Positions 1-64,000 of a stretch of DNA of 64,000 bases are shown in pieces. The notes beneath the pieces were generated by a model. It did no database searches. It was not told the origin of the DNA and worked only from the letters and a program-made list of their open reading frames with translations. The stretch covers positions 2,709,716 through 2,773,715 of the forward strand of contig NZ_CP034930.1 of assembly GCF_004014855.1 (NCBI RefSeq). Direction: 5' to 3'. The first letter of the stretch is position 1. Each line of letters begins with the position of its first letter. The position numbers were made by a program, and so were the translations under genes. This DNA comes from Apibacter raozihei (GTDB lineage Bacteria; Bacteroidota; Bacteroidia; Flavobacteriales; Weeksellaceae).

Positions 1-25
1 TCAGTATTTATATTAATTTTATGCC

Positions 26-589
26 CTACCAGTCTGCATACTCTTTTTTTACGCCTCCCTCACCTTTTATAGTTTGCGCCAAAGATTCTACCGATTCTTG
101 CATTTTTTCTACTAAAGCGTTAAAAGCTTCTTCTTGTGCCTTCTTGGTCATAGCAGGTGCTCGCTTGTCTGTAATAGGTAAGTAATTTGCGATTGCATAC
201 TCATATTTATCATCTAAATAAGATGAACTATTAGGTATGATAGTCGTTGCAGTACAAATTATACGGGCTCTACCGTCTTTAATATCTATCCTAAGTATGT
301 GATACGCATTTGTTTTCCAAGTTCCAAGAAGAAATGTAGTCATATTTAAATACAACCCCTTGCCTATGACTAAACCACCTTCCTTATCATCTGTTTGAAT
401 TACAGAATTTGCACTACCATATGAACGCGTAAAATAAGATTTTACACGTTTATAAATTTCATCTTTGGTCTCCCCTATATTCTCAATAGTTTTAGTAACT
501 ACAATATTACCATCTTCTACTTCATATTTACTCTGAGATATACCTAGACTGGAAGTTAATAGGACTAATAATAAAATAAATTTTCTCAT
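26..589 (-). CDS. Secreted DUF4468 (TBP-like fold) protein
   Basis: A 187-residue protein starting at the ATG at 589, chosen because it gives a clean signal peptide (MRKFILLLVLLTSSLGISQS); nine extra in-frame codons upstream add nothing. After the signal comes a beta-rich domain with the DUF4468 pattern: an early 'VVTKTIENIG' strand, a helix with 'KDEIYKRVKSYF', then 'GGLVIGKG' and 'RIDIKDGRARI' strands. DUF4468 proteins are common in Bacteroidota, exported, and of unknown function. Base composition is richer in G+C than the core genes of the window and similar to the neighbouring operon, so it may belong to the same acquired block. The upstream two-TM ORF ends 27 bases before this start (TAATG overlap with the longer start), so the two were probably once an operon. 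Confidence 0.7.
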   Translation of the reverse strand: MRKFILLLVLLTSSLGISQSKYEVEDGNIVVTKTIENIGETKDEIYKRVKSYFTRSYGSANSVIQTDDKEGGLVIGKGLYLNMTTFLLGTWKTNAYHILRIDIKDGRARIICTATTIIPNSSSYLDDKYEYAIANYLPITDKRAPAMTKKAQEEAFNALVEKMQESVESLAQTIKGEGGVKKEYADW

Positions 590-615
590 ATTTTTATTGA
601 TAAGATTACTCAACA

Positions 616-861
616 TTATTTTTTATGTACAATAATTCTTACTACATCATCTATACTTACAAAAAGAGACATCCACAACCAATTAAACAAGCCAATAATA
701 AGTATTATTCCTATATATAAATACTGCATTGGATCTTCATATATAACTCCAGCAACAATAAAAATAATTGCTCCTATAAAATGGAGTATTACTAATAAGG
801 CTGAAATAGAATTACACCACCCGGCTAATTTCCCCGATTTTTTTACCTTAATTTTAATAGT
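616..861 (-). pseudogene. Two-TM small protein ORF without a start codon
   Basis: Reading the minus strand from the in-frame stop at 862 gives about 80 uninterrupted codons ending at 616, with two hydrophobic helices ('ALLVILHFIGAIIFIVAGVI' and a second starting 'YLYIGIILIIGLFNWLW') joined by a short loop, and a basic C-terminus. No ATG, GTG or TTG precedes the first helix, and the N-terminal stretch is lysine-rich (KIKVKKSGK). The coding pattern looks real, so this is most likely the 3' part of a small membrane-protein gene that lost its start. A non-canonical start cannot be excluded. Its stop overlaps the longer start of the DUF4468 gene. Confidence 0.45.
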
Positions 862-957
862 TTATCAGATAAACAAATATAGGATAAAATATTTTATTTA
901 ATTGACATACTAAATAAAACTCCGATACATCATATAAAGATTAAACATCTTTCATAT

Positions 958-1232
958 TTACCAAAATGGTTCAAATTTAGGATCTGGATTATTAGACCAA
1001 CAAATAATATGATATTTATCTTCTTTATGTTCTATTATTTCTTTAATTAAAGTACCGTTACAATTATCTAATAGATAAACCTTCCGCCATTCAATAAAAG
1101 CTTTTTCATTGATTTTTTAGATTTGAAAGCCATTTATATATTCCTGATATATACTGTCGCCGGTAACATTAGGCTAGTTATTCTTTCGCACTCATAAAAG
1201 TTAGGTGAAGTCGTAAACTCACTTAATCTCAT
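958..1232 (-). pseudogene. Decayed gene with nonsense and frameshift lesions
   Basis: A minus-strand ATG at 1232 opens a reading frame starting MRLSEFTTSPNFYECERIT. Coding sense then continues in another frame (PNVTGDSIYQEYINGFQI), hits a TAA, and resumes in the same frame as KINEKAFIEWRKVYLLDN and on to 'NNPDPKFEPFW' before a final stop at 958. One base change in length and one nonsense mutation would restore a continuous protein of about 90 residues. I do not recognise the family. The region is adjacent to the acquired operon and to another broken ORF, which fits general decay here. Confidence 0.45.
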
Positions 1233-1507
1233 GGTCTAAGCTTAAACAAAAAGTAGATAATTCGTATAGGAAGAAGATTCGTTATTATTTAACTTTAAAG
1301 ATATCAAATTATCATTTTCTTCATTTTTATCATTTCTCCTTACGTGTATTATTTATCAAACTTTCGTAATCATACTAATTTCTGAATTCTCTATTTGCTC
1401 TCTATACTTGTATCTATTTCTTTGTTTTAGTTGGGAGATAAATTGAATCATAACTCATTCAAAACAATAGTCTTGTATTCCTGAAATTTTCATAATTATA
1501 AATAGGA
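1233..1507. other. Gene-free stretch with remnants of minus-strand coding
   Basis: No intact gene. On the minus strand there are short open pieces, for example one starting MIQFISQLKQRNRYKYR and ending after about 33 codons in a double stop, and a second piece rich in Asn and Ser. They may be the upstream remains of the decayed gene at 958-1232. No terminator hairpin was seen after the cupin gene that ends at 1508. Confidence 0.4.
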
Positions 1508-2005
1508 TTATTTTCTGTAACTATTATATTCTTTTTCTGTAACCGGATCTAGCCAAACAACAGAACCCTTATGGGCTTGGGTTGTGATCGCAATATGTGT
1601 AAAATCACTATCAGGGCTTGCACCATGCCAATGCACTACATTAGGCAATATCTCAACTACATCTCCTTTGTGAAGTAATCTTATGGGTTGACCTTTTTCC
1701 TGATAGTATCCTTCGCCATCTGTACATAACAATATCTGACCTCCTGGATGAGAGTGCCAATTGTTGCGAACTCCTGGTTCAAAAACGACATTACCGATGG
1801 TCAGATCAAAATTATCTTTATCTTTCATCAACATTTGTAACCAAGCCTCGCCACTGAAGTAATCATTATTAATTATCTCTCCTTTAGGAAATATTTGATT
1901 TTTGGTTTCATTACTATTTACTGTCATAGCTTCTTTTTTGTCTGATGTATTGCAACATCCTGTAATTAATACAGTCAAACCTATGAGGAATATTGATTTA
2001 TACAT
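1508..2005 (-). CDS. Cupin-domain lipoprotein
   Basis: A 165-residue protein, last gene of the eight-gene operon. It begins with a lipoprotein signal peptide with lipobox 'LITGC' (Cys17, followed by a second Cys), then a linker and one cupin barrel at about residues 60-150. The metal-binding motif is seen as 'WHSHPGGQ' followed by 'GDVVEILPNVVHWHG'. Such single-domain cupins are often found beside, or fused to, carboxymuconolactone-decarboxylase-like proteins, as here (the CMD-like gene is two genes upstream). Small metal-dependent enzyme or ligand-binding role outside the cytoplasm; the substrate is unknown. It follows the hydrolase gene after 9 bases. Confidence 0.8.
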   Translation of the reverse strand: MYKSIFLIGLTVLITGCCNTSDKKEAMTVNSNETKNQIFPKGEIINNDYFSGEAWLQMLMKDKDNFDLTIGNVVFEPGVRNNWHSHPGGQILLCTDGEGYYQEKGQPIRLLHKGDVVEILPNVVHWHGASPDSDFTHIAITTQAHKGSVVWLDPVTEKEYNSYRK

Positions 2006-2014
2006 GGTAAAAAA

Positions 2015-3061
2015 TTATTTTATGTTATTATTATAAAAATTTACAAGCTTGGCTACTATTTGATCTACATACTCAGGTTTCCAATAAGTTTGAATATGGG
2101 TAGCTCCATCAACAACAAAAAGGTCTTTGTTTTTAGCATTTGTTGCTTTAGCAAATGCTTCGTCAGTCATGTATTTTGTGTCAGCTTCACTTCCTGCAAT
2201 TATCAGTAAAGGTTGTTCTATCAAGTCCATATTAGCTGTAGCATCCCATGTCATTAAATCTAACAAGCTGCTCATTGTATACAGAAAAGTGGAATTGGGA
2301 TGTGCATGTGTCCTGTAATAATATTCGTATCCTTCACGATAGAGGCCTTTAGGTGTTTTTGCAATTTCCTCGTCAGTTACACTAGCTACTCCGGCATAAA
2401 TGATTTCACCGTTTGCTTGTTTAGCTCTAGCTTCCGATGCTTTTTTCAGGCGTTCTTGTATGGTGCTTAGTTGTGAGTTTTGGAAACCATTACGTCTCAC
2501 TTCTCCCGAATTAAACATACTTAGAGTGGCAACAGCCTTGAATCGTTTGTCCGATTGCACAGCTTTTAAGGTGTAACCACCACCACCACAAATACCTAAA
2601 GCACCTAAACGATGGGTATCGATACCCGGATATTGAGAAATATAATCTGCCATACCACGAATATCTTCAGTACGGTATGCCGGATTATCTGTATGACGAG
2701 GTTCGCCCCCACTTGCTCCTTGATAAGCCGCATCGGCAGCAATAGTAATATAACCGGCTTCAGCTAAACGCTGTGCATACAAGCCCGCTGTTTGCTCCTT
2801 AATACCTCCATTAGGATGAGCTACGACTACTGCCGGATATTCTTTCGAACTATTATAATTTGCAGGTGTATATACATTTGCCGCAATATCAATTCCATTT
2901 AATTTATAAGTTACTGGATGAATATTTACTTTTCCTGAAATATTTTCTGTTATTGCATCTCCATATACCAAACCCAAAGGATTGTTGGAATTGCTTTGTG
3001 CTGAAGATATAATACTTGTTGCCATAAGCGTTGCTATTAAAATTGATTTTATTTTTTTCAT
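2015..3061 (-). CDS. Secreted alpha/beta hydrolase, dienelactone-hydrolase-like
   Basis: A 348-residue protein with a signal peptide (MKKIKSILIATLMATSIISSAQ) and an alpha/beta-hydrolase fold. The nucleophile elbow reads 'LGICGGGGYT' near residue 157, placing a Cys where most esterases have Ser, as in dienelactone hydrolases. An oxyanion-type 'VVVAHPNGG' occurs near residue 80, a likely acid in 'IIAGSEADT' and the catalytic His in 'VDGATHIQTYW' near the end. Likely cleaves an ester, lactone or related bond on a small molecule in the periplasm. The operon contains two further hydrolases of a different subfamily. Exact substrate unknown; dienelactone activity itself is not implied. Confidence 0.8.
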   Translation of the reverse strand: MKKIKSILIATLMATSIISSAQSNSNNPLGLVYGDAITENISGKVNIHPVTYKLNGIDIAANVYTPANYNSSKEYPAVVVAHPNGGIKEQTAGLYAQRLAEAGYITIAADAAYQGASGGEPRHTDNPAYRTEDIRGMADYISQYPGIDTHRLGALGICGGGGYTLKAVQSDKRFKAVATLSMFNSGEVRRNGFQNSQLSTIQERLKKASEARAKQANGEIIYAGVASVTDEEIAKTPKGLYREGYEYYYRTHAHPNSTFLYTMSSLLDLMTWDATANMDLIEQPLLIIAGSEADTKYMTDEAFAKATNAKNKDLFVVDGATHIQTYWKPEYVDQIVAKLVNFYNNNIK

Positions 3062-3073
3062 GACTGTTTATTA

Positions 3074-3838
3074 TTAATTATTTAATTGCAGGTCTCTATT
3101 TTTTAGAACCTCTGTGAGTATAGACTTAGCTATATCACCATTTTTTGGATCTACGTTGTTGCTTATTATTTGAGTCATTTGGTAAAGTTGGTCAGGAGTA
3201 ATACCTACATTAAGAGCAAGATTGATGTGTGAGCTTAACATTGGCTCAACTCCATCCAAACTCATCAATATGGAGACGGTAACCATTTCTCGTTGAGCAT
3301 AAGTCAATACATCTCGTTCAAAAATATCTGCAAAAAGATGCTCTTTCAGAAAAGTATCTATTTCGGGACTAAATGCTCCATAACCATTAGTAGGACGACC
3401 TTCTGGAGCAGCTACTCCTGAAAGTTCTGCCAAAATCTCTTTTCCTCTTTCGTATTTCGGACGAACGTCTATAATTGGCGAGGCTTCTTTTCCAAAACTG
3501 TCTATACTCCCATTTGCTTTTCGTTTTTCAAGAACCGACATAAGGGTTTGTAAACCTCTAATCGAACGAGGAAAACCACAATAAGCATAAGCTTGTACTA
3601 TCATTTCTTTTATTTCATTCACAGTCAAGCCGGCATCGAGTCCTGCACTTAATTCAATCTTTAACTTGTTCAGCTCGCCTCTTGCCACAAATGCAGCAAT
3701 AGTTACTGTTTTTTCTTGTTGTAGATCTAAATTTTTTGTTCTCATATTGTTACTAATTCCGTTTTGAGCTTTAGCTTCGTTATATCCGCAGGTAAAGCAA
3801 ATAATTGTAATTAGAATAATTAGTCCATTTTTTCTCAT
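3074..3838 (-). CDS. Secreted carboxymuconolactone-decarboxylase-like protein (two CMD domains)
   Basis: A 254-residue protein with an N-terminal signal peptide (to about residue 25) and two CMD/AhpD-type helical domains, at roughly 45-115 and 165-245. The repeated signature is visible as 'AGLTVNEIKEMIVQAYAYCG' and 'VGITPDQLYQMTQIISNNV'. The family includes gamma-carboxymuconolactone decarboxylases and AhpD-like peroxidases; an AhpD CxxC pair is not seen, so a peroxidase role is unlikely. Export is unusual for the family but recurs in Bacteroidota. It lies 6 bases after the aldo/keto reductase stop and 12 bases before the dienelactone-hydrolase-like gene. Confidence 0.82.
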   Translation of the reverse strand: MRKNGLIILITIICFTCGYNEAKAQNGISNNMRTKNLDLQQEKTVTIAAFVARGELNKLKIELSAGLDAGLTVNEIKEMIVQAYAYCGFPRSIRGLQTLMSVLEKRKANGSIDSFGKEASPIIDVRPKYERGKEILAELSGVAAPEGRPTNGYGAFSPEIDTFLKEHLFADIFERDVLTYAQREMVTVSILMSLDGVEPMLSSHINLALNVGITPDQLYQMTQIISNNVDPKNGDIAKSILTEVLKNRDLQLNN

Positions 3839-3844
3839 GGTTAA

Positions 3845-4687
3845 TTATTTATGTAATGAGCATAACCTCTTAACCATCTCAGGATCGTGGTGATCAAAAA
3901 ACAAACTCGCTCCTGTATCTAATGTGGAAATCTTTTGCATATCTATACTGCTCAATTCGAAATCAAATACATTGAAGTTCTCAATCATTCGTTCTTTGCG
4001 AACCGACTTGGGAATAACGACGACATTTCTTTGAATTAGCCAACGAAGAACTATTTGTGCTACCGATTTATTATATTTCCCCCCCATAGATACCAACAAC
4101 TCATTCGTAAACATATTGTTTTTACCTTCAGCAAAAGGTCCCCAAGATTCAATCTGTATATTGTATTTTTTCATCACTTGCTGATTGTTTATTTGCTGAT
4201 TGAATACATGGGTTTCTATCTGATTAATGGCAGGAGTAATATCGTTGTTAATGCTCAGATCGACCAATCTGTCTGCTTGAAAATTACAAACCCCAATAGC
4301 TCGTATTCGCCCTTCTTTGTACAATTCTTCCATAGCCCTCCATGCTCCGTAAACATCGCCAAAGGGTTGGTGTATGAGGTAAAGATCTAGGTAGTCTAAT
4401 TGTAATTTTTTGAGTGATGTATCAAAAGCTTTTTTTGCTTTTTCATATCCTGCATATTGAATCCAAAGTTTGGTTGTTATGAACAATTCGCTGCGATCAA
4501 TTGCACTATTCTTAATAGCCCTGCCAACAGCTTCTTCGTTGTTGTAGGCTGTAGCTGTGTCAATAGAACGATAGCCTACTTCTATTGCATCTAATACACT
4601 TTTCTCTGTTTCCTCAGGTTTTATTTGATATACGCCAAACCCTAAGATTGGCATTTCTACACCGTTATTTAATATTACTGTTTTCAT
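3845..4687 (-). CDS. Aldo/keto reductase
   Basis: A 280-residue cytoplasmic NADPH-dependent reductase of the AKR superfamily, of usual length. The catalytic tetrad is visible: Asp and Tyr in '[11 protein letters not shown]', Lys in 'FITTKLWI' and His in 'LYLIHQPFG'. The cofactor-binding C-terminal part has '[21 protein letters not shown]'-type residues (here split: [12 protein letters not shown]). It resembles AKR5-type enzymes that reduce small aldehydes and keto-acids such as methylglyoxal or diketogulonate. It is one of the few products of this operon without a signal peptide, so reduction would happen inside the cell while the hydrolases act outside. Confidence 0.88.
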
Positions 4688-4711
4688 TATTTTATGTTTT
4701 ATCTATATTAA

Positions 4712-5173
4712 TTATTCAAGAGTTCGGGTAAATGATAGCGACCCCAATTTCCATTCGTCGTCTATTTTTATATATACTTCTGTTACCATAAAAGGATTGA
4801 TAACCTCATTGCCTTCAACTATTGCCGTGAGCCTAATTTTATCTAAGACTATAGCCATATTGTTTATGAAACGAACAGATATATCTTGAATTTCGGTATG
4901 TTTGTACTGAATGCCTCCGCTTTTAATTGTATTGATTTCTTGTTCTTTATTCATCGTTGCACCCATATGTACAAATACCGCTTTTTCGTGAAACAAGTTT
5001 TTCAATAAATCTATATTACGATCGGCCATCCATTGCCAATTTTGTTTTGAAAGTGCAATTAATTCAGAATTATTATCTATATTATTTTCCTTTTCTTGCG
5101 AATATGCATTCGTAATATTTACACAGCATAAACAGATTAATATGCAATAAAATTTAAGGGGTAAGTTTTTCAT
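4712..5173 (-). CDS. Secreted NTF2-like (DUF4440/SnoaL-type) protein
   Basis: A 153-residue protein with a signal peptide (to about residue 26) and one cone-shaped NTF2-like domain: a helix 'LSKQNWQWMADRNIDLLKNL', then 'FHEKAVFVHMG', and C-terminal strands ending 'DEWKLGSLSFTRTL'. This fold serves as small-molecule isomerase, cyclase or ligand-binding domain; conserved catalytic residues cannot be assigned here. Its start overlaps the stop of the upstream hydrolase by four bases (ATGA), so translation is likely coupled. Confidence 0.75.
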   Translation of the reverse strand: MKNLPLKFYCILICLCCVNITNAYSQEKENNIDNNSELIALSKQNWQWMADRNIDLLKNLFHEKAVFVHMGATMNKEQEINTIKSGGIQYKHTEIQDISVRFINNMAIVLDKIRLTAIVEGNEVINPFMVTEVYIKIDDEWKLGSLSFTRTLE

Positions 5174-6273
5174 TTTATAAGTTCTTTTTCATTTAACCAT
5201 TGTTCGAGTAAATTAGCTATTTCAATATTATTCAAGTCTGAAAAAGGGAAGTGTGTATTTCCATGTATTCCTATTTCAGGAAGATGAACAACAGTGACAT
5301 CTCCGCCATATTTATTAACTGTATCTCTCCATTTTCTAGCCATTTCGAGACGTACTCGCCAACCATCAATACCCGGGTTTTCAACTCTCTCAGTCGGAAT
5401 ATAATCTCCGTAGTATATTACAATAGGAATTTTGGTGAGCTTCATAAATTCATCCATAGTTATACTATTAGCAGATAATGCTCCTGCTGAACTAGGAATA
5501 GCAGAAGGTACTTCACCCTCAGGAAAAGGAAAACCGCTTCCCGGCTCATAAGATGCTATTGCTTTTACATGATTATTTTTGATCGCTGTCTGCCATCCGA
5601 ACCCACCAGCATGAGAATGTGTAACCAATATGCCATCACCTATTTTATTGAAGAGAGCTGAAGTAGCATCTACAATAACGTCTGTATCAAAAGATCCGAT
5701 ATTAGGTGTCATTTGACGAAAGTATTGGTTTAATGTTTCAGGATCTTTTGCAAACTGAACTCCTTCAAAATATTCAGGCCAAACACCTACCCGGAACGTA
5801 CTGAACCATTCCATTTCATCCGGAGTTGCGTTCACTTTTGCATCTACCGTACTACGTCCTGCGTTTCCTCTTCTAGGCTGATCTATAAGATAAGTGCTAA
5901 ATGATTTGCGTAAAAAAATGTTCTGAAATCCTTCTCTTCCATCAGGAGTTGTCTCCCATGTTTTTGAAAACTGACCGATACCATGCCAAAATACTAAAGG
6001 AAGTTTTTTAGAATTTGCAGGTATTTGGTAAAATACATAGGCATGATCTCCGTGTAAAGTTTGTCCCTCAGGTGTTCGAGTAATAGGATTAAACGTTCCT
6101 GCGTTTTGTATAACAGAGCCTCCTACGGCAAAACTTCCCTGGTCTTCAATCGTCATTGGCTTTTGTTTGTTTTGAGCATTTACCAATAGAGGTAAAAGCA
6201 TACTCAATAGTACTAACAGAACTATGTAATTGTATTTATGTATTCTTTTTATATTTGAGTCCATATTATTCAT
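5170..6273 (-). CDS. Secreted alpha/beta hydrolase (copy 1 of 2)
   Basis: A 367-residue protein with a long signal peptide (hydrophobic core VLLVLLSMLLPLLVNAQ). It is paralogous over its whole length to the product of 7451-8515: both have 'GGSVIQNAGTF'/'GGTVVTSEGIF' near the N-terminus, 'HGDHA-VFYQIP', 'W-TTPDGREGFQNIFLR', and a C-terminal 'IPIVIYYGDYIP...GIHGNTHFP' that carries the likely catalytic His. The nucleophile region reads 'VTHSHAGGFGW', slightly different from the paralog's 'FTHSAGGSPGW'. The start may be the ATG at 6264 instead. Probably a periplasmic esterase; substrate unknown. Confidence 0.82.
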   Translation of the reverse strand: MNNMDSNIKRIHKYNYIVLLVLLSMLLPLLVNAQNKQKPMTIEDQGSFAVGGSVIQNAGTFNPITRTPEGQTLHGDHAYVFYQIPANSKKLPLVFWHGIGQFSKTWETTPDGREGFQNIFLRKSFSTYLIDQPRRGNAGRSTVDAKVNATPDEMEWFSTFRVGVWPEYFEGVQFAKDPETLNQYFRQMTPNIGSFDTDVIVDATSALFNKIGDGILVTHSHAGGFGWQTAIKNNHVKAIASYEPGSGFPFPEGEVPSAIPSSAGALSANSITMDEFMKLTKIPIVIYYGDYIPTERVENPGIDGWRVRLEMARKWRDTVNKYGGDVTVVHLPEIGIHGNTHFPFSDLNNIEIANLLEQWLNEKELIK

Positions 6274-6298
6274 TACTTCATTTCATTTTAGATTAAAA

Positions 6299-7429
6299 TT
6301 ATTTCAATGTTTTCATGTCAATAACGTAGCGGAATTTTACTTTTCCATCTATTACATTTTTGTAAGCATCAGTGACTGATTTTACGTCAGCATTTATAAT
6401 TTCTACTTCGGGATAAATGTTATTTGCTACTGAATAATCGAGCATTTTTTGAGTTTCAGGGATGCCACCAATCAACGATCCATATATTTTTTTGTGCGGA
6501 TTGAAAACAAAAGACCCTGCCGGTATCATTGGCATATTTTCACTTGCGGGTAATCCAACAATAGCCATTTCTCCTCCTATCTTGAGCATTTTAACATACA
6601 TTACAGGGTCGTATTTAGCAGGTATTGTGCTTATGATAAAGCTATACTTATTGTTTTGACCTTCAAGTTCTTCGGGCTTGTTTATGTTAACATATTCTAC
6701 TGCTCCAAACTTTTTTGCATCAGCTCTCTTTTCCTCTGTAATATCAAAGATGGTAACATTAGCACCCAAGGCAACCAAATATTGTACTGCCATATGCCCT
6801 AATCCTCCAAATCCTGCAACAGCTACACTATCTCCTTTTTTTACGTTCGAGAAATGAATCGGAGAATAAGTAGTAACACCTGCACATAATAGAGGTGCTA
6901 CTTTTTTCATATCTGCATTTTCGGGAATTTTTATCGCATAATTTTCTGATACTACATAATTGTTGGCATAACCACCTTGTGTTATTTCATTGTTGTGAAA
7001 ATAGTCATGAGAGGCATAAGTCCCAACCATCCCTTTTTCGCACAGATTTTCTAACCCATTTTTGCAATTATCGCATACTCCACAAGAGTTGATAATACAA
7101 CCTATACCAGCATAATCTCCGACCTTAAACTTGGTAACATTTTTACCTACTCGTGCTACACGACCTGCAATTTCGTGCCCTCCTACAAACGGGTACGAGA
7201 TATTTCCCCATTCGCTTTTTCCCATATGAATATCGCTGTGGCAAATGCCTGAATACATAATGTCGATGAGAATATCATTGTCTCCAATCGCATGTCTGCT
7301 AAACTCATAAGGCTGAAAATCTCCATCTTTTGCATAAAGAGCCAAACCTTTTGATGGCACTCTGTTTTCTTGAGAAAAAGTAATTATAGACATGGTTAAT
7401 AGTATGAATAAGCTAAATATCTGTTTCAT
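6299..7429 (-). CDS. Zinc-dependent alcohol dehydrogenase with a signal peptide
   Basis: A 376-residue medium-chain dehydrogenase of the cinnamyl-alcohol-dehydrogenase/YahK type. Catalytic zinc ligands are seen in 'GICHSD', 'GGHEIAG' and 'LLCAGVTTYSP'; the structural zinc site is 'CGVCDNCKNGLENLC'; the cofactor loop is 'GFGGLGHMAVQ'. The odd point is the N-terminus: MKQIFSLFILLTMSIITFSQ looks like a normal signal peptide, and no internal Met just after it offers a cytoplasmic start. An exported NADPH enzyme has no obvious cofactor supply, so either it is retained in the cytoplasm or the signal was acquired with its secreted neighbours. 21 bases downstream of the second hydrolase gene. Confidence 0.88.
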   Translation of the reverse strand: MKQIFSLFILLTMSIITFSQENRVPSKGLALYAKDGDFQPYEFSRHAIGDNDILIDIMYSGICHSDIHMGKSEWGNISYPFVGGHEIAGRVARVGKNVTKFKVGDYAGIGCIINSCGVCDNCKNGLENLCEKGMVGTYASHDYFHNNEITQGGYANNYVVSENYAIKIPENADMKKVAPLLCAGVTTYSPIHFSNVKKGDSVAVAGFGGLGHMAVQYLVALGANVTIFDITEEKRADAKKFGAVEYVNINKPEELEGQNNKYSFIISTIPAKYDPVMYVKMLKIGGEMAIVGLPASENMPMIPAGSFVFNPHKKIYGSLIGGIPETQKMLDYSVANNIYPEVEIINADVKSVTDAYKNVIDGKVKFRYVIDMKTLK

Positions 7430-7450
7430 AATTTCTTTATTATTAATTTG

Positions 7451-8515
7451 TTACTTGTAATCCAATTTCTTTTTTTTCAACCAACTTGATATGTGATTTG
7501 CTATTTCTACATTATTCAGATCTGACATAATAAAGTGTGTATTTCCTTTTATCCCTATTTTAGGCAAATGAATAACAGTAACATCGCCACCATGAGCATT
7601 TACTACTTTAGCCCATTCACGAGCAGTAGCCAATACATCTCTCCAAAAATTTTGAGAATAAGCAAGAGCTTCTCCTTCAGGAATATAATCACCGTAATAA
7701 ACAATAATTGGAATTTTGGTCAGTTTCATAAATTCATCCATAGGAATGCCTTTCCCCCCACGATTACCCTCAAGGGCTTCTCCTTCAGGAAAACTAAATC
7801 CACCGGGTTCGATAGCTATAATTGCTTTTACATGGTTGTTTTTGATAGCTGTTTTCCATCCCGGAGAACCTCCTGCGGAGTGTGTGAAAAGGATAGCATC
7901 GCCCGATTTATCAAATACTGCCGACATGGCATCTACGATAGTTTCCTCATCTATTTTTCCGGTATTGGGGGTCATCATTCTGAAAAACTGATCTAAAGAT
8001 TTTTTGTCTTTGGGAAATTGTACACCTTCATTAAAATTGGGATATAAGCCGATGCGAAACTGGGTAAACCATATTTGATCGTCAGGAGTTATAGAAACCT
8101 GAACTGGCTTTGTGGCTTGACCGGCCTCACCTCGTCCGGGTTGATCTACAAGATATGTACTATATCTATTTCTCAAAAAGATATTTACAAAACCTTCTCG
8201 TCCATCAGCAGTAGTTTGCCAACTACGACGGGATTGTCCATATCCGTGAAGAAAAACCATTGAATTACGTTTTGCATCAATAGGGATTTGATAAAAAACA
8301 TCGGCATGATCACCGTGTCTTGTTTGTCCTCCTTGTGTTTCATACCAAGGCTTTAAAGGATCGAATATACCCTCGCTGGTAACAACTGTTCCTCCTGCCG
8401 AAAAGGAACCCTGTTTTGCGATAACTAAAGGTTTGTCTCCTCCGTTTGTTTGTTTTTGAGAATAGGCTGATAAAACAAAGAAAAAGCTAAATGTTAAAAT
8501 TATAATCTGTTTCAT
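7451..8515 (-). CDS. Secreted alpha/beta hydrolase (copy 2 of 2), first gene of the operon
   Basis: A 354-residue protein; the ATG at 8515 is chosen because it starts a standard signal peptide (MKQIIILTFSFFFVLSAYSQ), whereas the longer frame adds 17 unlikely residues. Paralog of the hydrolase at 5170-6273. The nucleophile elbow 'FTHSAGGSPGW' fits the x-H-S-x-G pattern with Ser as nucleophile; the His is expected in 'GIKGNTHFIMSD'. As the first gene, it follows a 172-base gap after the response regulator that also contains that gene's terminator, so the operon probably has its own promoter, perhaps controlled by the adjacent LytTR regulator. Confidence 0.84.
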   Translation of the reverse strand: MKQIIILTFSFFFVLSAYSQKQTNGGDKPLVIAKQGSFSAGGTVVTSEGIFDPLKPWYETQGGQTRHGDHADVFYQIPIDAKRNSMVFLHGYGQSRRSWQTTADGREGFVNIFLRNRYSTYLVDQPGRGEAGQATKPVQVSITPDDQIWFTQFRIGLYPNFNEGVQFPKDKKSLDQFFRMMTPNTGKIDEETIVDAMSAVFDKSGDAILFTHSAGGSPGWKTAIKNNHVKAIIAIEPGGFSFPEGEALEGNRGGKGIPMDEFMKLTKIPIIVYYGDYIPEGEALAYSQNFWRDVLATAREWAKVVNAHGGDVTVIHLPKIGIKGNTHFIMSDLNNVEIANHISSWLKKKKLDYK

Positions 8516-8624
8516 ACTCTGTTCAGTTAAATATTGATTTAATACAAAGATGAGATAAATACACATTATTTATATGGGTGAACCGATTAACACGAAAAAT
8601 TGAATGATAAAGACGAATAAATAT

Positions 8625-8658
8625 AAAAAATCCTCTCATACTCAAATGACAGGATTTT
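8625..8658 (-). terminator. Rho-independent terminator after the LytTR regulator gene
   Basis: Two 13-base arms (8625-8637 region and 8646-8658) pair with one mismatch around a short loop; on the minus strand the stem is followed by a run of T. It separates the two-component genes from the enzyme operon. Confidence 0.65.
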
Positions 8659-8687
8659 ATTTTAGGGAAAAATCGATTTTTTATAGA

Positions 8688-9440
8688 TTACTCATTTACC
8701 ATCCATGTTTTAAATTCAGCAGCCTTATTTTTGCTGACATAAATACGTTCAGGTATATCTGTATTAAGGCTAACTAATAGACGATTGTCAAACCAGATTG
8801 TAATATTTTCGACACTACTACGTGCTATAATAAATTGTTTATTTGCTCGATAGAAATCTGCCGGATTTAATTTCATATAAATCTGTTCCAGTGTTTTAGA
8901 AATAGGGTACGACTGCCCATCCTTCAATGTTACCTGAGTATTTTTATCAGTTGTATAGAAAAAAGAAACATCACTCAGACTTATCGGAAGCAATTTATCT
9001 TTGATTGGAACTAGTATTTTGCTATTGTATTGCGGCTTAGAGGCTAATTGTGGCAATCGGGATAAATAATCGAGGAAGTCTTTTTGTGTCCACTTCTTGA
9101 ACTTGTTCAATGCTCGTTCTAAATCCTCGGGTTTTATAGGTTTTAGCAGGTAGTCAATGCTGTTTTGCTTAAAGGCATCAATAGCATATTCGTTATAAGC
9201 CGTAGTAAAGATTATAGGGGTGTCTACTTTTAGGTATTCAAATATCAAAAAAGAGTCACCATCAGAAAGGTGGATATCCATTAGTATAAGATCGGGTTCT
9301 GGATTGTTTTGTAACCATTTTACCGTTTGGCTTACACTTTCGGTATTGCCCATAACTTCTATGCTTGAATCTATATCCTTCAATATGGCTTCAAGGGTTT
9401 CGAAGGCAGCGGTTTCGTCTTCTACTATCAGTACTTTCAT
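8688..9440 (-). CDS. LytTR-family response regulator
   Basis: A 250-residue regulator. Receiver domain at residues 1-120 with acidic Asp8, phospho-acceptor Asp55 ('LILMDIHLSDG'), Thr in 'IIFTTAYNEYAI' and Lys in 'YLLKPIKPEDL'. The LytTR DNA-binding domain follows at about 145-245 ('NTQVTLKDGQSYPISKTLEQ', 'FYRANKQFIIARSSV'). The ATG at 9440 is preferred over a TTG two codons upstream because it starts the canonical 'MKVLIVEDE'. The gene follows its sensor kinase within about 7 bases, so the two form one unit. Likely target: the enzyme operon immediately downstream; this is inferred from position only. Confidence 0.93.
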   Translation of the reverse strand: MKVLIVEDETAAFETLEAILKDIDSSIEVMGNTESVSQTVKWLQNNPEPDLILMDIHLSDGDSFLIFEYLKVDTPIIFTTAYNEYAIDAFKQNSIDYLLKPIKPEDLERALNKFKKWTQKDFLDYLSRLPQLASKPQYNSKILVPIKDKLLPISLSDVSFFYTTDKNTQVTLKDGQSYPISKTLEQIYMKLNPADFYRANKQFIIARSSVENITIWFDNRLLVSLNTDIPERIYVSKNKAAEFKTWMVNE

Positions 9441-9447
9441 GAGCAAA

Positions 9448-10461
9448 TTATTTTAAAGGTAAATATACATAAAACATACTTCCGTTGTTTTCGGTTCTTA
9501 TTTTCTTATTCATCAGTAAAGAAAAACGATTTTCGAGATTTTTCAAGCCTGTTCCATTGGTGTCAGATTTGATTAATTTAGGGTATATTGTGTTTGAAAC
9601 GACTAATTCTTTTTTGTCATTTATATATATTGATACATGCATTTTATGATCGCTATCTATCATATTATGGACAACGATATTATCTAAAAGAGGCATAATA
9701 GACAAAACAGGTATCTTATAAAATAGAGCTTCTCCGTCCACATCTATCCTATATTCCAATTTGTTAGCAAAGCGTACTTCCATCATATAGCGGAAAGCAT
9801 CTACAAATTCCAACTCTTCGCCAAAGGTTACTAAGCCTTTCTTATCGCTCTGAAGTATGTATCTGAAAACATCAGATAGTTTATTTACATAAGTAAGGGT
9901 TATTTTATCATCTTTTTTTCGAATAAGTGAGGTTAAACCATTCAAAGAATTGAAGAAAAAGTGTGGGTTTATTTGATTTGTCAAAGCATCATAACGGCTT
10001 TGCAAATTCTCAATTTTGAGTAATTCTATTTCTTTCTCTTTAGTTCGCTGCTCTTGGTATAATTGATAAATATATCCTATGGATGTGGCTAATATACATA
10101 TAATGAAGAATTGGAATAAGATTAAACTTCCAAAATGTCTTACTTTTAAATAAAGGATAAAAGAGATTAAACCATAAATAGCAAAGGTTATGAAGCAAAT
10201 AAGTGCATTGTATAAAAAGCGTTTTTTAAACGAGGATATTTTTATTTTGAATAGATTTAGCTTAATCAAAAAAAATACTATTGCAACATAATAGCTATAG
10301 CGAAATATGAAAAATGCTACATACTTAAAGTGTTCGCTTTGAGGTAAATTACTTAATTCATAAGGAATCCAAGTTATTTCGGGATATAAGACTAACAAAG
10401 CACAAACTAGGCTTGTTAACAATAACTTATAAGGGGTGTATATTTTAGCTAAATCTTGCAT
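9448..10461 (-). CDS. LytS/YehU-type membrane sensor histidine kinase
   Basis: A 337-residue kinase with four or so hydrophobic segments in residues 10-145, a short coiled linker ('LYQEQRTKEKEIELLKIENL'), the His_kinase domain with phospho-acceptor His in 'INPHFFFNSLN' near residue 164, and an ATPase domain with N-box 'PLLDNIVVHN' and 'GTGLKNLENRF' near the C-terminus. No extracellular sensing domain of any size, as usual for this Bacteroidota group, so the signal is probably sensed within the membrane. Cotranscribed with the LytTR regulator that follows. Confidence 0.92.
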   Translation of the reverse strand: MQDLAKIYTPYKLLLTSLVCALLVLYPEITWIPYELSNLPQSEHFKYVAFFIFRYSYYVAIVFFLIKLNLFKIKISSFKKRFLYNALICFITFAIYGLISFILYLKVRHFGSLILFQFFIICILATSIGYIYQLYQEQRTKEKEIELLKIENLQSRYDALTNQINPHFFFNSLNGLTSLIRKKDDKITLTYVNKLSDVFRYILQSDKKGLVTFGEELEFVDAFRYMMEVRFANKLEYRIDVDGEALFYKIPVLSIMPLLDNIVVHNMIDSDHKMHVSIYINDKKELVVSNTIYPKLIKSDTNGTGLKNLENRFSLLMNKKIRTENNGSMFYVYLPLK

Positions 10462-10681
10462 GATTCAATTTGTAAAATTAATCTTACGAAAATAACTATT
10501 ATCGTTCTAAGTTAACAGAAGTTCTAACTAAAACGAAAAAATAGGAGTAAACGCGAAAAAATATTTTGTATCTAGATTATTTTAATAAAAAGATACTATT
10601 AAAAAGAGATATCATAACTCTTTCACAATATGACATACGTGGAAAATAGAAAAGTGTATTGAAACCCTCTTAGAAACAAAG

Positions 10682-10703
10682 AAACCCGCTTTTAAGCGGG
10701 TTT
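10682..10703 (-). terminator. Terminator after tRNA-Ser
   Basis: A near-perfect palindrome with 8-base GC-rich arms (AAACCCGC / GCGGGTTT) and T-rich flanks, starting six bases beyond the tRNA 3' end. Confidence 0.75.
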
Positions 10704-10708
10704 ATCAG

Positions 10709-10795
10709 CAGAGAGGATGGGATTCGAACCCACGATACGGTCACCCGTATACTACCTTTCCAGGGTAGCCTCTTCAACCACTCGAGCACCTCTCT
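10709..10795 (-). tRNA. tRNA-Ser (anticodon GGA)
   Basis: The minus strand folds as a class II tRNA of 87 bases: acceptor AGAGAGG paired with CCTCTCT, discriminator G, D-arm with CTCGAGTGG, anticodon stem CTACC/GGTAG around loop CTGGAAA (anticodon GGA), a long variable arm TACGGGTGACCGTA, and the T-arm GTGGG-TTCGAAT-CCCAT. CCA is not encoded. The 3' end faces the higher-GC operon block, the side at which islands usually insert in tRNA genes. Confidence 0.97.
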
Positions 10796-10962
10796 GAATT
10801 AGGTTGACAAATGTAGAATTTTTTTTCCAAACAGCAAAAACTATTCTTTAATTTTCTATAACAATCTCGCACTACTTGAAAAAACGGAAAATATTACCGA
10901 TTTATAAAAAGGTATGATTGTTGACATTCACAGAAAGTTTAAAATGAAAATATAATGTAATT

Positions 10963-11700
10963 ATGAAAAAAAAACTAGTTATTATCTTAGGAACCCTTAC
11001 TTTAGGTTTTTTTCAGGCTCAGGAAGTTAATGAAATAACTTATCTTCTTAATAAAAATTCTGTAGATGCGTTTCACTTTACCCAAAGTACTTGTAATAAA
11101 AATATTATTAATGACGCATGGAAAAACTTCATTAAAGAAAATAAAGGTAAAATCGGTGGTGATTTAACGGCAAAGATTTCCGGTACCCACCTTCAATTTA
11201 ATTCTGAAAATTTATGGGACGCAGGTATATTTTATACCATTGAAAAGAATAACCCTAATATAGAGGTATACATGTACTTTAAAAATGCTGAGGGTAATTT
11301 TTTGAGCACTTCTAATTCTCCTCAGGATATAGAAATAGTTAAAAGCAAATTACAAAAATTCAGTAATACGGTTAATCTGAATTGTACAACCTCTGATTTG
11401 AAAGCTTCCTTATCTGTTAAGGATAATCTTACTAAAGAGTTAAATAACAATAATGCTAAAATTAAAAATTTAACTAAAGAAAATGCTAAAATCCAAAATG
11501 ATCTGAAAAAAGATTATACTGCTTCTGATATTACAAAAAAAGATTTTAATAAAATACAGAAACAAAAAAATAAACAATCATCCAACGAATTACAAATTCA
11601 AAACCTGCAAAACAGGAATATTGAAATTGAACAGGAGCTAAATACCAAGTCTCAGGATATCACAGATATTCAAAATAAATTAAAGGACATTAGAAATTAG
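10963..11700 (+). CDS. Secreted coiled-coil protein of unknown function (paralog A)
   Basis: A 245-residue protein with a signal peptide (MKKKLVIILGTLTLGFFQAQ). Residues about 25-140 form a globular domain shared with the product of 13508-14329: both contain '(V/L)DAFHF/LDGFGF', a single Cys in 'TCNKNII'/'VCNKDVL', 'W-NFIKENKGKIGG', an aromatic strand, and 'GNFLSTSN'/'GDFLTSKN'. Residues about 145-245 are a Lys/Asn/Gln-rich heptad-like coiled coil. A second Cys near residue 138 ('LNCTTSDL') could form a disulfide with the first. I do not recognise the domain; it is likely periplasmic or outer-membrane-associated. A strong terminator follows the stop. Confidence 0.75.
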   Translation: MKKKLVIILGTLTLGFFQAQEVNEITYLLNKNSVDAFHFTQSTCNKNIINDAWKNFIKENKGKIGGDLTAKISGTHLQFNSENLWDAGIFYTIEKNNPNIEVYMYFKNAEGNFLSTSNSPQDIEIVKSKLQKFSNTVNLNCTTSDLKASLSVKDNLTKELNNNNAKIKNLTKENAKIQNDLKKDYTASDITKKDFNKIQKQKNKQSSNELQIQNLQNRNIEIEQELNTKSQDITDIQNKLKDIRN

Positions 11701-11707
11701 AATATTC

Positions 11708-11736
11708 AGCCTGACTAAAATTAGTCAGGCTTTTTT
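11708..11736 (+). terminator. Rho-independent terminator
   Basis: Perfect 11-base arms (11708-11718 and 11721-11731) around a two-base loop, followed by T6. It ends the secreted coiled-coil gene and sits five bases before the stop of the convergent ansA. Confidence 0.85.
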
Positions 11737-11740
11737 ATTG

Positions 11741-12763
11741 TTAATAAACAGATATTTCACCTGCTATCTGTGATTCAAATTCTTTTTTGAGGTCTTCTGA
11801 TTTGTATTTTTGTCCTAAAAGCCACATCAGCTTTGTTGTAGCAGCTTCTACCGTAATATCAAATCCGTTACAAACATTTAAGTCAGTAAAAATAGTACTG
11901 TTATGATATTTACCAATACTTACACTTCCTCTCACACATTGGGTAATAACTACTATTTCTTTACCCAAATCTTTAGCTTTTTTCAAATAGTCAATCGTTT
12001 CTTTATCCGATGGAATATTACCGGAACCAAAGGTTCTTAGTATTAATCCTTTTATTTCCGAATTTAGCAATGAATATTCCAATAAACGTTTGTTTCTTCC
12101 TGGAAAAAAACTAACTACATCAATATTAGGTTCAATATCTGTATTAAGATTAAATTTAGAGGACGGCTTAAATAGGTTTTCATTAAAAATTTCAAGATTA
12201 ACTCCAGATTCACCTAAAATAGGATAATTCGGAGAAATAAATGCATCAAAATGTTCAGAAGAAAATTTAGTGGTTCTGTTGGCTCTATATAATTTATGTT
12301 CAAAATATAAACAAACTTCCTGAATAACGGATTGCGAATTTTGATATAAACTAGCATAGTATATGCTCGTAATTAAGTTTTCTTTTGAGTCTGTACGAAG
12401 CTCTCCAATCGGTAACTGAGAGCCTGTAAATATTACCGACTTTTTTATTCCCTGTAGCATAAAGCTCATCATAGATGCTGTATAAGACATTGTATCTGTA
12501 CCATGTAATACTACAAATCCGTCATAATATTCGTATTTTTCTTTTAAGAGCGATGCCAGAAATTTCCAATCTTTGATTTCTATATCTGAGGAATCAATAG
12601 GATTTTCAAATTCATAAAAATCAATATTCGCATTGATTAATTTTATTTCGGGAATGTGATTAATAATATTACTGAAATCAAAAGGAATCAGTACTTCTGA
12701 TCCGTATTTTTTCATCATACCTATAGTTCCTCCCGTATAAATAAGTAAAATTCTTCTCTTCAT
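11741..12763 (-). CDS. ansA: Type I (cytoplasmic) L-asparaginase
   Basis: A 340-residue enzyme that hydrolyses L-asparagine to aspartate and ammonia. Both threonine motifs are present: 'LLIYTGGTIGMMKK' at the N-terminus and 'VLHGTDTMSYTA' near residue 90, with 'FTGSQLPIGELRTD' following. There is no signal peptide, so this is the cytoplasmic low-affinity type rather than the exported type II. Single-gene transcription unit, divergent from trmH and convergent with the upstream coiled-coil gene. Confidence 0.92.
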   Translation of the reverse strand: MKRRILLIYTGGTIGMMKKYGSEVLIPFDFSNIINHIPEIKLINANIDFYEFENPIDSSDIEIKDWKFLASLLKEKYEYYDGFVVLHGTDTMSYTASMMSFMLQGIKKSVIFTGSQLPIGELRTDSKENLITSIYYASLYQNSQSVIQEVCLYFEHKLYRANRTTKFSSEHFDAFISPNYPILGESGVNLEIFNENLFKPSSKFNLNTDIEPNIDVVSFFPGRNKRLLEYSLLNSEIKGLILRTFGSGNIPSDKETIDYLKKAKDLGKEIVVITQCVRGSVSIGKYHNSTIFTDLNVCNGFDITVEAATTKLMWLLGQKYKSEDLKKEFESQIAGEISVY

Positions 12764-12818
12764 AAGAAAATTTTATTTTTTAAGGCTAATTTATGAATTA
12801 ATTAACAGCTTAAATTAT

Positions 12819-12826
12819 TATTTTTG
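12819..12826 (+). promoter_or_regulatory. -7 promoter element before trmH
   Basis: TATTTTTG matches the Bacteroidota -7 consensus TAnnTTTG and ends only four bases before the trmH ATG, so a transcript from it would have almost no leader. No clear -33 element. Confidence 0.45.
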
Positions 12827-12830
12827 AGCT

Positions 12831-13511
12831 ATGATTCCAAAAGGTTTTGAAGAAAAGCTGAGTCTTTATGAGTATTTAAAAGGTTTTATTTCTACTGTTA
12901 AATTAGATAAAATTGAAAAACTGGTATCTTACAGAACAAATTATATTGCTCCTGTTTTAGAAGATATTTATCAGTATCGTAATGCCGGAGCCATTGTCCG
13001 AAGTATGGAAGCTTTTGGATTTCAGTCCGTATATGCTCTGGAGAACAGAAATTCATTTATTCCGGAGGCTACTGTATCTAAAGGTGCTGATAAGTGGGTA
13101 GATATTATTTATATGCATGCCGGTTTAGGGGCTTTACAAAATATAAAAAATAAAGGTTATCAATTGGCTGCCATTTCACCTGAAAAAAATGCAATAAATA
13201 TTCAGGACTTTCAAATAAAACAACCGGTAGCTTTAATATATGGTACAGAATTTAAAGGAGTAACTGAGGAAACTCTTAGTCTTGCAGACATCTGTATTAA
13301 AATTCCTATGCTTGGATTTACTGAAAGTTTAAATGTATCGGTAGCTGCAGGTATTTCATTTTATGAAATGAGAAATAAACTTGAAAAATCAAGTTTAGAC
13401 TGGAAATTATCTGAAGAAGAAAAATTGGAATTAAAAATAAAATGGGCGATTAAATCGGTTAGTTCCGGTGAGGAAATAGCCCTACATTATCTTAAAACTT
13501 TTCAAAAATGA
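12831..13511 (+). CDS. trmH: SpoU-family tRNA (Gm18) 2'-O-methyltransferase, TrmH-like
   Basis: A 226-residue SPOUT methyltransferase using AdoMet. The three SpoU motifs are visible: 'NAGAIVRSMEAFGFQSVYAL' (motif 1 with the catalytic Arg), 'ALIYGTEFKGVT' (motif 2) and 'IKIPMLGFTESLNVSVAAGI' (motif 3, knot). The length and the N-terminal 'LVSYRTNYIAPVLEDIYQYR' fit TrmH, which methylates G18 in the tRNA D-loop, rather than the longer RlmB type. Its stop overlaps the start of the next gene (ATGA), so the two are translationally coupled. Confidence 0.88.
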   Translation: MIPKGFEEKLSLYEYLKGFISTVKLDKIEKLVSYRTNYIAPVLEDIYQYRNAGAIVRSMEAFGFQSVYALENRNSFIPEATVSKGADKWVDIIYMHAGLGALQNIKNKGYQLAAISPEKNAINIQDFQIKQPVALIYGTEFKGVTEETLSLADICIKIPMLGFTESLNVSVAAGISFYEMRNKLEKSSLDWKLSEEEKLELKIKWAIKSVSSGEEIALHYLKTFQK

Positions 13512-14329
13512 AAAAAACATTACTGTCCTGCTGGGTTTGTCTAACAATATCTTTACTTCCTGCTCAAAAAATTGAGGAGGTTACATTCACTGAAAAAAAT
13601 AAGCAATTAGATGGTTTTGGTTTTAAAGCCCCCGTTTGCAACAAAGACGTTTTAGTAAATACGTGGAAAACCTTTATAAAAAAGAATGGAGGAAAAGTGA
13701 AAGGGGGTGTCATCAATAAAGTAACGGGCAGTGAAATTCAGTTTCTACAGGAGGGAAATAGATGGAGCGGATATTTTGCTTATAGTTTTAATGAAGATAA
13801 CACCCTGACTATATATACTTCTTTTCAAGATATGCAGGGCGATTTTTTAACTTCTAAAAACTATAAAAATGAATATGACTCGCTGGTAACCATTTTAAGC
13901 GGTTACAGAGATTCTATTCTTAAAGAGTGTAATTTGGATGACCTAAATCGAGCCAGAGCCTATAGCAATACGCTCAGTAAAGAAAAAATACGAAATTCTG
14001 ATCGTATTTTATACCTTGAAAAAAGTAATCAGTCTGATCAACAAAAGGTTACCCTGAGTGAAGGAAAAGATCTGACTGAAAAGGAGAAAGTTAGTATTGA
14101 GAAAATAAAGCAACGAATAATATCCAATATAACAGAAATTCAACTTTTGAGGGACAAAAATAGAATACTGGATGAGCAAATAAAATCGCAAAGCTTAGTA
14201 ATACAAAGATTTGAAACAAGAAAAGATCATTTGGAAAAAGGAATTGAATTAAGTTCCAGTGACAATGCGGATACTTCTGAAACTGTTAAAAAAACAGATG
14301 AAAATACAAGAGATTACTTTGATCGTTAA
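13508..14329 (+). CDS. Secreted coiled-coil protein of unknown function (paralog B)
   Basis: A 273-residue protein with a signal peptide (MKKTLLSCWVCLTISLLPAQ). Residues about 25-140 match the novel N-terminal domain of the product of 10963-11700, including the conserved Cys ('VCNKDVLVNTWKTFIKKNGG'), the second Cys ('LKECNLDDLN') and 'GDFLTSKN'. Residues about 145-245 form a long charged coiled coil, followed by a Ser/Asp/Thr-rich tail. The gene starts within the trmH stop codon. Function unknown; the pair flanks ansA-trmH and probably arose by duplication. Confidence 0.75.
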   Translation: MKKTLLSCWVCLTISLLPAQKIEEVTFTEKNKQLDGFGFKAPVCNKDVLVNTWKTFIKKNGGKVKGGVINKVTGSEIQFLQEGNRWSGYFAYSFNEDNTLTIYTSFQDMQGDFLTSKNYKNEYDSLVTILSGYRDSILKECNLDDLNRARAYSNTLSKEKIRNSDRILYLEKSNQSDQQKVTLSEGKDLTEKEKVSIEKIKQRIISNITEIQLLRDKNRILDEQIKSQSLVIQRFETRKDHLEKGIELSSSDNADTSETVKKTDENTRDYFDR

Positions 14330-14420
14330 AAAAAATCCACTATATTTATAGTATATATTTAAAATAAATTTATAGATCATTCGTATTAGCGTATGATTTT
14401 GGACCTTAATTCATTTACAT

Positions 14421-14951
14421 ATGAAATTAAAAAAATTAAATTTAATGAATCTTAATGAAGTAAATTTTATGGAAAAACTTTATTTGGATTCTTTTCCTAA
14501 AGAAGAGCAAAGACCTACTGAAAGAATGTTTAAAGCTTACGAAAATTCACAAAATAAATTTTCAATATTATTGGCTGTGACTGAGAGTAAAAATGTTGGC
14601 TTTTTTAATTTTTGGGATTTTGATAAATTTATTTTTGCAGAACATTTTGCTATTTCTTCAGATTTTAGAAGTGGCGGATATGGAAGCAGAGTTATGAAAG
14701 TTTTTATGGAAAATATATCTAAACCTATAGTACTGGAGGTAGAACCACCGGAAACAGAAATTTCCCAAAGAAGAATAGGTTTTTATGAAAGATTAGGATT
14801 TAAATTATGGGATAAAATCAAGTATAGACAGCCTTCGTATGAATCAAAAGGAATTTCTTATCCTATGAGAATAATGTCAGTCGGTGAATTAGATATTGAA
14901 AAAGATCACAAATCTGTGATTGAAACTATACATAACGTATATTCTATATAA
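14421..14951 (+). CDS. GNAT-family N-acetyltransferase
   Basis: A 176-residue protein with the GNAT fold; the acetyl-CoA loop reads 'DFRSGGYGSRVMKVFME' near residue 90, preceded by the strand 'FAEHFAISSDF' and followed by 'PIVLEVEPPE' and 'RRIGFYERLGFKLW'. It resembles small Bacteroidota acetyltransferases of unknown substrate. Monocistronic, with a bidirectional terminator immediately after the stop. Confidence 0.8.
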   Translation: MKLKKLNLMNLNEVNFMEKLYLDSFPKEEQRPTERMFKAYENSQNKFSILLAVTESKNVGFFNFWDFDKFIFAEHFAISSDFRSGGYGSRVMKVFMENISKPIVLEVEPPETEISQRRIGFYERLGFKLWDKIKYRQPSYESKGISYPMRIMSVGELDIEKDHKSVIETIHNVYSI

Positions 14952-14955
14952 TAAA

Positions 14956-14983
14956 AAAAGACTATCTGTGAAGATAGTCTTTT
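14956..14983. terminator. Bidirectional terminator
   Basis: Perfect 12-base arms (14956-14967 and 14972-14983) with a four-base loop, A-run on one side and T-run on the other. It serves the acetyltransferase (plus) and gyrB (minus). Confidence 0.88.
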
Positions 14984-15010
14984 TTATTTTATTCTACAGC
15001 TACTGATGAT

Positions 15011-16948
15011 TTAAACATCAATTTTAGCATATGCAGCATTTTTTTCAATAAATTCTCTTCTTGGCGGAACATCATCTCCCATCAACATAGAAAAGATTCT
15101 ATCTGCTTCAGATGCATTGTTTATGGTAACCTGACGTAGAGTTCTTTGCTCCGGATTCATAGTTGTATCCCAAAGTTGTTCTGCATTCATTTCCCCAAGA
15201 CCTTTATACCTCTGTACAGAAAATCCTTTTCCTTGAGCATTTCCAATCTGAGCAGCAATTTCTTCTCTGTGCTTATCATCCCAGGCATAATATTCTTTGC
15301 TGCCTTTTTTTAATAAATATAACGGTGGAGTTGCAATATAAATGTATCCTTTTTCAATCATTTCTTTCATATAGCGGAAAAAGAAAGTAAGAATCAGAGT
15401 TGTAATGTGCGAACCATCTACATCGGCATCGGTCATAATAACCACTTTATGATACCTCAATTTAGCCATATTTAAAGCTTTGGAATCCTCTTCTGTACCT
15501 ACGGAAACACCTAGAGCCGTATAAATATTTTTTATTTCTTCACTTTCGAAAACCTTGTAGCTCATTGCTTTTTCCACGTTAAGAATTTTACCTCTTAGTG
15601 GAAGTATAGCCTGAAACATACGATCTCTCCCCTGCTTAGCAGTTCCACCTGCTGAATCTCCCTCGACAAGGAACAATTCACTGTCCTCAGCTTTTCTCGA
15701 AGAACAGTCAGCCAGTTTTCCAGGAAGACCGCTTCCTCCTAAAGGTGATTTTCTCTGAACCAATTCACGTGCCTTTTTAGCTGCCTGTCTTGCTTTTGCT
15801 GCTAATAAAACTTTTTGTACTATTTGCTTGGCTTCATTCGGATGCTCTTCTAAATAATTAGTTAACATTTCTGCTACTAGTTTATCAACCGCAGAACTTA
15901 CCTCTGAATTTCCCAATTTAGTTTTGGTTTGGCCTTCAAACTGAGGTTCCATAACTTTAACAGATACAACAGCTGTTAAACCTTCACGGAAATCATCTCC
16001 TGTAATTTCAACTTTTTCTTTAGCCAGATTTATATTTTCATCCGCATATTTTTTTAATGTACGGGTCAATGCTCTTCTAAATCCTGTTAAATGTGTACCT
16101 CCTTCGTGGGTATTAATATTATTAACGTAGGAATGGATATTTTCTGTATACGAAGTATTGTAACGCATAGCTACTTCTACAGGAATATCTTCAATTTCAC
16201 CTTCCATATGAATAATTTCGTCCATAAGAGGCTCACGGTTCCCATCTACAAACTCAACAAATTCTTCAAGTCCACGATCTGAATGAAAGGTTTCATTTTT
16301 AAAACTTCCATCTTCTTCCGTTTCACGTTCATCTGTGATAGTTATTGTAATTCCTTTGTTTAAGAAAGAAAGCTCTCTTAAACGAGTAGCTAGTGTATCG
16401 TAGCTGTAAACCGTATCATTAAAAATTGACGGATCTGGTGAGAAAGTTACTTCAGTACCGGTCTTTTCAGAGGTTCCGACAACTTCAACAGGGTTTAAGG
16501 CAACCCCTTTTGAATATCTTTGTTCGTATTTTTTTCCGTTTCGATTAACCGTAGCAACTAACAGGGTTGATAGTGCATTTACACAAGAAACTCCTACTCC
16601 GTGGAGACCTCCCGATACTTTATAAGAATCTTTATCAAACTTCCCTCCCGCTCCTATTTTAGTCATTACTAATTCTAAAGCAGATAAACCGGTTTTTGTA
16701 TTAACATCTACGGGAATACCTCGTCCATTGTCTTTAACGGTAATGGAATTATCTTTACCAATAATTACATCTATATCATCACAATAGCCAGCTAAAGCTT
16801 CATCTATTGAGTTATCTACCACCTCATATACTAAATGATGCAAGCCTCTGACACCCACATCTCCAATATACATGGAAGGACGCATACGTACGTGTTCAAT
16901 TCCTTCTAAGGCCTGAATACTGTCAGCCGTATATTTTTGTTCACTCAT
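15011..16948 (-). CDS. gyrB: DNA gyrase subunit B
   Basis: A 645-residue ATPase subunit of DNA gyrase, of normal length for Bacteroidota. GHKL ATP-binding motifs 'YEVVDNSIDEALAGYCDD' and 'GLHGVGVSCVNALS' are near residues 40 and 115; the TOPRIM domain carries 'LVEGDSAGGTAKQGRDR' and the metal-binding 'DADVDGSHIT'; the C-terminal domain has 'VQRYKGLGEMN'. Partner of GyrA, whose 3' part is at the far end of this window. A TAnnTTTG element lies about 40 bases upstream of the start. Confidence 0.98.
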   Translation of the reverse strand: MSEQKYTADSIQALEGIEHVRMRPSMYIGDVGVRGLHHLVYEVVDNSIDEALAGYCDDIDVIIGKDNSITVKDNGRGIPVDVNTKTGLSALELVMTKIGAGGKFDKDSYKVSGGLHGVGVSCVNALSTLLVATVNRNGKKYEQRYSKGVALNPVEVVGTSEKTGTEVTFSPDPSIFNDTVYSYDTLATRLRELSFLNKGITITITDERETEEDGSFKNETFHSDRGLEEFVEFVDGNREPLMDEIIHMEGEIEDIPVEVAMRYNTSYTENIHSYVNNINTHEGGTHLTGFRRALTRTLKKYADENINLAKEKVEITGDDFREGLTAVVSVKVMEPQFEGQTKTKLGNSEVSSAVDKLVAEMLTNYLEEHPNEAKQIVQKVLLAAKARQAAKKARELVQRKSPLGGSGLPGKLADCSSRKAEDSELFLVEGDSAGGTAKQGRDRMFQAILPLRGKILNVEKAMSYKVFESEEIKNIYTALGVSVGTEEDSKALNMAKLRYHKVVIMTDADVDGSHITTLILTFFFRYMKEMIEKGYIYIATPPLYLLKKGSKEYYAWDDKHREEIAAQIGNAQGKGFSVQRYKGLGEMNAEQLWDTTMNPEQRTLRQVTINNASEADRIFSMLMGDDVPPRREFIEKNAAYAKIDV

Positions 16949-16989
16949 ATTATATTCTATCGGTTCTTTTACTATTTAAAATCGACTTA

Positions 16990-16997
16990 CAAAGATA
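16990..16997 (-). promoter_or_regulatory. -7 promoter element before gyrB
   Basis: TATCTTTG on the minus strand matches TAnnTTTG, about 41 bases upstream of the gyrB start. No convincing -33 element was found. Confidence 0.45.
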
Positions 16998-17178
16998 CGA
17001 ATTTTTATTGTTTTTTCCAGCTCTAAATTGGCTTATATTGATCCTGTTTCGGGATAATTTTACCATTTTATTTTTACTTATTTTTTTATTTATAAAATTG
17101 AATTAACAGCTATCAATTGTTTACTAATAAATAATTTACATATTAATTTATTTTAAGCTAAGTGAATATAAGCAGAAA

Positions 17179-17203
17179 AGCCTGATTAATATTTAATCAG
17201 GCT
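17179..17203 (-). terminator. Terminator after tpiA
   Basis: Perfect 11-base arms (AGCCTGATTAA and its complement) around a three-base loop, 23 bases beyond the tpiA stop, with TTTT on the minus strand after the stem. The arm sequence resembles the hairpin at 11708-11731. Confidence 0.7.
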
Positions 17204-17226
17204 ACAACTATTTTGTATTTATATAA

Positions 17227-17985
17227 TCAAATTTCTGAATACGTTTGAATTAAGGATCCAAAATCTTTACTGTTTAAAGAAGCTCCTCCTATTAATCCGC
17301 CGTCAACATCCGGTTTTGAAAATATATCTTTTGCATTCTCCGGTTTTACACTTCCTCCATATAAAATGGAAACTGAATCAGCTATTTCTTTTCCATATTT
17401 TTCTGCCAATAAACTTCGAATATATGCATGAATTTCCTGTGCCTGGTCGGGTGTAGCTGTTTCCCCTGTTCCTATAGCCCAAACAGGTTCATAGGCAATA
17501 ACCACTTTTGAGATTTCTTCTGAAGATAAGTTAAATAAAGCTACTTCGGTTTGTCTTTTAACAACTTCGAAATGTTTGCCCGCCTTTCTTTCCTCTAACA
17601 CTTCCCCATTACAAAAAATAGGTGTTAATCCATTATCTAAAGCAATCTTAACTTTTTTACCTATTTGCTCATCCGTTTCATTATGGTATTGTCTTCTTTC
17701 CGAATGCCCGATGATAGCTCCATCAGCCTGAATTGAGGCTAACATTTCAGCAGAAATTTCTCCTGTATAAGCTCCGGATTTATGCTCGGATATATCTTCT
17801 GAATAAATATTTAAATTTTTAAAGTTAGATTTAGCATTTTCCAAATATATATAGGGTATACCCACCACAACTTCACATTTAGCATTATTTGAGTTTAAAT
17901 ATGCGTCTATTTCAGATAATAAAGCTTTGGCTTCCGGCAAAGTTTTATTCATTTTCCAGTTACCAGCTACAATTTTTTTTCTCAT
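17227..17985 (-). CDS. tpiA: Triose-phosphate isomerase
   Basis: A 252-residue TIM-barrel enzyme interconverting dihydroxyacetone phosphate and glyceraldehyde 3-phosphate. All catalytic landmarks are present: Asn9/Lys11 in 'GNWKMN', the His in 'IGHSERR', the Glu in 'AYEPVWAIGTG', and phosphate-binding 'LYGGSVKPENA' and 'GGLIGGASL'. It is the last gene of a DUF1599-DoxX-tpiA unit that is conserved in Bacteroidota. Confidence 0.98.
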   Translation of the reverse strand: MRKKIVAGNWKMNKTLPEAKALLSEIDAYLNSNNAKCEVVVGIPYIYLENAKSNFKNLNIYSEDISEHKSGAYTGEISAEMLASIQADGAIIGHSERRQYHNETDEQIGKKVKIALDNGLTPIFCNGEVLEERKAGKHFEVVKRQTEVALFNLSSEEISKVVIAYEPVWAIGTGETATPDQAQEIHAYIRSLLAEKYGKEIADSVSILYGGSVKPENAKDIFSKPDVDGGLIGGASLNSKDFGSLIQTYSEI

Positions 17986-18026
17986 TAGGTTAAAATTTAT
18001 GTTAATTTTTATTTTTTTATTTTTAA

Positions 18027-19121
18027 TTAAAGTTTTACCATTTCTTTAACTTCCGGAAAATCGTTAGCATGATATTTGGCTACCACTATTCCTTTTTTCA
18101 GAACCATTAATCCGGGGTTACTTCTGTTAATTGTTTTTAAAGTAGTCTGATCCATTGAGCAGGAACCTACAGGAGTTAAAGCTCCAGGATCATTAGACAA
18201 GATTACAAATTTAACTTTTTTCTGGTTTAGTTCATTAGTGATTTTTCTTAGCTTTGCTTTTTCTATTAAAGTCAGTTTATTTGCAAACGGAACTGTAAAT
18301 ACAGCTATTTTATCTGAATTTAAAATTTCCTCTGTGCGATCATTGTTCTGACAATCTACTATAAAATCGTGAACAGAATTAGGTATTGCTTCTTTTATAA
18401 TTTCAACTTTAGTATCTTTAATAGCCCAATTTAAAGTATCTTTCCATATTTCTGTATTAATATATTCATCAGCTGTATAATTCTTTTCTTCATTATTTTT
18501 CAAATTTCTAAGAGTATACACCGTATTGTTTACTTCCGGTATTCCATCGTTCATCCCTGATATTAAATTTTTTCCTACAGCATAAGGTCTAAAATCTATG
18601 ATCGGTAGATGAGCAATGCCCTGATAGACTACCCAACCTAAAAATAATAATGAAACCACAACTAAAGTACCGTTTATTTTAGTACTGAATAAAGGTGTTA
18701 TATATTTTGATCCTGAAATTATCAATAATATCATTACAAGTAGGGCAATATCTTTATAAAAAGATGTCCAGGGCTTTAATTTCAGAGCGTCTCCAAAGCA
18801 TCCGCAATCTGTAACTACATTATAATAAGCCGAATAAAACGTTAAAAAAGAAAAGAAAATGATTAAAATAAGCAATGAGTATATAGTTAACTTTTTTAAA
18901 ATGCCCAGCAATAAAAATACTCCTAACATTACTTCTAATATAACAAAAACTATGGACATAGGTAGGGCTAAATTATGCAATACCGATATATCGAATACAC
19001 TCGGTCCAAAATACTCTTCTAATTTATAGGAAAATCCAATGGGATCTATTACTTTAACGAAGCCGGAGATAATAAATATTATTCCCACCACAATTCTTAC
19101 TAAATTTGTTATATATTTCAT
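18027..19121 (-). CDS. DoxX/MauE-like membrane protein with thioredoxin-like C-terminus (BT_3928 type)
   Basis: A 364-residue protein. Residues 1-150 have four TM helices with the DoxX signature ('IVVGIIFIISGFVKVIDPIG') and the MauE-like redox motif 'DCGCFGDALKLKPW'. A fifth hydrophobic helix follows near residue 165, then a soluble domain ending in 'PVGSCSMDQTTLKTINRSNP' and 'GLMVLKKGIVVAKYH', reminiscent of a thioredoxin-like fold. Probably handles thiols or electrons across the membrane; the true role is not established. It lies between the DUF1599 gene (4-base gap) and tpiA. Confidence 0.83.
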   Translation of the reverse strand: MKYITNLVRIVVGIIFIISGFVKVIDPIGFSYKLEEYFGPSVFDISVLHNLALPMSIVFVILEVMLGVFLLLGILKKLTIYSLLILIIFFSFLTFYSAYYNVVTDCGCFGDALKLKPWTSFYKDIALLVMILLIISGSKYITPLFSTKINGTLVVVSLLFLGWVVYQGIAHLPIIDFRPYAVGKNLISGMNDGIPEVNNTVYTLRNLKNNEEKNYTADEYINTEIWKDTLNWAIKDTKVEIIKEAIPNSVHDFIVDCQNNDRTEEILNSDKIAVFTVPFANKLTLIEKAKLRKITNELNQKKVKFVILSNDPGALTPVGSCSMDQTTLKTINRSNPGLMVLKKGIVVAKYHANDFPEVKEMVKL

Positions 19122-19125
19122 ACAC

Positions 19126-19674
19126 TTATTTTTGGCTTTTTTCGTCTATCAATATTAAAGCAAATACTGCATAATTTAGTATGTCATTATAATTTGCTTC
19201 TAAACCTTCTGAAACTAATGTTTTCCCTTCATTATCTTCGATTTGTTTAATTCTGAGCAACTTTTGCAGAATCATATCTGTTATTGAGCTAATACGCATT
19301 TCTCTCCAGGCTTCACCATAATCATGGTTTTTATTATTCATTAATTCCTTTGCTTCAGAAATTTTAATATCATAAAATTCAAGAGCTTTTGTAGAGTTTA
19401 TATCCGGTTGCTCTACCACACCTTTTTCAAGTTGAATAAGAGCTATAGCTGAATAATTAATTATAGCTATAAATTCACCCTCTATATTTTCATCAATTTT
19501 TTGCTCTCCTTTTTGCTGAATGGTACGTATACGGTTAGCTTTTATATAAATTTGATCTGTTAAAGAAGGTAATCTCAAAATTCTCCATGCAGCTCCATAA
19601 TCGGACAATTTATTTTCAAATAATTTTCTACATATTGAAATTACAGAATCAAATTGTTGGGAAGTATTTTTCAT
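19126..19674 (-). CDS. DUF1599 protein, internally duplicated
   Basis: A 182-residue protein made of two copies of one module: 'NKLSDYGAAWRILRLPSLTD' with 'IKANRIRTIQ', and 'NKNHDYGEAWREMRISSITD' with 'LKLLRIKQIE'. Each half continues with a Glu-containing helix and 'INYSAIALI'/'LNYAVFALI'. DUF1599 is widespread in Bacteroidota, of unknown function, and resembles nucleotide-metabolism-type helical proteins only loosely. The ATG at 19674 is preferred over that at 19689 because a -7 element at 19692-19699 puts the transcript start between them. Confidence 0.85.
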   Translation of the reverse strand: MKNTSQQFDSVISICRKLFENKLSDYGAAWRILRLPSLTDQIYIKANRIRTIQQKGEQKIDENIEGEFIAIINYSAIALIQLEKGVVEQPDINSTKALEFYDIKISEAKELMNNKNHDYGEAWREMRISSITDMILQKLLRIKQIEDNEGKTLVSEGLEANYNDILNYAVFALILIDEKSQK

Positions 19675-19691
19675 GTTTTTTTTATTCACTA

Positions 19692-19699
19692 CAAAAATA
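19692..19699 (-). promoter_or_regulatory. -7 element for the DUF1599-DoxX-tpiA unit
   Basis: TATTTTTG on the minus strand fits TAnnTTTG and lies in the short gap after the acyltransferase stop, directly before the DUF1599 start. Confidence 0.45.
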
Positions 19700-20749
19700 C
19701 TATTTCACAACATATTTTCCTAAAGGTAATCTATCAATTATCCATAATATTAAAACTGATAAAAATAAGGTAAAGAGAAAAGTTGCTGGTATAGATAGAT
19801 AAGGGTTAAATGTATAATAAGCCAAACCTATCTTTGCAGAGATATCTATCATAAGAACATGAATCAGATATATACCATAACTATATTTACTGATAAAACT
19901 TAAAAATCTGTTTTTTTTGTTGAAAAATGGAATTGTTTTAAAAATAATAAAAATTGAAATTGCTTGTATAATATCCCAAGGCTTATAATTTTCTGTGAGA
20001 ACCCCGTTTTTTACAGAAGATAAATAGGTGTCTAAGCTAATAAGAAGACATGAAAAAAAGTATACAAAAAATAAAATAATTTTATTTCTATTATTAATAT
20101 TTAGCTTAGTTGTAAATAGAAAATAACCTAGTACAAAAAATCCTAAAAATTGTGAAAAAAAAGATAAATCAACAGATGTTTTTAAATATACAAACGGAAA
20201 ATAATTAATCAAAACAGCAAATGCACAAATACATAAAAAATAAATTTGTTCTTTTCTGTTACTATTTAATAACCACTTGTTTATGACCGGATGAATCAAA
20301 TATAAACTAATTAATAAGTATATATACCACATATGATAGCCAGCACCGAATGCTAATTTATTCCAGCCATATTCCAATGAATATTTTACAAATTCTAGGT
20401 CAAACGTTCTATGAAATTTAAAAAATTCTCTTGATAAATTATACATAATATAAATTAAACTCCAAAACAGAAACGGAATTAGTATCCTTGTAAATCGTTT
20501 TTTTAGAAAATCAGTTAATTTATAGGGTTTGCCTAAAGTTAACGCTCCGGTTATCATCAGGAATACAGGTACGCAAAAACGAGTAAAACTTTCATAAAGA
20601 TTAGCAGCCCACCATTGAGAGTCAGGGACATTGCCAAAAGAATATATCATTTGGGCGGAAACATGTAGTAAGACCACTGCCATTGCTGCAATAGCACGTA
20701 AATTTTCAATCCAAATCAGTGGTATTTTATTATCTTTATTTTTATCCAT
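19700..20749 (-). CDS. Membrane acyltransferase (acyltransferase family 3)
   Basis: A 349-residue integral membrane protein with about ten hydrophobic helices. The family signature 'WIENLRAIAAMAVVLLHVSA' near the N-terminus carries the conserved Arg and His, and 'YGIYLIHVLMIDI' occurs near residue 295. Such enzymes move acetyl or other acyl groups onto sugars, exopolysaccharide or lipids on the cell surface. It sits between folP (divergent) and the conserved DUF1599-DoxX-tpiA block and looks like an insertion into that arrangement. Very A+T-rich. Confidence 0.85.
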   Translation of the reverse strand: MDKNKDNKIPLIWIENLRAIAAMAVVLLHVSAQMIYSFGNVPDSQWWAANLYESFTRFCVPVFLMITGALTLGKPYKLTDFLKKRFTRILIPFLFWSLIYIMYNLSREFFKFHRTFDLEFVKYSLEYGWNKLAFGAGYHMWYIYLLISLYLIHPVINKWLLNSNRKEQIYFLCICAFAVLINYFPFVYLKTSVDLSFFSQFLGFFVLGYFLFTTKLNINNRNKIILFFVYFFSCLLISLDTYLSSVKNGVLTENYKPWDIIQAISIFIIFKTIPFFNKKNRFLSFISKYSYGIYLIHVLMIDISAKIGLAYYTFNPYLSIPATFLFTLFLSVLILWIIDRLPLGKYVVK

Positions 20750-20764
20750 CTTTTATTATATGCA

Positions 20765-20772
20765 CAAAATTA
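20765..20772 (-). promoter_or_regulatory. -7 element for the acyltransferase gene
   Basis: TAATTTTG on the minus strand, 15 bases upstream of the acyltransferase ATG, in the 60-base divergent gap shared with folP. Confidence 0.45.
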
Positions 20773-20809
20773 TTAATTTTAACCTTTATTTAAATATTTA
20801 ACTTAAAAA

Positions 20810-21631
20810 ATGACAATTAACCTTAACGGTCAACTCATCAATTTTGATGTTCCAAAAATTGCTGGTATATTGAACTTAACTCCTGACTCATTTTTTGATG
20901 GGGGTAAATACAAAACTATCGATCATGCTATAATTCAGGTGGAAAAACTTTTAGATGAAGGAGCTGATTTAATTGATATCGGAGGTCAATCTACACGTCC
21001 AGGTTCTAAATTAGTTTCTGATAAGGAAGAAATTGATCGGATTTTACCTGTAGTTAAGGAGTTAGTGAGAAGGTTTCCTGATATAAAAATATCTATTGAT
21101 ACTTTTTGGTCTCGCGTAGCGGAACAAACTGTTAATGAAGGAGCAGCGATGATAAATGATATATCCGGAGGAACTATTGATTCTCGAATGTTTCCAACTA
21201 TGGGACGTTTAAATATTCCTTATGTATTGATGCATATGAGAGGGACACCTCAAACTATGAACAGTTTTACTGATTACAACAACCTAATTCTGGACATCAA
21301 TTTTTATTTTTCAGAAAAACTTAATGAATTAAGAAATCAAGGAGTAACTGATATATTATTGGATCCGGGCTTTGGATTTAGTAAAAATATAGATCAAAAT
21401 TTTGAACTAATGAAAAACCTTGATAAACTGGCCGTATTTAATTTACCTATATATGTAGGTATTTCCAGAAAGAGAATGATCTATCAGCCTTTGAATGTTA
21501 CAGCAGAAGAAGCGTTAACCGGAACCGCGGCGGTAAATTTATATGCCTTACAAAAAGGTGCAAATATTCTAAGAGCTCATGATGTAAAAGAGGCTAAACA
21601 AGTTATAAAATTATGGAATTTGTTGAAATAA
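20810..21631 (+). CDS. folP: Dihydropteroate synthase
   Basis: A 273-residue TIM-barrel enzyme of folate synthesis that joins p-aminobenzoate to dihydropterin pyrophosphate. Motifs in order: 'GILNLTPDSFFDGG' (pyrophosphate loop), 'DIGGQSTRPGS', 'ISIDTFWS', 'MINDISGG', 'LMHMRGTPQTM', 'LLDPGFGFSKN', 'VGISRKRMI' and the C-terminal 'LRAHDVKEA'. Standard length. It is followed after 38 bases by serB in the same direction. Confidence 0.97.
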   Translation: MTINLNGQLINFDVPKIAGILNLTPDSFFDGGKYKTIDHAIIQVEKLLDEGADLIDIGGQSTRPGSKLVSDKEEIDRILPVVKELVRRFPDIKISIDTFWSRVAEQTVNEGAAMINDISGGTIDSRMFPTMGRLNIPYVLMHMRGTPQTMNSFTDYNNLILDINFYFSEKLNELRNQGVTDILLDPGFGFSKNIDQNFELMKNLDKLAVFNLPIYVGISRKRMIYQPLNVTAEEALTGTAAVNLYALQKGANILRAHDVKEAKQVIKLWNLLK

Positions 21632-21669
21632 ATTAAAAAACTTCTTACTTTTATCCCTTCAATTACAAT

Positions 21670-22899
21670 ATGCAAAATTCAGAAATAATTTTAGTTAGTA
21701 TTACGGGTATGGATAAACCCGGTATTACAACGGCTTTAACAGAAATTCTAGGAAAATATAATGCTACAATTCTTGATATTGGTCAGGCTAATATACATAA
21801 ATCTTTATCCTTAGCTATCATATTTAAATCGGAAAACGGAAGTTCCGGAAACATTTTAAAAGAAATGCTCTTTAAAGCTAATACCCTTGAAGTCGGTATT
21901 CGTTTTCGTGCTTTATCTGAAGATGAATATAATAACTGGGTGAAAGTTCAAGGAAAAAACAGATATATTATTCATATTTTAGGAAAAGAACTGAGTGCTT
22001 TACAAATATCAAAAGTGTCTCAGGTTTTATTGGAATTCGAATTAAATATTGAAAGAATTATTCGTCTTACCCAACGAATACCTTTAGACAGACATATTAA
22101 CCGAACTTGCTTTGAATTTGCAGTACGTGGCAACTTATCTAAAATTAAAGAAATACAGAACCGATTCTTAACTTTATCTTCAGAATTAACTATAGATATT
22201 GCTTTACAGGAAGAAAACAAATACAGACGTATGCGTCGACTGATTTGTTTTGATATGGATTCTACGTTAATTCAAACAGAAGTCATAGATGAGCTTGCAG
22301 AAAAAGCTGGAGTAGGCAAAGAAGTGAAAGCCATAACTGAATCTGCAATGAACGGTGAAATTGATTTTTCAGAAAGTTTTAAAAGACGTATCAAACTGTT
22401 AAAAGGGTTAGATCAGAGTGTCTTAAGGGAAATTGCTGAAAATTTACCCATTACCGAGGGGCTTGAAAGATTGATGAGCATTTTAAAAAAGAGCGGTTAT
22501 AAAACTGCAATCATTTCCGGAGGATTTACATATTTTGGAGATTATTTAAAAGATAAATTTGGTTTTGATTATGTTTTTGCTAATTCTCTCGAAATAATTG
22601 ATGGAAAATTGACCGGTAATTATTTGGGTGATATTGTGGATGGTAAGAAAAAAGCAGAATATTTAAAACTTTTATCTAAGATTGAGAATATAGACATACA
22701 ACAAACTGTAGCTGTAGGCGACGGTGCCAATGATCTCCCTATGCTTTCCATAGCTGGTCTGGGAATTGCATTCCATGCAAAACCTACTGTTAAGAAAAAT
22801 GCTAATCATGCTTTATCAACCGTCGGATTAGATGGAATATTGTATTTCTTAGGATATAAGGATTCTTCTGAGGACATTGAAATGACTAATATTTCATAG
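21670..22899 (+). CDS. serB: Phosphoserine phosphatase with N-terminal ACT domains
   Basis: A 409-residue enzyme that makes serine from O-phosphoserine. Two ACT-like regulatory domains occupy about residues 1-180 ('LVSITGMDKPGITTALTEIL' and 'IIHILGKELSALQISKVSQV'). The HAD phosphatase domain follows: nucleophile in 'CFDMDSTLIQTEVIDELAEK', 'KTAIISGGFTYFG' and 'VAVGDGANDLPML'. The long two-ACT form is the common one in Bacteroidota and likely senses an amino acid. Convergent with the AraC gene. Confidence 0.95.
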   Translation: MQNSEIILVSITGMDKPGITTALTEILGKYNATILDIGQANIHKSLSLAIIFKSENGSSGNILKEMLFKANTLEVGIRFRALSEDEYNNWVKVQGKNRYIIHILGKELSALQISKVSQVLLEFELNIERIIRLTQRIPLDRHINRTCFEFAVRGNLSKIKEIQNRFLTLSSELTIDIALQEENKYRRMRRLICFDMDSTLIQTEVIDELAEKAGVGKEVKAITESAMNGEIDFSESFKRRIKLLKGLDQSVLREIAENLPITEGLERLMSILKKSGYKTAIISGGFTYFGDYLKDKFGFDYVFANSLEIIDGKLTGNYLGDIVDGKKKAEYLKLLSKIENIDIQQTVAVGDGANDLPMLSIAGLGIAFHAKPTVKKNANHALSTVGLDGILYFLGYKDSSEDIEMTNIS

Positions 22900-22949
22900 T
22901 ATTTATAGCAAAATTCTGGTAAATATTTTTAAAGATAAGTTTGCTAAAT

Positions 22950-23822
22950 TTATTTTTTTCTATATTCTATTGGAGATAAGCCTCTGTTTTTTTTAAAAAA
23001 TTTACTAAAAAAAGAGGGATTTGGAAAATTTAATTCCTCTGAAATTTGCAGAACAGTTAAATTAGAGGTTTTTAATAAATTTTTGGCTGTAATCATAACC
23101 ATTCTGTTTATCCACTCCGTGGCAGATACTCCACTTATATCCTTAATAATCTTAGACAGATACTTGGGTGTTAAAAACATTTTCTCGGCATAAAACCCTA
23201 CGCTTCGCTCTTTTTTATGAAACTTTAATAATAATTGAATGAATTTATTATACAATTCATCTTTTCTTATAGAAACAAAGTTTTTTTCAATTTCGACTGA
23301 ATAATATATCCCGGCAAGCTCCGTTAAAAACGCTAGCAATATTGTTTTGATAATTTTTTCCTGAAAAATATGAGTATTTTTTTCATAATATTTAACAATT
23401 AATGAATGAAAATCACTAAGATTATGAATTATATCCTTACTAATACTTAAACAAGGAATATTCCTTATTTTATTTATGGTTTTTATGTCAAATACAGGAT
23501 TAAATTCCAGCAAAAAATCGATTGAAAAAAATAAAGATTGTAATTTAATATTTTCTCCCCAGACAAGAGGCTCTATCACCTGCCCTGGCATAAAAAATAT
23601 AATTTTATCAGGAACTATTTCATGTTCGTTCATGTTTATTTTAACCTTACCTCTACCCTCTTTACATATACAAATAATTATGCCTTCAACTATATATAAC
23701 TGATGGATTACAACCGGAAAAGAATTATCCGGAATTAATAAATTTTTAATTGTAGTTTCAGTGTTACTGACAGGATAATTACTTAATGTTATTTTATGAA
23801 TTTTTTCATCTTGTCCGTTCAT
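22950..23822 (-). CDS. AraC-family transcriptional regulator
   Basis: A 290-residue regulator. Residues 1-170 form a cupin-like sensing domain ('GRGKVKINMNEHEIVPDKII'), and residues about 190-290 carry two helix-turn-helix units ('YAEKMFLTPKYLSKIIKDIS' and 'VLQISEELNFPNPSFFSKFF') ending in the typical 'GLSPIEYRKK'. It stands alone, and no obvious target lies next to it. Ligand unknown. Confidence 0.9.
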   Translation of the reverse strand: MNGQDEKIHKITLSNYPVSNTETTIKNLLIPDNSFPVVIHQLYIVEGIIICICKEGRGKVKINMNEHEIVPDKIIFFMPGQVIEPLVWGENIKLQSLFFSIDFLLEFNPVFDIKTINKIRNIPCLSISKDIIHNLSDFHSLIVKYYEKNTHIFQEKIIKTILLAFLTELAGIYYSVEIEKNFVSIRKDELYNKFIQLLLKFHKKERSVGFYAEKMFLTPKYLSKIIKDISGVSATEWINRMVMITAKNLLKTSNLTVLQISEELNFPNPSFFSKFFKKNRGLSPIEYRKK

Positions 23823-23998
23823 AACTCAGAAAAATGATAGTTTTACTAATTATTAATAAATTGTACTTATCTAAAACTTATGTATTCGACTTTTAGAACA
23901 CTTTTAGAGAAATATTGATCTGTATATTTCACCTTAGTTTTTAGACCTTTGAAATACGATTAGTTAAAATACTAATTAGTAAATAGTGTGTATGTAGA

Positions 23999-24105
23999 AT
24001 TTGTTTATTGGTTAGAGGCTCGATATATGCAAATCTCTCTATTCTTCTTTCATATATAGCAAAAACAGTTTTTAATGAGTAAATTAACTCTAACCAATAA
24101 CAAAT
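23999..24105. repeat. Imperfect inverted repeat around the mtaB stop codon
   Basis: Left arm 23999-24017 and right arm 24088-24105 are reverse complements over 18 bases apart from a single inserted T; the inner 13 bases match exactly. The spacer is 70 bases. The right arm includes the mtaB stop codon and last codons. No coding sequence lies in the spacer. Confidence 0.6.
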
Positions 24106-25436
24106 GTATTATGAAATATTGCTGACTTCACTAATACATTACCTGACGCATCAATAGAATCCAGATAAATTTCCTCTAACTGATTTATTAATTTTTCATT
24201 ATATGGCTGAGTTACTCTCACATAATTTTCTGTATAACCAAACATCATTCCATTTTTGTTTTCATGTTCCCATAATACTGTTTTAATTTTACCTAATTGA
24301 GATTCATAAAATGCATGACGTTTTTTCTCAGATAAAATTTTAAGCATCTTATTTCTTTTTTTTCTTTCACTTATTGAAACTACTCCCTCCATAGCTATAG
24401 CTTCAGTGTTTTCCCTTTCAGAGTAAGTAAATACATGTAAATAACTAATAGGTAAGCTTTGTATAAAATTATAGGTTTCCATAAACTTTTCTTCCGTTTC
24501 TCCAGGAAATCCTACAATAACATCTACTCCAATACAAGCATCTGCAATAACTGAACGTATCTTAGATACTCTTTCTTTGTATAGTCCGGACAAGTACCGG
24601 CGTTTCATTTTCTTTAATATATCATCTGAGCCCGATTGTAAGGGTATATGAAAGTGAGGTACAAATACTTTTGACTGACTAACAAAGTCAATGGTTTCAT
24701 TTTTTAACAGGTTAGGCTCTATGGAAGATATGCGTATTCTTTCAATACCGGGAACTTTGTCTAATTCTTTTACTAATTCAAAAAAAGTGTGTTCATGCTT
24801 TTTATTTCCGAATTCTCCTTTTCCATAGTCTCCTATATTAACCCCTGTCAAAACAATCTCTTTAATATTCTTCTTAGAGATCTCCTGAGCCTGAATTAAA
24901 ACATTTTCAAGTGTGGATGATCTGGAAATTCCTCTTGCTAATGGAATTGTGCAGTAAGTACATTTATAATCACAACCATCCTGTACTTTAAGAAATGCAC
25001 GTGTTCGATCGCCTATCGAGTAAGAACCTACAAAAAAATCAGCCTCATCAATTTCACATGAATGAATTTGAGCGTCCGAATCTTTTTTTAATTCAAGTAT
25101 GTATTTATATATATTAAACTTTTCCTTAGCTCCCAATACTAAATCTACGCCTTCTATCTCTGCAATTTCTTTAGGTTTTAGCTGAGCATAGCATCCGATA
25201 ACGCAAATTAATGCTTCCGGATTTTTATTTAAAGCCCTTTTAACTATGGTTTTGCATTCTTTGTCAGCATTATCTGTAACTGAGCATGTATTAATAATAT
25301 ATACATCTGCACTATCATCAAAAAGAACTTTTTTAAAACCTAACTCAAGCAATTGTCTGGCTATCGTAGAAGTTTCTGCAAAGTTTAATTTACACCCTAA
25401 AGTGTGAAAAGCTACTGATTTTGTATTGTCTAACAT
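24090..25436 (-). CDS. mtaB: tRNA t6A37 methylthiotransferase MtaB
   Basis: A 448-residue radical-SAM enzyme that converts t6A to ms2t6A at tRNA position 37. The N-terminal UPF0004 domain has cluster cysteines in 'HTLGCKLNFAE', 'INTCSVTDNADKEC' and 'VIGCYAQLKP'; the radical SAM cluster motif is 'CDYKCTYCTIP' followed by 'ARGISRS'; a TRAM domain ends the protein. The 'GCKLNFAE' start and length favour MtaB over MiaB or RimO. TsaD in this window makes the t6A substrate. A good promoter lies directly before the ATG. Confidence 0.93.
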   Translation of the reverse strand: MLDNTKSVAFHTLGCKLNFAETSTIARQLLELGFKKVLFDDSADVYIINTCSVTDNADKECKTIVKRALNKNPEALICVIGCYAQLKPKEIAEIEGVDLVLGAKEKFNIYKYILELKKDSDAQIHSCEIDEADFFVGSYSIGDRTRAFLKVQDGCDYKCTYCTIPLARGISRSSTLENVLIQAQEISKKNIKEIVLTGVNIGDYGKGEFGNKKHEHTFFELVKELDKVPGIERIRISSIEPNLLKNETIDFVSQSKVFVPHFHIPLQSGSDDILKKMKRRYLSGLYKERVSKIRSVIADACIGVDVIVGFPGETEEKFMETYNFIQSLPISYLHVFTYSERENTEAIAMEGVVSISERKKRNKMLKILSEKKRHAFYESQLGKIKTVLWEHENKNGMMFGYTENYVRVTQPYNEKLINQLEEIYLDSIDASGNVLVKSAIFHNTFVIG

Positions 25437-25440
25437 ATTG

Positions 25441-25470
25441 CAAAATTAATATATTTTTTTGTCAGTCAAA
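25441..25470 (-). promoter_or_regulatory. Full Bacteroidota-type promoter of mtaB, probably leaderless
   Basis: On the minus strand TTTG (25467-25470), an 18-base spacer and TAATTTTG (25441-25448) match the -33/-7 consensus. The -7 box ends four bases before the ATG at 25436, so transcription should begin at or next to the start codon. Confidence 0.65.
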
Positions 25471-25492
25471 ATCAATAGCTTCTCATTAATTA

Positions 25493-26227
25493 TTAATTAT
25501 TTAAAATAATTCTGTCGTGAAGTGGTTGAATAGGACGATTATTACTTTTAGGTAAGTGGTCTGCTATTTCATCAATTTCTTGCTCAGTCATATCAATAGG
25601 ATTTTTAAACACTATCCAGGTAACATTTTCAGCACAAGGGGGTGTAGTTAAAGATCCTACATAGGTATAATACGATTTCTTTTTTGGATACATTTTTTCA
25701 GGATTAAATACTATATGAGTCTCTTCTTTACTGTGTTTACCTAATTTTTTAAATACATCCAGTTTTTCAAAATATGAATTTTCAGGTCCGTCTTTTACCA
25801 TAACTGCTATTACCAATACAGAACCGTCTTGAGCTCTGTGAACAAAGTGAAGCTCTAAAGGATATCTGATACCGTCAATTTTATGTTCTGACTCTTCATG
25901 AGCATGAAACTGAGCTAAAGTATATACTTTGTTATTGTACGTTATAGTACTACCTTCTTTAAAATCGAATTGCAAAGAGTGACCATTATCCTCTATTTCA
26001 TCAATTTCACCAGAACCATAATTAAAAATGATCTTAGGTAGTTTTTTATCAAGCTTAGACTTGGTAATATTAATAGGTGATTGATACTTACCTTTTCCGC
26101 ATTGTTCACCACCTTGCATTTCCCCCCAGTGTTCCGGCGAACCTTCTCCGTCATACCCCCAATGGTGGTTTTGTGAAAAAACAAAAGAAAAAGCTAAACA
26201 TCCGATAAGAAATAATTTATTTTTCAT
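25493..26227 (-). CDS. Exported alpha-class carbonic anhydrase
   Basis: A 244-residue enzyme with a signal peptide (MKNKLFLIGCLAFSFVFSQ). Alpha-class marks: 'HWGYDGEGSPEHWGE' at the mature N-terminus, 'YQSPINI', the zinc histidines in 'AQFHAHEESEH' and 'LELHFVHRA', and 'VGSLTTPPCAENVTW'. Two Cys ('GEQCGKG' and 'PPCAEN') are placed for the disulfide common in this class. It hydrates CO2 in the periplasm. Divergent from the speD operon. Confidence 0.95.
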   Translation of the reverse strand: MKNKLFLIGCLAFSFVFSQNHHWGYDGEGSPEHWGEMQGGEQCGKGKYQSPINITKSKLDKKLPKIIFNYGSGEIDEIEDNGHSLQFDFKEGSTITYNNKVYTLAQFHAHEESEHKIDGIRYPLELHFVHRAQDGSVLVIAVMVKDGPENSYFEKLDVFKKLGKHSKEETHIVFNPEKMYPKKKSYYTYVGSLTTPPCAENVTWIVFKNPIDMTEQEIDEIADHLPKSNNRPIQPLHDRIILNN

Positions 26228-26250
26228 TTAGTGTAATATTTTAATTTATG

Positions 26251-26258
26251 CAAAATTA
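26251..26258 (-). promoter_or_regulatory. -7 element of the carbonic anhydrase gene
   Basis: TAATTTTG on the minus strand, 23 bases before the ATG; a TTG lies 20 bases further upstream as a possible -33 element. Confidence 0.55.
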
Positions 26259-26354
26259 AAGAGTATCTCATTAGCCATCAAGTTAAAGTTATGTTAATTA
26301 TTTTATACTAATTTTTCAACATTATAAATATAATAAAAATAAAAACGTATTTTA

Positions 26355-26362
26355 TATATTTG
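26355..26362 (+). promoter_or_regulatory. -7 element of the speD operon
   Basis: TATATTTG fits TAnnTTTG and ends 27 bases before the speD ATG at 26390. It overlaps an in-frame TTG at 26360, which argues that the TTG is not the translation start. Confidence 0.55.
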
Positions 26363-26389
26363 CAAAACTTAATTTGTTGTATAGTTCTT

Positions 26390-26740
26390 ATGAATTACCT
26401 TGGTCTTCACTCTTTATTAACTTTAAAAGTTAATGAAAGTAACAAACTGCTATCTTTAGATGAATTTTTATTTTTTACGAAAAAAATACTAGTTAAGTAT
26501 GAGCTCGAAAAAGTAGGTTGCTCATCATTTGTTTTTGACAACGGTGGTTTTACTTCTGCATTTTGTCTTAAAGAATCTCATATTTGCATTCATACATGGC
26601 CGGAACTTAGCACATTGACCCTTGATATTTATTTATGTAATTATTTTCAAAACAATAATCAAAAAGTAAAAGATATTTCAGAAGAATATATATATTTCTT
26701 TAATGCTGACATAATCTCTAAACATGAAATTTATAGATAA
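26390..26740 (+). CDS. speD: S-adenosylmethionine decarboxylase proenzyme (prokaryotic class 1B type)
   Basis: A 116-residue pyruvoyl-enzyme precursor that decarboxylates AdoMet to the aminopropyl donor. From the ATG at 26390 the motif 'KESHICIHTWPE' places the self-cleavage site at Glu62-Ser63, His68 and Cys83 ('IYLCNYF'), the same numbers as in the Thermotoga maritima enzyme, so it should be active. The N-terminal 'LGLHSLL' corresponds to the family's 'LG-H'. A TTG ten codons upstream is rejected because it lies in the promoter. First gene of a six-gene operon; the next gene starts four bases after its stop. The C-terminus is slightly shorter than usual. Confidence 0.93.
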   Translation: MNYLGLHSLLTLKVNESNKLLSLDEFLFFTKKILVKYELEKVGCSSFVFDNGGFTSAFCLKESHICIHTWPELSTLTLDIYLCNYFQNNNQKVKDISEEYIYFFNADIISKHEIYR

Positions 26741-26743
26741 CCT

Positions 26744-27934
26744 ATGATTGTTCGCTGCCCAAAATGTTCTAAAAATAACTCCTCAAGTTTTGGAAACAAT
26801 TACTTATATTTTGCATGTGCCAAATGCAAAAGACTCTTTGTTTTTAAATCCAATAATTGGCAATTATTAAAATCTTTGCGTAAAAATATCCATACTATTT
26901 TAGTTTTAGGCCAGAAAGGTATTTTTGATAGTCAAGAATACACTGTAACAGGTATTCTAATCAAAAAAGACGATGAATTTTATGAGTGGACGGAATATAT
27001 TTTACAATCGGAAACATTAGATTTTATTTATCTTTCAGAATATAAAGGTCATTGGACTATACTAAAAGAGGTCGAAGATTTAAAAGAAGTTAGAAAATTA
27101 TCTAAAAATAAATTACCCTCTTCTATTTCTTCAAAATTTAAAGAAAATAATGTAAAATTAGTTTCAGCTTTAGGCTTTTTCGACTTCAACCCATCTTTAC
27201 CTTATAAGACTCTGGAATATGATAACACCCCCTATTTGTTATCTATTGAGGAATCATTAGAAAAGTCGATTTATGTAGGTAAATATTTTACTCACAAAGA
27301 AATGAAAATAGCTTTTGGAAGCTTGTCATTACCTCCTAAAAAAGGTTATGGCCTCCTTCAGCCATTTTTAATTAATGTGAAAAATATGTCTTTAATCTTT
27401 ATATTTATATCTTTATTTCTAGCTGGTTTTCATTATTGGGCATATTCAAAAGAAAAAAATCAGGAAATTCTAGATACTAATGTTGAATATTATAATAATG
27501 AGGTTTTTATTACACCATCATTTGAAGTTGAAGATAGAGTTGGAAATTTAATAATTAAACTGTATTCCTCCGTTTCTAATTCTTGGACTAGTTGCGATAT
27601 GGTCTTGGTAAATGAATCTAATAATAATAAAGAGTATGCATTTAAAGATATTGAATATTATTACGGATATAGCGAAGGTGAAACGTGGTCTGAAGGAAAC
27701 CGTGAAGGTATTGTAAAACTGTGTGGAGTAGGTAAAGGAAAGTATCACATGGAATTTACCATGTCTGCAGATAAATCAAGTGTAAGCAGACACTCAATGA
27801 AAATTGAAGTATTATGGATAAAACCTTCATATTGGAATCTTTTGATAATTATTGGAGGTTTAGTTGTTATTTTAGTACTTATTTTCGTCGTAAACGTTTT
27901 ATATAATAGAATTAAGTTTAATCAAAATAATTAA
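26744..27934 (+). CDS. Zinc-ribbon DUF4178 membrane protein
   Basis: A 396-residue protein. Residues 1-35 form a zinc ribbon (Cys5, Cys8, Cys25, Cys28). Residues about 50-200 carry DUF4178 ('LGQKGIFDSQEYTVTGILIK' and a conserved 'EWTEYILQ'), a beta-rich domain of unknown function. A TM helix near 213-231 ('LIFIFISLFLAGFHYWAY') leads to an external or periplasmic domain (about 232-362, rich in Tyr, Ser and Glu), and a second TM helix lies near 365-390. DUF4178 genes often occur next to DUF350 and polyamine-synthase-like genes, as here. It may link a cytoplasmic complex to the membrane; its function is unknown. Confidence 0.85.
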   Translation: MIVRCPKCSKNNSSSFGNNYLYFACAKCKRLFVFKSNNWQLLKSLRKNIHTILVLGQKGIFDSQEYTVTGILIKKDDEFYEWTEYILQSETLDFIYLSEYKGHWTILKEVEDLKEVRKLSKNKLPSSISSKFKENNVKLVSALGFFDFNPSLPYKTLEYDNTPYLLSIEESLEKSIYVGKYFTHKEMKIAFGSLSLPPKKGYGLLQPFLINVKNMSLIFIFISLFLAGFHYWAYSKEKNQEILDTNVEYYNNEVFITPSFEVEDRVGNLIIKLYSSVSNSWTSCDMVLVNESNNNKEYAFKDIEYYYGYSEGETWSEGNREGIVKLCGVGKGKYHMEFTMSADKSSVSRHSMKIEVLWIKPSYWNLLIIIGGLVVILVLIFVVNVLYNRIKFNQNN

Positions 27935-27937
27935 GTT

Positions 27938-28123
27938 ATGAAATTATTACATTTTATTAAAAACAATAAAACATCACTTATTATTGGTTGCTTAGCATTA
28001 CTTTTTTATTTCCTTTACACATTCACGGGTAACCGGATATGTGATTGTACAAAAACAGAAAAATCCAGTACAAGCAATAGTCAAAACAGAAATCATTCGA
28101 GATCTTTCTTTTATCATAAATAA
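27938..28123 (+). CDS. Small single-TM protein in the speD operon
   Basis: A 61-residue protein: a short basic N-terminus (MKLLHFIKNNK), one TM helix ('TSLIIGCLALLFYFLYTFTG'), a Cys pair ('RICDCTK') just after it, then a Ser/Asn-rich stretch and a basic-aromatic end ('RSFFYHK'). The N-in topology predicted by its lysines puts the CxC motif outside. Spacing (3 bases before, 18 after) shows it is part of the operon. I do not recognise the family. Its position between DUF4178 and DUF350 suggests a subunit of the same membrane complex. Confidence 0.72.
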   Translation: MKLLHFIKNNKTSLIIGCLALLFYFLYTFTGNRICDCTKTEKSSTSNSQNRNHSRSFFYHK

Positions 28124-28141
28124 ATATATAAAAATATAAGT

Positions 28142-28354
28142 ATGGACATATCATTAAAAGTTATAATCAATTCATTAGTATTTTCAGGTTTAGGATTATT
28201 AATCTTAATTATATCCTATTACATCATTGAAAAACTTACACCTGAAAAAACCTGGAAAGAAATATCAGAAAATGGCAACATAGCTTTAGCTATTGTATTA
28301 GCTGCATCTATATTAGGCATTTCACTTATAATAAGTGCAGCAATACATGGATAA
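28142..28354 (+). CDS. DUF350 membrane protein (YjfL-like half)
   Basis: A 70-residue protein with two TM helices. The second carries the DUF350 hallmark 'ENGNIALAIVLAASILGISL' followed by 'IISAAIHG'. DUF350 proteins such as E. coli YjfL usually contain two such units; this one has a single unit and may dimerise. In E. coli, YjfL is encoded beside YjfC, an ATP-grasp enzyme related to glutathionylspermidine synthase, so the link with polyamine chemistry is recurrent. The last eight bases overlap the start of the aminopropyltransferase gene. Confidence 0.88.
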   Translation: MDISLKVIINSLVFSGLGLLILIISYYIIEKLTPEKTWKEISENGNIALAIVLAASILGISLIISAAIHG

Positions 28355-29861
28355 AATTAAGTTCGAATATTTACTTCTTTTTTCCGTTTTTATAATCGCT
28401 ACCTGTGGGCTGGTATATGAATTGGTTGCTGGTGCTTTAGCTAGCTATTTATTAGGTGATTCAGTAAAACAATTTTCATTTATTATAGGGGTTTACTTAT
28501 TTTCCATGGGAATAGGTTCATATTTTTCAAAATTCTTTAATAAAAATTTACTAAATGTATTTGTTGAAGTAGAAATTTTGGTTGGACTCATTGGAGGATT
28601 AAGTTCAGTTATACTTTTTTTAATCTTCAATATTGCTAGTTTTTTTCAGTTTACACTTTACTTACTTGTGTTTCTTACCGGCTGTTTAGTAGGCTTAGAG
28701 ATTCCAATTCTTATGAACATTCTTAAAGGTAGAATAGGTTTTAAAGATTTAGTTTCCAATGTTTTTACCTTTGATTATATAGGAGCATTGATCGCTTCTA
28801 TACTTTTTCCACTTATACTAGTTCCTAAATTGGGATTAATGAAAACTTCCTTGTTTTTTGGAATGATAAATGTCAGTATTGCTATATTTCTTGCTTTCCA
28901 CTTAAAAAGAGAGCTAAAAAATGTTATTATTTTGCAAATTAAAGCTGTAAGTTCTTTTGTAATTTTACTGGTTGCTTTTATCTTTTCTGAGAAAATTTTA
29001 TCTTTTTCAGAAGAAAAAATGTATGGTGAAACAATAGTATATACTCATTCTACTTCTTATCAAAGAATTGTTCTAACTCATAACCACAACGAATACAGAT
29101 TATATTTAAACAATAACCTGCAATTCAGTTCTGCCGATGAATATAGATATCATGAAGCACTTGTTCATCCAGCCATGTCTCTGGCCTCAAATGTTGAAAA
29201 TGTACTTATTCTGGGAGGAGGAGACGGACTTGCCGTGAGAGAAGTTCTTAAATATAGAGATGTTAAAAATATCACTTTGGTTGATTTAGACGAAGGGATG
29301 ACTAAATTATTTAAAAATAACTCATTGTTAACGAAACTAAACCTCAATTCTCTTTGGAATGAAAAAGTTAAAATTATTAATTCTGATGCTTACATTTGGA
29401 TTAAAAATTGCGATAAAAAATTTGATGTTGTAATTGTCGATTTTCCGGATCCTTCTAACTATAGTTTAGGTAAATTATATTCCGTGGGTTTTTACAAAGC
29501 TTTATATAATAAAATTACTCCAGAAGCTATAGTTGCAATACAAACTACTTCACCATATTTTGCGCCAAGGTCATTTTGGTGCATCGCTGAAACTATAAAA
29601 CAGGTTTTTCCTAAAGTTGAAGCTTATCACGTATATGTTCCTTCTTTTGGAGAATGGGGATTTACTTTATCTGCTAAATCTTCTAAAACTGATTTTCATA
29701 AAATACAAAGGAAAATAAGTAATTTACGATTCTACACATATAATTTTTATGATTTTACCTTATTTACCAAAGACATGTTAGCTAAGGATATTGAAGTAAA
29801 TCGTTTAGACAATCAGGTTTTAGTAAGGTATTTTGATGAAGAATGGGGAAAGATTCAATAA
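28347..29861 (+). CDS. Aminopropyltransferase (spermidine-synthase-like) fused to a membrane domain
   Basis: A 504-residue protein; the ATG at 28347 is chosen over a GTG four codons upstream. Residues 1-225 have about seven TM helices with a typical 'GLVYELVAGALASYLLGD' and 'FSMGIGSYFSKF'. The soluble half is a SpeE-type methyltransferase-fold enzyme: 'LILGGGDGLAVREVLKY' near residue 290, acidic 'TLVDLDEGMTKLF', and the catalytic-loop 'VIVDFPDPSNYSLGKLYS' with Asp where SpeE has its catalytic Asp. It should take the aminopropyl group from decarboxylated AdoMet made by SpeD. The acceptor is unknown; membrane fusion suggests a membrane-near acceptor. Overlaps the DUF350 gene. Confidence 0.88.
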   Translation: MDKIKFEYLLLFSVFIIATCGLVYELVAGALASYLLGDSVKQFSFIIGVYLFSMGIGSYFSKFFNKNLLNVFVEVEILVGLIGGLSSVILFLIFNIASFFQFTLYLLVFLTGCLVGLEIPILMNILKGRIGFKDLVSNVFTFDYIGALIASILFPLILVPKLGLMKTSLFFGMINVSIAIFLAFHLKRELKNVIILQIKAVSSFVILLVAFIFSEKILSFSEEKMYGETIVYTHSTSYQRIVLTHNHNEYRLYLNNNLQFSSADEYRYHEALVHPAMSLASNVENVLILGGGDGLAVREVLKYRDVKNITLVDLDEGMTKLFKNNSLLTKLNLNSLWNEKVKIINSDAYIWIKNCDKKFDVVIVDFPDPSNYSLGKLYSVGFYKALYNKITPEAIVAIQTTSPYFAPRSFWCIAETIKQVFPKVEAYHVYVPSFGEWGFTLSAKSSKTDFHKIQRKISNLRFYTYNFYDFTLFTKDMLAKDIEVNRLDNQVLVRYFDEEWGKIQ

Positions 29862-29873
29862 AGAACTGCTAAA

Positions 29874-31472
29874 ATGAATAAAGAAAATTATAATCGAAGA
29901 GAATTTTTCAAACTTTCATTTATCGGATTGTTCATAACTCCTTTTTTACTTCAATGTAAGCAAAAAGCAAAAAAATTACTCATAAACCTTACCGGCACTA
30001 ATCATATTTTAGGACATCGGCTATGGAGTAAAAATTTTCCAGAGGTTTCCGGTATTAAAGAAGTAAAATATTTAATTATTGGAGGAGGTATTTCAGGGCT
30101 TTCCGCTGCAAGACAATTAATTAGTAAAGGTATTACAGATTTTGCACTACTTGAAATGAGTGATGAAATTGGTGGAAATGCATCATCAGGCAGAAATAAT
30201 ATTTCTTCATACCCCAGAGGTGCGCATTATTTACCTCTACCAGATAAGGAAAATAAGGAGTTACTTAATTTCCTTTATGAATCTAATATAATAATTAATT
30301 ACAAAGAAGGAATTCCGGTTTATGATGAAGAACAATTATCTTTTGCTCCTCACGAACGGTTATTTATAAATAATTCTTGGCAAGAAGGACTTATTCCTAA
30401 GTCAACGCGTAGTAAAGATTCTGAATTGGAATTTAAACGTTTTTTAAAAGAAATGGACATATTCCGAAATATGAAAGGAGCCGATGGAAAATTTTTCTTT
30501 GCTATCCCTTTTTCATTTATTAGCCTGGACACAACACTACAATCACTCGATAAACTTACGATGAAAGACTGGTTGATAAAAAATAATTTTTCTGCTGAAG
30601 AATTGCTATGGTATGTCGATTATTGTTGTAAAGATGATTATGGTTTAGGTATAGATTCGGTATCTGCTTGGGCTGGAATCCATTATTTTGCATCTAGAAA
30701 AAATAATGCAAACTTATATGCGACAGATGCTGTTCTTACATGGCCTGAAGGAAATGCAAGATTAGCAGCCCATCTTAAAAAACGCTGTATAAACCATATC
30801 TATAAAAATCATTTGGCTTACAAAGTAGGTTTGGAAAAAGATAAGGTTCATGTACATGCATTTAACTCAAAAAATAATCAATCTACACTTATAAAGTCAG
30901 AAAAAGTCATTGTTTCCTCTCCTCAGTTTATAAACAAGTATTTAATTAAAGACAGACATGTATTTACCAAAAACTTTAATTATAGTCCCTGGATTGTTGC
31001 AACTTTTACTGTCAATTCGGCCTTACACGATAGTGAATTCCCTCTTTCATGGGATAATGTGATTTATAAAGGAAAAGGCTTAGGGTATATATACAATCAG
31101 AATCAAAATTTAAACCAGATAAACGATAAAAAAGTGATAAGTTATTATTTATGCCTTTCAGGTCCAGATTTAAATTTAGAACGCAAAAAACTTTTTAATA
31201 AAACAGAAAACTATTGGAGAAATTATATTCTTAACGATCTAAAAAAAGCACATCCTGATATAGAAAATTTCATTGAAAATATGGAAATTTACCGAATAGG
31301 TCATGGAATGATAGCTCCAGTTCCAGGATTTATTTTTGGTAAAGAAAAAAAGGAGGCTTCAAAAACAATAAACGACAAAATATATTTTGCCCATACTGAT
31401 TTAACAGGATATTCATTATTTGAAGAAGCCTTCCAACAGGGAATAAATGCAGCAAACCAATTATTAAAGTAA
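29874..31472 (+). CDS. Tat-exported FAD-dependent amine-oxidase-like lipoprotein
   Basis: A 532-residue flavoprotein. The N-terminus has a twin-arginine motif (Arg8-Arg9 in 'NRREFFKLSF'), a hydrophobic stretch and a lipobox ending at Cys28 ('FLLQCK'), so it should be exported folded with its FAD and anchored by lipid. The dinucleotide-binding motif is 'LIIGGGISGLSAARQL' near residue 66 with 'FALLEMSDEIGGNASSG' next; the C-terminal flavin segment is 'AHTDLTGYSLFEEAFQQG'. It belongs to the amine oxidase/protoporphyrinogen-oxidase-like superfamily. Its place after the aminopropyltransferase suggests oxidation of an aminopropylated product outside the cytoplasm. Last gene of the operon; only five bases separate its stop from that of osmC. 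Confidence 0.86.
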   Translation: MNKENYNRREFFKLSFIGLFITPFLLQCKQKAKKLLINLTGTNHILGHRLWSKNFPEVSGIKEVKYLIIGGGISGLSAARQLISKGITDFALLEMSDEIGGNASSGRNNISSYPRGAHYLPLPDKENKELLNFLYESNIIINYKEGIPVYDEEQLSFAPHERLFINNSWQEGLIPKSTRSKDSELEFKRFLKEMDIFRNMKGADGKFFFAIPFSFISLDTTLQSLDKLTMKDWLIKNNFSAEELLWYVDYCCKDDYGLGIDSVSAWAGIHYFASRKNNANLYATDAVLTWPEGNARLAAHLKKRCINHIYKNHLAYKVGLEKDKVHVHAFNSKNNQSTLIKSEKVIVSSPQFINKYLIKDRHVFTKNFNYSPWIVATFTVNSALHDSEFPLSWDNVIYKGKGLGYIYNQNQNLNQINDKKVISYYLCLSGPDLNLERKKLFNKTENYWRNYILNDLKKAHPDIENFIENMEIYRIGHGMIAPVPGFIFGKEKKEASKTINDKIYFAHTDLTGYSLFEEAFQQGINAANQLLK

Positions 31473-31477
31473 AGATA

Positions 31478-31879
31478 TTACCAAGTAAACGAAATGGTTT
31501 GAGCTACCTCTGGTGAAAGCGATAAGGATACCGGGCAAGTATGGGCTACACGCTCTAAAATAGTTTTTTGCTTTTCATCTAAATTCAGATTGGGGAAATA
31601 AATATCTATTTTGATTTCACCAATCCTTCTGGGAGAAGAATTCATTATCTTGGTCACTTCTGCACGAGTACCTATTAAATCAATGTTCATTTCACGTGAT
31701 TTTATACCCATAATCGACAATATACAGCTAGCCAAAGCACTTGCCACTAAATCGGTAGGCGAGAAACTTTCCCCTTTCCCATGATTATCTACCGGTGCAT
31801 CTGTGGCTATTTTCGCTCCACTTTGAATATGAACAGAATCTGTGTGAAGATCTCCTTGATAAATTACTTCTAAAGTCAT
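31478..31879 (-). CDS. OsmC-family peroxide-reductase-like protein
   Basis: A 133-residue protein of the OsmC/Ohr family, which reduces organic peroxides through two cysteines. The first is in 'LVASALASCILSIMGIK', the second in 'ERVAHTCPVSLSLSPEV'. The arrangement is more like OsmC-type YhfA proteins than Ohr. It follows the acetyltransferase by 22 bases, so the two are likely cotranscribed. It is convergent with the polyamine-like operon. Confidence 0.9.
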   Translation of the reverse strand: MTLEVIYQGDLHTDSVHIQSGAKIATDAPVDNHGKGESFSPTDLVASALASCILSIMGIKSREMNIDLIGTRAEVTKIMNSSPRRIGEIKIDIYFPNLNLDEKQKTILERVAHTCPVSLSLSPEVAQTISFTW

Positions 31880-31901
31880 AATATTTGTATTTAATTATTT
31901 T

Positions 31902-32354
31902 TTAATTATTTTCAATCGTACAATTAATCCACTCAGGATCGAAAGAGGCTTTACATTTTTTATAAAATTTAATTGCCGGTTCATTCCATTCCAATACCTG
32001 CCAGGTCATACCCGAAAAATTATTACTTTTCATTTCTTTAAGCAAAGAATCAAAAAGCTTACTACCTACTCCCTTCCCTCTCCAGTCCTTACTCACAATA
32101 ATATCTTCCAGATACATACGTTCACCTTTCCATGTTGAAAATCGAATATAATATAAAGCAAAACCTACCACCCTTCCGGATTTTGTATCTTCTGCAACAA
32201 AAGCCCACCAAACAGGATGTTTACCAAATCCACTTTTTTCAAATTGATCAATTTTGATTGTAACCTCTTCAGGTGCCTTTTCAAATTCCGCTAATTCTCT
32301 TACTAACTCTAATAATCTCGGACAATCTTCTTTTTTTGCTTTTCTTATGATCAT
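31902..32354 (-). CDS. SSAT-like diamine/thialysine N-acetyltransferase
   Basis: A 150-residue GNAT enzyme that strongly resembles the spermidine/spermine N1-acetyltransferase (SAT1) and thialysine acetyltransferase family: 'LVRELAEFEKAPEEVT', 'GFGKHPVWWAFVAED', 'VVGFALYYIRFSTWKGERMY', 'LEDIIVSKDWRGKGVGSKLF' and 'EWNEPAIKFYKKCKAS' all match the family pattern, including the acetyl-CoA loop R-G-K-G-V-G. It would acetylate polyamines or lysine analogues. Its location 0.4 kb from the speD operon supports a polyamine connection. A -7 element lies 25 bases upstream. Confidence 0.85.
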   Translation of the reverse strand: MIIRKAKKEDCPRLLELVRELAEFEKAPEEVTIKIDQFEKSGFGKHPVWWAFVAEDTKSGRVVGFALYYIRFSTWKGERMYLEDIIVSKDWRGKGVGSKLFDSLLKEMKSNNFSGMTWQVLEWNEPAIKFYKKCKASFDPEWINCTIENN

Positions 32355-32379
32355 GTATTTTCTTTATTTTACTTTATAC

Positions 32380-32387
32380 CAAAGTTA
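32380..32387 (-). promoter_or_regulatory. -7 element of the SSAT-osmC unit
   Basis: TAACTTTG on the minus strand fits TAnnTTTG, 25 bases upstream of the acetyltransferase ATG. Confidence 0.5.
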
Positions 32388-32508
32388 CTAATTAATACTA
32401 ATACGTAAGCATCTAAAATTTCGAAAACGTCAATTTGTCACTATTAATGAGTTGGTATTTTTTTTGATTTTTAATGGAAAATAAATTTTAATAAAAGATA
32501 TAACACAT

Positions 32509-34392
32509 ATGGCAAAAGGTAATATCAATGTATCAGTAGAAAACATTTTTCCTCTGATAAAAAAGTTTTTATATAGTGATCATGAGATATTTTTACGTGA
32601 ATTAGTTTCAAATGCAACTGATGCTACTCTAAAACTTAAACATTTAACCAATATTGGTGAAGCTAAGGTTGAATATGGTAGTCCTATCATTGAAATTAAA
32701 ATAGATAAAGAAAATAAAACACTTCATATTATCGATCAGGGTATCGGTATGACGGAAGAAGAAGTGCAAAAATATATCAATGAAGTAGCTTTCTCGGGTG
32801 CAGAAGATTTTATATCTAAACATAAAGATGCTGAAAAAGAAGGTATTATCGGACATTTTGGTCTAGGTTTTTATTCATCTTTTATGGTCGCGGATAAAGT
32901 GGAAATTATTACCAAATCATTTACAGATGCACCTGCGGTTCATTGGGTATGTGACGGTAGCCCTCAATTTGATTTAGGCCCTTCAGATAAAACTAATCGT
33001 GGAACTGAAATTATTCTTCATATAGCTGAAGATTCTCAGGAGTTTTTAGAGGAATATAAAATACGGGAATTACTGCAAAAATATAATCGTTTTATGCCTA
33101 TTCCAATTAAATTTGGAACTAAGGAAGAAACTTTACCTTTACCAGAGGATGCAGATAAAGATGCTACTCCAGAAAAAGTAGTTGTAGATGATATCATTAA
33201 CAATCCCAACCCTGCCTGGACCAAAGCTCCTTCTGAATTAAAAGAGGAAGATTACAAAGCTTTTTATCATGAGCTGTATCCAATGCAGTTTGATGAGCCA
33301 TTATTCAACATACATTTAAATGTTGACTACCCCTTTCATTTAACCGGAATATTATTTTTCCCCAAACTTGGTAACAATATAAATATTGATAAAGATAAAA
33401 TACAATTATATCAAAATCAAGTATTTGTAACCGATGAAGTTAAAGGAATTGTTCCAGACTTTTTAATGTTACTACGAGGAGTTATTGATTCTCCGGATAT
33501 TCCGTTGAATGTTTCCCGTTCCTACCTTCAGGCTGATGGTGCTGTGAAAAAAATATCTTCTTACATCACGAAAAAAGTGGCTGATAAAATGGTTTCATTA
33601 ATGAATGAAAACCGTGAAGACTATGAGAAAAAATGGAATGATATAAAGGTTGTTATTGAATATGGAATGATTTCAGAAGAAAAATTCTTTGAAAAATCAG
33701 ACAAATTTGCATTATATCCTACTGTTGATGGTACTTATTATACATTTGATGAGCTTAAAGATAAAATTAAAGATCTTCAAACTGATAAAGACGGAAAATT
33801 AATCATACTTTATGCTTCCAACATCCATGAACAGGATCAATATATTCAAACAGTAAAAGATAAAGGATATGAAGTTTTACTTCTAGATTCTCCTATTACA
33901 TCTCACTTAATTCAGAAACTGGAAACTTCTAAAGAAAATATATCTTTTGTTCGTGTTGATGCAGATCACATTAACAACTTGATTAAAAAAGAAGAAGAAA
34001 CAGTATCTGTTCTTTCAGATGAAGAAAAAGAAAACCTGAAAAAAGAACTGGAAGAAGCTATTGATTCTAAAAGTTATACAATTGAGCTGGAAAATCTAGG
34101 CAAAAATGATGCACCTTTTATGTTAACACAGCCCGAATTTATGAGAAGAATGAAGGATATGCAGCAATTGGGAGGTGGTATGTACGGAATGATGGGTAAT
34201 TTCCCTGAAATGTATAATCTGGTAGTAAACACTAATAGTCCGCTGGCTTCAGAAATTTTATCCAAAGATAATAAAGAGGAGAAAGCCAAAGTTATTAGAC
34301 AAGCTCTTGATTTGGCAAAACTGTCTCAAAATATTCTCAAAGGTAAAGATTTAACTGATTTTATCAAACGTAGTTTTGAAATGATCAAATAA
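32509..34392 (+). CDS. htpG: Hsp90-family chaperone HtpG
   Basis: A 627-residue cytoplasmic chaperone of usual length. GHKL ATPase motifs: 'LRELVSNATDATLKL', 'IDQGIGMTEEE', 'GHFGLGFYSSFMVAD', 'RGTEIILHI'. The middle domain has 'NVDYPFHLTGILFFPKL' and 'DSPDIPLNVSRSYLQAD' with the catalytic Arg; the C-terminal dimerisation domain includes the Met-rich 'MRRMKDMQQLGGGMYGMMGN'. Monocistronic with a strong bidirectional terminator after it. Confidence 0.97.
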   Translation: MAKGNINVSVENIFPLIKKFLYSDHEIFLRELVSNATDATLKLKHLTNIGEAKVEYGSPIIEIKIDKENKTLHIIDQGIGMTEEEVQKYINEVAFSGAEDFISKHKDAEKEGIIGHFGLGFYSSFMVADKVEIITKSFTDAPAVHWVCDGSPQFDLGPSDKTNRGTEIILHIAEDSQEFLEEYKIRELLQKYNRFMPIPIKFGTKEETLPLPEDADKDATPEKVVVDDIINNPNPAWTKAPSELKEEDYKAFYHELYPMQFDEPLFNIHLNVDYPFHLTGILFFPKLGNNINIDKDKIQLYQNQVFVTDEVKGIVPDFLMLLRGVIDSPDIPLNVSRSYLQADGAVKKISSYITKKVADKMVSLMNENREDYEKKWNDIKVVIEYGMISEEKFFEKSDKFALYPTVDGTYYTFDELKDKIKDLQTDKDGKLIILYASNIHEQDQYIQTVKDKGYEVLLLDSPITSHLIQKLETSKENISFVRVDADHINNLIKKEEETVSVLSDEEKENLKKELEEAIDSKSYTIELENLGKNDAPFMLTQPEFMRRMKDMQQLGGGMYGMMGNFPEMYNLVVNTNSPLASEILSKDNKEEKAKVIRQALDLAKLSQNILKGKDLTDFIKRSFEMIK

Positions 34393-34411
34393 CATATTTA
34401 TAGTTAAACAT

Positions 34412-34444
34412 AAAAAAGCCACTTAAATAAAAAGTGGCTTTTTT
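34412..34444. terminator. Bidirectional terminator
   Basis: Perfect 13-base arms (34412-34424 and 34432-34444) with A-run and T-run ends, between htpG and the convergent DUF4197 gene. Confidence 0.88.
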
Positions 34445-34468
34445 TATATTAATATTAACTGAATATTA

Positions 34469-35191
34469 TTAATTCGAACTACCTCCGAGCAAAGTTCCAA
34501 GTATACTTTTAGAAATTGAATTTTTCATTTCATAATCTTTAGCAACTTCAAAAAGGCCATCTACAATTTGTTGTGATGCATATTGGCTTATGGAAGAACT
34601 TACATTCGAATTTGTTGAAGATTGTTTATTTCCTAATAACGCATCAATTGCACTTTTTACGCTTTTATCTTTAGTTGCATTATTAATTAAAGAGGTTAAT
34701 CCATTTGAATTTAACTGACTTTCTACCTGAGGTTGAATAGCTGCAATCAATTTAGATTGAGTTTTATTTTTTAAATATTCCGTAGCAGCTCCTTTACCTC
34801 CGGATAAAATAGATACAGCATCTGAAATAGTCATTTCCTGTATAGCGGAAGTTATTATAGGCTTAGCTACGTTTACAGAAGATTCTGCTGCCTTTCCAAT
34901 ATATTCTTTTTCTTTAGTAACCAGACTGCTTAGACCTAAATTTTCAAGTTTTGTATTAATTTTTTTGAGCTCATCAGGCATAACAGCTTCAATTAAAGCA
35001 TTGGTAATAAATGAATTTGAATTACCTAACACAGAAAAACCCTGATTAGTACTTGAGGTCATCATCTGTTTGACCGTATTTAAACCTGCAGTAGAGGTTG
35101 TAGAAGTAGAAGAACCTTGTGTATCACACGACTGTAAACTTATAACAAAAGTAGAGACTAAAATTAGTTTAGAAATTGTACTTATTTTCAT
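34469..35191 (-). CDS. DUF4197 lipoprotein
   Basis: A 240-residue protein with a lipoprotein signal (lipobox 'SLQSC', Cys22) and a mostly helical DUF4197 domain. Typical pieces are 'VNVAKPIITSAIQEMTISDA', 'ILSGGKGAATEYLKNKT' and 'LIAAIQPQVESQLN'. DUF4197 proteins are periplasmic, of unknown function, found in Proteobacteria and Bacteroidota. A Ser/Thr-rich linker follows the lipid-bearing Cys. Stands alone. Confidence 0.85.
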   Translation of the reverse strand: MKISTISKLILVSTFVISLQSCDTQGSSTSTTSTAGLNTVKQMMTSSTNQGFSVLGNSNSFITNALIEAVMPDELKKINTKLENLGLSSLVTKEKEYIGKAAESSVNVAKPIITSAIQEMTISDAVSILSGGKGAATEYLKNKTQSKLIAAIQPQVESQLNSNGLTSLINNATKDKSVKSAIDALLGNKQSSTNSNVSSSISQYASQQIVDGLFEVAKDYEMKNSISKSILGTLLGGSSN

Positions 35192-35343
35192 TTCATCAAT
35201 ATTTTTGCTTACTACTTTACAAAAAAGGTACCATTTTTTATAGTAATTACACTACATCTATATAAACTCTTATTTTATAGATGAATAGACCTAAAATATC
35301 TATCTATATTCATATTTCTACTATAATAAAGTTTCAGGATTTA

Positions 35344-37137
35344 CTATTTTGAATGATCTAACCTAAAATATTCCTGCAAAAGATCTCCTCTTTTTTTACC
35401 AATCAGTTCTTCAATTTCAGCTGGTGCTGCCTTTTTAATGGCTTGCACAGATTTAAAATGGCTTAATAGCTGCTGGATGGTTTTTTCTCCAATTCCGCTT
35501 ATATTATCTAATTCTGTAGTAAATGTATTTTTACTTCTTTTATTTCTGTGACGGGTAATTCCATATCTGTGAGCCTCATCCCTTACCTTTTGCAAAACTT
35601 TTAGAGTTTCTGAAGTTTTATCTAAATATAGCGGAATAGAATCGTGAGGAAAATAAATTTCTTCCAGTCTTTTTGCTATACCAATAATGGGAATTTTTCC
35701 AGCCAAGCCTAATAATTCCAAAGATTTATAGGCAGAACTCAATTGACCTTTTCCTCCATCAATTAATATAAGCTGAGGTAGTTCATTTCCTTCATCAAGC
35801 TGTCTTCTGTATCTGCGGAAAATGACTTCTTCCATTGTTGCAAAATCGTTAGGCCCTTCCACTGATTTAACATTAAATATTCTATATTCTCCTTTACTGG
35901 GCTTACCATTTCGAAAAACAACACAAGCAGAAACCGGATTGGTACCTTGAATGTTGGAATTATCAAAACCTTCAATAAGGCGTGGTTCCTGAGGCAAATG
36001 AAGTAACATTTTCATTTCTGCCATTATTCTATTAGAATGGCGCTCAGGATCAATAATTTTAACTTGTTTAAGCTTTTCCAGTCTGTATTCTTTAGCATTT
36101 CTTTCCGATAAATCAAGAATTTTTTTCTTATCTCCTATCTTGGGAATAGATAATTTAACATTAGGTATATCCAAATCAATAGGAAAAGGCAAATAAATTT
36201 CTTTAGAAAAAGATTGAAATTTTTTTCTAATTTCCACTAAGGTTTTTTCCAGAATTTCTTCCGGAGATTCATCCAGTTTTTTCTTTATTTCTGTAGTATA
36301 CGATTGAATAATTCTACCTTTAACAATTTTAAAATAATTTACGTAAGCTGCTGTTTCATCTGTAGTTATTCCAAATACATCTACATTTGAAATAGTGGGT
36401 GAAATTACTGTTGATTTTGCCTGGTATTTTTCAAGCAAATCCAGCTTTTCTTTAATTAGCTGAGCCTTCTCAAATTCCATATCACCAGCAAAGGTCATCA
36501 TTTTTTTTCGTAAAGAATTCAAGGGTTCCGTAATGTTTCCCTTTATAATCTCACGAATTTCCTGAACATTGTCCAGATAATTTTCTAGCGATTGGTGTTC
36601 TTCACATGGCCCCAAACAATTATGAATATGATATTCCAGACAGACTGAATACTTATTAGCTTCAATTTTATCTTTTTTCAAATCCAGATTACAGGTTCGT
36701 AGCGGATATATACTTTTAATTAATTCCAGCAAGGTTCTGGCAACTATAACAGATGTATAAGGGCCATAATATTCCGAACCTTCATATACCAGTTTACGGG
36801 TCAAAAATATTCTGGGAAAAGGCTCCTTTCTAATACAAATCCAGGGATAGGTTTTATCATCTTTTAACCTGATGTTGTATCGTGGCAAATATTCTTTAAT
36901 CAAATTATTTTCCAGAAGCAATGCATCATATTCCGTATCTACAATTGTCGTTTTAATATTACGAATTTTGGAAACCAGAACTTTAGTCTTTCCGAAATTT
37001 TCTTTATTAAAATAAGAAATAACTCTTTTTTTTAGATTTTTTGCTTTCCCTACATACAGAATTTTATTTTCCTCATCAAAAAACTGATATACACCGGGCT
37101 TGTTAGGTAACGTTTTAAGTTGAAGCTCTAAAGACAT
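35344..37137 (-). CDS. uvrC: UvrABC system protein C
   Basis: A 597-residue nucleotide-excision-repair endonuclease. N-terminal GIY-YIG nuclease ('LPNKPGVYQFFDEENKILYV' then 'GKAKNLKKRV'), a Cys-rich cluster region ('CNLDLKKDKIEANKYSVC', 'CLGPCEEH'), a UVR motif near residue 205 ('MEFEKAQLIKEKLDLL'), an RNase H-like domain with 'GFDNSNIQGTNPVSACVVF' and 'ILIDGGKGQL', and C-terminal helix-hairpin-helix ('ISGIGEKTIQQLLSHF'). Complete. The -7 element is five bases from the ATG, suggesting a leaderless mRNA. Confidence 0.97.
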   Translation of the reverse strand: MSLELQLKTLPNKPGVYQFFDEENKILYVGKAKNLKKRVISYFNKENFGKTKVLVSKIRNIKTTIVDTEYDALLLENNLIKEYLPRYNIRLKDDKTYPWICIRKEPFPRIFLTRKLVYEGSEYYGPYTSVIVARTLLELIKSIYPLRTCNLDLKKDKIEANKYSVCLEYHIHNCLGPCEEHQSLENYLDNVQEIREIIKGNITEPLNSLRKKMMTFAGDMEFEKAQLIKEKLDLLEKYQAKSTVISPTISNVDVFGITTDETAAYVNYFKIVKGRIIQSYTTEIKKKLDESPEEILEKTLVEIRKKFQSFSKEIYLPFPIDLDIPNVKLSIPKIGDKKKILDLSERNAKEYRLEKLKQVKIIDPERHSNRIMAEMKMLLHLPQEPRLIEGFDNSNIQGTNPVSACVVFRNGKPSKGEYRIFNVKSVEGPNDFATMEEVIFRRYRRQLDEGNELPQLILIDGGKGQLSSAYKSLELLGLAGKIPIIGIAKRLEEIYFPHDSIPLYLDKTSETLKVLQKVRDEAHRYGITRHRNKRSKNTFTTELDNISGIGEKTIQQLLSHFKSVQAIKKAAPAEIEELIGKKRGDLLQEYFRLDHSK

Positions 37138-37141
37138 TTTA

Positions 37142-37149
37142 CAAATTTA
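37142..37149 (-). promoter_or_regulatory. -7 element directly before uvrC
   Basis: TAAATTTG on the minus strand ends four bases from the uvrC ATG; a TTTG lies 14 bases upstream, closer than the usual spacing for a -33 element. Confidence 0.5.
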
Positions 37150-37214
37150 GTGTTAAGATTTTACAAATATCGGACTATTTTAATATTTTTAAGTATCAAA
37201 CAATTATAAAAAAT

Positions 37215-37238
37215 TATATCCCGAAAAATCGGGATATA
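37215..37238 (-). terminator. Terminator after tamB
   Basis: Perfect 10-base arms (37215-37224 and 37229-37238) with an AAAA loop, four bases beyond the tamB stop; on the minus strand T-rich sequence follows. Confidence 0.75.
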
Positions 37239-37241
37239 TTT

Positions 37242-40200
37242 TTATTTTTTTCCTTCAGTAGGCGCTACTTGTATTGAGTCTGATTTATTTTTTTTATCTT
37301 TCTTTTTTCTTCCTATAATGTCACTCAATCGATTAAATGAACGTTTATAGACAATACCCGCTCCATAAGCCTGATTATTGGCTCCTGAATTTCCTAGTAA
37401 AGAAGTCTCCAATCCAAAAGTAGATGGTTTGGAAAATCCGCTCAATACTAAAGATTTATCACTGTTTTTTGAAATATCATAATTTATTTTAGCTCCATAT
37501 GTCCAAACATCCGCTGCACTCTTTTGTTCCAGTGGCATATTTACAGAGCCGACTATTGATAATCGGTTGTTTAGTTTGAAGGTAGGATCTATAGATATTC
37601 TATCGCTTGTATTTTCCACTCTAGAACCTGCATTAAAGTTAGCATCTAAAGAAAATACACCACTAATGTTATTGATAACAGAGGTTAATTGTTTTAAAAC
37701 AATATCATATGCAGAAGAAGCATAACTGCTCCCTCCCATTTTATCGGATAAGAAACTTCCGAAAACAACTATTCCTGCAACTTGATTATATTTTTCTCCT
37801 TCGTTATTATTAATCTTACTTCTTAACTGATCCCTTATAGAAGAAGCTCCTTCGACATCAATATCGAAATTGATGCTTGGCTTGGATAAATAACCTGTTA
37901 ATAATGCTTTTACTATGACATTGGTAGCTGGAACTGTAGATATACCCAGATAGTCTCCTATATTACTAACTAATCGGGTATAGGTAGCTGTAATATCCAG
38001 ATTAGCCTCTGTAGGCCCTCTATTTTCCCATTGTATCTTACTACCGGGTACAATTGTAAAATCTTTATTTACAAACATATTATAGTAATATTTACTATCA
38101 CCGGTAATTGTATACGTACCTTCCATTGTTATGGTTCCTGCACGCGACATATTAAATTTTAAGTTTTTAGCGTCACCTCTCACCTGTATCCTATCTCCGG
38201 TTTCCTGACTGATGATAAGATTTACTACCGAATTACTGTCAGCGGTGACATCAGCACTTATTGTAAGGCCTAAAGGTGGTTTTACTTCCGTTTCTTCTCC
38301 TTCTTTCGGCTGATCAGGAAGGAATTTTATAAAACTTATATCAGTAGCGTTTGTTGTACTGCTGCTGTTTATAGTCAGGTTACTTCCACTTAAAGCTCTT
38401 GCTTTGGCTGCAATTTCAATTCCGGAAACTGTGGAACCTGTAATTGAAAATGTACCCGAAGCATATACAGTCCCGTAAAACAAATCATTTTCCTTCATGG
38501 TCGTATTCAAAACTAACAGCTTTTCTGTAGAAAAGTCTAAGTTCAATCCCCATTCCTGGAAATTTTTCGTCAACAATGCCCCATAAACCGTTCCTTTTGA
38601 ACCATTTACCGTATCCATTAATTCAATATTATCCAGATAAAAAACACCATTGGAAATTTGTAAATCCTGTTCTTTGGTCAATTGGTAATCGACACCTAAA
38701 AAATTTACCGTAAAACCTACGTTATTCATTGCCAGTACTCCCTGATATTGTGGATTAGTCAAATCGCCGGTAATATGAACATCCCCGGTTGCTTCTCCTC
38801 TGAATTTAGAAAAAACTGCCTGCAAAAATGTACCTATAGGAGCTACATTAAACTTATTTGCAGTTAAAGATATATCTACTTGAGCGGGCTTTCCTGTCTC
38901 GTTTTTGATAAATCCTTCAGCAGAAAAATTCTTAACTCCATTATTCATTAATTTAGTATCCAGAACGTATTTATCTTCTGAAGCATCATAAGAAGCATCC
39001 ATAATCAGATCTCCTAAAGGCTGATTATTAAACTTCAATCCGCTGACATCCAGATCTACCAGCGGTTTAAATTCCTGCGGAGTTTTTGTTATTTTGGCTG
39101 ATCCCGTAGCAATCCCTTCAAATGTCATGTCCTTTAAAAAGCTTTCAGGAATAACTTTCGAAAGCTCTACCTCCTTTAAATTTAAATCAAAATTAAATTT
39201 ATCTTTGGATTCATACTCTCCGGATAAGTTCACTTCTGATTCTCCTGATTTTACTACAATGTTTTCCAGCGATAGCTTATTGGTGATTACATTATACTTT
39301 ACAATAGCTTCATCTGGTTTAAAATCGGGATTTAATGTCCATTTTCCTTTGTTTAATTTTATATCTGATGGTCTGAAACCATAAATCATATCATTACCTC
39401 TACGTGTCTGATATAAATTAAGGTCGAAATTGGTTTGTTTTCCTTTGTATTTTCCATGGTAAAAGTTCGTAGACGCAAATAAGGTATCATTTCTTTTGAA
39501 ACCGGAAAAATTAATATTATCTATTTTATTTTTATCTATTTCAAAAGAAGATAGCGATCCCATAAATTGACGTAGCGAATCAGCCGTATTCAGAAAAAGA
39601 TTAGGATTAGTTAGCTTTATGTTTTTGTAATAAATATATTGTGAAATAACCTGTGTCTGCAACTGATTTCCCTCACCAATATATCTGCCAATAATAGTAG
39701 TTCCGGGAGAAATATTAACATCCAGCATTAATAAGTCAAATAAATCTTTTTGTATATCCAGAATAAAAGAAAATTCCTGATTAACAAATCGCTTTTTAGG
39801 CTTATAGTTTACTAATAAGTTACCGATTCCCTCTTGCAACATGGCTGGAACATCATTAAGTTTGTATTTTCCATAAATGTTAGCAGTTATCATATTAGGA
39901 GAAAATACATCAAAATTCCTGTTACCGTTGTCTGAGGTTGTCTTTATTTGAATATCATTGTAGGCGGTAGTAACCGTATCTTTGGTTACCTGTATTTGAG
40001 AAAGATTAATTTCCCCTATTAAATCATCGATAGTACTAAAAGATATGTTAGTATTTACCAAACCTTTAAAAGAAGTATTTTTGTCTACCACTGTGGTAAA
40101 ATAACTTAAATCTAACTTTTTAATATCGGCTAAAAATTCAGTTTTAACAGTTTTACTGGAAAAGTCAAGATTTCCCTCAAAGTTAAAGTTGGCATGGCTG

Positions 40201-41726
40201 TCTTCGGTATTTATTTTACCCCTGAAAACTTTATTTTTCAAATTACCTACGGCAGCTATATTATGTAGTACTTTACCGTTAATCTCAATCTGTTCGAGTT
40301 TACCGTCAAACTTGGTATCCATATGGTTTAATTTAAAACCTTTGCCGTCAAAATATACTTTTGAAGTTATAGGACCAATTGTAGATGACTGTGTAAACGG
40401 AGCCAGATTTAAACCGGTAGTTTCCACCTCTCCTTCATACTTAGGAAGATCAGTTGAGTAATCATGTAACTTAGCATCTGCTTTTACCAGCCCTAAAGCA
40501 CTTATCAGACTACCTTTCGTAACAATGGAATTTTTATCAATTGAAAAATCACCCGTATAATTTGCCGTACCAAATTTAGTGAGTATATCCGGAATTTTAG
40601 CAGATATGAATTTTGGTAACCAATTTTTTAATGATGGATAAGAAGTTTGTAATTTAGCTCCCTGAGTGTTTATTGCAAAAGATTTATCAGATTCAGATGG
40701 AACTAAATCCTTTAATTTCAGAGAAGGAGCTGTAAAAAAGGTGTTTTCTGATGAAAATATAGGATTTGTTAAAACCAGATTATTAAGCGGTCCTTTTGCC
40801 GTTGAAGATATTTGCATGATAGCATTTGAATTCCAGTCTTTTACGAAATACCTTATATCTTTTCCGGAAATTTTACTACCTGTTTTTAAATCCAAATCCC
40901 AACTTACCTGATCACTAAAATTTGCTAATCCGTTTTCTTTAGTATGTCTGAAGTAAAGGCTGCCCAGTAATAAGGAAGTATCAGATTCCAAAATTAAATT
41001 TTTAAACGATAATTCCGTTTCAGAATAATGAACAAGTCCTGAAATCTGATTGACAATATAATTATCATTATATCTCTTACCTTTAAAATTAAATAAATCA
41101 ACCCAAACATTTATATCAGAACCGTTAATTTTAACTTTCGAGACTTTCAGGTTTAAATTTTTAGCATCCAGCCAGGTCTGATCTTCTTTAGGTTGATTTT
41201 GACTGACAATTGAAAACTGACCATTTACAATATCTGCTCTTCCTTCAAGCTTAAAAGGTTGATCCGATGATTGTTTATCTGATTTAAATTTATCTATGAA
41301 TAGTGAAAAATTATCTCGATCTTCTCCTTTATAAGTAATAACTCTTACTACTGGTTCTTTTAATCGAATCTGATTTATTTTAAGACTGTTTTTCTTATCA
41401 ATCAATAAATTTTTTATTAATGAATAAGTGCTAAAAAAAGCTTTTGCTTCTTTAACTTTAATAAAATCGAAATTATGATGATCTTTGACTGCTGTCTCAT
41501 TTAAAACCAGATTACCAAAATAATCTACTTCAACACTTTTAACAGATATTTGAGTCTTAAATTGATTATTAAGAAATTCAATACCTGCCTGCGCAATTTT
41601 TTCTTTAACCGGAGGAAGATTGATTATTACTATAAATGCCAGAAATACAAAGAGTATTATGTAAAATGCAAATAATACTGTATTTAGTATTCTTCTGAAT
41701 ATCTTTTTAATTTTTAACTTTGCCAT
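37242..41726 (-). CDS. tamB: Translocation/assembly module protein TamB (DUF490)
   Basis: A protein of about 1494 residues, an inner-membrane-anchored, beta-helical bridge to the outer membrane that takes part in envelope biogenesis or lipid transport. One N-terminal TM helix ('TVLFAFYIILFVFLAFIVII') is followed by a very long repetitive beta-rich region and a C-terminal DUF490/TamB domain from about residue 1150 ('IKFLPDQPKEGEETEVKPPL', 'NVIVKALLTGYLSKPSINFD') that is followed by Gly/Ser-rich stretches and a basic tail. The ATG at 41726 is chosen over one at 41738, which would overlap tsaD. It leaves only two bases to the divergent tsaD ATG. Confidence 0.92.
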   Translation of the reverse strand: MAKLKIKKIFRRILNTVLFAFYIILFVFLAFIVIINLPPVKEKIAQAGIEFLNNQFKTQISVKSVEVDYFGNLVLNETAVKDHHNFDFIKVKEAKAFFSTYSLIKNLLIDKKNSLKINQIRLKEPVVRVITYKGEDRDNFSLFIDKFKSDKQSSDQPFKLEGRADIVNGQFSIVSQNQPKEDQTWLDAKNLNLKVSKVKINGSDINVWVDLFNFKGKRYNDNYIVNQISGLVHYSETELSFKNLILESDTSLLLGSLYFRHTKENGLANFSDQVSWDLDLKTGSKISGKDIRYFVKDWNSNAIMQISSTAKGPLNNLVLTNPIFSSENTFFTAPSLKLKDLVPSESDKSFAINTQGAKLQTSYPSLKNWLPKFISAKIPDILTKFGTANYTGDFSIDKNSIVTKGSLISALGLVKADAKLHDYSTDLPKYEGEVETTGLNLAPFTQSSTIGPITSKVYFDGKGFKLNHMDTKFDGKLEQIEINGKVLHNIAAVGNLKNKVFRGKINTEDSHANFNFEGNLDFSSKTVKTEFLADIKKLDLSYFTTVVDKNTSFKGLVNTNISFSTIDDLIGEINLSQIQVTKDTVTTAYNDIQIKTTSDNGNRNFDVFSPNMITANIYGKYKLNDVPAMLQEGIGNLLVNYKPKKRFVNQEFSFILDIQKDLFDLLMLDVNISPGTTIIGRYIGEGNQLQTQVISQYIYYKNIKLTNPNLFLNTADSLRQFMGSLSSFEIDKNKIDNINFSGFKRNDTLFASTNFYHGKYKGKQTNFDLNLYQTRRGNDMIYGFRPSDIKLNKGKWTLNPDFKPDEAIVKYNVITNKLSLENIVVKSGESEVNLSGEYESKDKFNFDLNLKEVELSKVIPESFLKDMTFEGIATGSAKITKTPQEFKPLVDLDVSGLKFNNQPLGDLIMDASYDASEDKYVLDTKLMNNGVKNFSAEGFIKNETGKPAQVDISLTANKFNVAPIGTFLQAVFSKFRGEATGDVHITGDLTNPQYQGVLAMNNVGFTVNFLGVDYQLTKEQDLQISNGVFYLDNIELMDTVNGSKGTVYGALLTKNFQEWGLNLDFSTEKLLVLNTTMKENDLFYGTVYASGTFSITGSTVSGIEIAAKARALSGSNLTINSSSTTNATDISFIKFLPDQPKEGEETEVKPPLGLTISADVTADSNSVVNLIISQETGDRIQVRGDAKNLKFNMSRAGTITMEGTYTITGDSKYYYNMFVNKDFTIVPGSKIQWENRGPTEANLDITATYTRLVSNIGDYLGISTVPATNVIVKALLTGYLSKPSINFDIDVEGASSIRDQLRSKINNNEGEKYNQVAGIVVFGSFLSDKMGGSSYASSAYDIVLKQLTSVINNISGVFSLDANFNAGSRVENTSDRISIDPTFKLNNRLSIVGSVNMPLEQKSAADVWTYGAKINYDISKNSDKSLVLSGFSKPSTFGLETSLLGNSGANNQAYGAGIVYKRSFNRLSDIIGRKKKDKKNKSDSIQVAPTEGKK
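41715..41722 (+). promoter_or_regulatory. Possible -7 element for tsaD inside tamB
   Basis: TAACTTTG fits TAnnTTTG and ends six bases before the tsaD ATG, but it also encodes the first residues of TamB on the other strand, so it could be chance. No -33 element at normal spacing. Confidence 0.4.
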
Positions 41727-41728
41727 AA

Positions 41729-42745
41729 ATGAAAACACCCATTATTTTAGGAATAGAATCTTCTTGCGATGATACATCAGCAGCTATTATTAAAGGAAAA
41801 ACTATTCTTTCCAATATTGTTTCTGCACAAAAAGTACACCAAAATTACGGAGGTGTCGTTCCTGAATTAGCATCAAGAGCACACCAGCAAAATATAGTAC
41901 CTGTTGTTCAGCAAGCTATTCAACAAGCAAATATAACCAAAAAAGATATAGATGCAATCGCGTTTACACGTGGTCCCGGATTATTAGGTTCTTTGCTTGT
42001 AGGTACCAGCTTTGCTAAATCTTTAGCTATGTCTTTACAAATTCCTTTGATTGAGGTAAACCATATGCAAGGTCATATTTTTGCGCATTTTATTGAAGAC
42101 GCTAATGCTAATTCCATAAATTTTCCTTTTCTATGCTTAACGGTAAGCGGAGGTCATACTCAAATTGTTAAGGTCGATAATTATTTTACTCTTTCTGTTC
42201 TCGGAGAAACTTTGGATGATGCTGCAGGCGAAGCTTTTGATAAAATAGGAAAATTATTGGGATTGAATTATCCGGCGGGTCCGCTTTTAGATAAAATGGC
42301 ACAGTTGGGAGACGAAAATAAATTTAAATTTTCACAGCCAAAGCTGGATGGAATAAAATTTTCATTTAGTGGGATTAAAACATCTGTATTGTATTTTATA
42401 CAAAAAGAAATACAGAAAAATCCAGACTTTATTCAGGAAAACCTACATGATTTATGTGCTTCTGTACAAAAAACAATTGTGGATGCTCTACTTATTAAAA
42501 TTAAAGAAGCTGTTAAATTAACCGGAATAAATAAAATTGCGATTGCCGGAGGAGTATCTGCAAATTCCAGATTGAGATCTGAAATCCTAAAGCTGGAAGA
42601 AACTTTTAATTGTAAAACTTTTATACCAAAATTTGAATATACCACGGATAATGCCGCAATGATTGCTGTTGTAGGAAGTATAAAATATGAGTATAATGTT
42701 TTTTCAGATTTATCTGTAGCTGCAACAGCAAGATATAAAATTTAA
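41729..42745 (+). CDS. tsaD: tRNA threonylcarbamoyladenosine synthase subunit TsaD
   Basis: A 338-residue ASKHA-fold protein that transfers threonylcarbamoyl to A37 of tRNA with TsaB and TsaE. Characteristic motifs: 'ILGIESSCDDTSAAII', 'ELASRAHQQNIVPVV', metal-binding 'NHMQGHIFAHF', 'LCLTVSGGHTQIV', 'DDAAGEAFDKIGKLLGL' and 'AIAGGVSANSRLR'. Standard length. MtaB in this window uses t6A as substrate. Followed after 12 bases by a lipoprotein gene. Confidence 0.97.
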   Translation: MKTPIILGIESSCDDTSAAIIKGKTILSNIVSAQKVHQNYGGVVPELASRAHQQNIVPVVQQAIQQANITKKDIDAIAFTRGPGLLGSLLVGTSFAKSLAMSLQIPLIEVNHMQGHIFAHFIEDANANSINFPFLCLTVSGGHTQIVKVDNYFTLSVLGETLDDAAGEAFDKIGKLLGLNYPAGPLLDKMAQLGDENKFKFSQPKLDGIKFSFSGIKTSVLYFIQKEIQKNPDFIQENLHDLCASVQKTIVDALLIKIKEAVKLTGINKIAIAGGVSANSRLRSEILKLEETFNCKTFIPKFEYTTDNAAMIAVVGSIKYEYNVFSDLSVAATARYKI

Positions 42746-42757
42746 TAGCAAATACGT

Positions 42758-43381
42758 ATGATAAAAAATTTGTTCAAGCATAGTATTCTTATAACTTTAT
42801 TCGTAAGTTTAGCATTTTCCTGTCAAAAAAATAAAATTTTATTTAAAGAAGATTTTCAAAATAACCATAACGGATGGGATACTCTTACAACTTCTTATTT
42901 GTCAAATAAAATTGTTGACAGGCAATTTATTTCTACCAATGAATTTGATAATGTCATAAACTTCTCTTTAATAGAGCCTCAAATTAAAGAAAAAAATTTA
43001 TGGATCGAATCATCAATTAAATTTAATAAGTTTTACAAAGCAGGTTCTTTAGGTGGTTTGATTATTTTAGCGGATAATATAAAAGATCCGAAAGAATATT
43101 TGTTTTTTGGAATTAATGATAAGAAAGAAGTCTGTATTTCAAGAGAAAGTCTCAATCCTTCCAAAGCTCAGACTTATTATATGCATAAAAATGAGAACTT
43201 AAAATTAGATGACTATAATACTTTCTCAATACATATATCAAACTCAAAATTACAGTTTCTTCTTAACAGCAAATCTGTTATAGCTATAGATAGGATAGAA
43301 TTTTCTACCACTACTATGGGATACGTTACTTTAGGGTCTCAAATAGCGGTTAAAGATTTAGAAATAAAAAAATCACTCTAA
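42758..43381 (+). CDS. Lipoprotein of unknown function, possible jelly-roll fold
   Basis: A 207-residue protein with a lipoprotein signal (lipobox 'LAFSC', Cys22). The mature part starts 'ILFKEDFQNNHNGWDT' and continues with regular beta strands ('LWIESSIKFNKFYKAGSLGG', 'GLIILADNIKD', 'YVTLGSQIAVKDLEI'), which recalls concanavalin-like jelly-roll domains of the DUF1080/LamG kind. No catalytic residues can be assigned. It probably shares a transcript with tsaD. A bidirectional terminator follows. Confidence 0.65.
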   Translation: MIKNLFKHSILITLFVSLAFSCQKNKILFKEDFQNNHNGWDTLTTSYLSNKIVDRQFISTNEFDNVINFSLIEPQIKEKNLWIESSIKFNKFYKAGSLGGLIILADNIKDPKEYLFFGINDKKEVCISRESLNPSKAQTYYMHKNENLKLDDYNTFSIHISNSKLQFLLNSKSVIAIDRIEFSTTTMGYVTLGSQIAVKDLEIKKSL

Positions 43382-43391
43382 TATCTGATAA

Positions 43392-43424
43392 AAAAAGACT
43401 TAACCTAATAAGTTAAGTCTTTTT
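43392..43424. terminator. Bidirectional terminator
   Basis: Perfect 13-base arms (43392-43404 and 43412-43424) with flanking A and T runs, between the lipoprotein and M48 peptidase genes. Confidence 0.88.
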
Positions 43425-43446
43425 ATTTATTAATACATAAATGATA

Positions 43447-44385
43447 TTATTTATACATATACGCCTTATTTTGTTTTTGATTTGTTTTGTTACTTCCTTT
43501 ATTGTTAGTAGCATTTGAACTTTTAGACGTCGATGTGTTCTTAGTTTCCGAATAACTTTTTACTGAACTATTCTTATAAGGACTGGAATTATAATATTCC
43601 AACGCTTTTGACATGTCTTTGTTAAGATCTGCGATTCTGTTTTCCGGATTAGGGTGGGTTGATAAAAATTCAGGAGTATTATTTCCCCCTGAAGCTTCAG
43701 TTGCTTTTATCATTCTTTCCCAGAATAAAGGTGCTTCTCTGGGATCATATCCCGCCATTGACATTATATAAAGTCCCATAGCATCAGCATCAGTCTCTTG
43801 TTTTCTGCCATATCTTAATAAAGTAATATTACTGGCTATTGGATAATAATCGTTAATCACTCCTTTTAATTGTTGATTGCTTGTAACACCACTTAACAGT
43901 TGCCCCCCCACCTGGGAAACATAAGACTGGGAAATTTTTTCAGCTCCATGACCTGCCAGTGCATGAGCAATTTCGTGACCCAAAACAACAGCCAGTCCTG
44001 CATCGGTTTTTGTAACGGGCAAAATTCCTGAATATACAGCAACTTTTCCTCCAGGCATACACCAGGCATTAATTGTTTTTGGATCGTCTATCAATACAAA
44101 TTGCCACTCATAACCATTTAAGGCAGCCTCCTGCCCTATGGATTTATAATATGCTTCAGCTGCATTTTTTATACGACTACCAACTTCAGATACTTGTCTG
44201 GACTGAGCAGTACCGGTAATTAATTTGCTCGATGACAAAACTTGAGTATACTGCTGGAAGGATAAAGGCAAAATTTGAGAGTTTGAAACAAAATTTAATG
44301 ATTTTCTTCCTGTGAGAGGGTTAGTTGCACAAGCAACTGTAAGCAAAGCAACGGCAGAAGCTGCTATTAATTTATTCGCTTTCAT
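43447..44385 (-). CDS. M48-family metallopeptidase lipoprotein
   Basis: A 312-residue protein with a lipoprotein signal (lipobox 'LTVACA', Cys19) and an M48 zinc peptidase domain: HExxH in 'VVLGHEIAHALAGHGAE', the third ligand Glu in 'RKQETDADAMGLYIMSMAGY', and 'STHPNPENRIADL' near the end. It resembles LoiP/BepA-like and YcaL-like periplasmic proteases that take care of outer-membrane proteins. The last 50 residues are low-complexity Ser/Asn/Lys/Thr. Divergent from metK. Confidence 0.9.
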   Translation of the reverse strand: MKANKLIAASAVALLTVACATNPLTGRKSLNFVSNSQILPLSFQQYTQVLSSSKLITGTAQSRQVSEVGSRIKNAAEAYYKSIGQEAALNGYEWQFVLIDDPKTINAWCMPGGKVAVYSGILPVTKTDAGLAVVLGHEIAHALAGHGAEKISQSYVSQVGGQLLSGVTSNQQLKGVINDYYPIASNITLLRYGRKQETDADAMGLYIMSMAGYDPREAPLFWERMIKATEASGGNNTPEFLSTHPNPENRIADLNKDMSKALEYYNSSPYKNSSVKSYSETKNTSTSKSSNATNNKGSNKTNQKQNKAYMYK

Positions 44386-44437
44386 AGATTTATATAATTT
44401 ATATTAGCTATATAGTAAATTTATTAATTAATGTTAT

Positions 44438-44445
44438 TAAATTTG
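44438..44445 (+). promoter_or_regulatory. -7 element of metK
   Basis: TAAATTTG fits TAnnTTTG, 33 bases before the metK ATG at 44479, and falls inside the spurious N-terminal extension of the open frame. Confidence 0.55.
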
Positions 44446-44478
44446 CAAAGATTTAAAAACAACATAAAATCAAAAAAT

Positions 44479-45747
44479 ATGCCTTACTTATTTACATCCG
44501 AATCGGTATCGGAAGGCCACCCAGATAAAATAGCAGATCAAATATCTGATGCTATACTTGATAACTTCTTAGCTTTCGACCCCGAATCTAAAGTAGCTTG
44601 TGAGACTTTAGTTACAACGGGACAGGTAATTCTTGCGGGAGAAATAAAATCAAATACCTATATTGATTTACAACATATTACCCGGGATGTTATCCGAAAA
44701 ATAGGTTATACCAAAAGTGAATATAAATTTGAAGCTGAATCTTGTGGTATATTATCGGCATTACATGAACAATCTCAAGACATTAACCGTGGAGTTGATA
44801 AAGTAAATAAGGAAGAGCAAGGGGCTGGTGATCAGGGAATGATGTTTGGATATGCAACCAATGAAACTGATAATTTTATGCCTATGGCATTAGATATTTC
44901 ACATAGCATTCTAAAAGTTCTTGCTAAAATAAGAAAAGAAGGTAAAGTAATGACTTATCTGAGACCGGATGCTAAGGCTCAGGTTACTATAGAGTATGAC
45001 GATAATAATAAACCGGTTAGAATTGACACTATTGTTCTTTCTACTCAGCATGATATGTTTCATCAGGATGAAGAAGTAGTGTTGGAACAAATTGCTAACG
45101 ATGTAAAAAATATTGTAATTCCTGAAGTTAAAGCAGAATCGAAAGAAGAAATCAAAGCACTATTTGATGGTGATATCATATATCATATCAATCCTACAGG
45201 AAAATTTGAAATTGGAGGTCCTCATGGTGATACTGGTTTAACGGGACGCAAAATAATTGTAGATACTTACGGTGGTAAAGGAGCTCACGGAGGAGGTGCT
45301 TTTTCAGGAAAAGATCCTTCAAAAGTAGACCGTTCCGCAGCCTATGCAACACGTCATATTGCAAAAAATTTAGTAGCAGCTGGAATCGCTGATGAGGTAC
45401 TTGTACAGGTATCCTATGCTATCGGGGTTACCGAACCTTGTGGTTTGTATGTAAATACTTATGGCAGTTCTAAAGTTAATCTAACCGACGGAGAAATTGC
45501 TGCAAAAATTGAAAAAATATTTGATTTACGTCCCTATGCCATTGAAAAAAGATTAAAACTTCGAAACCCTATTTATGCTGAAACAGCAGCTTATGGTCAT
45601 ATGGGAAGAAGAAATGAAACAATTGTTAAACGTTTCGAAAGAAACAGTGACGGTGGAAATGTAGAAGTTAAAGAAATTGAAGTTGAACTTTTCACTTGGG
45701 AAAAACTTGATTTTGTTCAAACTCTTAAAAAAGAATTTAATCTGTAA
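44479..45747 (+). CDS. metK: S-adenosylmethionine synthetase
   Basis: A 422-residue enzyme making AdoMet from methionine and ATP. The ATG at 44479 starts the canonical '[17 protein letters not shown]'; an upstream in-frame ATG at 44431 lies before the -7 element and is rejected. Motifs: '[16 protein letters not shown]' and '[20 protein letters not shown]', with metal and phosphate ligands. AdoMet feeds TrmH, MtaB and SpeD encoded nearby. The next genes, ruvX and def, follow closely. Confidence 0.97.
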
Positions 45748-45774
45748 ATCTCTTTATTAATTATATTAATATTT

Positions 45775-46188
45775 ATGCCTAAAATACTAGCAATAGACTT
45801 CGGAGAAAAAAGAAGCGGATTAGCAGAAACTGATGATATGCAAATTATTGCAAGTGGATTAGCAGGCATTTTCACTAAAGATTTATTTTCTTTTTTAGAA
45901 AAATATATTCTCAAAAATTCCGTTGAGAAAATAGTTATAGGTTTACCTGTACGTCTTAACGGGGAACTATCGGAAATTGAAAATTTAATTCAAAAATGTA
46001 TTTTAAAAATCAATACTTTATATCCGGATATTCCGGTTGATAGAATTGATGAAAGATTTACATCCAAAATAGCAGCACATTCAATAAGTATGAGTGGCAA
46101 AAATAAAAAGAAAAGAGAAGATAAACATTTATTGGATGAAGTAAGTGCAACGCTTATACTTCAAACTTATTTAGATAAAAAACAATAA
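45775..46188 (+). CDS. ruvX: Putative Holliday junction resolvase RuvX (YqgF)
   Basis: A 137-residue RNase H-like protein: first acidic residue in 'ILAIDFGEKRSGLAETD', then 'KIVIGLPVRLNGEL', 'VDRIDERFTSKIAAHS' and 'KHLLDEVSATLILQTYL'. The family is linked to 16S rRNA 5'-end maturation and to Holliday junction processing. 27 bases after metK and one base before def, so part of the same operon. Confidence 0.92.
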   Translation: MPKILAIDFGEKRSGLAETDDMQIIASGLAGIFTKDLFSFLEKYILKNSVEKIVIGLPVRLNGELSEIENLIQKCILKINTLYPDIPVDRIDERFTSKIAAHSISMSGKNKKKREDKHLLDEVSATLILQTYLDKKQ

Positions 46189-46189
46189 G

Positions 46190-46765
46190 ATGATTTTACC
46201 TATTTTCGCTTACGGCGATCCTATATTAAGAAAAAAGACAGAAGATATCGATCAAAATTATCCTGAATTGGATCAATTGATCTCCAATATGTATGAAACC
46301 ATGTACAAAGCCTATGGTATTGGCTTAGCTGCCCCACAAATTGGTCTTAATATTCGCCTGTTTATCATAGACGCTTCTCCATTGGCAGAAGATGAAGAAT
46401 ATGAATCTATTAAAGATGAATTACTGGATTGTAAAAAAGTATTTATCAACCCTAGAATCATTGAAAGAAGTGGTGAGCCCTGGAAATTCAATGAAGGTTG
46501 TTTAAGCATTCCCGATATAAGAGAAGATGTAAGCAGACCTGAAATAATTAAAATTGAATATTTTGATCAGGACTGGAATAAAAAAATAGAAACTTTCGGA
46601 GATATAAGAGCTCGAATAATTCAACATGAATATGATCATATCGAAGGAATTTTATTTACTGACCACTTATCACCTTTAAAGAAAAAATTGGTTAAAGGAA
46701 AACTAAACAATATTAGTAAAGGAAATATTGATGTTGCATATCGAATGAAATTTCCTTCTCATTAA
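46190..46765 (+). CDS. def: Peptide deformylase
   Basis: A 191-residue metalloenzyme that removes the formyl group from new proteins. All three motifs are present: 'GIGLAAPQIG', 'EGCLSIP' (metal Cys) and 'IQHEYDHIEGILF' (HExxH variant QHEYDH with catalytic Glu). Slightly longer than the E. coli enzyme because of an insert near residues 65-80 that is usual in Bacteroidota. Confidence 0.97.
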   Translation: MILPIFAYGDPILRKKTEDIDQNYPELDQLISNMYETMYKAYGIGLAAPQIGLNIRLFIIDASPLAEDEEYESIKDELLDCKKVFINPRIIERSGEPWKFNEGCLSIPDIREDVSRPEIIKIEYFDQDWNKKIETFGDIRARIIQHEYDHIEGILFTDHLSPLKKKLVKGKLNNISKGNIDVAYRMKFPSH

Positions 46766-46801
46766 TTATTAAATAAATATAATATTAGCATAACACACAT
46801 T

Positions 46802-47404
46802 ATGGATCTTACGAAAATAATTGCAATTACTGGAAAACCCGGTTTATTTGAATTAGTATCTCAGGCAAAAGGTGGATTTATTGTAAAAGACCTTACCTCT
46901 CAAAAGAAATTATCTATTAACTCGAACAGTCAGGTAAGTTTATTACAAAATATTTCTATTTATACTCAAGATTCTGAAGTTCCTTTAGTAACTGTATTAA
47001 TTACAATTTCAGCTAAGCATGATTATAAGGAAATTGATTTTAACAAAAGCGATTCTCAGAAGCTAAGAGCTTTAATGGAAGAAGTTCAGCCAGATTATGC
47101 TGCCGACAGAGTATATGATTCTGATTTGAAAAAATTATTTTCCTGGTATAACATATTAGTTAAGAATAAGATTATTACTGAAAAATCTGTAGCTACATAT
47201 CAGGAAAATCTAGCTAAAGCTAAAGAAGAAATGGAGAAAGCAGAAGCTCAAAAAGAAATTACTGCTGAAACAAGTGAAGAAAAAACTTCTAAACCTGCAA
47301 AAGCTACCAAGAAAAAAATTGAAAAAGACGATAAAGATAGTATAGAAGAAAATAAAACAGCTAAAACTACTAAAGCTGCATCTAAAAAGAAAACAGATAA
47401 GTAA
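46802..47404 (+). CDS. DUF5606 protein
   Basis: A 200-residue protein. Residues 1-140 form the DUF5606 domain ('KIIAITGKPGLFELVSQAKG', 'FIVKDLTSQKKLSINSNSQV', 'DYAADRVYDSDLKKLFSWYN'), which is restricted to Bacteroidota and functionally unknown, with an RNA- or protein-binding look. The remaining 60 residues are a low-complexity Lys/Glu/Ala/Thr tail. Located between def and mazG, its usual neighbourhood in flavobacteria. Confidence 0.85.
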   Translation: MDLTKIIAITGKPGLFELVSQAKGGFIVKDLTSQKKLSINSNSQVSLLQNISIYTQDSEVPLVTVLITISAKHDYKEIDFNKSDSQKLRALMEEVQPDYAADRVYDSDLKKLFSWYNILVKNKIITEKSVATYQENLAKAKEEMEKAEAQKEITAETSEEKTSKPAKATKKKIEKDDKDSIEENKTAKTTKAASKKKTDK

Positions 47405-47422
47405 GTTTACAATTAATTATTT

Positions 47423-47457
47423 AAAAAGGAACTGTTTTTGAAACAGTTCCTTTTTTT
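47423..47457 (+). terminator. Rho-independent terminator after the DUF5606 gene
   Basis: Perfect 15-base arms (47423-47437 and 47441-47455) with a three-base loop and a T7 tail. It ends the metK-ruvX-def-DUF5606 unit just before mazG. Confidence 0.9.
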
Positions 47458-47471
47458 ATTATCTTTAGACT

Positions 47472-48242
47472 ATGAATTCAAGACAAAATAATTTAAAGGC
47501 ATTTAATCGACTACTTGATATTATGGATGAACTCCGGGAAAAATGTCCCTGGGATAATAAACAGACGATGCAATCTTTAAAAAATAACACTATTGAAGAG
47601 ACCTTTGAATTAGCGGATGCCATTCAAAACAATGATATTCCTGAGATTAAAAATGAATTAGGGGATTTAATGCTGCATCTAATCTTTTATTCTAAAATTG
47701 CTTCTGAATCTCAATTATTTGATATTGGAGATGTTTTAAATGGTATATGTGATAAATTAGTATATCGGCATCCGCATATTTATGGTGATGTAAAAGTAGA
47801 AAATGAAGAAGAAGTAAAACAGAATTGGGAAAAATTAAAATTAAAAGAAGGAAGAAAATCGGTGCTGGAAGGAGTTCCTTCTTCTCTACCTGCCTTAATT
47901 AAAGCTTACAGAATACAGGAAAAAGTAAAAGGTATCGGTTTTGAATTTGAAAATAATAGTCAGATACTTAACAAAATTAAAGAAGAAATTAATGAATTTG
48001 AAAATGAAGATGATTTAGAAAATAAAGAAATTGAATTTGGTGACGTTTTGTTTTCTTTAATTAATTATGCGCGCTATAATCAGATTAATCCAGAGAATGC
48101 TCTGGAAAAAACAAACCGAAAATTTATTTCAAGATTTCAAATGATGGAACAACTAGCCAATGAATCTAATAAAGAACTTTCTCAATTAACTATTAACGAA
48201 ATGGATAAACTTTGGAATGATGCTAAAGCTTTTGAAAAATAA
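47472..48242 (+). CDS. mazG: Nucleoside triphosphate pyrophosphohydrolase MazG
   Basis: A 256-residue protein with two MazG domains. The first has the active motif 'CPWDNKQTMQSLKNNTIEET' with 'ELGDLMLHLIFYSKIA' (ExxD), the second 'INEFENEDDLENKEIEFGD' and 'VLFSLINYARY'. It hydrolyses NTPs to NMP and pyrophosphate as a house-cleaning enzyme. Complete full-length form. It is separated from the preceding unit by a terminator, so it likely has its own promoter. Confidence 0.95.
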   Translation: MNSRQNNLKAFNRLLDIMDELREKCPWDNKQTMQSLKNNTIEETFELADAIQNNDIPEIKNELGDLMLHLIFYSKIASESQLFDIGDVLNGICDKLVYRHPHIYGDVKVENEEEVKQNWEKLKLKEGRKSVLEGVPSSLPALIKAYRIQEKVKGIGFEFENNSQILNKIKEEINEFENEDDLENKEIEFGDVLFSLINYARYNQINPENALEKTNRKFISRFQMMEQLANESNKELSQLTINEMDKLWNDAKAFEK

Positions 48243-48308
48243 GTCTATTGGGTTGAATCAATAGAAATTTAATTACTAAGCCTAGCATATTAAAATATAT
48301 AGTGAGAT

Positions 48309-48341
48309 AAAAAAACCTTAAACTATTGCTTAAGGTTTTTT
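48309..48341. terminator. Bidirectional terminator between mazG and dnaJ
   Basis: AAAAAACCTTAA and its complement around an eight-base loop, with A and T runs at the ends. Confidence 0.8.
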
Positions 48342-48360
48342 TATCTTATTTATTACCTAA

Positions 48361-49485
48361 TTAAGAAAACATATCTTTTATTTTTTCAAAAAATGTTTTA
48401 TCATTTTTAGTCGGTTTAGGAGAAAAATGCTCGTCTTCTACCATCTTTTCAAAAAACTCTTTTTGATCTTTAGTTAATTTACCAGGATTAGGTGTCCAAA
48501 CGTTAATATGAATAAACAAATCTCCATGACCATAAGCCTGCATTTGTGGAAGTCCCTTACCTTTTAATCGAAGTATTTTACCCGATTGAGTTCCAGCATC
48601 AACAGTAATTTTGACTTTACCATTTACTGTTGGTATTTCTTTTTTGGCTCCTAAAACAGCCTCAGGCATTGAAATGTATAATTCATAATGAAGGTTATCT
48701 CCTTCTCTTTTCAGGTGTTCGTCTTCAATTTCTTCAATGACAACAATTAAATCTCCGGGAATACCTCCAAACGGGGCGTCATTTCCTTTTCCGCGAGCCT
48801 GAATTTGTATTCCTTCTCTAACACCAGCCGGTATTTTGATAGTAACTTCTTCTTCAACTTTTATAAGTCCCATATTATTGGCACCCGGAGGTATATGATC
48901 GGCAACTTTTCCAGTTCCATTGCAAGTACCACAAACGGTCTGTGTCTGCATTTGTCCAAAAGGAGTATTCATTACTCTTCGGGTTTGACCTGAACCGTGA
49001 CAAGTAGGACAAGTTTTAGAGGTTGCACCTGGTGCTAATTTGAACCTTTTAACTTTTATGGTTTTTTCTACTCCATTAATAATTTCTTTGAGAGTTAGTG
49101 ATAACCGTATTCTTAAATTAGAACCCTGTACCTGCTGTGGCCGTGAAGAAAATCCTCCAAAACCTCCGCCACCAAAGGCTCCACCAAATATATCACCAAA
49201 ATGAGAAAAAATATCTTCCATATTCATTCCTCCGCCACCAAAACCTCCTCCTGCAGCACCTCCTACACCAGCATGACCATATTGATCATAACGAGCCCTT
49301 TTCTGCGGATCACTCAATACTTCATAAGCTTCCGCTGCTTCTTTAAATTTTTCTTCGGCTTCTTTATCTCCAGGATTTTTATCCGGATGAAATTTTATTG
49401 CCTTCTTTCTGTAAGCCTTTTTTAACTCAATTTCAGTAACAGTTTTGGAAACTTCTAAAACCTCGTAATAATCTCTTTTTGACAT
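48361..49485 (-). CDS. dnaJ: Chaperone DnaJ, with only two of four zinc repeats
   Basis: A 374-residue Hsp40 co-chaperone of DnaK. The J domain has '[17 protein letters not shown]', followed by a Gly/Phe region near 75-115. The zinc region keeps only two repeats, 'CPTCHGSG' and 'CGTCNGTG'; where canonical DnaJ has repeats 1 and 4 there are 'LAPGATSK' and 'IPPGANNM'. So zinc centre 2 (repeats 2 and 3) is kept while centre 1 is lost. The C-terminal substrate-binding domains look normal. I believe other flavobacterial DnaJ proteins share this reduction. Follows grpE by about 36 bases. Confidence 0.95.
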
Positions 49486-49521
49486 GTTTACAACTACTAA
49501 TAATAAGAAATATGATTAATT

Positions 49522-50079
49522 TTATTTTCCGATAACTACTTTAGCATATCTAATAACTTTATCGTGCAATAAATACCCCTGCTGCACAACATCTACGATT
49601 TTATCTTTTAAGCTTTCATCCGGAGCTTGAATCTGCGTAATAGCTTCATGTAAATCCAGATTAAAATCATCTCCGGACTTTACTTCTATAGGAGATAATC
49701 CTTTATCTTTCAGTGTGTTATATAATTTATTATATATAAGTTTTACACCTTCCAAAACAGCTGCATTAGTATCATCCTTTTCCAGTTCTTTCATTGCTCT
49801 GTCAAAATCGTCTAATACAGGTAATAAAGATTCAAGTAAATCTTTATTCGAATATTTTATTAAATCCTGTCTCTCTTTGGTTACACGTTTTTTATAATTA
49901 TCAAATTCTGCAAATAACCGAATGAATTTATCTTTCTCTTGTGCCAATTTTTCCTCTAGTCCGGAATCTTTTTTAATATCTGACAAATTTTCAACATTTT
50001 CAGTTTCCTCCTGAGAATTTTGATTATTGTTAGGCTCTTCAATTAACTCATTTTCTTCGTTTTCATTATGTTTTGACAT
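49522..50079 (-). CDS. grpE: Nucleotide exchange factor GrpE
   Basis: A 185-residue cofactor that releases ADP from DnaK. An acidic, disordered N-terminus (about 45 residues, rich in Glu and Asn) leads to the long dimerising helix ('FIRLFAEFDNYKKRVTKERQ') and a C-terminal beta domain with 'GDDFNLDLHEAITQI' and 'VVQQGYLLHDKVIRYAKVVI'. Cotranscribed with dnaJ. Confidence 0.96.
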   Translation of the reverse strand: MSKHNENEENELIEEPNNNQNSQEETENVENLSDIKKDSGLEEKLAQEKDKFIRLFAEFDNYKKRVTKERQDLIKYSNKDLLESLLPVLDDFDRAMKELEKDDTNAAVLEGVKLIYNKLYNTLKDKGLSPIEVKSGDDFNLDLHEAITQIQAPDESLKDKIVDVVQQGYLLHDKVIRYAKVVIGK

Positions 50080-50230
50080 GATTGAATTCCTTTTTAAAAT
50101 TATTATTCATTAAATATCAATTTTACTGCCAATTTAAATTTACTGTCAAATCGACGTAAGATCATATTTTTAAATATTTCAATCAATCTTAGTAAATTTA
50201 CACATTCAAATTTTAGTGATTAAAATTCTA

Positions 50231-51214
50231 ATGATAAATCCAAACGATATATTTACTATAAATTCTGAAGAAGAATTTAATAATGCGGCAGTTTCAATAT
50301 TCAATTATCAGTATACCAATGTTTATGTATATAAAAGATTTGTAGATTTTTTGAAAATTGATAGTAATAAAATTAAACATTATACAGAAATACCATTTTT
50401 ACCAGTTGAATTTTTTAAAAAGCATAAAATACTCGATAATAATATTAATTCTGATGTATTTTATTTTCAAAGTAGCGGAACTACTTCTGAAAATCTCTCC
50501 AAACACTTCATTGGAGATGCTAAGATTTATCAAAAAAGTATTTTGGAATCTTTTAAAATATTTTTTGGGGAACCTTCAGAATATATTTACTTAGGTTTAT
50601 TACCTTCTTATCTGGAAAAGAAAAATTCTTCATTGATTTATATGGTTGATTTTCTAATGAAGCAATCGTCTAAAAAAGAAAACGGTTATTTTCTATATAA
50701 TTTTGAAGATCTTAATTCACTTATTAAAAAACTGGAATCTAAAAATCAAAAAATTATATTATTTGGTGTGTCATACGCTTTGCTTGACTTTGCTAATATG
50801 TTTCCTCAAAACTTAAAAAATACTTATGTAATAGAGACTGGAGGCATGAAAGGGAGAAAAGAAGAAATTACTAAAGATGAGCTGCTAAAAGAACTTCAGA
50901 ATGCTTTCAACACACAGAATATTTTTTCTGAATACAGTATGACTGAATTATTATCACAAGCATACTCTTTAGGTGAAAATGTTTATAAATGCCCTCCCTG
51001 GATGAAAATTTTAATTAGAGATGCAGAGGATCCTTTTGCTTATGAAACTAATGGAAAAACAGGTGGAATTAATATTATTGATTTAGCAAATTATCATAGC
51101 TGTTCTTTTATATCCACTCAAGATTTGGGAAAATTAACTGTTTCTGATTCTTTTCAGGTTTTAGGAAGAATGGATAATTCTGATATCAGAGGCTGTAGCT
51201 TATTGTTATTGTAA
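50231..51214 (+). CDS. LuxE-like acyl-protein synthetase/acyl transferase
   Basis: A 327-residue protein of the adenylate-forming LuxE/F390-synthetase-like group. Visible marks: 'TEIPFLPVEFFKKHKI', the phosphate-loop-like 'YFQSSGTTSENLSKHF', 'VIETGGMKGRKEEITKDE', 'FSEYSMTELLSQAYSLGE' and the C-terminal 'QDLGKLTVSDSFQVLGRMDN'. The ATG at 50231 is preferred over a GTG five codons upstream. In Bacteroidota such genes often lie near surface-polysaccharide or core loci; the acyl substrate is unknown. Monocistronic. Confidence 0.82.
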   Translation: MINPNDIFTINSEEEFNNAAVSIFNYQYTNVYVYKRFVDFLKIDSNKIKHYTEIPFLPVEFFKKHKILDNNINSDVFYFQSSGTTSENLSKHFIGDAKIYQKSILESFKIFFGEPSEYIYLGLLPSYLEKKNSSLIYMVDFLMKQSSKKENGYFLYNFEDLNSLIKKLESKNQKIILFGVSYALLDFANMFPQNLKNTYVIETGGMKGRKEEITKDELLKELQNAFNTQNIFSEYSMTELLSQAYSLGENVYKCPPWMKILIRDAEDPFAYETNGKTGGINIIDLANYHSCSFISTQDLGKLTVSDSFQVLGRMDNSDIRGCSLLLL

Positions 51215-51238
51215 TCTTCTGTTATTTTTTAACTTTTT

Positions 51239-51246
51239 TAACTTTG
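51239..51246 (+). promoter_or_regulatory. Possible -7 element of the sanA-like gene
   Basis: TAACTTTG fits TAnnTTTG, 71 bases before the ATG, in the 103-base gap after the LuxE-like gene. Confidence 0.35.
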
Positions 51247-51317
51247 TCTTAGTAGTTTTTAATTAGAAATCATTTATAAATTTACAACCGTTTAAAACTT
51301 AACTGAACGTTTAATTA

Positions 51318-51902
51318 ATGTCTTATTATAAGAAAATATTCAAGTATACACTTGCGTTTATTTCACTGGTTTTCTTCTGGTTTATTGTACACACTGTTAT
51401 AATTGTTACAGATGGTATTCAGGAAGATATAAGAGATGCAGATGTAGGTGTTATTTTCGGTTCAAAAAACCGGAAAGACGGTTCTTTATCTAAATCTATG
51501 GAAAGACGCTTAAACATTGGATTAAAGTTATACAAAGCGGGTCAGGTTCAAAAGTTGATAGTTACCGGAGGTATTGCTCATAAGGGTTATTGTGAAGCTG
51601 ATTTAATGATGATTTATTTATTAAAAAACGGAGTTCGGTTGGGCGATATTATTGCTGATACGGAAGCTATTAATACAGAAGAAAATGTTGAAAATTCATT
51701 AAAAATTATGGAGGATAATAATTTTAAAAAACTTATTATTATTTCTCAATATTATCATATATCACGTATTAAGCTTATGTATTATAAAAAAGGATTTTAT
51801 AATATTGGTTCAGCCAGCTCACATTATTATAATAAAGAATATCATCCGGGAACTTTGCTCAGAGAGTTTATCGGTTACTATTATTATTACTTTTTTAAAT
51901 AA
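51318..51902 (+). CDS. SanA/YdcF-family membrane protein (DUF218)
   Basis: A 194-residue protein with an N-terminal TM anchor ('LAFISLVFFWFIVHTVIIVT') and a DUF218 domain: 'DVGVIFGSKNRKDGSLSKSM', 'RRLNIGLKLYKAGQVQKLIV', then 'TGGIAHKG', 'AINTEENVENSLKIM' and 'IISQYYHISRIKLMYYKKG'. The family includes ElyC and SanA, which affect envelope integrity and vancomycin sensitivity in E. coli. Exact reaction unknown. Confidence 0.87.
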   Translation: MSYYKKIFKYTLAFISLVFFWFIVHTVIIVTDGIQEDIRDADVGVIFGSKNRKDGSLSKSMERRLNIGLKLYKAGQVQKLIVTGGIAHKGYCEADLMMIYLLKNGVRLGDIIADTEAINTEENVENSLKIMEDNNFKKLIIISQYYHISRIKLMYYKKGFYNIGSASSHYYNKEYHPGTLLREFIGYYYYYFFK

Positions 51903-51926
51903 GTACCTGAAAAATCTTAAATAGTA

Positions 51927-54461
51927 TTAAAATTTTATAGTGGCTGTAGCTAAAGCATTACGTGGAGCTCCGGGAAACAGTCTCAGATAATTTTGTGCTC
52001 CAATCCAATAGGTTTTGTTCATTACATTGTTAACATTGAGCGTAAATTGCATATTTGTATTTTTGGGAGCATAATATAAAGCTAAATCAACTAAAAAATA
52101 AGAAGGTACTTTGAATGTTCTGTCAAACCAAGGAATACGATTACTATTATACTGAAAGCCTGCACCAATCCCCCAGTCTTTTATAATATCAATATTCTGA
52201 AAGTTATACCTTGTCCAGAAACTGGCACTGTTATAGGGGCTATTCTGTTTTCTGGCACCAATTAAATCGGGATTGTTATCCTTGGTAATTCTTGCATCAT
52301 TGTAAGAGTAAGATGCATATAAATGCCAATAGGCAGCTATATTAAGTGATATTTCTAGTTCTAAACCTTTACTTCTTTCAGCTCCTCTGGTTATTAATGA
52401 ATCGGGATATTGAGCGAGATTAGCATTCATTAATAAATTTTTTTGATTTATTTCATAAACAGAGAGATTGGCTACCAACTTATTATTGAAAAAATTGGTT
52501 TTAATACCAGCTTCTTTTAAATCGCTGATCAAAGGTTTAAATTTTGCTGCAGATTCCGTACTCCAATTATAGTTACCTGTACTGGGTAATAAACTTGCCG
52601 TGTTACTTTGTGGTTGATAACCTTCTAAATAGGTTGAATAAATGTTTATGTTATCACTTAAAATCAAAGTGATACCTAATCGGGGAAGTAATTTATTATT
52701 TTTAAAGGATTTTTCATTTTTTTCATCATAATTTGTTTTATCTTCAAACCAATCCTGACGAATTCCGGCTATAACTATGACTCTTTTCCATCTCAATTGT
52801 TCTTGTATATAAATAGCTTGATTTCTAGATAAAGTTGGAGGAATAGTAATTTGTGAATTCATTATGTAATTGCTATCCGAGGATGTATGATTCAAATTTA
52901 TTAAATCAAAATAATTAACATTCGGCTTCGGTAAAGTAACATTATTTATTGTCACGGTTTCATATTGTTCTGCCTTTGTGGGATCATAACGACTGGTAAC
53001 ACTTCCATCTTTCAATATATACCCTCGTGCTGCACTTTGGTTACCTCCTTTAATTTTTTTCCATGCGCTAAAATCAAAACCTGTAATTAGATCATGAGAA
53101 ATGGGTCCTGTCTTGAAATTATAACTAATATAAGCGTTAAAATTATCTACACTCCAGTTTTGTTTACGTTTTACGTATTGCATTCCCACTAAAGAATTAA
53201 CAGGATTATTATTTACATCTACAGCAAATGCATTAGTTGTTCTGTGTTCTTGAAGATCTTCTTTCCATGTTTGTTTCATATAAGCAGCATTCATACTTAT
53301 TTGTTTATTGAATGCATGTGTAAATGTACCCATAAGTATTAAATTCTCAGATTTATAATAATCTCCTTCTTTACCTAAATTAAGGCTAATGGGTGTACTT
53401 TTTAAATTTGTTATTCCGGAAACTGCTCCGAATATAGGCTGTCCCCTATCTAAATTACCTGTTTGATTAGTATATATAGTCTCTATATTAACTTTTGTTT
53501 TGTTGCTCAATTTATACGTGAATGAAGGTGATAGCAGCAGAGCATCGTTATGCACTAAATCCCTGTAACTTCTCGCTTTTTGAAATCCTGCATTTAATCG
53601 ATATAATAATGTTTTATTTTCGTTTAACGGTCCGGTAAAATCTAAAGCGCCCCGTATTGTATTATAGCTTCCCGTATTCAATGTTATGGTTTTACTACTT
53701 GTAACCAAAGGTTTTTTAGTAATTAAATTTATACTTCCTCCCGGATCTACACTTGCAAAAGTAGCACTTGCCGGACCTTTAATTACTTCAATTTTTTCTA
53801 TGTTAGTTGTTAATGGCTGTAAAAAATAATATTGTCTGGTACGCATTCCGTTAATTATTTGTCCTTCTTCATTCTGACTTATCCCTCGTATGGTATACTG
53901 ATTGTAAAAACTGCTAGATTCTACACCGGGAACAATTTTAACTGCATCTGCCAATTGAAATGTCTGCCGGTCTTCGATAATATTATGATTTATAGAGTTT
54001 ATTGATTGTGGAACTTCTCTAGCCAGCATTGATAATCTTGTTGCACTGGAACTATAATTGTTGATATAACTTTCATTTTTACCCGTAACATTGATTGAAG
54101 ATAGTTCCGTATATTTTGAATCATTATTTTTATGCTTTATGTCAGATTTAAGTATAACATCTAAAGATTGAACTTTATTTAAATCTAATGTTTGATTTTG
54201 TGTATAATATCCTAATGCACTTATTGTTACAATAATTTTATCTGCATTAATTTTATCAATATAGAAATATCCTGTACTATCCGAATAAATTATTGATGAT
54301 TGTTCAGCTTCATCTATAATTATTTTAGCTTTATTTACAGGATTGTATGTTTCGTCCATTATATATCCTGAAACACTCATCTGGCATAAGCCTGTAAAAT
54401 TGTTTATAAAAATTAGAAAAAAGACCAGTAGAAAATTTTTATTTATCTTAAGAATATTCAT
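51927..54461 (-). CDS. TonB-dependent siderophore receptor
   Basis: An 844-residue outer-membrane receptor. Signal peptide (to about residue 26), a carboxypeptidase-regulatory-like domain at about 28-110 ('SVSGYIMDETYNPVNKAKII'), a plug domain with 'REVPQSINSINHNIIEDRQT', 'YTIRGISQNEEGQIINGMRT' and 'IEVIKGPASATFASVDPGGS', then a 22-strand barrel ending in Phe ('ALATATIKF'). The 'VPQSI' plug type fits FhuA/FoxA-like hydroxamate siderophore receptors. A -7 element lies about 84 bases upstream in a very A+T-rich leader; a Fur site cannot be confirmed. Confidence 0.93.
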   Translation of the reverse strand: MNILKINKNFLLVFFLIFINNFTGLCQMSVSGYIMDETYNPVNKAKIIIDEAEQSSIIYSDSTGYFYIDKINADKIIVTISALGYYTQNQTLDLNKVQSLDVILKSDIKHKNNDSKYTELSSINVTGKNESYINNYSSSATRLSMLAREVPQSINSINHNIIEDRQTFQLADAVKIVPGVESSSFYNQYTIRGISQNEEGQIINGMRTRQYYFLQPLTTNIEKIEVIKGPASATFASVDPGGSINLITKKPLVTSSKTITLNTGSYNTIRGALDFTGPLNENKTLLYRLNAGFQKARSYRDLVHNDALLLSPSFTYKLSNKTKVNIETIYTNQTGNLDRGQPIFGAVSGITNLKSTPISLNLGKEGDYYKSENLILMGTFTHAFNKQISMNAAYMKQTWKEDLQEHRTTNAFAVDVNNNPVNSLVGMQYVKRKQNWSVDNFNAYISYNFKTGPISHDLITGFDFSAWKKIKGGNQSAARGYILKDGSVTSRYDPTKAEQYETVTINNVTLPKPNVNYFDLINLNHTSSDSNYIMNSQITIPPTLSRNQAIYIQEQLRWKRVIVIAGIRQDWFEDKTNYDEKNEKSFKNNKLLPRLGITLILSDNINIYSTYLEGYQPQSNTASLLPSTGNYNWSTESAAKFKPLISDLKEAGIKTNFFNNKLVANLSVYEINQKNLLMNANLAQYPDSLITRGAERSKGLELEISLNIAAYWHLYASYSYNDARITKDNNPDLIGARKQNSPYNSASFWTRYNFQNIDIIKDWGIGAGFQYNSNRIPWFDRTFKVPSYFLVDLALYYAPKNTNMQFTLNVNNVMNKTYWIGAQNYLRLFPGAPRNALATATIKF

Positions 54462-54544
54462 AGAAAATTATTTTTAAAAAAAATTAATTTATATTTATAT
54501 ATTAAAAATATATATAAATACAAAATTTTACATCAATATATAAG

Positions 54545-54552
54545 CAAAAATA
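54545..54552 (-). promoter_or_regulatory. Possible -7 element of the TonB receptor gene
   Basis: TATTTTTG on the minus strand in an A+T-rich region, about 84 bases from the ATG; in such sequence a chance match is possible. Confidence 0.35.
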
Positions 54553-54740
54553 TAAAATTAAGATTTTATATACAAAATTTATTTTTACTTTACTTTATTC
54601 AAGAATGATTTTATGGAAAACCTGAATATATAATTGTAATCCGATTAGATAAAACTTAACCAATTTTTTTGAAAAGATTGTCGAAAATCTTAGGGAATTA
54701 AACGCATTTTAAAATCATTATCTTATAAAATACTTTTTAC

Positions 54741-54748
54741 TACATTTG
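54741..54748 (+). promoter_or_regulatory. -7 element of the AddB-like gene
   Basis: TACATTTG fits TAnnTTTG and ends 24 bases before the ATG at 54773; it overlaps an alternative in-frame TTG that is therefore rejected as start. Confidence 0.5.
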
Positions 54749-54772
54749 TTTATAATTGAGTTGAACACGAAA

Positions 54773-57457
54773 ATGTCTTTTATTGAAAATGTAGTTACTA
54801 ATTTACTGGATAATCAAATTGATTTATCCAAAACCCAAATTATATTACCAGGTAAACGACCTATTATATTTTTTAAAAGGTATTTTTCAGAAAAAGGGTA
54901 TAAAGGATTCTTACCTAAATTTATAACTATTGAAGATTTTGTTGCCTTGTATAGTGATTTGGTAAAAATTGAAAATATACCTCTTTGGTTTGAAGCTTAT
55001 ACTATTCAAAAACAATTTATTAATCCTGAAGAAAATCTCGAAGACTTTTTGAAATGGATTCCTACACTTTTGAAAGATTTTAATGATATTGATATTTTTT
55101 CCAAGGATCCGATGAAAGTTTTAGAGCATCTTACTTCAATTGAAAGACTTGAAAATTGGAGTGAAATACTCGATACCGGCGATAAAGAAAAATTATTTTA
55201 TAAAAACATCAAATTTTGGGAAAACAATGTTGTATTATATAAAGAATTAAAAGCATCCTTACTAAATAAAGGCTTAGGTACTCAGGGTATGATTTTACAT
55301 TCTGCAATTCAACATCTGAAAAACACTAAATTATCTGCGGATCAAACTTTTGTATTTGCCGGATTCAATGCTATAACACCCAATGAAGAAATATTGATTA
55401 AACATTTTGTTGCTAATTATCATACGCTACTCTATTGGGACTCTGATGAGTATTATATGAAAAAAAATAATCAGGAGTCTGGTTATTTTTTAAGAAAATT
55501 TGTTCAATGGAATTATTATGCTAACAGAGAGTTCCTTTGGACTGAAAATAATTTCTCTCAAAAAAAAAATATACATGTAGTTAGCACTTCTCAAGATGTT
55601 GCCCAGGCAAAGTATGCCGGAAAACTTCTGGAAAACCTCACGGAATATGAATTACAAAAAACCGCTTTGGTTTTGTGCGATGAAACTATTCTTCCTTCTG
55701 TAATGGAAAGTTTACCTGAAAATGTAAAAAGGGTTAACATTACTATGGGATATTCACTTAAAAATTCAATTCTTGCCTCTTTTTTTAAACAGATATTTCA
55801 ATTACATATATTCAGGGAAAAAAATAAAGCTAAAGGATATTATTACAAAGATGTTTTATCAATCCTTAACCATCCATTATTAGAAAATAATTCAGACGTA
55901 TATGAGTTATGTGAAGAAATAAATACTTACAATCTGGTATTTATATCAAACTCTTTATTATATGATAAATTAAGCACATGGGAATTATTTTTTATCTTCA
56001 CTAATTTTGAACATCCTATTGATTTACTTCAGAAATTATATGATTTTTGTAACGAAAAATTTTGGGCATATTCAGAACAGCAAGCTATATTAAAAGAAAA
56101 TTTTCTGAAATTTAAAAATGTCTTTTCAATACTAATATCACAATTATCTCAAAATTTTTATATTGATAATTTTACTCTTTTATATTCTTTTTACCAGCAT
56201 ATTCTTACTAATGAAAAGATTGATTTTATAGGTGAACCTTTAGAGGGTCTTCAATTAATGGGTGTATTGGAAACTCGTCTGTTGGGATTTGAAAATATTA
56301 TTATGCTTGGGGTAAATGAAGGTGTTATTCCAGCAGGAAGATCTGATAATTCTTTTATTCCATTTGATGTTAAAAAAAACTATGATATTCATACTTTTTT
56401 AGAAAACGATGCTATTTATGCCTATCATTTTTACCGCTTATTACAACATGCAAATTCAATTCATTTAATATATAATAATTTTACAGAAGGATTAAATTCA
56501 GGAGAAAAAAGCAGGTTTATCAGCCAATTAGAATTTGAATCTCCACACACTATTCACGAAATTACAGCATCTTATTCAGGGGAATTGGAAAGCGAAAAAG
56601 AACTTACTATTGAAAAAACTCCTGCACTGATCAAAGCAATTAAAAACTGGTTAAAAAACCCTGTTTCTCCAACTCATTTAACGAGTTATCATTATGATCC
56701 TATTAGTTTTTACTTGCAGAAAATTCTTGAATTGGGTGAAAAATCTGAAATTGAAGAGGAAATTTCGCCTTTGAATTATGGGAATTTGATTCACCATACT
56801 TTAGAATCTTTATATTCTCCTTTAAAAAGTCAATATTTAGAAGAAAAATCTTTATTAATTCTTCTAGACACATATAAAGATCATCTGAATGAGTATATAG
56901 CTAAAGAACTAAATGCTGATTTGTTTGATCGGGGACAAAATTATCTGCAAAAATTATTAGCTGAAAAAACTGTCGAAAAAATTATACTTCGAGATTTAAA
57001 CGATATCCGAAACGGCCATAGTATATTTTTAAATGATATTGAAAAAAAACTGACCTCTCATGTATCAATTGAATCTTTAGGAAAAATTCAACTTAAAGGC
57101 TTTGCAGATCGCTGGGATATATTTGACGGACAAGACCGAATTATTGATTATAAAACTTCTTCTGTTGGATCACTTAATTTTAAAGCTGATCAATTATCTG
57201 AGATTAAGAATAACAAGAATTTTAAATTTTTTATTCAATTAATTTTTTATGCTTACATAGTTTTAAATGAAAAATCAGCTTCAACTATACAGGTAGGAAT
57301 CTGGAGTTTTAAGAAACCATTTAAAGGAATTGAACTTTTAAATTTTGATAACAATACTATTTTTACCTATCCTCAGGCTTGTGAATTATTTAAAGAGATT
57401 ACGTCTCTAATCAAAGAGATTGCAGATCCTAATCAGCCATTTGTAAAAAAAATTTAA
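54773..57457 (+). CDS. AddB-like PD-(D/E)XK nuclease protein
   Basis: An 894-residue protein with AddB-like architecture. The N-terminal region resembles an inactivated UvrD-like helicase ('IILPGKRPIIFFKRYFSEKG', 'LPKFITIEDFVALYSDLVKI') with no Walker A motif. The C-terminal nuclease of the RecB/AddB type shows 'PLNYGNLIHHTLESLYSP' and the catalytic 'GFADRWDIFD'...'IIDYKTSSVG'. In AddAB it would process double-strand breaks with the AddA helicase-nuclease, which is not next to it here. The cluster-binding cysteines of Bacillus AddB are not seen. Confidence 0.85.
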   Translation: MSFIENVVTNLLDNQIDLSKTQIILPGKRPIIFFKRYFSEKGYKGFLPKFITIEDFVALYSDLVKIENIPLWFEAYTIQKQFINPEENLEDFLKWIPTLLKDFNDIDIFSKDPMKVLEHLTSIERLENWSEILDTGDKEKLFYKNIKFWENNVVLYKELKASLLNKGLGTQGMILHSAIQHLKNTKLSADQTFVFAGFNAITPNEEILIKHFVANYHTLLYWDSDEYYMKKNNQESGYFLRKFVQWNYYANREFLWTENNFSQKKNIHVVSTSQDVAQAKYAGKLLENLTEYELQKTALVLCDETILPSVMESLPENVKRVNITMGYSLKNSILASFFKQIFQLHIFREKNKAKGYYYKDVLSILNHPLLENNSDVYELCEEINTYNLVFISNSLLYDKLSTWELFFIFTNFEHPIDLLQKLYDFCNEKFWAYSEQQAILKENFLKFKNVFSILISQLSQNFYIDNFTLLYSFYQHILTNEKIDFIGEPLEGLQLMGVLETRLLGFENIIMLGVNEGVIPAGRSDNSFIPFDVKKNYDIHTFLENDAIYAYHFYRLLQHANSIHLIYNNFTEGLNSGEKSRFISQLEFESPHTIHEITASYSGELESEKELTIEKTPALIKAIKNWLKNPVSPTHLTSYHYDPISFYLQKILELGEKSEIEEEISPLNYGNLIHHTLESLYSPLKSQYLEEKSLLILLDTYKDHLNEYIAKELNADLFDRGQNYLQKLLAEKTVEKIILRDLNDIRNGHSIFLNDIEKKLTSHVSIESLGKIQLKGFADRWDIFDGQDRIIDYKTSSVGSLNFKADQLSEIKNNKNFKFFIQLIFYAYIVLNEKSASTIQVGIWSFKKPFKGIELLNFDNNTIFTYPQACELFKEITSLIKEIADPNQPFVKKI

Positions 57458-57523
57458 TTAACTCATTACGATTTTCAATGTTAGAATAAATAATATTAAT
57501 TCATATTTGTTTAAATTTACCTT

Positions 57524-58750
57524 ATGAACATAGATTTAAAATATATACGAAGTCAGTTTCCTATTTTGGAACAGTCTGTAAATGGAAATAAACTGGTCTA
57601 CCTTGATAATGCAGCAACATCACAAAAACCATATTCTGTTATTAATACTGAAGAAGATTATTACAAAACCATAAATTCCAATGTTCACCGTGGTATTCAT
57701 ACATTAAGTCAGCTTGCAACTGTAGAAATGGAAGAAACACGAAAATCGGTTCAAACCTTTATAAATGCAAAAAAAGATTACGAAATAATTTTTACTAAAG
57801 GTACTACTGATGGTATTAATTTAGTAGCCAATGGTATTGAAACTCTTATAAATGAAGGAGACGAAATAATTATTTCCAATTTAGAACACCACTCTAATAT
57901 CGTACCATGGCAAATGCTAGCTGAGCGCAAAGGATTAATTTTAAAAATTATTCCTGTTAATGACCATGGCGATTTGCTAATGCATGAATATGATAATTTA
58001 TTGACAGAAAAAACTAAGATTGTAGCTGTAAATCATATTTCTAATGCTCTGGGTGTAGTTAATCCTGTTAGAGAAATCATTGATAAAGCACACCAGTATG
58101 GTGCGATTGTCCTTATTGACGGTGCACAGGCAATTCCTCATATGGAAATAGATGTTCAGGAATTAAACACTGATTTTTATGTGTTTTCTTCTCATAAAAT
58201 GTATGGCCCAACCGGCGTTGGTATCTTATACGGAAAAGAAAACCTGCTTGAGCAAATGAGACCTTACCAAGGAGGGGGAGAAATGATTAAAGAAGTCACT
58301 TTTGAAAAAACTACTTACGCTGGTCTTCCTTTTAAATTTGAAGCAGGAACTCCTAATATTGCCGGCAATATAGTTTTGAAAAAAGCAATTGAATTTATGC
58401 AGAATATAGGAGTTGAAAATATCAGAAAGCATGAAGAAGATATATTGAACTATACAACAGATCAATTGAAATCTATAGAAAATCTTACTGTGTATGCCTC
58501 AGAAGCAAATCAAAGAGCAGGTGCAGTCTCTTTCAATTTTAATATAGACAACATTCATTCTTCTGATGTTGGTTTTATTCTTGATAAGCAAGGTATAGCT
58601 GTCAGAACAGGTCATCACTGTGCCCAGCCGATAATGAAACGCTTCGAAATATCAGGTACTGTGCGGGCATCTTTCGCTATATATACTTCTTATGAAGACA
58701 TAGATAAACTTATTGAAGGATTGGCTAAAGCGCAACAAATGTTACAGTAA
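57524..58750 (+). CDS. sufS: Cysteine desulfurase SufS
   Basis: A 408-residue PLP enzyme that takes sulfur from cysteine for Fe-S cluster assembly. Seen: 'YLDNAATSQKPYSVINTEED', 'SNLEHHSNIVPWQML', the PLP Lys in 'VFSSHKMYGPTGVGILYG' and the persulfide Cys in 'AVRTGHHCAQPIMKRF', which is the SufS type with short loop. The rest of the suf operon (sufBCD, sufE) is not in the adjacent sequence, so this gene is separate or the operon is split. Confidence 0.95.
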   Translation: MNIDLKYIRSQFPILEQSVNGNKLVYLDNAATSQKPYSVINTEEDYYKTINSNVHRGIHTLSQLATVEMEETRKSVQTFINAKKDYEIIFTKGTTDGINLVANGIETLINEGDEIIISNLEHHSNIVPWQMLAERKGLILKIIPVNDHGDLLMHEYDNLLTEKTKIVAVNHISNALGVVNPVREIIDKAHQYGAIVLIDGAQAIPHMEIDVQELNTDFYVFSSHKMYGPTGVGILYGKENLLEQMRPYQGGGEMIKEVTFEKTTYAGLPFKFEAGTPNIAGNIVLKKAIEFMQNIGVENIRKHEEDILNYTTDQLKSIENLTVYASEANQRAGAVSFNFNIDNIHSSDVGFILDKQGIAVRTGHHCAQPIMKRFEISGTVRASFAIYTSYEDIDKLIEGLAKAQQMLQ

Positions 58751-58760
58751 TATATATATC

Positions 58761-58788
58761 GATAGAGGATATAAAATTATCCTCTATC
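58761..58788. terminator. Hairpin at the ends of sufS and a small lipoprotein gene
   Basis: Perfect 11-base arms (58761-58771 and 58778-58788) around six bases. No T-run follows on either strand, so termination is uncertain. The right arm contains the last codons and part of the stop of the minus-strand 56-aa lipoprotein gene. Confidence 0.5.
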
Positions 58789-58947
58789 AAAATCATCATA
58801 ATTATATTGTTCGTAGTCATACTCATAATAGATTTCCATTTCATCCTGAAATTCATACTCCCGGTTTTTCTCTCTATTTTTAGTTGTAGCACAACCGGAA
58901 ATTATGCAAAATAAGCATAATATAAATATATATTTAAGTTTTAACAT
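58777..58947 (-). CDS. Small acidic, tyrosine-rich lipoprotein (56 aa)
   Basis: A 56-residue ORF not long enough for usual gene calling. It starts MLKLKYIFILCLFCIISGCA, a convincing lipoprotein signal with lipobox 'ISGC' (Cys19). The mature part is 38 residues: a basic start ('TTKNREKNREYEF'), then a stretch dominated by Glu, Asp and Tyr ('YYEYDYEQYNYDDFDRG'). Nothing recognisable by family. It lies convergent to sufS and downstream of the TPM operon's terminator. Confidence 0.65.
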   Translation of the reverse strand: MLKLKYIFILCLFCIISGCATTKNREKNREYEFQDEMEIYYEYDYEQYNYDDFDRG

Positions 58948-59007
58948 AATGTATTAATTCATTAGGAACTCAATACTCAATAAAAATAACTATCAATTTC
59001 ATAGTTC

Positions 59008-59036
59008 AAAAAAAGAAGCCTTACGCTTCTTTTTTT
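59008..59036 (-). terminator. Terminator after the TPM operon
   Basis: Perfect 12-base arms (59008-59019 and 59025-59036) with A and T runs; 15 bases beyond the TPM gene stop. Confidence 0.88.
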
Positions 59037-59050
59037 AATATTTTAATTAA

Positions 59051-59857
59051 TTACCAACTTCCACTTGATCCACCACCGCCAAAGCTTCCTCCGCCACCAA
59101 ATCCGCCAAATCCGCCTCCGGAACTTCCTCCACGACTACTTCCAAATCCGCCACCTAAGAATCCGCCACCAATTCCACCCCAAAAATCATCATCATTTTT
59201 ACGTCTTTTCCCATTTCTATCGTAGTAGGTTCCTCCTCCATTGTTTCCTCCAGAACTTATAAAAACTATAAACATAATTACTACAAATACAATAATAGCT
59301 ACCATTAATCCAGAAAAATCATCTTCATTTTCAGCACTTTTTTTAGCTTTAAATTTACCTTGTAACACATTTATAATCTGATCAGTCCCGGAATTAATAG
59401 CCTCATAAAAATTGTTTTCTTTCAGATAAGGAACCATATACTGATTAATAATAATACCCGACATCATATCTGTCATAGCATCTTCCGTTCCTCTCCCGTT
59501 CTGAATGGTGAGTTTATGATCATCCGTAGCGATTAATAGCACAATACCATTATTAGATTTTTTTTGGCCTATTTTCCACTTTTCACCCCATCTAGCTCCT
59601 ACAAAATTTATATCATCTCCATTTATAGTCTTTACTGTGCAAACTAAGATTTCTGTAGATGTAGAATCACTGTAGGTTATTAATTTCTTATTAATAAAAT
59701 CTTTTTGCTGTTCTGATAAAACATTGGCATAATCATTAACCGGATAAATTTTAGAAGGGGCATCTGGAATTTCAAATTCACTCTGCGCAGAAACAAAAGT
59801 TCCTAAGAAAATAGAAAAAGTTAATAAAAGTAACTTAATTTTATCGTGAAATTTCAT
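59051..59857 (-). CDS. Secreted TPM-domain protein with Gly-rich tail
   Basis: A 268-residue protein; the ATG at 59857 is preferred since it gives a compact signal peptide (MKFHDKIKLLLLTFSIFLGT to FVSAQ). TPM domain at about 30-170: 'VNDYANVLSEQQKDFINKKL', 'ILVCTVKTINGDDINF', 'NNGIVLLIATDDHKLTIQNG', 'RGTEDAMTDMMSGIIINQYM'. Then one TM helix ('LMVAIIVFVVIMFIVFI') and a Gly/Ser/Phe-rich C-terminus ending in 'GGGGSSGSW'. Homologs (TPM phosphatase, YgcG) are envelope proteins of uncertain function, encoded next to LemA as here. Overlaps the upstream TPM gene by 17 bases. Confidence 0.88.
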   Translation of the reverse strand: MKFHDKIKLLLLTFSIFLGTFVSAQSEFEIPDAPSKIYPVNDYANVLSEQQKDFINKKLITYSDSTSTEILVCTVKTINGDDINFVGARWGEKWKIGQKKSNNGIVLLIATDDHKLTIQNGRGTEDAMTDMMSGIIINQYMVPYLKENNFYEAINSGTDQIINVLQGKFKAKKSAENEDDFSGLMVAIIVFVVIMFIVFISSGGNNGGGTYYDRNGKRRKNDDDFWGGIGGGFLGGGFGSSRGGSSGGGFGGFGGGGSFGGGGSSGSW

Positions 59858-60263
59858 CAGGAAGTTCGTTTTTAATTGTTTTTCCATTATGTGGAAAATA
59901 TTTTTTCAGTTTAATTCCGGTTTTATTAATAGCTTTAGTCAGACCTTCTTTATAAAATCCATTTTTAAAATCTGATACAATTTCATTTAAAATCTGATCC
60001 CAAAAAGCCTGTTTAACGTAAGTATGTATATTTTGATCTCCTATCACAGCAACTTGCTTCCTATTCTCGGACACATAAAATAAAATCCCGTTTTTATCCT
60101 TCGTTTTATCCATTCCAATTTTATAAAAAATCTCCTGGGCTTTAGCTAATGGATCTCCTTCAAGTTTTTGATCTAAATGCACCCGTATTTCGCCGGTCGA
60201 CATAGTTTCAGCCAATCGAATGGCTTCGATTATTTGTTTTTCATCTTCCGGAGTAAAAAGCAT
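59841..60263 (-). CDS. Soluble TPM-domain protein
   Basis: A 140-residue protein with one TPM domain and no signal peptide: 'FTPEDEKQIIEAIRLAETMS', 'TGEIRVHLDQKLEGD', 'DKNGILFYVSENRKQVAVIG', 'DQNIHTYVKQAFWDQILNEI'. It is the middle gene of LemA-TPM-TPM. The lack of a signal suggests it acts in the cytoplasm or at the inner face of the membrane. Function unknown. Confidence 0.86.
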   Translation of the reverse strand: MLFTPEDEKQIIEAIRLAETMSTGEIRVHLDQKLEGDPLAKAQEIFYKIGMDKTKDKNGILFYVSENRKQVAVIGDQNIHTYVKQAFWDQILNEIVSDFKNGFYKEGLTKAINKTGIKLKKYFPHNGKTIKNELPDEISR

Positions 60264-60286
60264 ATCGTGATGTTTTATTCTGTAAA

Positions 60287-60904
60287 TTATTTACCGTTTA
60301 AAAGTTCATTAACATTGGGTGCTTTTTCTGCTCCTGCATCTGCTTTAAACATTCCTTTTTCTTTTAAACCTTTCATACCGGCAATAATACTTCCCGGAAA
60401 TTTTTGTATATAATTGTTATAAGTCGTTACAGTAGCGTTATAATTATCTCTTTCAATTTTAATTCTGTTTTCAGTACCTTCCAACTGGTTTTGAAATGAT
60501 AGTATACTTTGATTAGCTTTCAAATCAGGATATCTTTCAATAGATACTAATAACCTGCTTAAAGCTGAACCAACTCCTGCCTGAGCTTGTTGAAACTCTG
60601 CCAATTTTTCAGGAGTAAGATTAGAAGGATCTATTTGAACAGAAGTAGCTTTAGCTCTAGCTTCCACAACTGATGTCAATGTTTCTCTTTCATAATTGGT
60701 AGCTTTATTGACTGTTGCAACCAAACTAGGTATTAAATCTGCTCTTCTTTGATAAGCACTTTCTACGCTTCCCCATTTTTGTTTAGAATCATTATCTAAC
60801 TCAACAATACGATTACTCATAGAAATCCAGTATCCTACTAAAGCTATTCCTATTACAGCCAATACAAGAAATATTCCTCCTCCTATGATACAACCTTTTT
60901 TCAT
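60287..60904 (-). CDS. LemA family protein
   Basis: A 205-residue protein with an N-terminal TM helix ('IGGGIFLVLAVIGIALVGYW') and a LemA helical bundle: 'VELDNDSKQKWGSVESAYQR', 'RADLIPSLVATVNKATNYER', 'ETLTSVVEARAKATS', 'LSRLLVSIERYPDLKANQSI', 'NYNATVTTYNNYIQKFPG'. First gene of the LemA-TPM-TPM operon, an arrangement widespread in Bacteroidota. Probably an inner-membrane anchored assembly factor; function not known. Confidence 0.92.
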   Translation of the reverse strand: MKKGCIIGGGIFLVLAVIGIALVGYWISMSNRIVELDNDSKQKWGSVESAYQRRADLIPSLVATVNKATNYERETLTSVVEARAKATSVQIDPSNLTPEKLAEFQQAQAGVGSALSRLLVSIERYPDLKANQSILSFQNQLEGTENRIKIERDNYNATVTTYNNYIQKFPGSIIAGMKGLKEKGMFKADAGAEKAPNVNELLNGK

Positions 60905-60970
60905 ATTTTTTACTTTATTTTATTTATAATTTAATAAGTACAAATATCGTGCACAAATTTTTAAATAGAA

Positions 60971-61010
60971 AAAAAGACAAAAGGCTATTAAAATAGCCTT
61001 TTGTCTTTTT
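60971..61010 (-). terminator. Terminator after the TPR gene (end of the gyrA transcript)
   Basis: Perfect 19-base arms (60971-60989 and 60992-61010) with a two-base loop and T-run; the strongest hairpin of the window. Confidence 0.9.
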
Positions 61011-61027
61011 ATTAATAAGAAAAATTA

Positions 61028-62404
61028 TTAATTATTTTCTTTTCTTAACTGATCTAATTTATCTCTTTTCTGGAGAACTTTATAAGCATTTTCTAAAGCC
61101 TGATAAACTGCTTTGTCTTTAGGTTCCAGTTCATGAGCTTTTTCCAGGAAAGGGAGAGCTTTAAAAAACATTTTCTTTCTTTCAACCGTCAGTGCATCGT
61201 ATTTCTGTTGATCCTCCTTAGATGTTGTTAAATTATTTAATTTATTAACAATCTCTTTATCCGGCTCAAGGGCTAACGCTGCCAAATTGAAATAGGCTGC
61301 TGTATAATCCGGTTTAACTGAAACTGCTTTATTATAATATTCTTTTGCTAGATCATATGTTTTTTCATCTTTACTGTATATAACTCCTAAGTTGTATAAA
61401 GAAACATAGTCATTTGGATTTTTTTGCACAGATTCTTTTAACCTGTCTACATATTTCTGAGTATTTCCGGTCTGATAATACAGTTCTCCTACCTGAGAAC
61501 TTAAATTGGTATCTGTAGGAAATTTAGTCAGTCCTTTTTCTGCTAAAGATAAGGCTTCTGAATACTTTTTATCGGCTGTAAGTAAAGAAACTGCATAATT
61601 ATACAAATCTGCCTCTACAGAAGGAGTAGATTCAATTTTTAAATCTGTATAATCAGCACTTGATGCTTTTTTCAGTAAATTATAATCATTTTCGGATAAT
61701 GTTACTCTTTCTTTTTTGTTATTTAAAGCGGAATAAGTATTTCTTACACCTGTATAGCCTTCATTAATAAGCTCTTTATATAATTCCAAGGCTTTAGCAC
61801 TATTGTTTGCAGCATGATAAGAAACGGCAGCATAATATTTATAAACATCATCATCTACACCCGCAGCTTTAGTCAGATAATGTGACTCAAGAAAATCTTC
61901 AGCAGATTTTTCAAAATCTTTTGAATTATATTCATCCGTTGCTTTGGTTACAGATGCTTGCCTTTTTTGTTCTAATACCGGTAATAGTTTATTTAAATAA
62001 TCTGTTCCTGATTTCGTTTCTTTTAAACCGGAAAATCCTTCAGAAACTAATTTATCTGCTTGTTCTTTAGATAAAACAAAAGCTTTTTCTTTGGTATTTT
62101 TATTTTTCAAGGAATAAATCGGTCCCTTCTCATATTTAGAGAGTTCTGCCAAAACTTTTGCTGCTTCGAGCGTTTTACCTTGATCTAAATAAGTAGCCCC
62201 TTTAACATAAAGATATTTGGCATATAGTTCTGGTTCAATAGATGAAATTTTAGTATTAACTAAAGGGTCAGCCTGTTGAATAAGAGTCTGTGCCTGAGAT
62301 TTGTTACCTCCTTCAAATGCATTAAAAGCATCTTTTATTTCTTTATCCTGTCCAAACGAGAACAAAGCCATAAGAGTAAGTAATGATATTGTAATTTTTT
62401 TCAT
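61028..62404 (-). CDS. Secreted tetratricopeptide-repeat protein
   Basis: A 458-residue protein with a signal peptide (MKKITISLLTLMALFSFGQ). It has several helical TPR units, best seen as 'YAKYLYVKGATYLDQGKTLE', 'YKYYAAVSYHAANNSAKALE', 'VSLYNLGVIYSKDEKTYDLA', 'KEYYNKAVSVKPDYTAAYFN' and 'FLEKAHELEPKDKAVYQALE'. It likely acts as a scaffold in the periplasm. It follows gyrA by 20 bases, so the two are probably cotranscribed, a pairing common in flavobacteria. Confidence 0.88.
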   Translation of the reverse strand: MKKITISLLTLMALFSFGQDKEIKDAFNAFEGGNKSQAQTLIQQADPLVNTKISSIEPELYAKYLYVKGATYLDQGKTLEAAKVLAELSKYEKGPIYSLKNKNTKEKAFVLSKEQADKLVSEGFSGLKETKSGTDYLNKLLPVLEQKRQASVTKATDEYNSKDFEKSAEDFLESHYLTKAAGVDDDVYKYYAAVSYHAANNSAKALELYKELINEGYTGVRNTYSALNNKKERVTLSENDYNLLKKASSADYTDLKIESTPSVEADLYNYAVSLLTADKKYSEALSLAEKGLTKFPTDTNLSSQVGELYYQTGNTQKYVDRLKESVQKNPNDYVSLYNLGVIYSKDEKTYDLAKEYYNKAVSVKPDYTAAYFNLAALALEPDKEIVNKLNNLTTSKEDQQKYDALTVERKKMFFKALPFLEKAHELEPKDKAVYQALENAYKVLQKRDKLDQLRKENN

Positions 62405-62424
62405 ATCATAATAAATTATAAAAA

Positions 62425-64000
62425 TTATTCTGTTACTTCTGTGTTTGCATCATCCTGTATAGAAGAATTTTCTTCGGTTACATCTGAAGGATTAACATTA
62501 CCTTCATCAATATATTCACCGTTTTCATCTTCGTCTACTCCTTCTTCTTTTTCAATTTTCGTTATGGCAGCAATTTCGTCGTTTTTCTTTAAATTTATTA
62601 ATCGGACTCCCTGTGTATTTCTACTCATTACTCTGAGTTCTTCCACAGACATACGTATAGCAACTCCTGATTTATTTATTATCATTAAATCATTTTCATC
62701 AGTTACTTTTTGAATAGCAATCAGATTACCTGTTTTATCTGTAATATTTAAGGTTATAACTCCTTTTCCTCCCCGATTGGTGATTCGATAGGCATCTGCG
62801 TGAGTTCTTTTACCGTAACCTTGTTCTGAAACTACCAATATGGTATCGCTTTCAGGTTCTGAAATAATAACCATTCCGATAACTTCATCTGTCTCGTCGC
62901 CTAAGGTTATTCCTCTTACACCTGATGCATTTCTTCCTATGGATCTTAATTTTTCCTGAGGAAAACGAATTGCTTTTCCATATTTGGTAGCAATCATTAT
63001 CTCATCATTTCCTGAGGTAAGACTGGCGCTTACTAATGTATCTCCTTCACGAACATTAATCGCATTGATACCGTTCGATCTTGGTCGGGAATAGGCCTCA
63101 AGAGTTGTCTTTTTTACTGTTCCTTTTTGAGTAACCATAACTAAGAAAGTATTATTGGTATACTCCTCGTTTTTCAAATCGTGAGTTAAAATGTAAGCTT
63201 TAATTTTATCGTCCGATTCAATATTTATTAAATTCTGAATAGGTCTTCCTTTGGCTGCTTTGGAACCTTCGGGTATTTCAAAAACTCTTAGCCAAAAGCA
63301 TTTTCCTTTTTCGGTAAAAAACAGCATGTACTGGTGAGCAGTCGCAGAAACAACGTATTCCAAAAAGTCTTCATCTCTGGTTGAAGCCGCACGATTACCT
63401 ACTCCACCTCTTGATTGGGTTCTGTATTCTGATAAAGAAGTTCTTTTAATATAACCCATTTTTGAAATTGTAAGTACAACTTTTTCATCTGGAATTATAT
63501 CTTCTATGCTCATTTCTCCGCCGGCAAAATCTATATCCGTACGTCTTTCATCTCCATATTTTTCTTTAACCTCTACCAGCTCTTCTTTGATTATCTGGTA
63601 ACGTAACACTTCATCGTTAAGAATACTTTTTAAGTACTCTATTTCTTTCATTATGGCCTCATATTCATCTCTGATTTTGTTTAACTCCATACCGGTTAAT
63701 CGAGCCAGACGAAGATCCAAAATGGCCTGAGCCTGAATTTCAGAAAGTTCAAATGCTTCAATTAAACCAGATTTAGCTTCCGACGGGTTAGAACTGTCTC
63801 TGATGATTTTGATTGCCAAATCCAAAGTATCCTGCGAAGCGATTACTTTCATAAATCCTTCGAGAATATGAGCTCTTTCTTCAGCTTTTCTTAACAAATA
63901 CTGGGTACGCCTAACAACTACATCATGCCTGTGATCTACAAAATGATGAATTATATCTTTTAAATTCAACTGTACCGGTTTCCCTTTAACCAGGGCTATA
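62425..64000 (-). CDS. gyrA: DNA gyrase subunit A, 3' part (N-terminus outside window)
   Basis: The last 525 residues of GyrA; the frame runs through the window edge. The sequence at the edge reads 'IALVKGKPVQLNLKDII', then the tower/coiled-coil region ('LRLARLTGMELNKIRDEYEA') and the C-terminal beta-pinwheel with six repeat motifs, including 'EDFLEYVVSATAHQYMLFF', the GyrA-box 'QSRGGVGNR' and 'SNGINAINVREGDTL'. The GyrA box supports gyrase rather than topoisomerase IV (ParC). The C-terminal tail is very acidic. The TTG at 63969 is internal. Downstream it is joined with the TPR gene. Confidence 0.96.
   Translation of the reverse strand, partial: IALVKGKPVQLNLKDIIHHFVDHRHDVVVRRTQYLLRKAEERAHILEGFMKVIASQDTLDLAIKIIRDSSNPSEAKSGLIEAFELSEIQAQAILDLRLARLTGMELNKIRDEYEAIMKEIEYLKSILNDEVLRYQIIKEELVEVKEKYGDERRTDIDFAGGEMSIEDIIPDEKVVLTISKMGYIKRTSLSEYRTQSRGGVGNRAASTRDEDFLEYVVSATAHQYMLFFTEKGKCFWLRVFEIPEGSKAAKGRPIQNLINIESDDKIKAYILTHDLKNEEYTNNTFLVMVTQKGTVKKTTLEAYSRPRSNGINAINVREGDTLVSASLTSGNDEIMIATKYGKAIRFPQEKLRSIGRNASGVRGITLGDETDEVIGMVIISEPESDTILVVSEQGYGKRTHADAYRITNRGGKGVITLNITDKTGNLIAIQKVTDENDLMIINKSGVAIRMSVEELRVMSRNTQGVRLINLKKNDEIAAITKIEKEEGVDEDENGEYIDEGNVNPSDVTEENSSIQDDANTEVTE

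Follow-up and report, generated by a model that had tools for sequence, protein, structure and literature searches.

A membrane-associated aminopropyltransferase operon in Apibacter raozihei and a lysine-ended protein tail as its candidate acceptor

Background

To our knowledge, the substrate of the membrane spermidine-synthase fusions has been an open question since at least 2019. The question is raised again by an operon of Apibacter raozihei, located in a window of 64,000 nucleotides (contig NZ_CP034930.1, positions 2,709,716 to 2,773,715) of a 3.29 Mb genome assembled as a single contig, in which an AdoMet decarboxylase and such a fusion are encoded together with four membrane or exported proteins. 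What, then, is aminopropylated at this membrane? Comparison of the operon with its relatives leads us to put at about an even chance that its role is to aminopropylate a protein at the membrane, and not to supply free spermidine.

Organization and distribution of the operon

Six genes occupy 26390-31472 on the plus strand, and successive open reading frames are separated by 3, 3, 18, -8 and 12 bases, exactly in the order and spacing given by the initial annotation. The first gene, speD (26390..26740), encodes a predicted AdoMet decarboxylase of class 1b, 116 aa long, with a match to Pfam AdoMet_dc above the cut-off (8.5e-16); its pyruvoyl residue Ser63 as well as His68 and Cys83 are invariant in 80 of 80 sequences, which supports its description as intact. 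The proline of its HTWPE motif is likewise kept in 80/80. Neofunctionalised SpeD homologues that use ornithine or arginine and not AdoMet are the subject of PMC10407285. The second gene (26744..27934) encodes a DUF4178 protein of 396 aa, for which the Pfam match is weak (4.4e-5) and, at 24.1 bits, just under the cut-off of 25; DUF4178 genes occupy the equivalent place in an annotated Novosphingobium cluster. It has four invariant zinc-ribbon cysteines (Cys5, Cys8, Cys25 and Cys28), and its AlphaFold2 model (pLDDT 85) predicts a cytoplasmic beta domain, a transmembrane (TM) helix at about 212-234, an outer beta-sandwich at 240-359 and another TM helix at 364-393, where the outer domain gives only weak beta-sandwich matches such as the p24 GOLD domain (TM-score 0.53 by target length).

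The third gene (27938..28123) encodes p61, a single-TM protein of 61 aa that has no Pfam match and that we propose as the acceptor. It is followed by a DUF350 (YjfL-type) gene (28142..28354), whose 70-aa product has two TM helices and is the sole copy in the genome; with a Pfam match of 9.6e-15 (55.3 bits against a cut-off of 26) that covers only half of the model, it is a half-size version of the family. The fifth gene (28347..29861) encodes a membrane-fused aminopropyltransferase of 504 aa of the PRK03612 type (NF002956, 8e-193), and the sixth (29874..31472) a flavoprotein of 532 aa in the amine-oxidase superfamily (1.7e-10), with a twin arginine at residues 8-9 and an invariant Cys28, which is predicted to be Tat-exported and probably lipid-anchored. 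It had been called an exported flavin oxidase; "oxidase" is a superfamily assignment only, and inspection of the alignment by eye reveals no obvious counterpart of the active-site lysine that polyamine and monoamine oxidases typically have near FAD N5.

The initial annotation had suggested a neighbourhood search to see if the six genes travel together, and indeed they do, beyond what chance would give: the complete set, in unchanged order, occurs in 79 of 80 named loci from Flavobacterium, Chryseobacterium and Epilithonimonas, picked by similarity to the fusion protein as its best named relatives, and in the remaining locus (L084) the contig begins inside the cluster. Only 15 of 99 close genomes give any match, so the operon is patchy in its occurrence. 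In distant Bacteroidota two forms are found, namely a compact form with a DUF350 protein of about 70-100 aa and a form with a DUF350 protein of about 290 aa together with an exported lipoprotein. Of the six, gene 6 varies most in its presence, since the oxidase is undetectable in two divergent clusters, L147 and L149; the long-DUF350 clusters are also without it. Horizontal transfer of the operon from Flavobacterium was considered and is unsupported, because the SpeE tree puts the window on a long branch of its own and the GC content of the operon (29.1%) is close to that of its flanks (30-32%). In the same tree, G302, a genome of the same family, is placed among Chryseobacterium, which points to a Weeksellaceae-type host.

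Polyamine routes of the genome

One reading of such an operon is that its product is ordinary spermidine, or a different free polyamine, which the membrane partners export. In its favour, speD is the only AdoMet decarboxylase gene of the genome, the fusion is the only strong spermidine-synthase match, and the catalytic motifs of both are intact. However, a triamine route independent of AdoMet is present as well. In 17 cluster-bearing genomes we found exactly one AdoMet decarboxylase each, no carboxyspermidine-type decarboxylase (NspC, CASDC) above the cut-off, and in each one protein of the deoxyhypusine/homospermidine-synthase type, alongside which arginine-decarboxylase-like matches occur; the genome of the window itself has this same set of one AdoMet decarboxylase, no CASDC over the threshold and a homospermidine-synthase-type protein, and its one weak CASDC match, below the cut-off, probably reflects a paralogue of some other decarboxylase. 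Homospermidine made by the deoxyhypusine/homospermidine-synthase-type route does not require decarboxylated AdoMet (dcAdoMet), and the operon would therefore be dispensable for the main triamine. Moreover, the tyrosine of the amine-pocket motif IPTY is replaced by Phe, Leu or Met in the fusion homologues, the catalytic domain is predicted to lie outside, away from cytosolic putrescine (see below), and in the work of Li et al. 2019 such fusions reportedly failed to complement a spermidine synthase mutant. Altogether, it is very probable that the operon is not mainly for free spermidine, in agreement with the earlier suggestion of an output other than ordinary spermidine, and production of a free polyamine with export by the membrane partners appears quite improbable.

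Topology of the membrane-fused aminopropyltransferase

By fold and motifs the catalytic domain of the fusion (29031..29756) is an aminopropyltransferase of the spermidine synthase kind. Among solved spermidine synthases its best match is 7xif by sequence (6.9e-33) and 1inl by fold (Foldseek, 2.2e-15), and it retains the acidic dcAdoMet residue of GxG(D/E)G, here GGGDG at 29214-29228, and both aspartates of DxxDP, here DFPDP at 29439-29453. It is preceded by a 7TM domain (28347..29000). A comparison of 33 diverse homologues, drawn from Bacteroidota, Pseudomonadota and Gemmatimonadota, shows seven hydrophobic peaks, and positive charge is concentrated in alternate segments: the mean number of Lys and Arg is 2.8 in the N-terminus and 2.0, 2.8 and 3.2 in loops 2-3, 4-5 and 6-7, against 0.4, 0.1 and 0.2 in the other loops. 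Seven spans with such a positive-inside pattern would place the N-terminus inside and the catalytic domain outside, and we consider an extracytoplasmic catalytic domain likely.

The same module might still work with its catalytic domain in the cytosol, where the tail or another substrate would receive its modification ahead of export, with the 7TM domain as anchor or exporter. This would bring the enzyme to where dcAdoMet arises, and would resemble the sister systems described below, whose ligase homologues appear cytosolic; yet it has to set aside the seven peaks with their clean alternation of charge throughout the 33 homologues as well as the AlphaFold2 model of the fusion (pLDDT 78, pTM 0.70), whose helices agree with seven spans, and we regard it as improbable. 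With the catalytic domain outside, dcAdoMet would have to reach it there, and we know of no precedent for dcAdoMet outside the cytoplasm. The predicted helices contain E25, E118 and D143, each conserved in 33/33 homologues, and E76 in 32/33; these acids might offer a path for a dication such as dcAdoMet.

A lysine-ended tail accompanies the transferase

In the p61 protein a short N-terminal segment precedes the single TM helix, after which come a CDC..TE motif, a linker of variable length and a C-terminal His-Lys, which is invariant in 84 of 84 sequences. The last four residues, in the window encoded at 28109..28120, are FYHK in 70, YYHK in 12 and FHHK in one of 83 p61 genes, and the His codon is CAT in 43 and CAC in 40; this synonymous variation points to selection on the terminus at the protein level. 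In 72 of 78 cases the stretch before the TM helix carries more net positive charge than the stretch behind it, an N-in/C-out bias that would put the tail outside. Genome-wide family and pattern searches gave no second protein with this terminus, since of five sites matching the pattern only p61 is a real open reading frame. The Cys-Asp-Cys motif was discarded as the key feature of p61, being lost in distant clusters which keep the C-terminal HK.

Beyond these close relatives, the tail varies in its carrier and sequence. Distant compact clusters have tails ending in RFYHK, AFYHK, RYYHK, HYHK or YQHK. L107 and L146 have the tail as a C-terminal extension fused to DUF4178, preceded by a third TM helix and with GSGHK or SGSHK as its last residues; in the long-DUF350 clusters it belongs to the lipoprotein (..RSGGFGK or similar), and in L161 it terminates a DUF4178-like protein. 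Plasmid-borne clusters bear ..GPSHK and ..GPTHK in Novosphingobium, ..YGSHK in Burkholderia, ..RFRHGK in Gemmatirosa, ..GPESGK in Ensifer, ..NRVK in Tritonibacter and ..PSSGK in Alteromonas. In a first, exploratory sample of 15 compact and 15 long-form Bacteroidota clusters and 9 plasmid clusters (L106 and L162 being classed by eye, as the profile found no DUF350 on the cluster strand), covering Bacteroidota, Pseudomonadota and Gemmatimonadota, a flexible lysine-ended tail on an exported or membrane protein was found in 39 of 39.

A fresh sample was then drawn at the class level, with 30 loci, of which 21 were complete, ligase-free and had a detected DUF350 or DUF4178; the lysine tail is present in 20 of these 21. 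Nineteen tails passed the preset filter, and that of L209 (..PSGVNHK), on a short frame below the hydropathy threshold, was accepted on inspection; the sole exception, L219, consists only of DUF350 and the fusion. Outside the 21 are L225 and L231, which are truncated, L226, which is a ligase cluster, and L213, L214, L216 and L218, which have neither DUF350 nor DUF4178 and no tail and were left out as another set of genes; L221 and L224 have the tail with DUF350 undetected by profile. For comparison, Lys is the last residue in 17.6% of the long open reading frames of the Flavobacteriales loci, and HK or GK terminates 6 of 862. A P value is omitted because the loci are related by descent.

A second kind of cluster has an ATP-grasp ligase resembling glutathionylspermidine synthetase, and there the tail of the partner mostly ends in Gly-Gly. 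For example in E. coli, YgiB ends in ..SRSMGG and YjfM in ..GHWGG, and both adjoin genes annotated as peptide-spermidine ligase. Other Gly-Gly tails are seen in L100, L154, L155, L193, L194, L196 and L226, among which the ligase-like frames of L100, L154 and L226 were recognised by eye, and L155 (genome G157) has both enzymes by profile search with a tail ending in GG; the divergent ligase-side tails of L191, L192, L197 and L199 end otherwise. The genome of the window has no match to the ligase family (PF03738). Judged from these sequences, the last residue of the tail tends to follow the type of enzyme. By established chemistry, glutathionylspermidine-type ligases use the carboxylate of a C-terminal glycine and aminopropyltransferases use an amine, and the side chain of lysine is a 4-aminobutyl group, as in putrescine.

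It is mainly from this correlation of residue and enzyme that we take the p61-type tail as acceptor, a reading that we consider about evenly poised; that the C-terminal lysine is itself the modified residue seems plausible, with a weight somewhat below even. The invariant His-Lys or Gly-Lys could instead serve in binding or gating. In a rival account, what is aminopropylated at the membrane is a lipid or small molecule, and a small product is one that DUF350 and the 7TM domain, as membrane proteins, could handle; the tail, short and flexible as a plug or docking peptide should be, would be an accessory for gating or positioning DUF350 or the transferase. But if its role were gating, and DUF350 the partner in both cases, Lys with the transferase and mostly Gly-Gly with the ligase would not be expected, and we hold this account to be unlikely. 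As for the earlier proposal of a membrane aminopropylated product, such as a lipid or peptide, the predicted topology fits it, and between the two a peptide is favoured, given that from phylum to phylum the enzyme comes with a small protein of its own that ends in lysine.

Proposed mechanism

On the protein-acceptor reading, SpeD would make dcAdoMet in the cytosol, as its family and catalytic residues indicate, and the 7TM domain, perhaps with DUF350, would admit the dication to the outer side. The outward-facing domain would then put an aminopropyl group on the epsilon-amine of the C-terminal lysine of p61, which may thus act as a putrescine mimic tethered to a peptide, giving N-epsilon-(3-aminopropyl)lysine, which resembles deoxyhypusine but has an aminopropyl chain. 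The DUF4178 protein may hold the tail, given the fusions of the two in some clusters, and the Tat flavoprotein may act on the modified product. From the charge pattern of the fusion, the orientation of p61 and the Tat leader, the catalytic domain, the tail and the flavoprotein would all meet on the outer face. In the ligase systems the ligase homologues, such as YgiC, look soluble and cytosolic although the partner is exported, so there the tail and the enzyme need not share a side; this counts against the model, as does the lack of the oxidase in long-DUF350 clusters and in L147 and L149.

Relation to known systems

For clusters of AdoMetDC, MFS-SpdSyn and DUF350, Li et al. 2019 reportedly named no acceptor. 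Operons with 7TM-SpdSyn, DUF350, DUF4178 and a lipoprotein have been described by Ravi et al. 2024 (PMC11237479), who propose polyamine sensing or, citing Li et al. 2019, aminopropylation of other substrates. The initial annotation thus overstated the novelty of the locus: clusters of this kind were known before, AdoMetDC, membrane SpdSyn, DUF350 and DUF4178 having already been seen to occur together. As far as the clusters of Li et al. 2019 (Biochem J 476:2579) are represented in PMC11237479, all three genes are linked there as here and a role outside free polyamines is proposed, while the operon of the window differs in its compact form with half-size DUF350, p61 and Tat flavoprotein. With the second group of PspA-CesT/Tir operons (PMC11237479) it has 7TM-SpdSyn, DUF350 and DUF4178 in common; in contrast, its DUF350 is short, p61 replaces the lipoprotein, and no CesT/Tir-PspA pair is found among the open reading frames inside or flanking 24000-34500. 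By analogy with these PspA-linked relatives, one may guess at envelope stress as the biological purpose.

The E. coli systems YgiB-YgiC and YjfLM-YjfC share with the operon a polyamine chemistry and an exported partner with a flexible tail rich in S, G and R, and one of them has DUF350; they differ in having an ATP-grasp ligase instead of an aminopropyltransferase and Gly-Gly tails. The modification proposed for p61 is similar to deoxyhypusine on eIF5A in carrying a polyamine-type chain on a lysine epsilon-amine. In eIF5A, however, an aminobutyl group from spermidine is placed on an internal lysine in the cytosol, by an unrelated enzyme. A precedent by analogy is the fungal NHMT, where an N-terminal 7TM domain is likewise joined to a SpdSyn-like domain and the terminal residue of secreted proteins is modified, namely by methylation of the N-terminal histidine of LPMOs at the ER; it differs in using SAM and in having Ile at the acidic position of GxG(D/E)G, and according to PMC10349129 its 7TM domain occurs in fungi alone.

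In the literature searched, with Li et al. 2019 outside its scope and PMC11237479 as the one paper of direct relevance, we found neither the lysine tail and its contrast to Gly-Gly nor the outward topology; these, together with the dispensability of the operon for the main triamine, appear to be unreported. Tentatively, the two kinds of cluster may represent two routes to one envelope structure, in which aminopropyl-lysine is formed via dcAdoMet across the membrane in the one and spermidine is ligated to Gly-Gly in the other. The lysine tails in nearly every complete cluster name a concrete candidate for the substrate and its residue. If the proposal is true, it would add a new protein modification and imply dcAdoMet outside the cytoplasm, and it would tie DUF350, DUF4178 and the E. 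coli proteins YgiB and YjfM to one function.

Many histidines (residues 44, 48, 118, 270, 477 and 507) are invariant in the Tat-exported flavoprotein encoded in the window at 29874-31472, and no amine-oxidase lysine is evident in it from an alignment judged by eye, so its chemistry may be other than amine oxidation. A Tat-type flavoprotein gene is also seen at loci L105, L222 and L223, lying between two convergent genes for 7TM-SpdSyn, the seven-TM domain fused to a spermidine-synthase-like aminopropyltransferase (28347-29861 in the window); these pairs adjoin a long-DUF350 cluster, and at L105 a further membrane protein is encoded between them.

At the 7TM-SpdSyn loci L213, L214 and L216, neither DUF350, DUF4178 nor the lysine tail (the proposed aminopropyl acceptor) is found, and perhaps the enzyme has another use there. 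Its gene adjoins one for a 715-747-aa protein.

Close relatives vary in system type: among eight relatives searched from the same genus as the window, 7TM-SpdSyn occurs only in G003 (L100), whose system is of the ligase/Gly-Gly type. Such a Gly-Gly C-terminus, following an S/G/R-rich tail, is borne by partners of glutathionylspermidine-synthetase-like ligases (L100, L154, L155, L193, L194, L196, L226), including E. coli K-12 ygiB (L187) and yjfM (L189). These tail ends suggest YgiB and YjfM as natural substrates of YgiC and YjfC, respectively.
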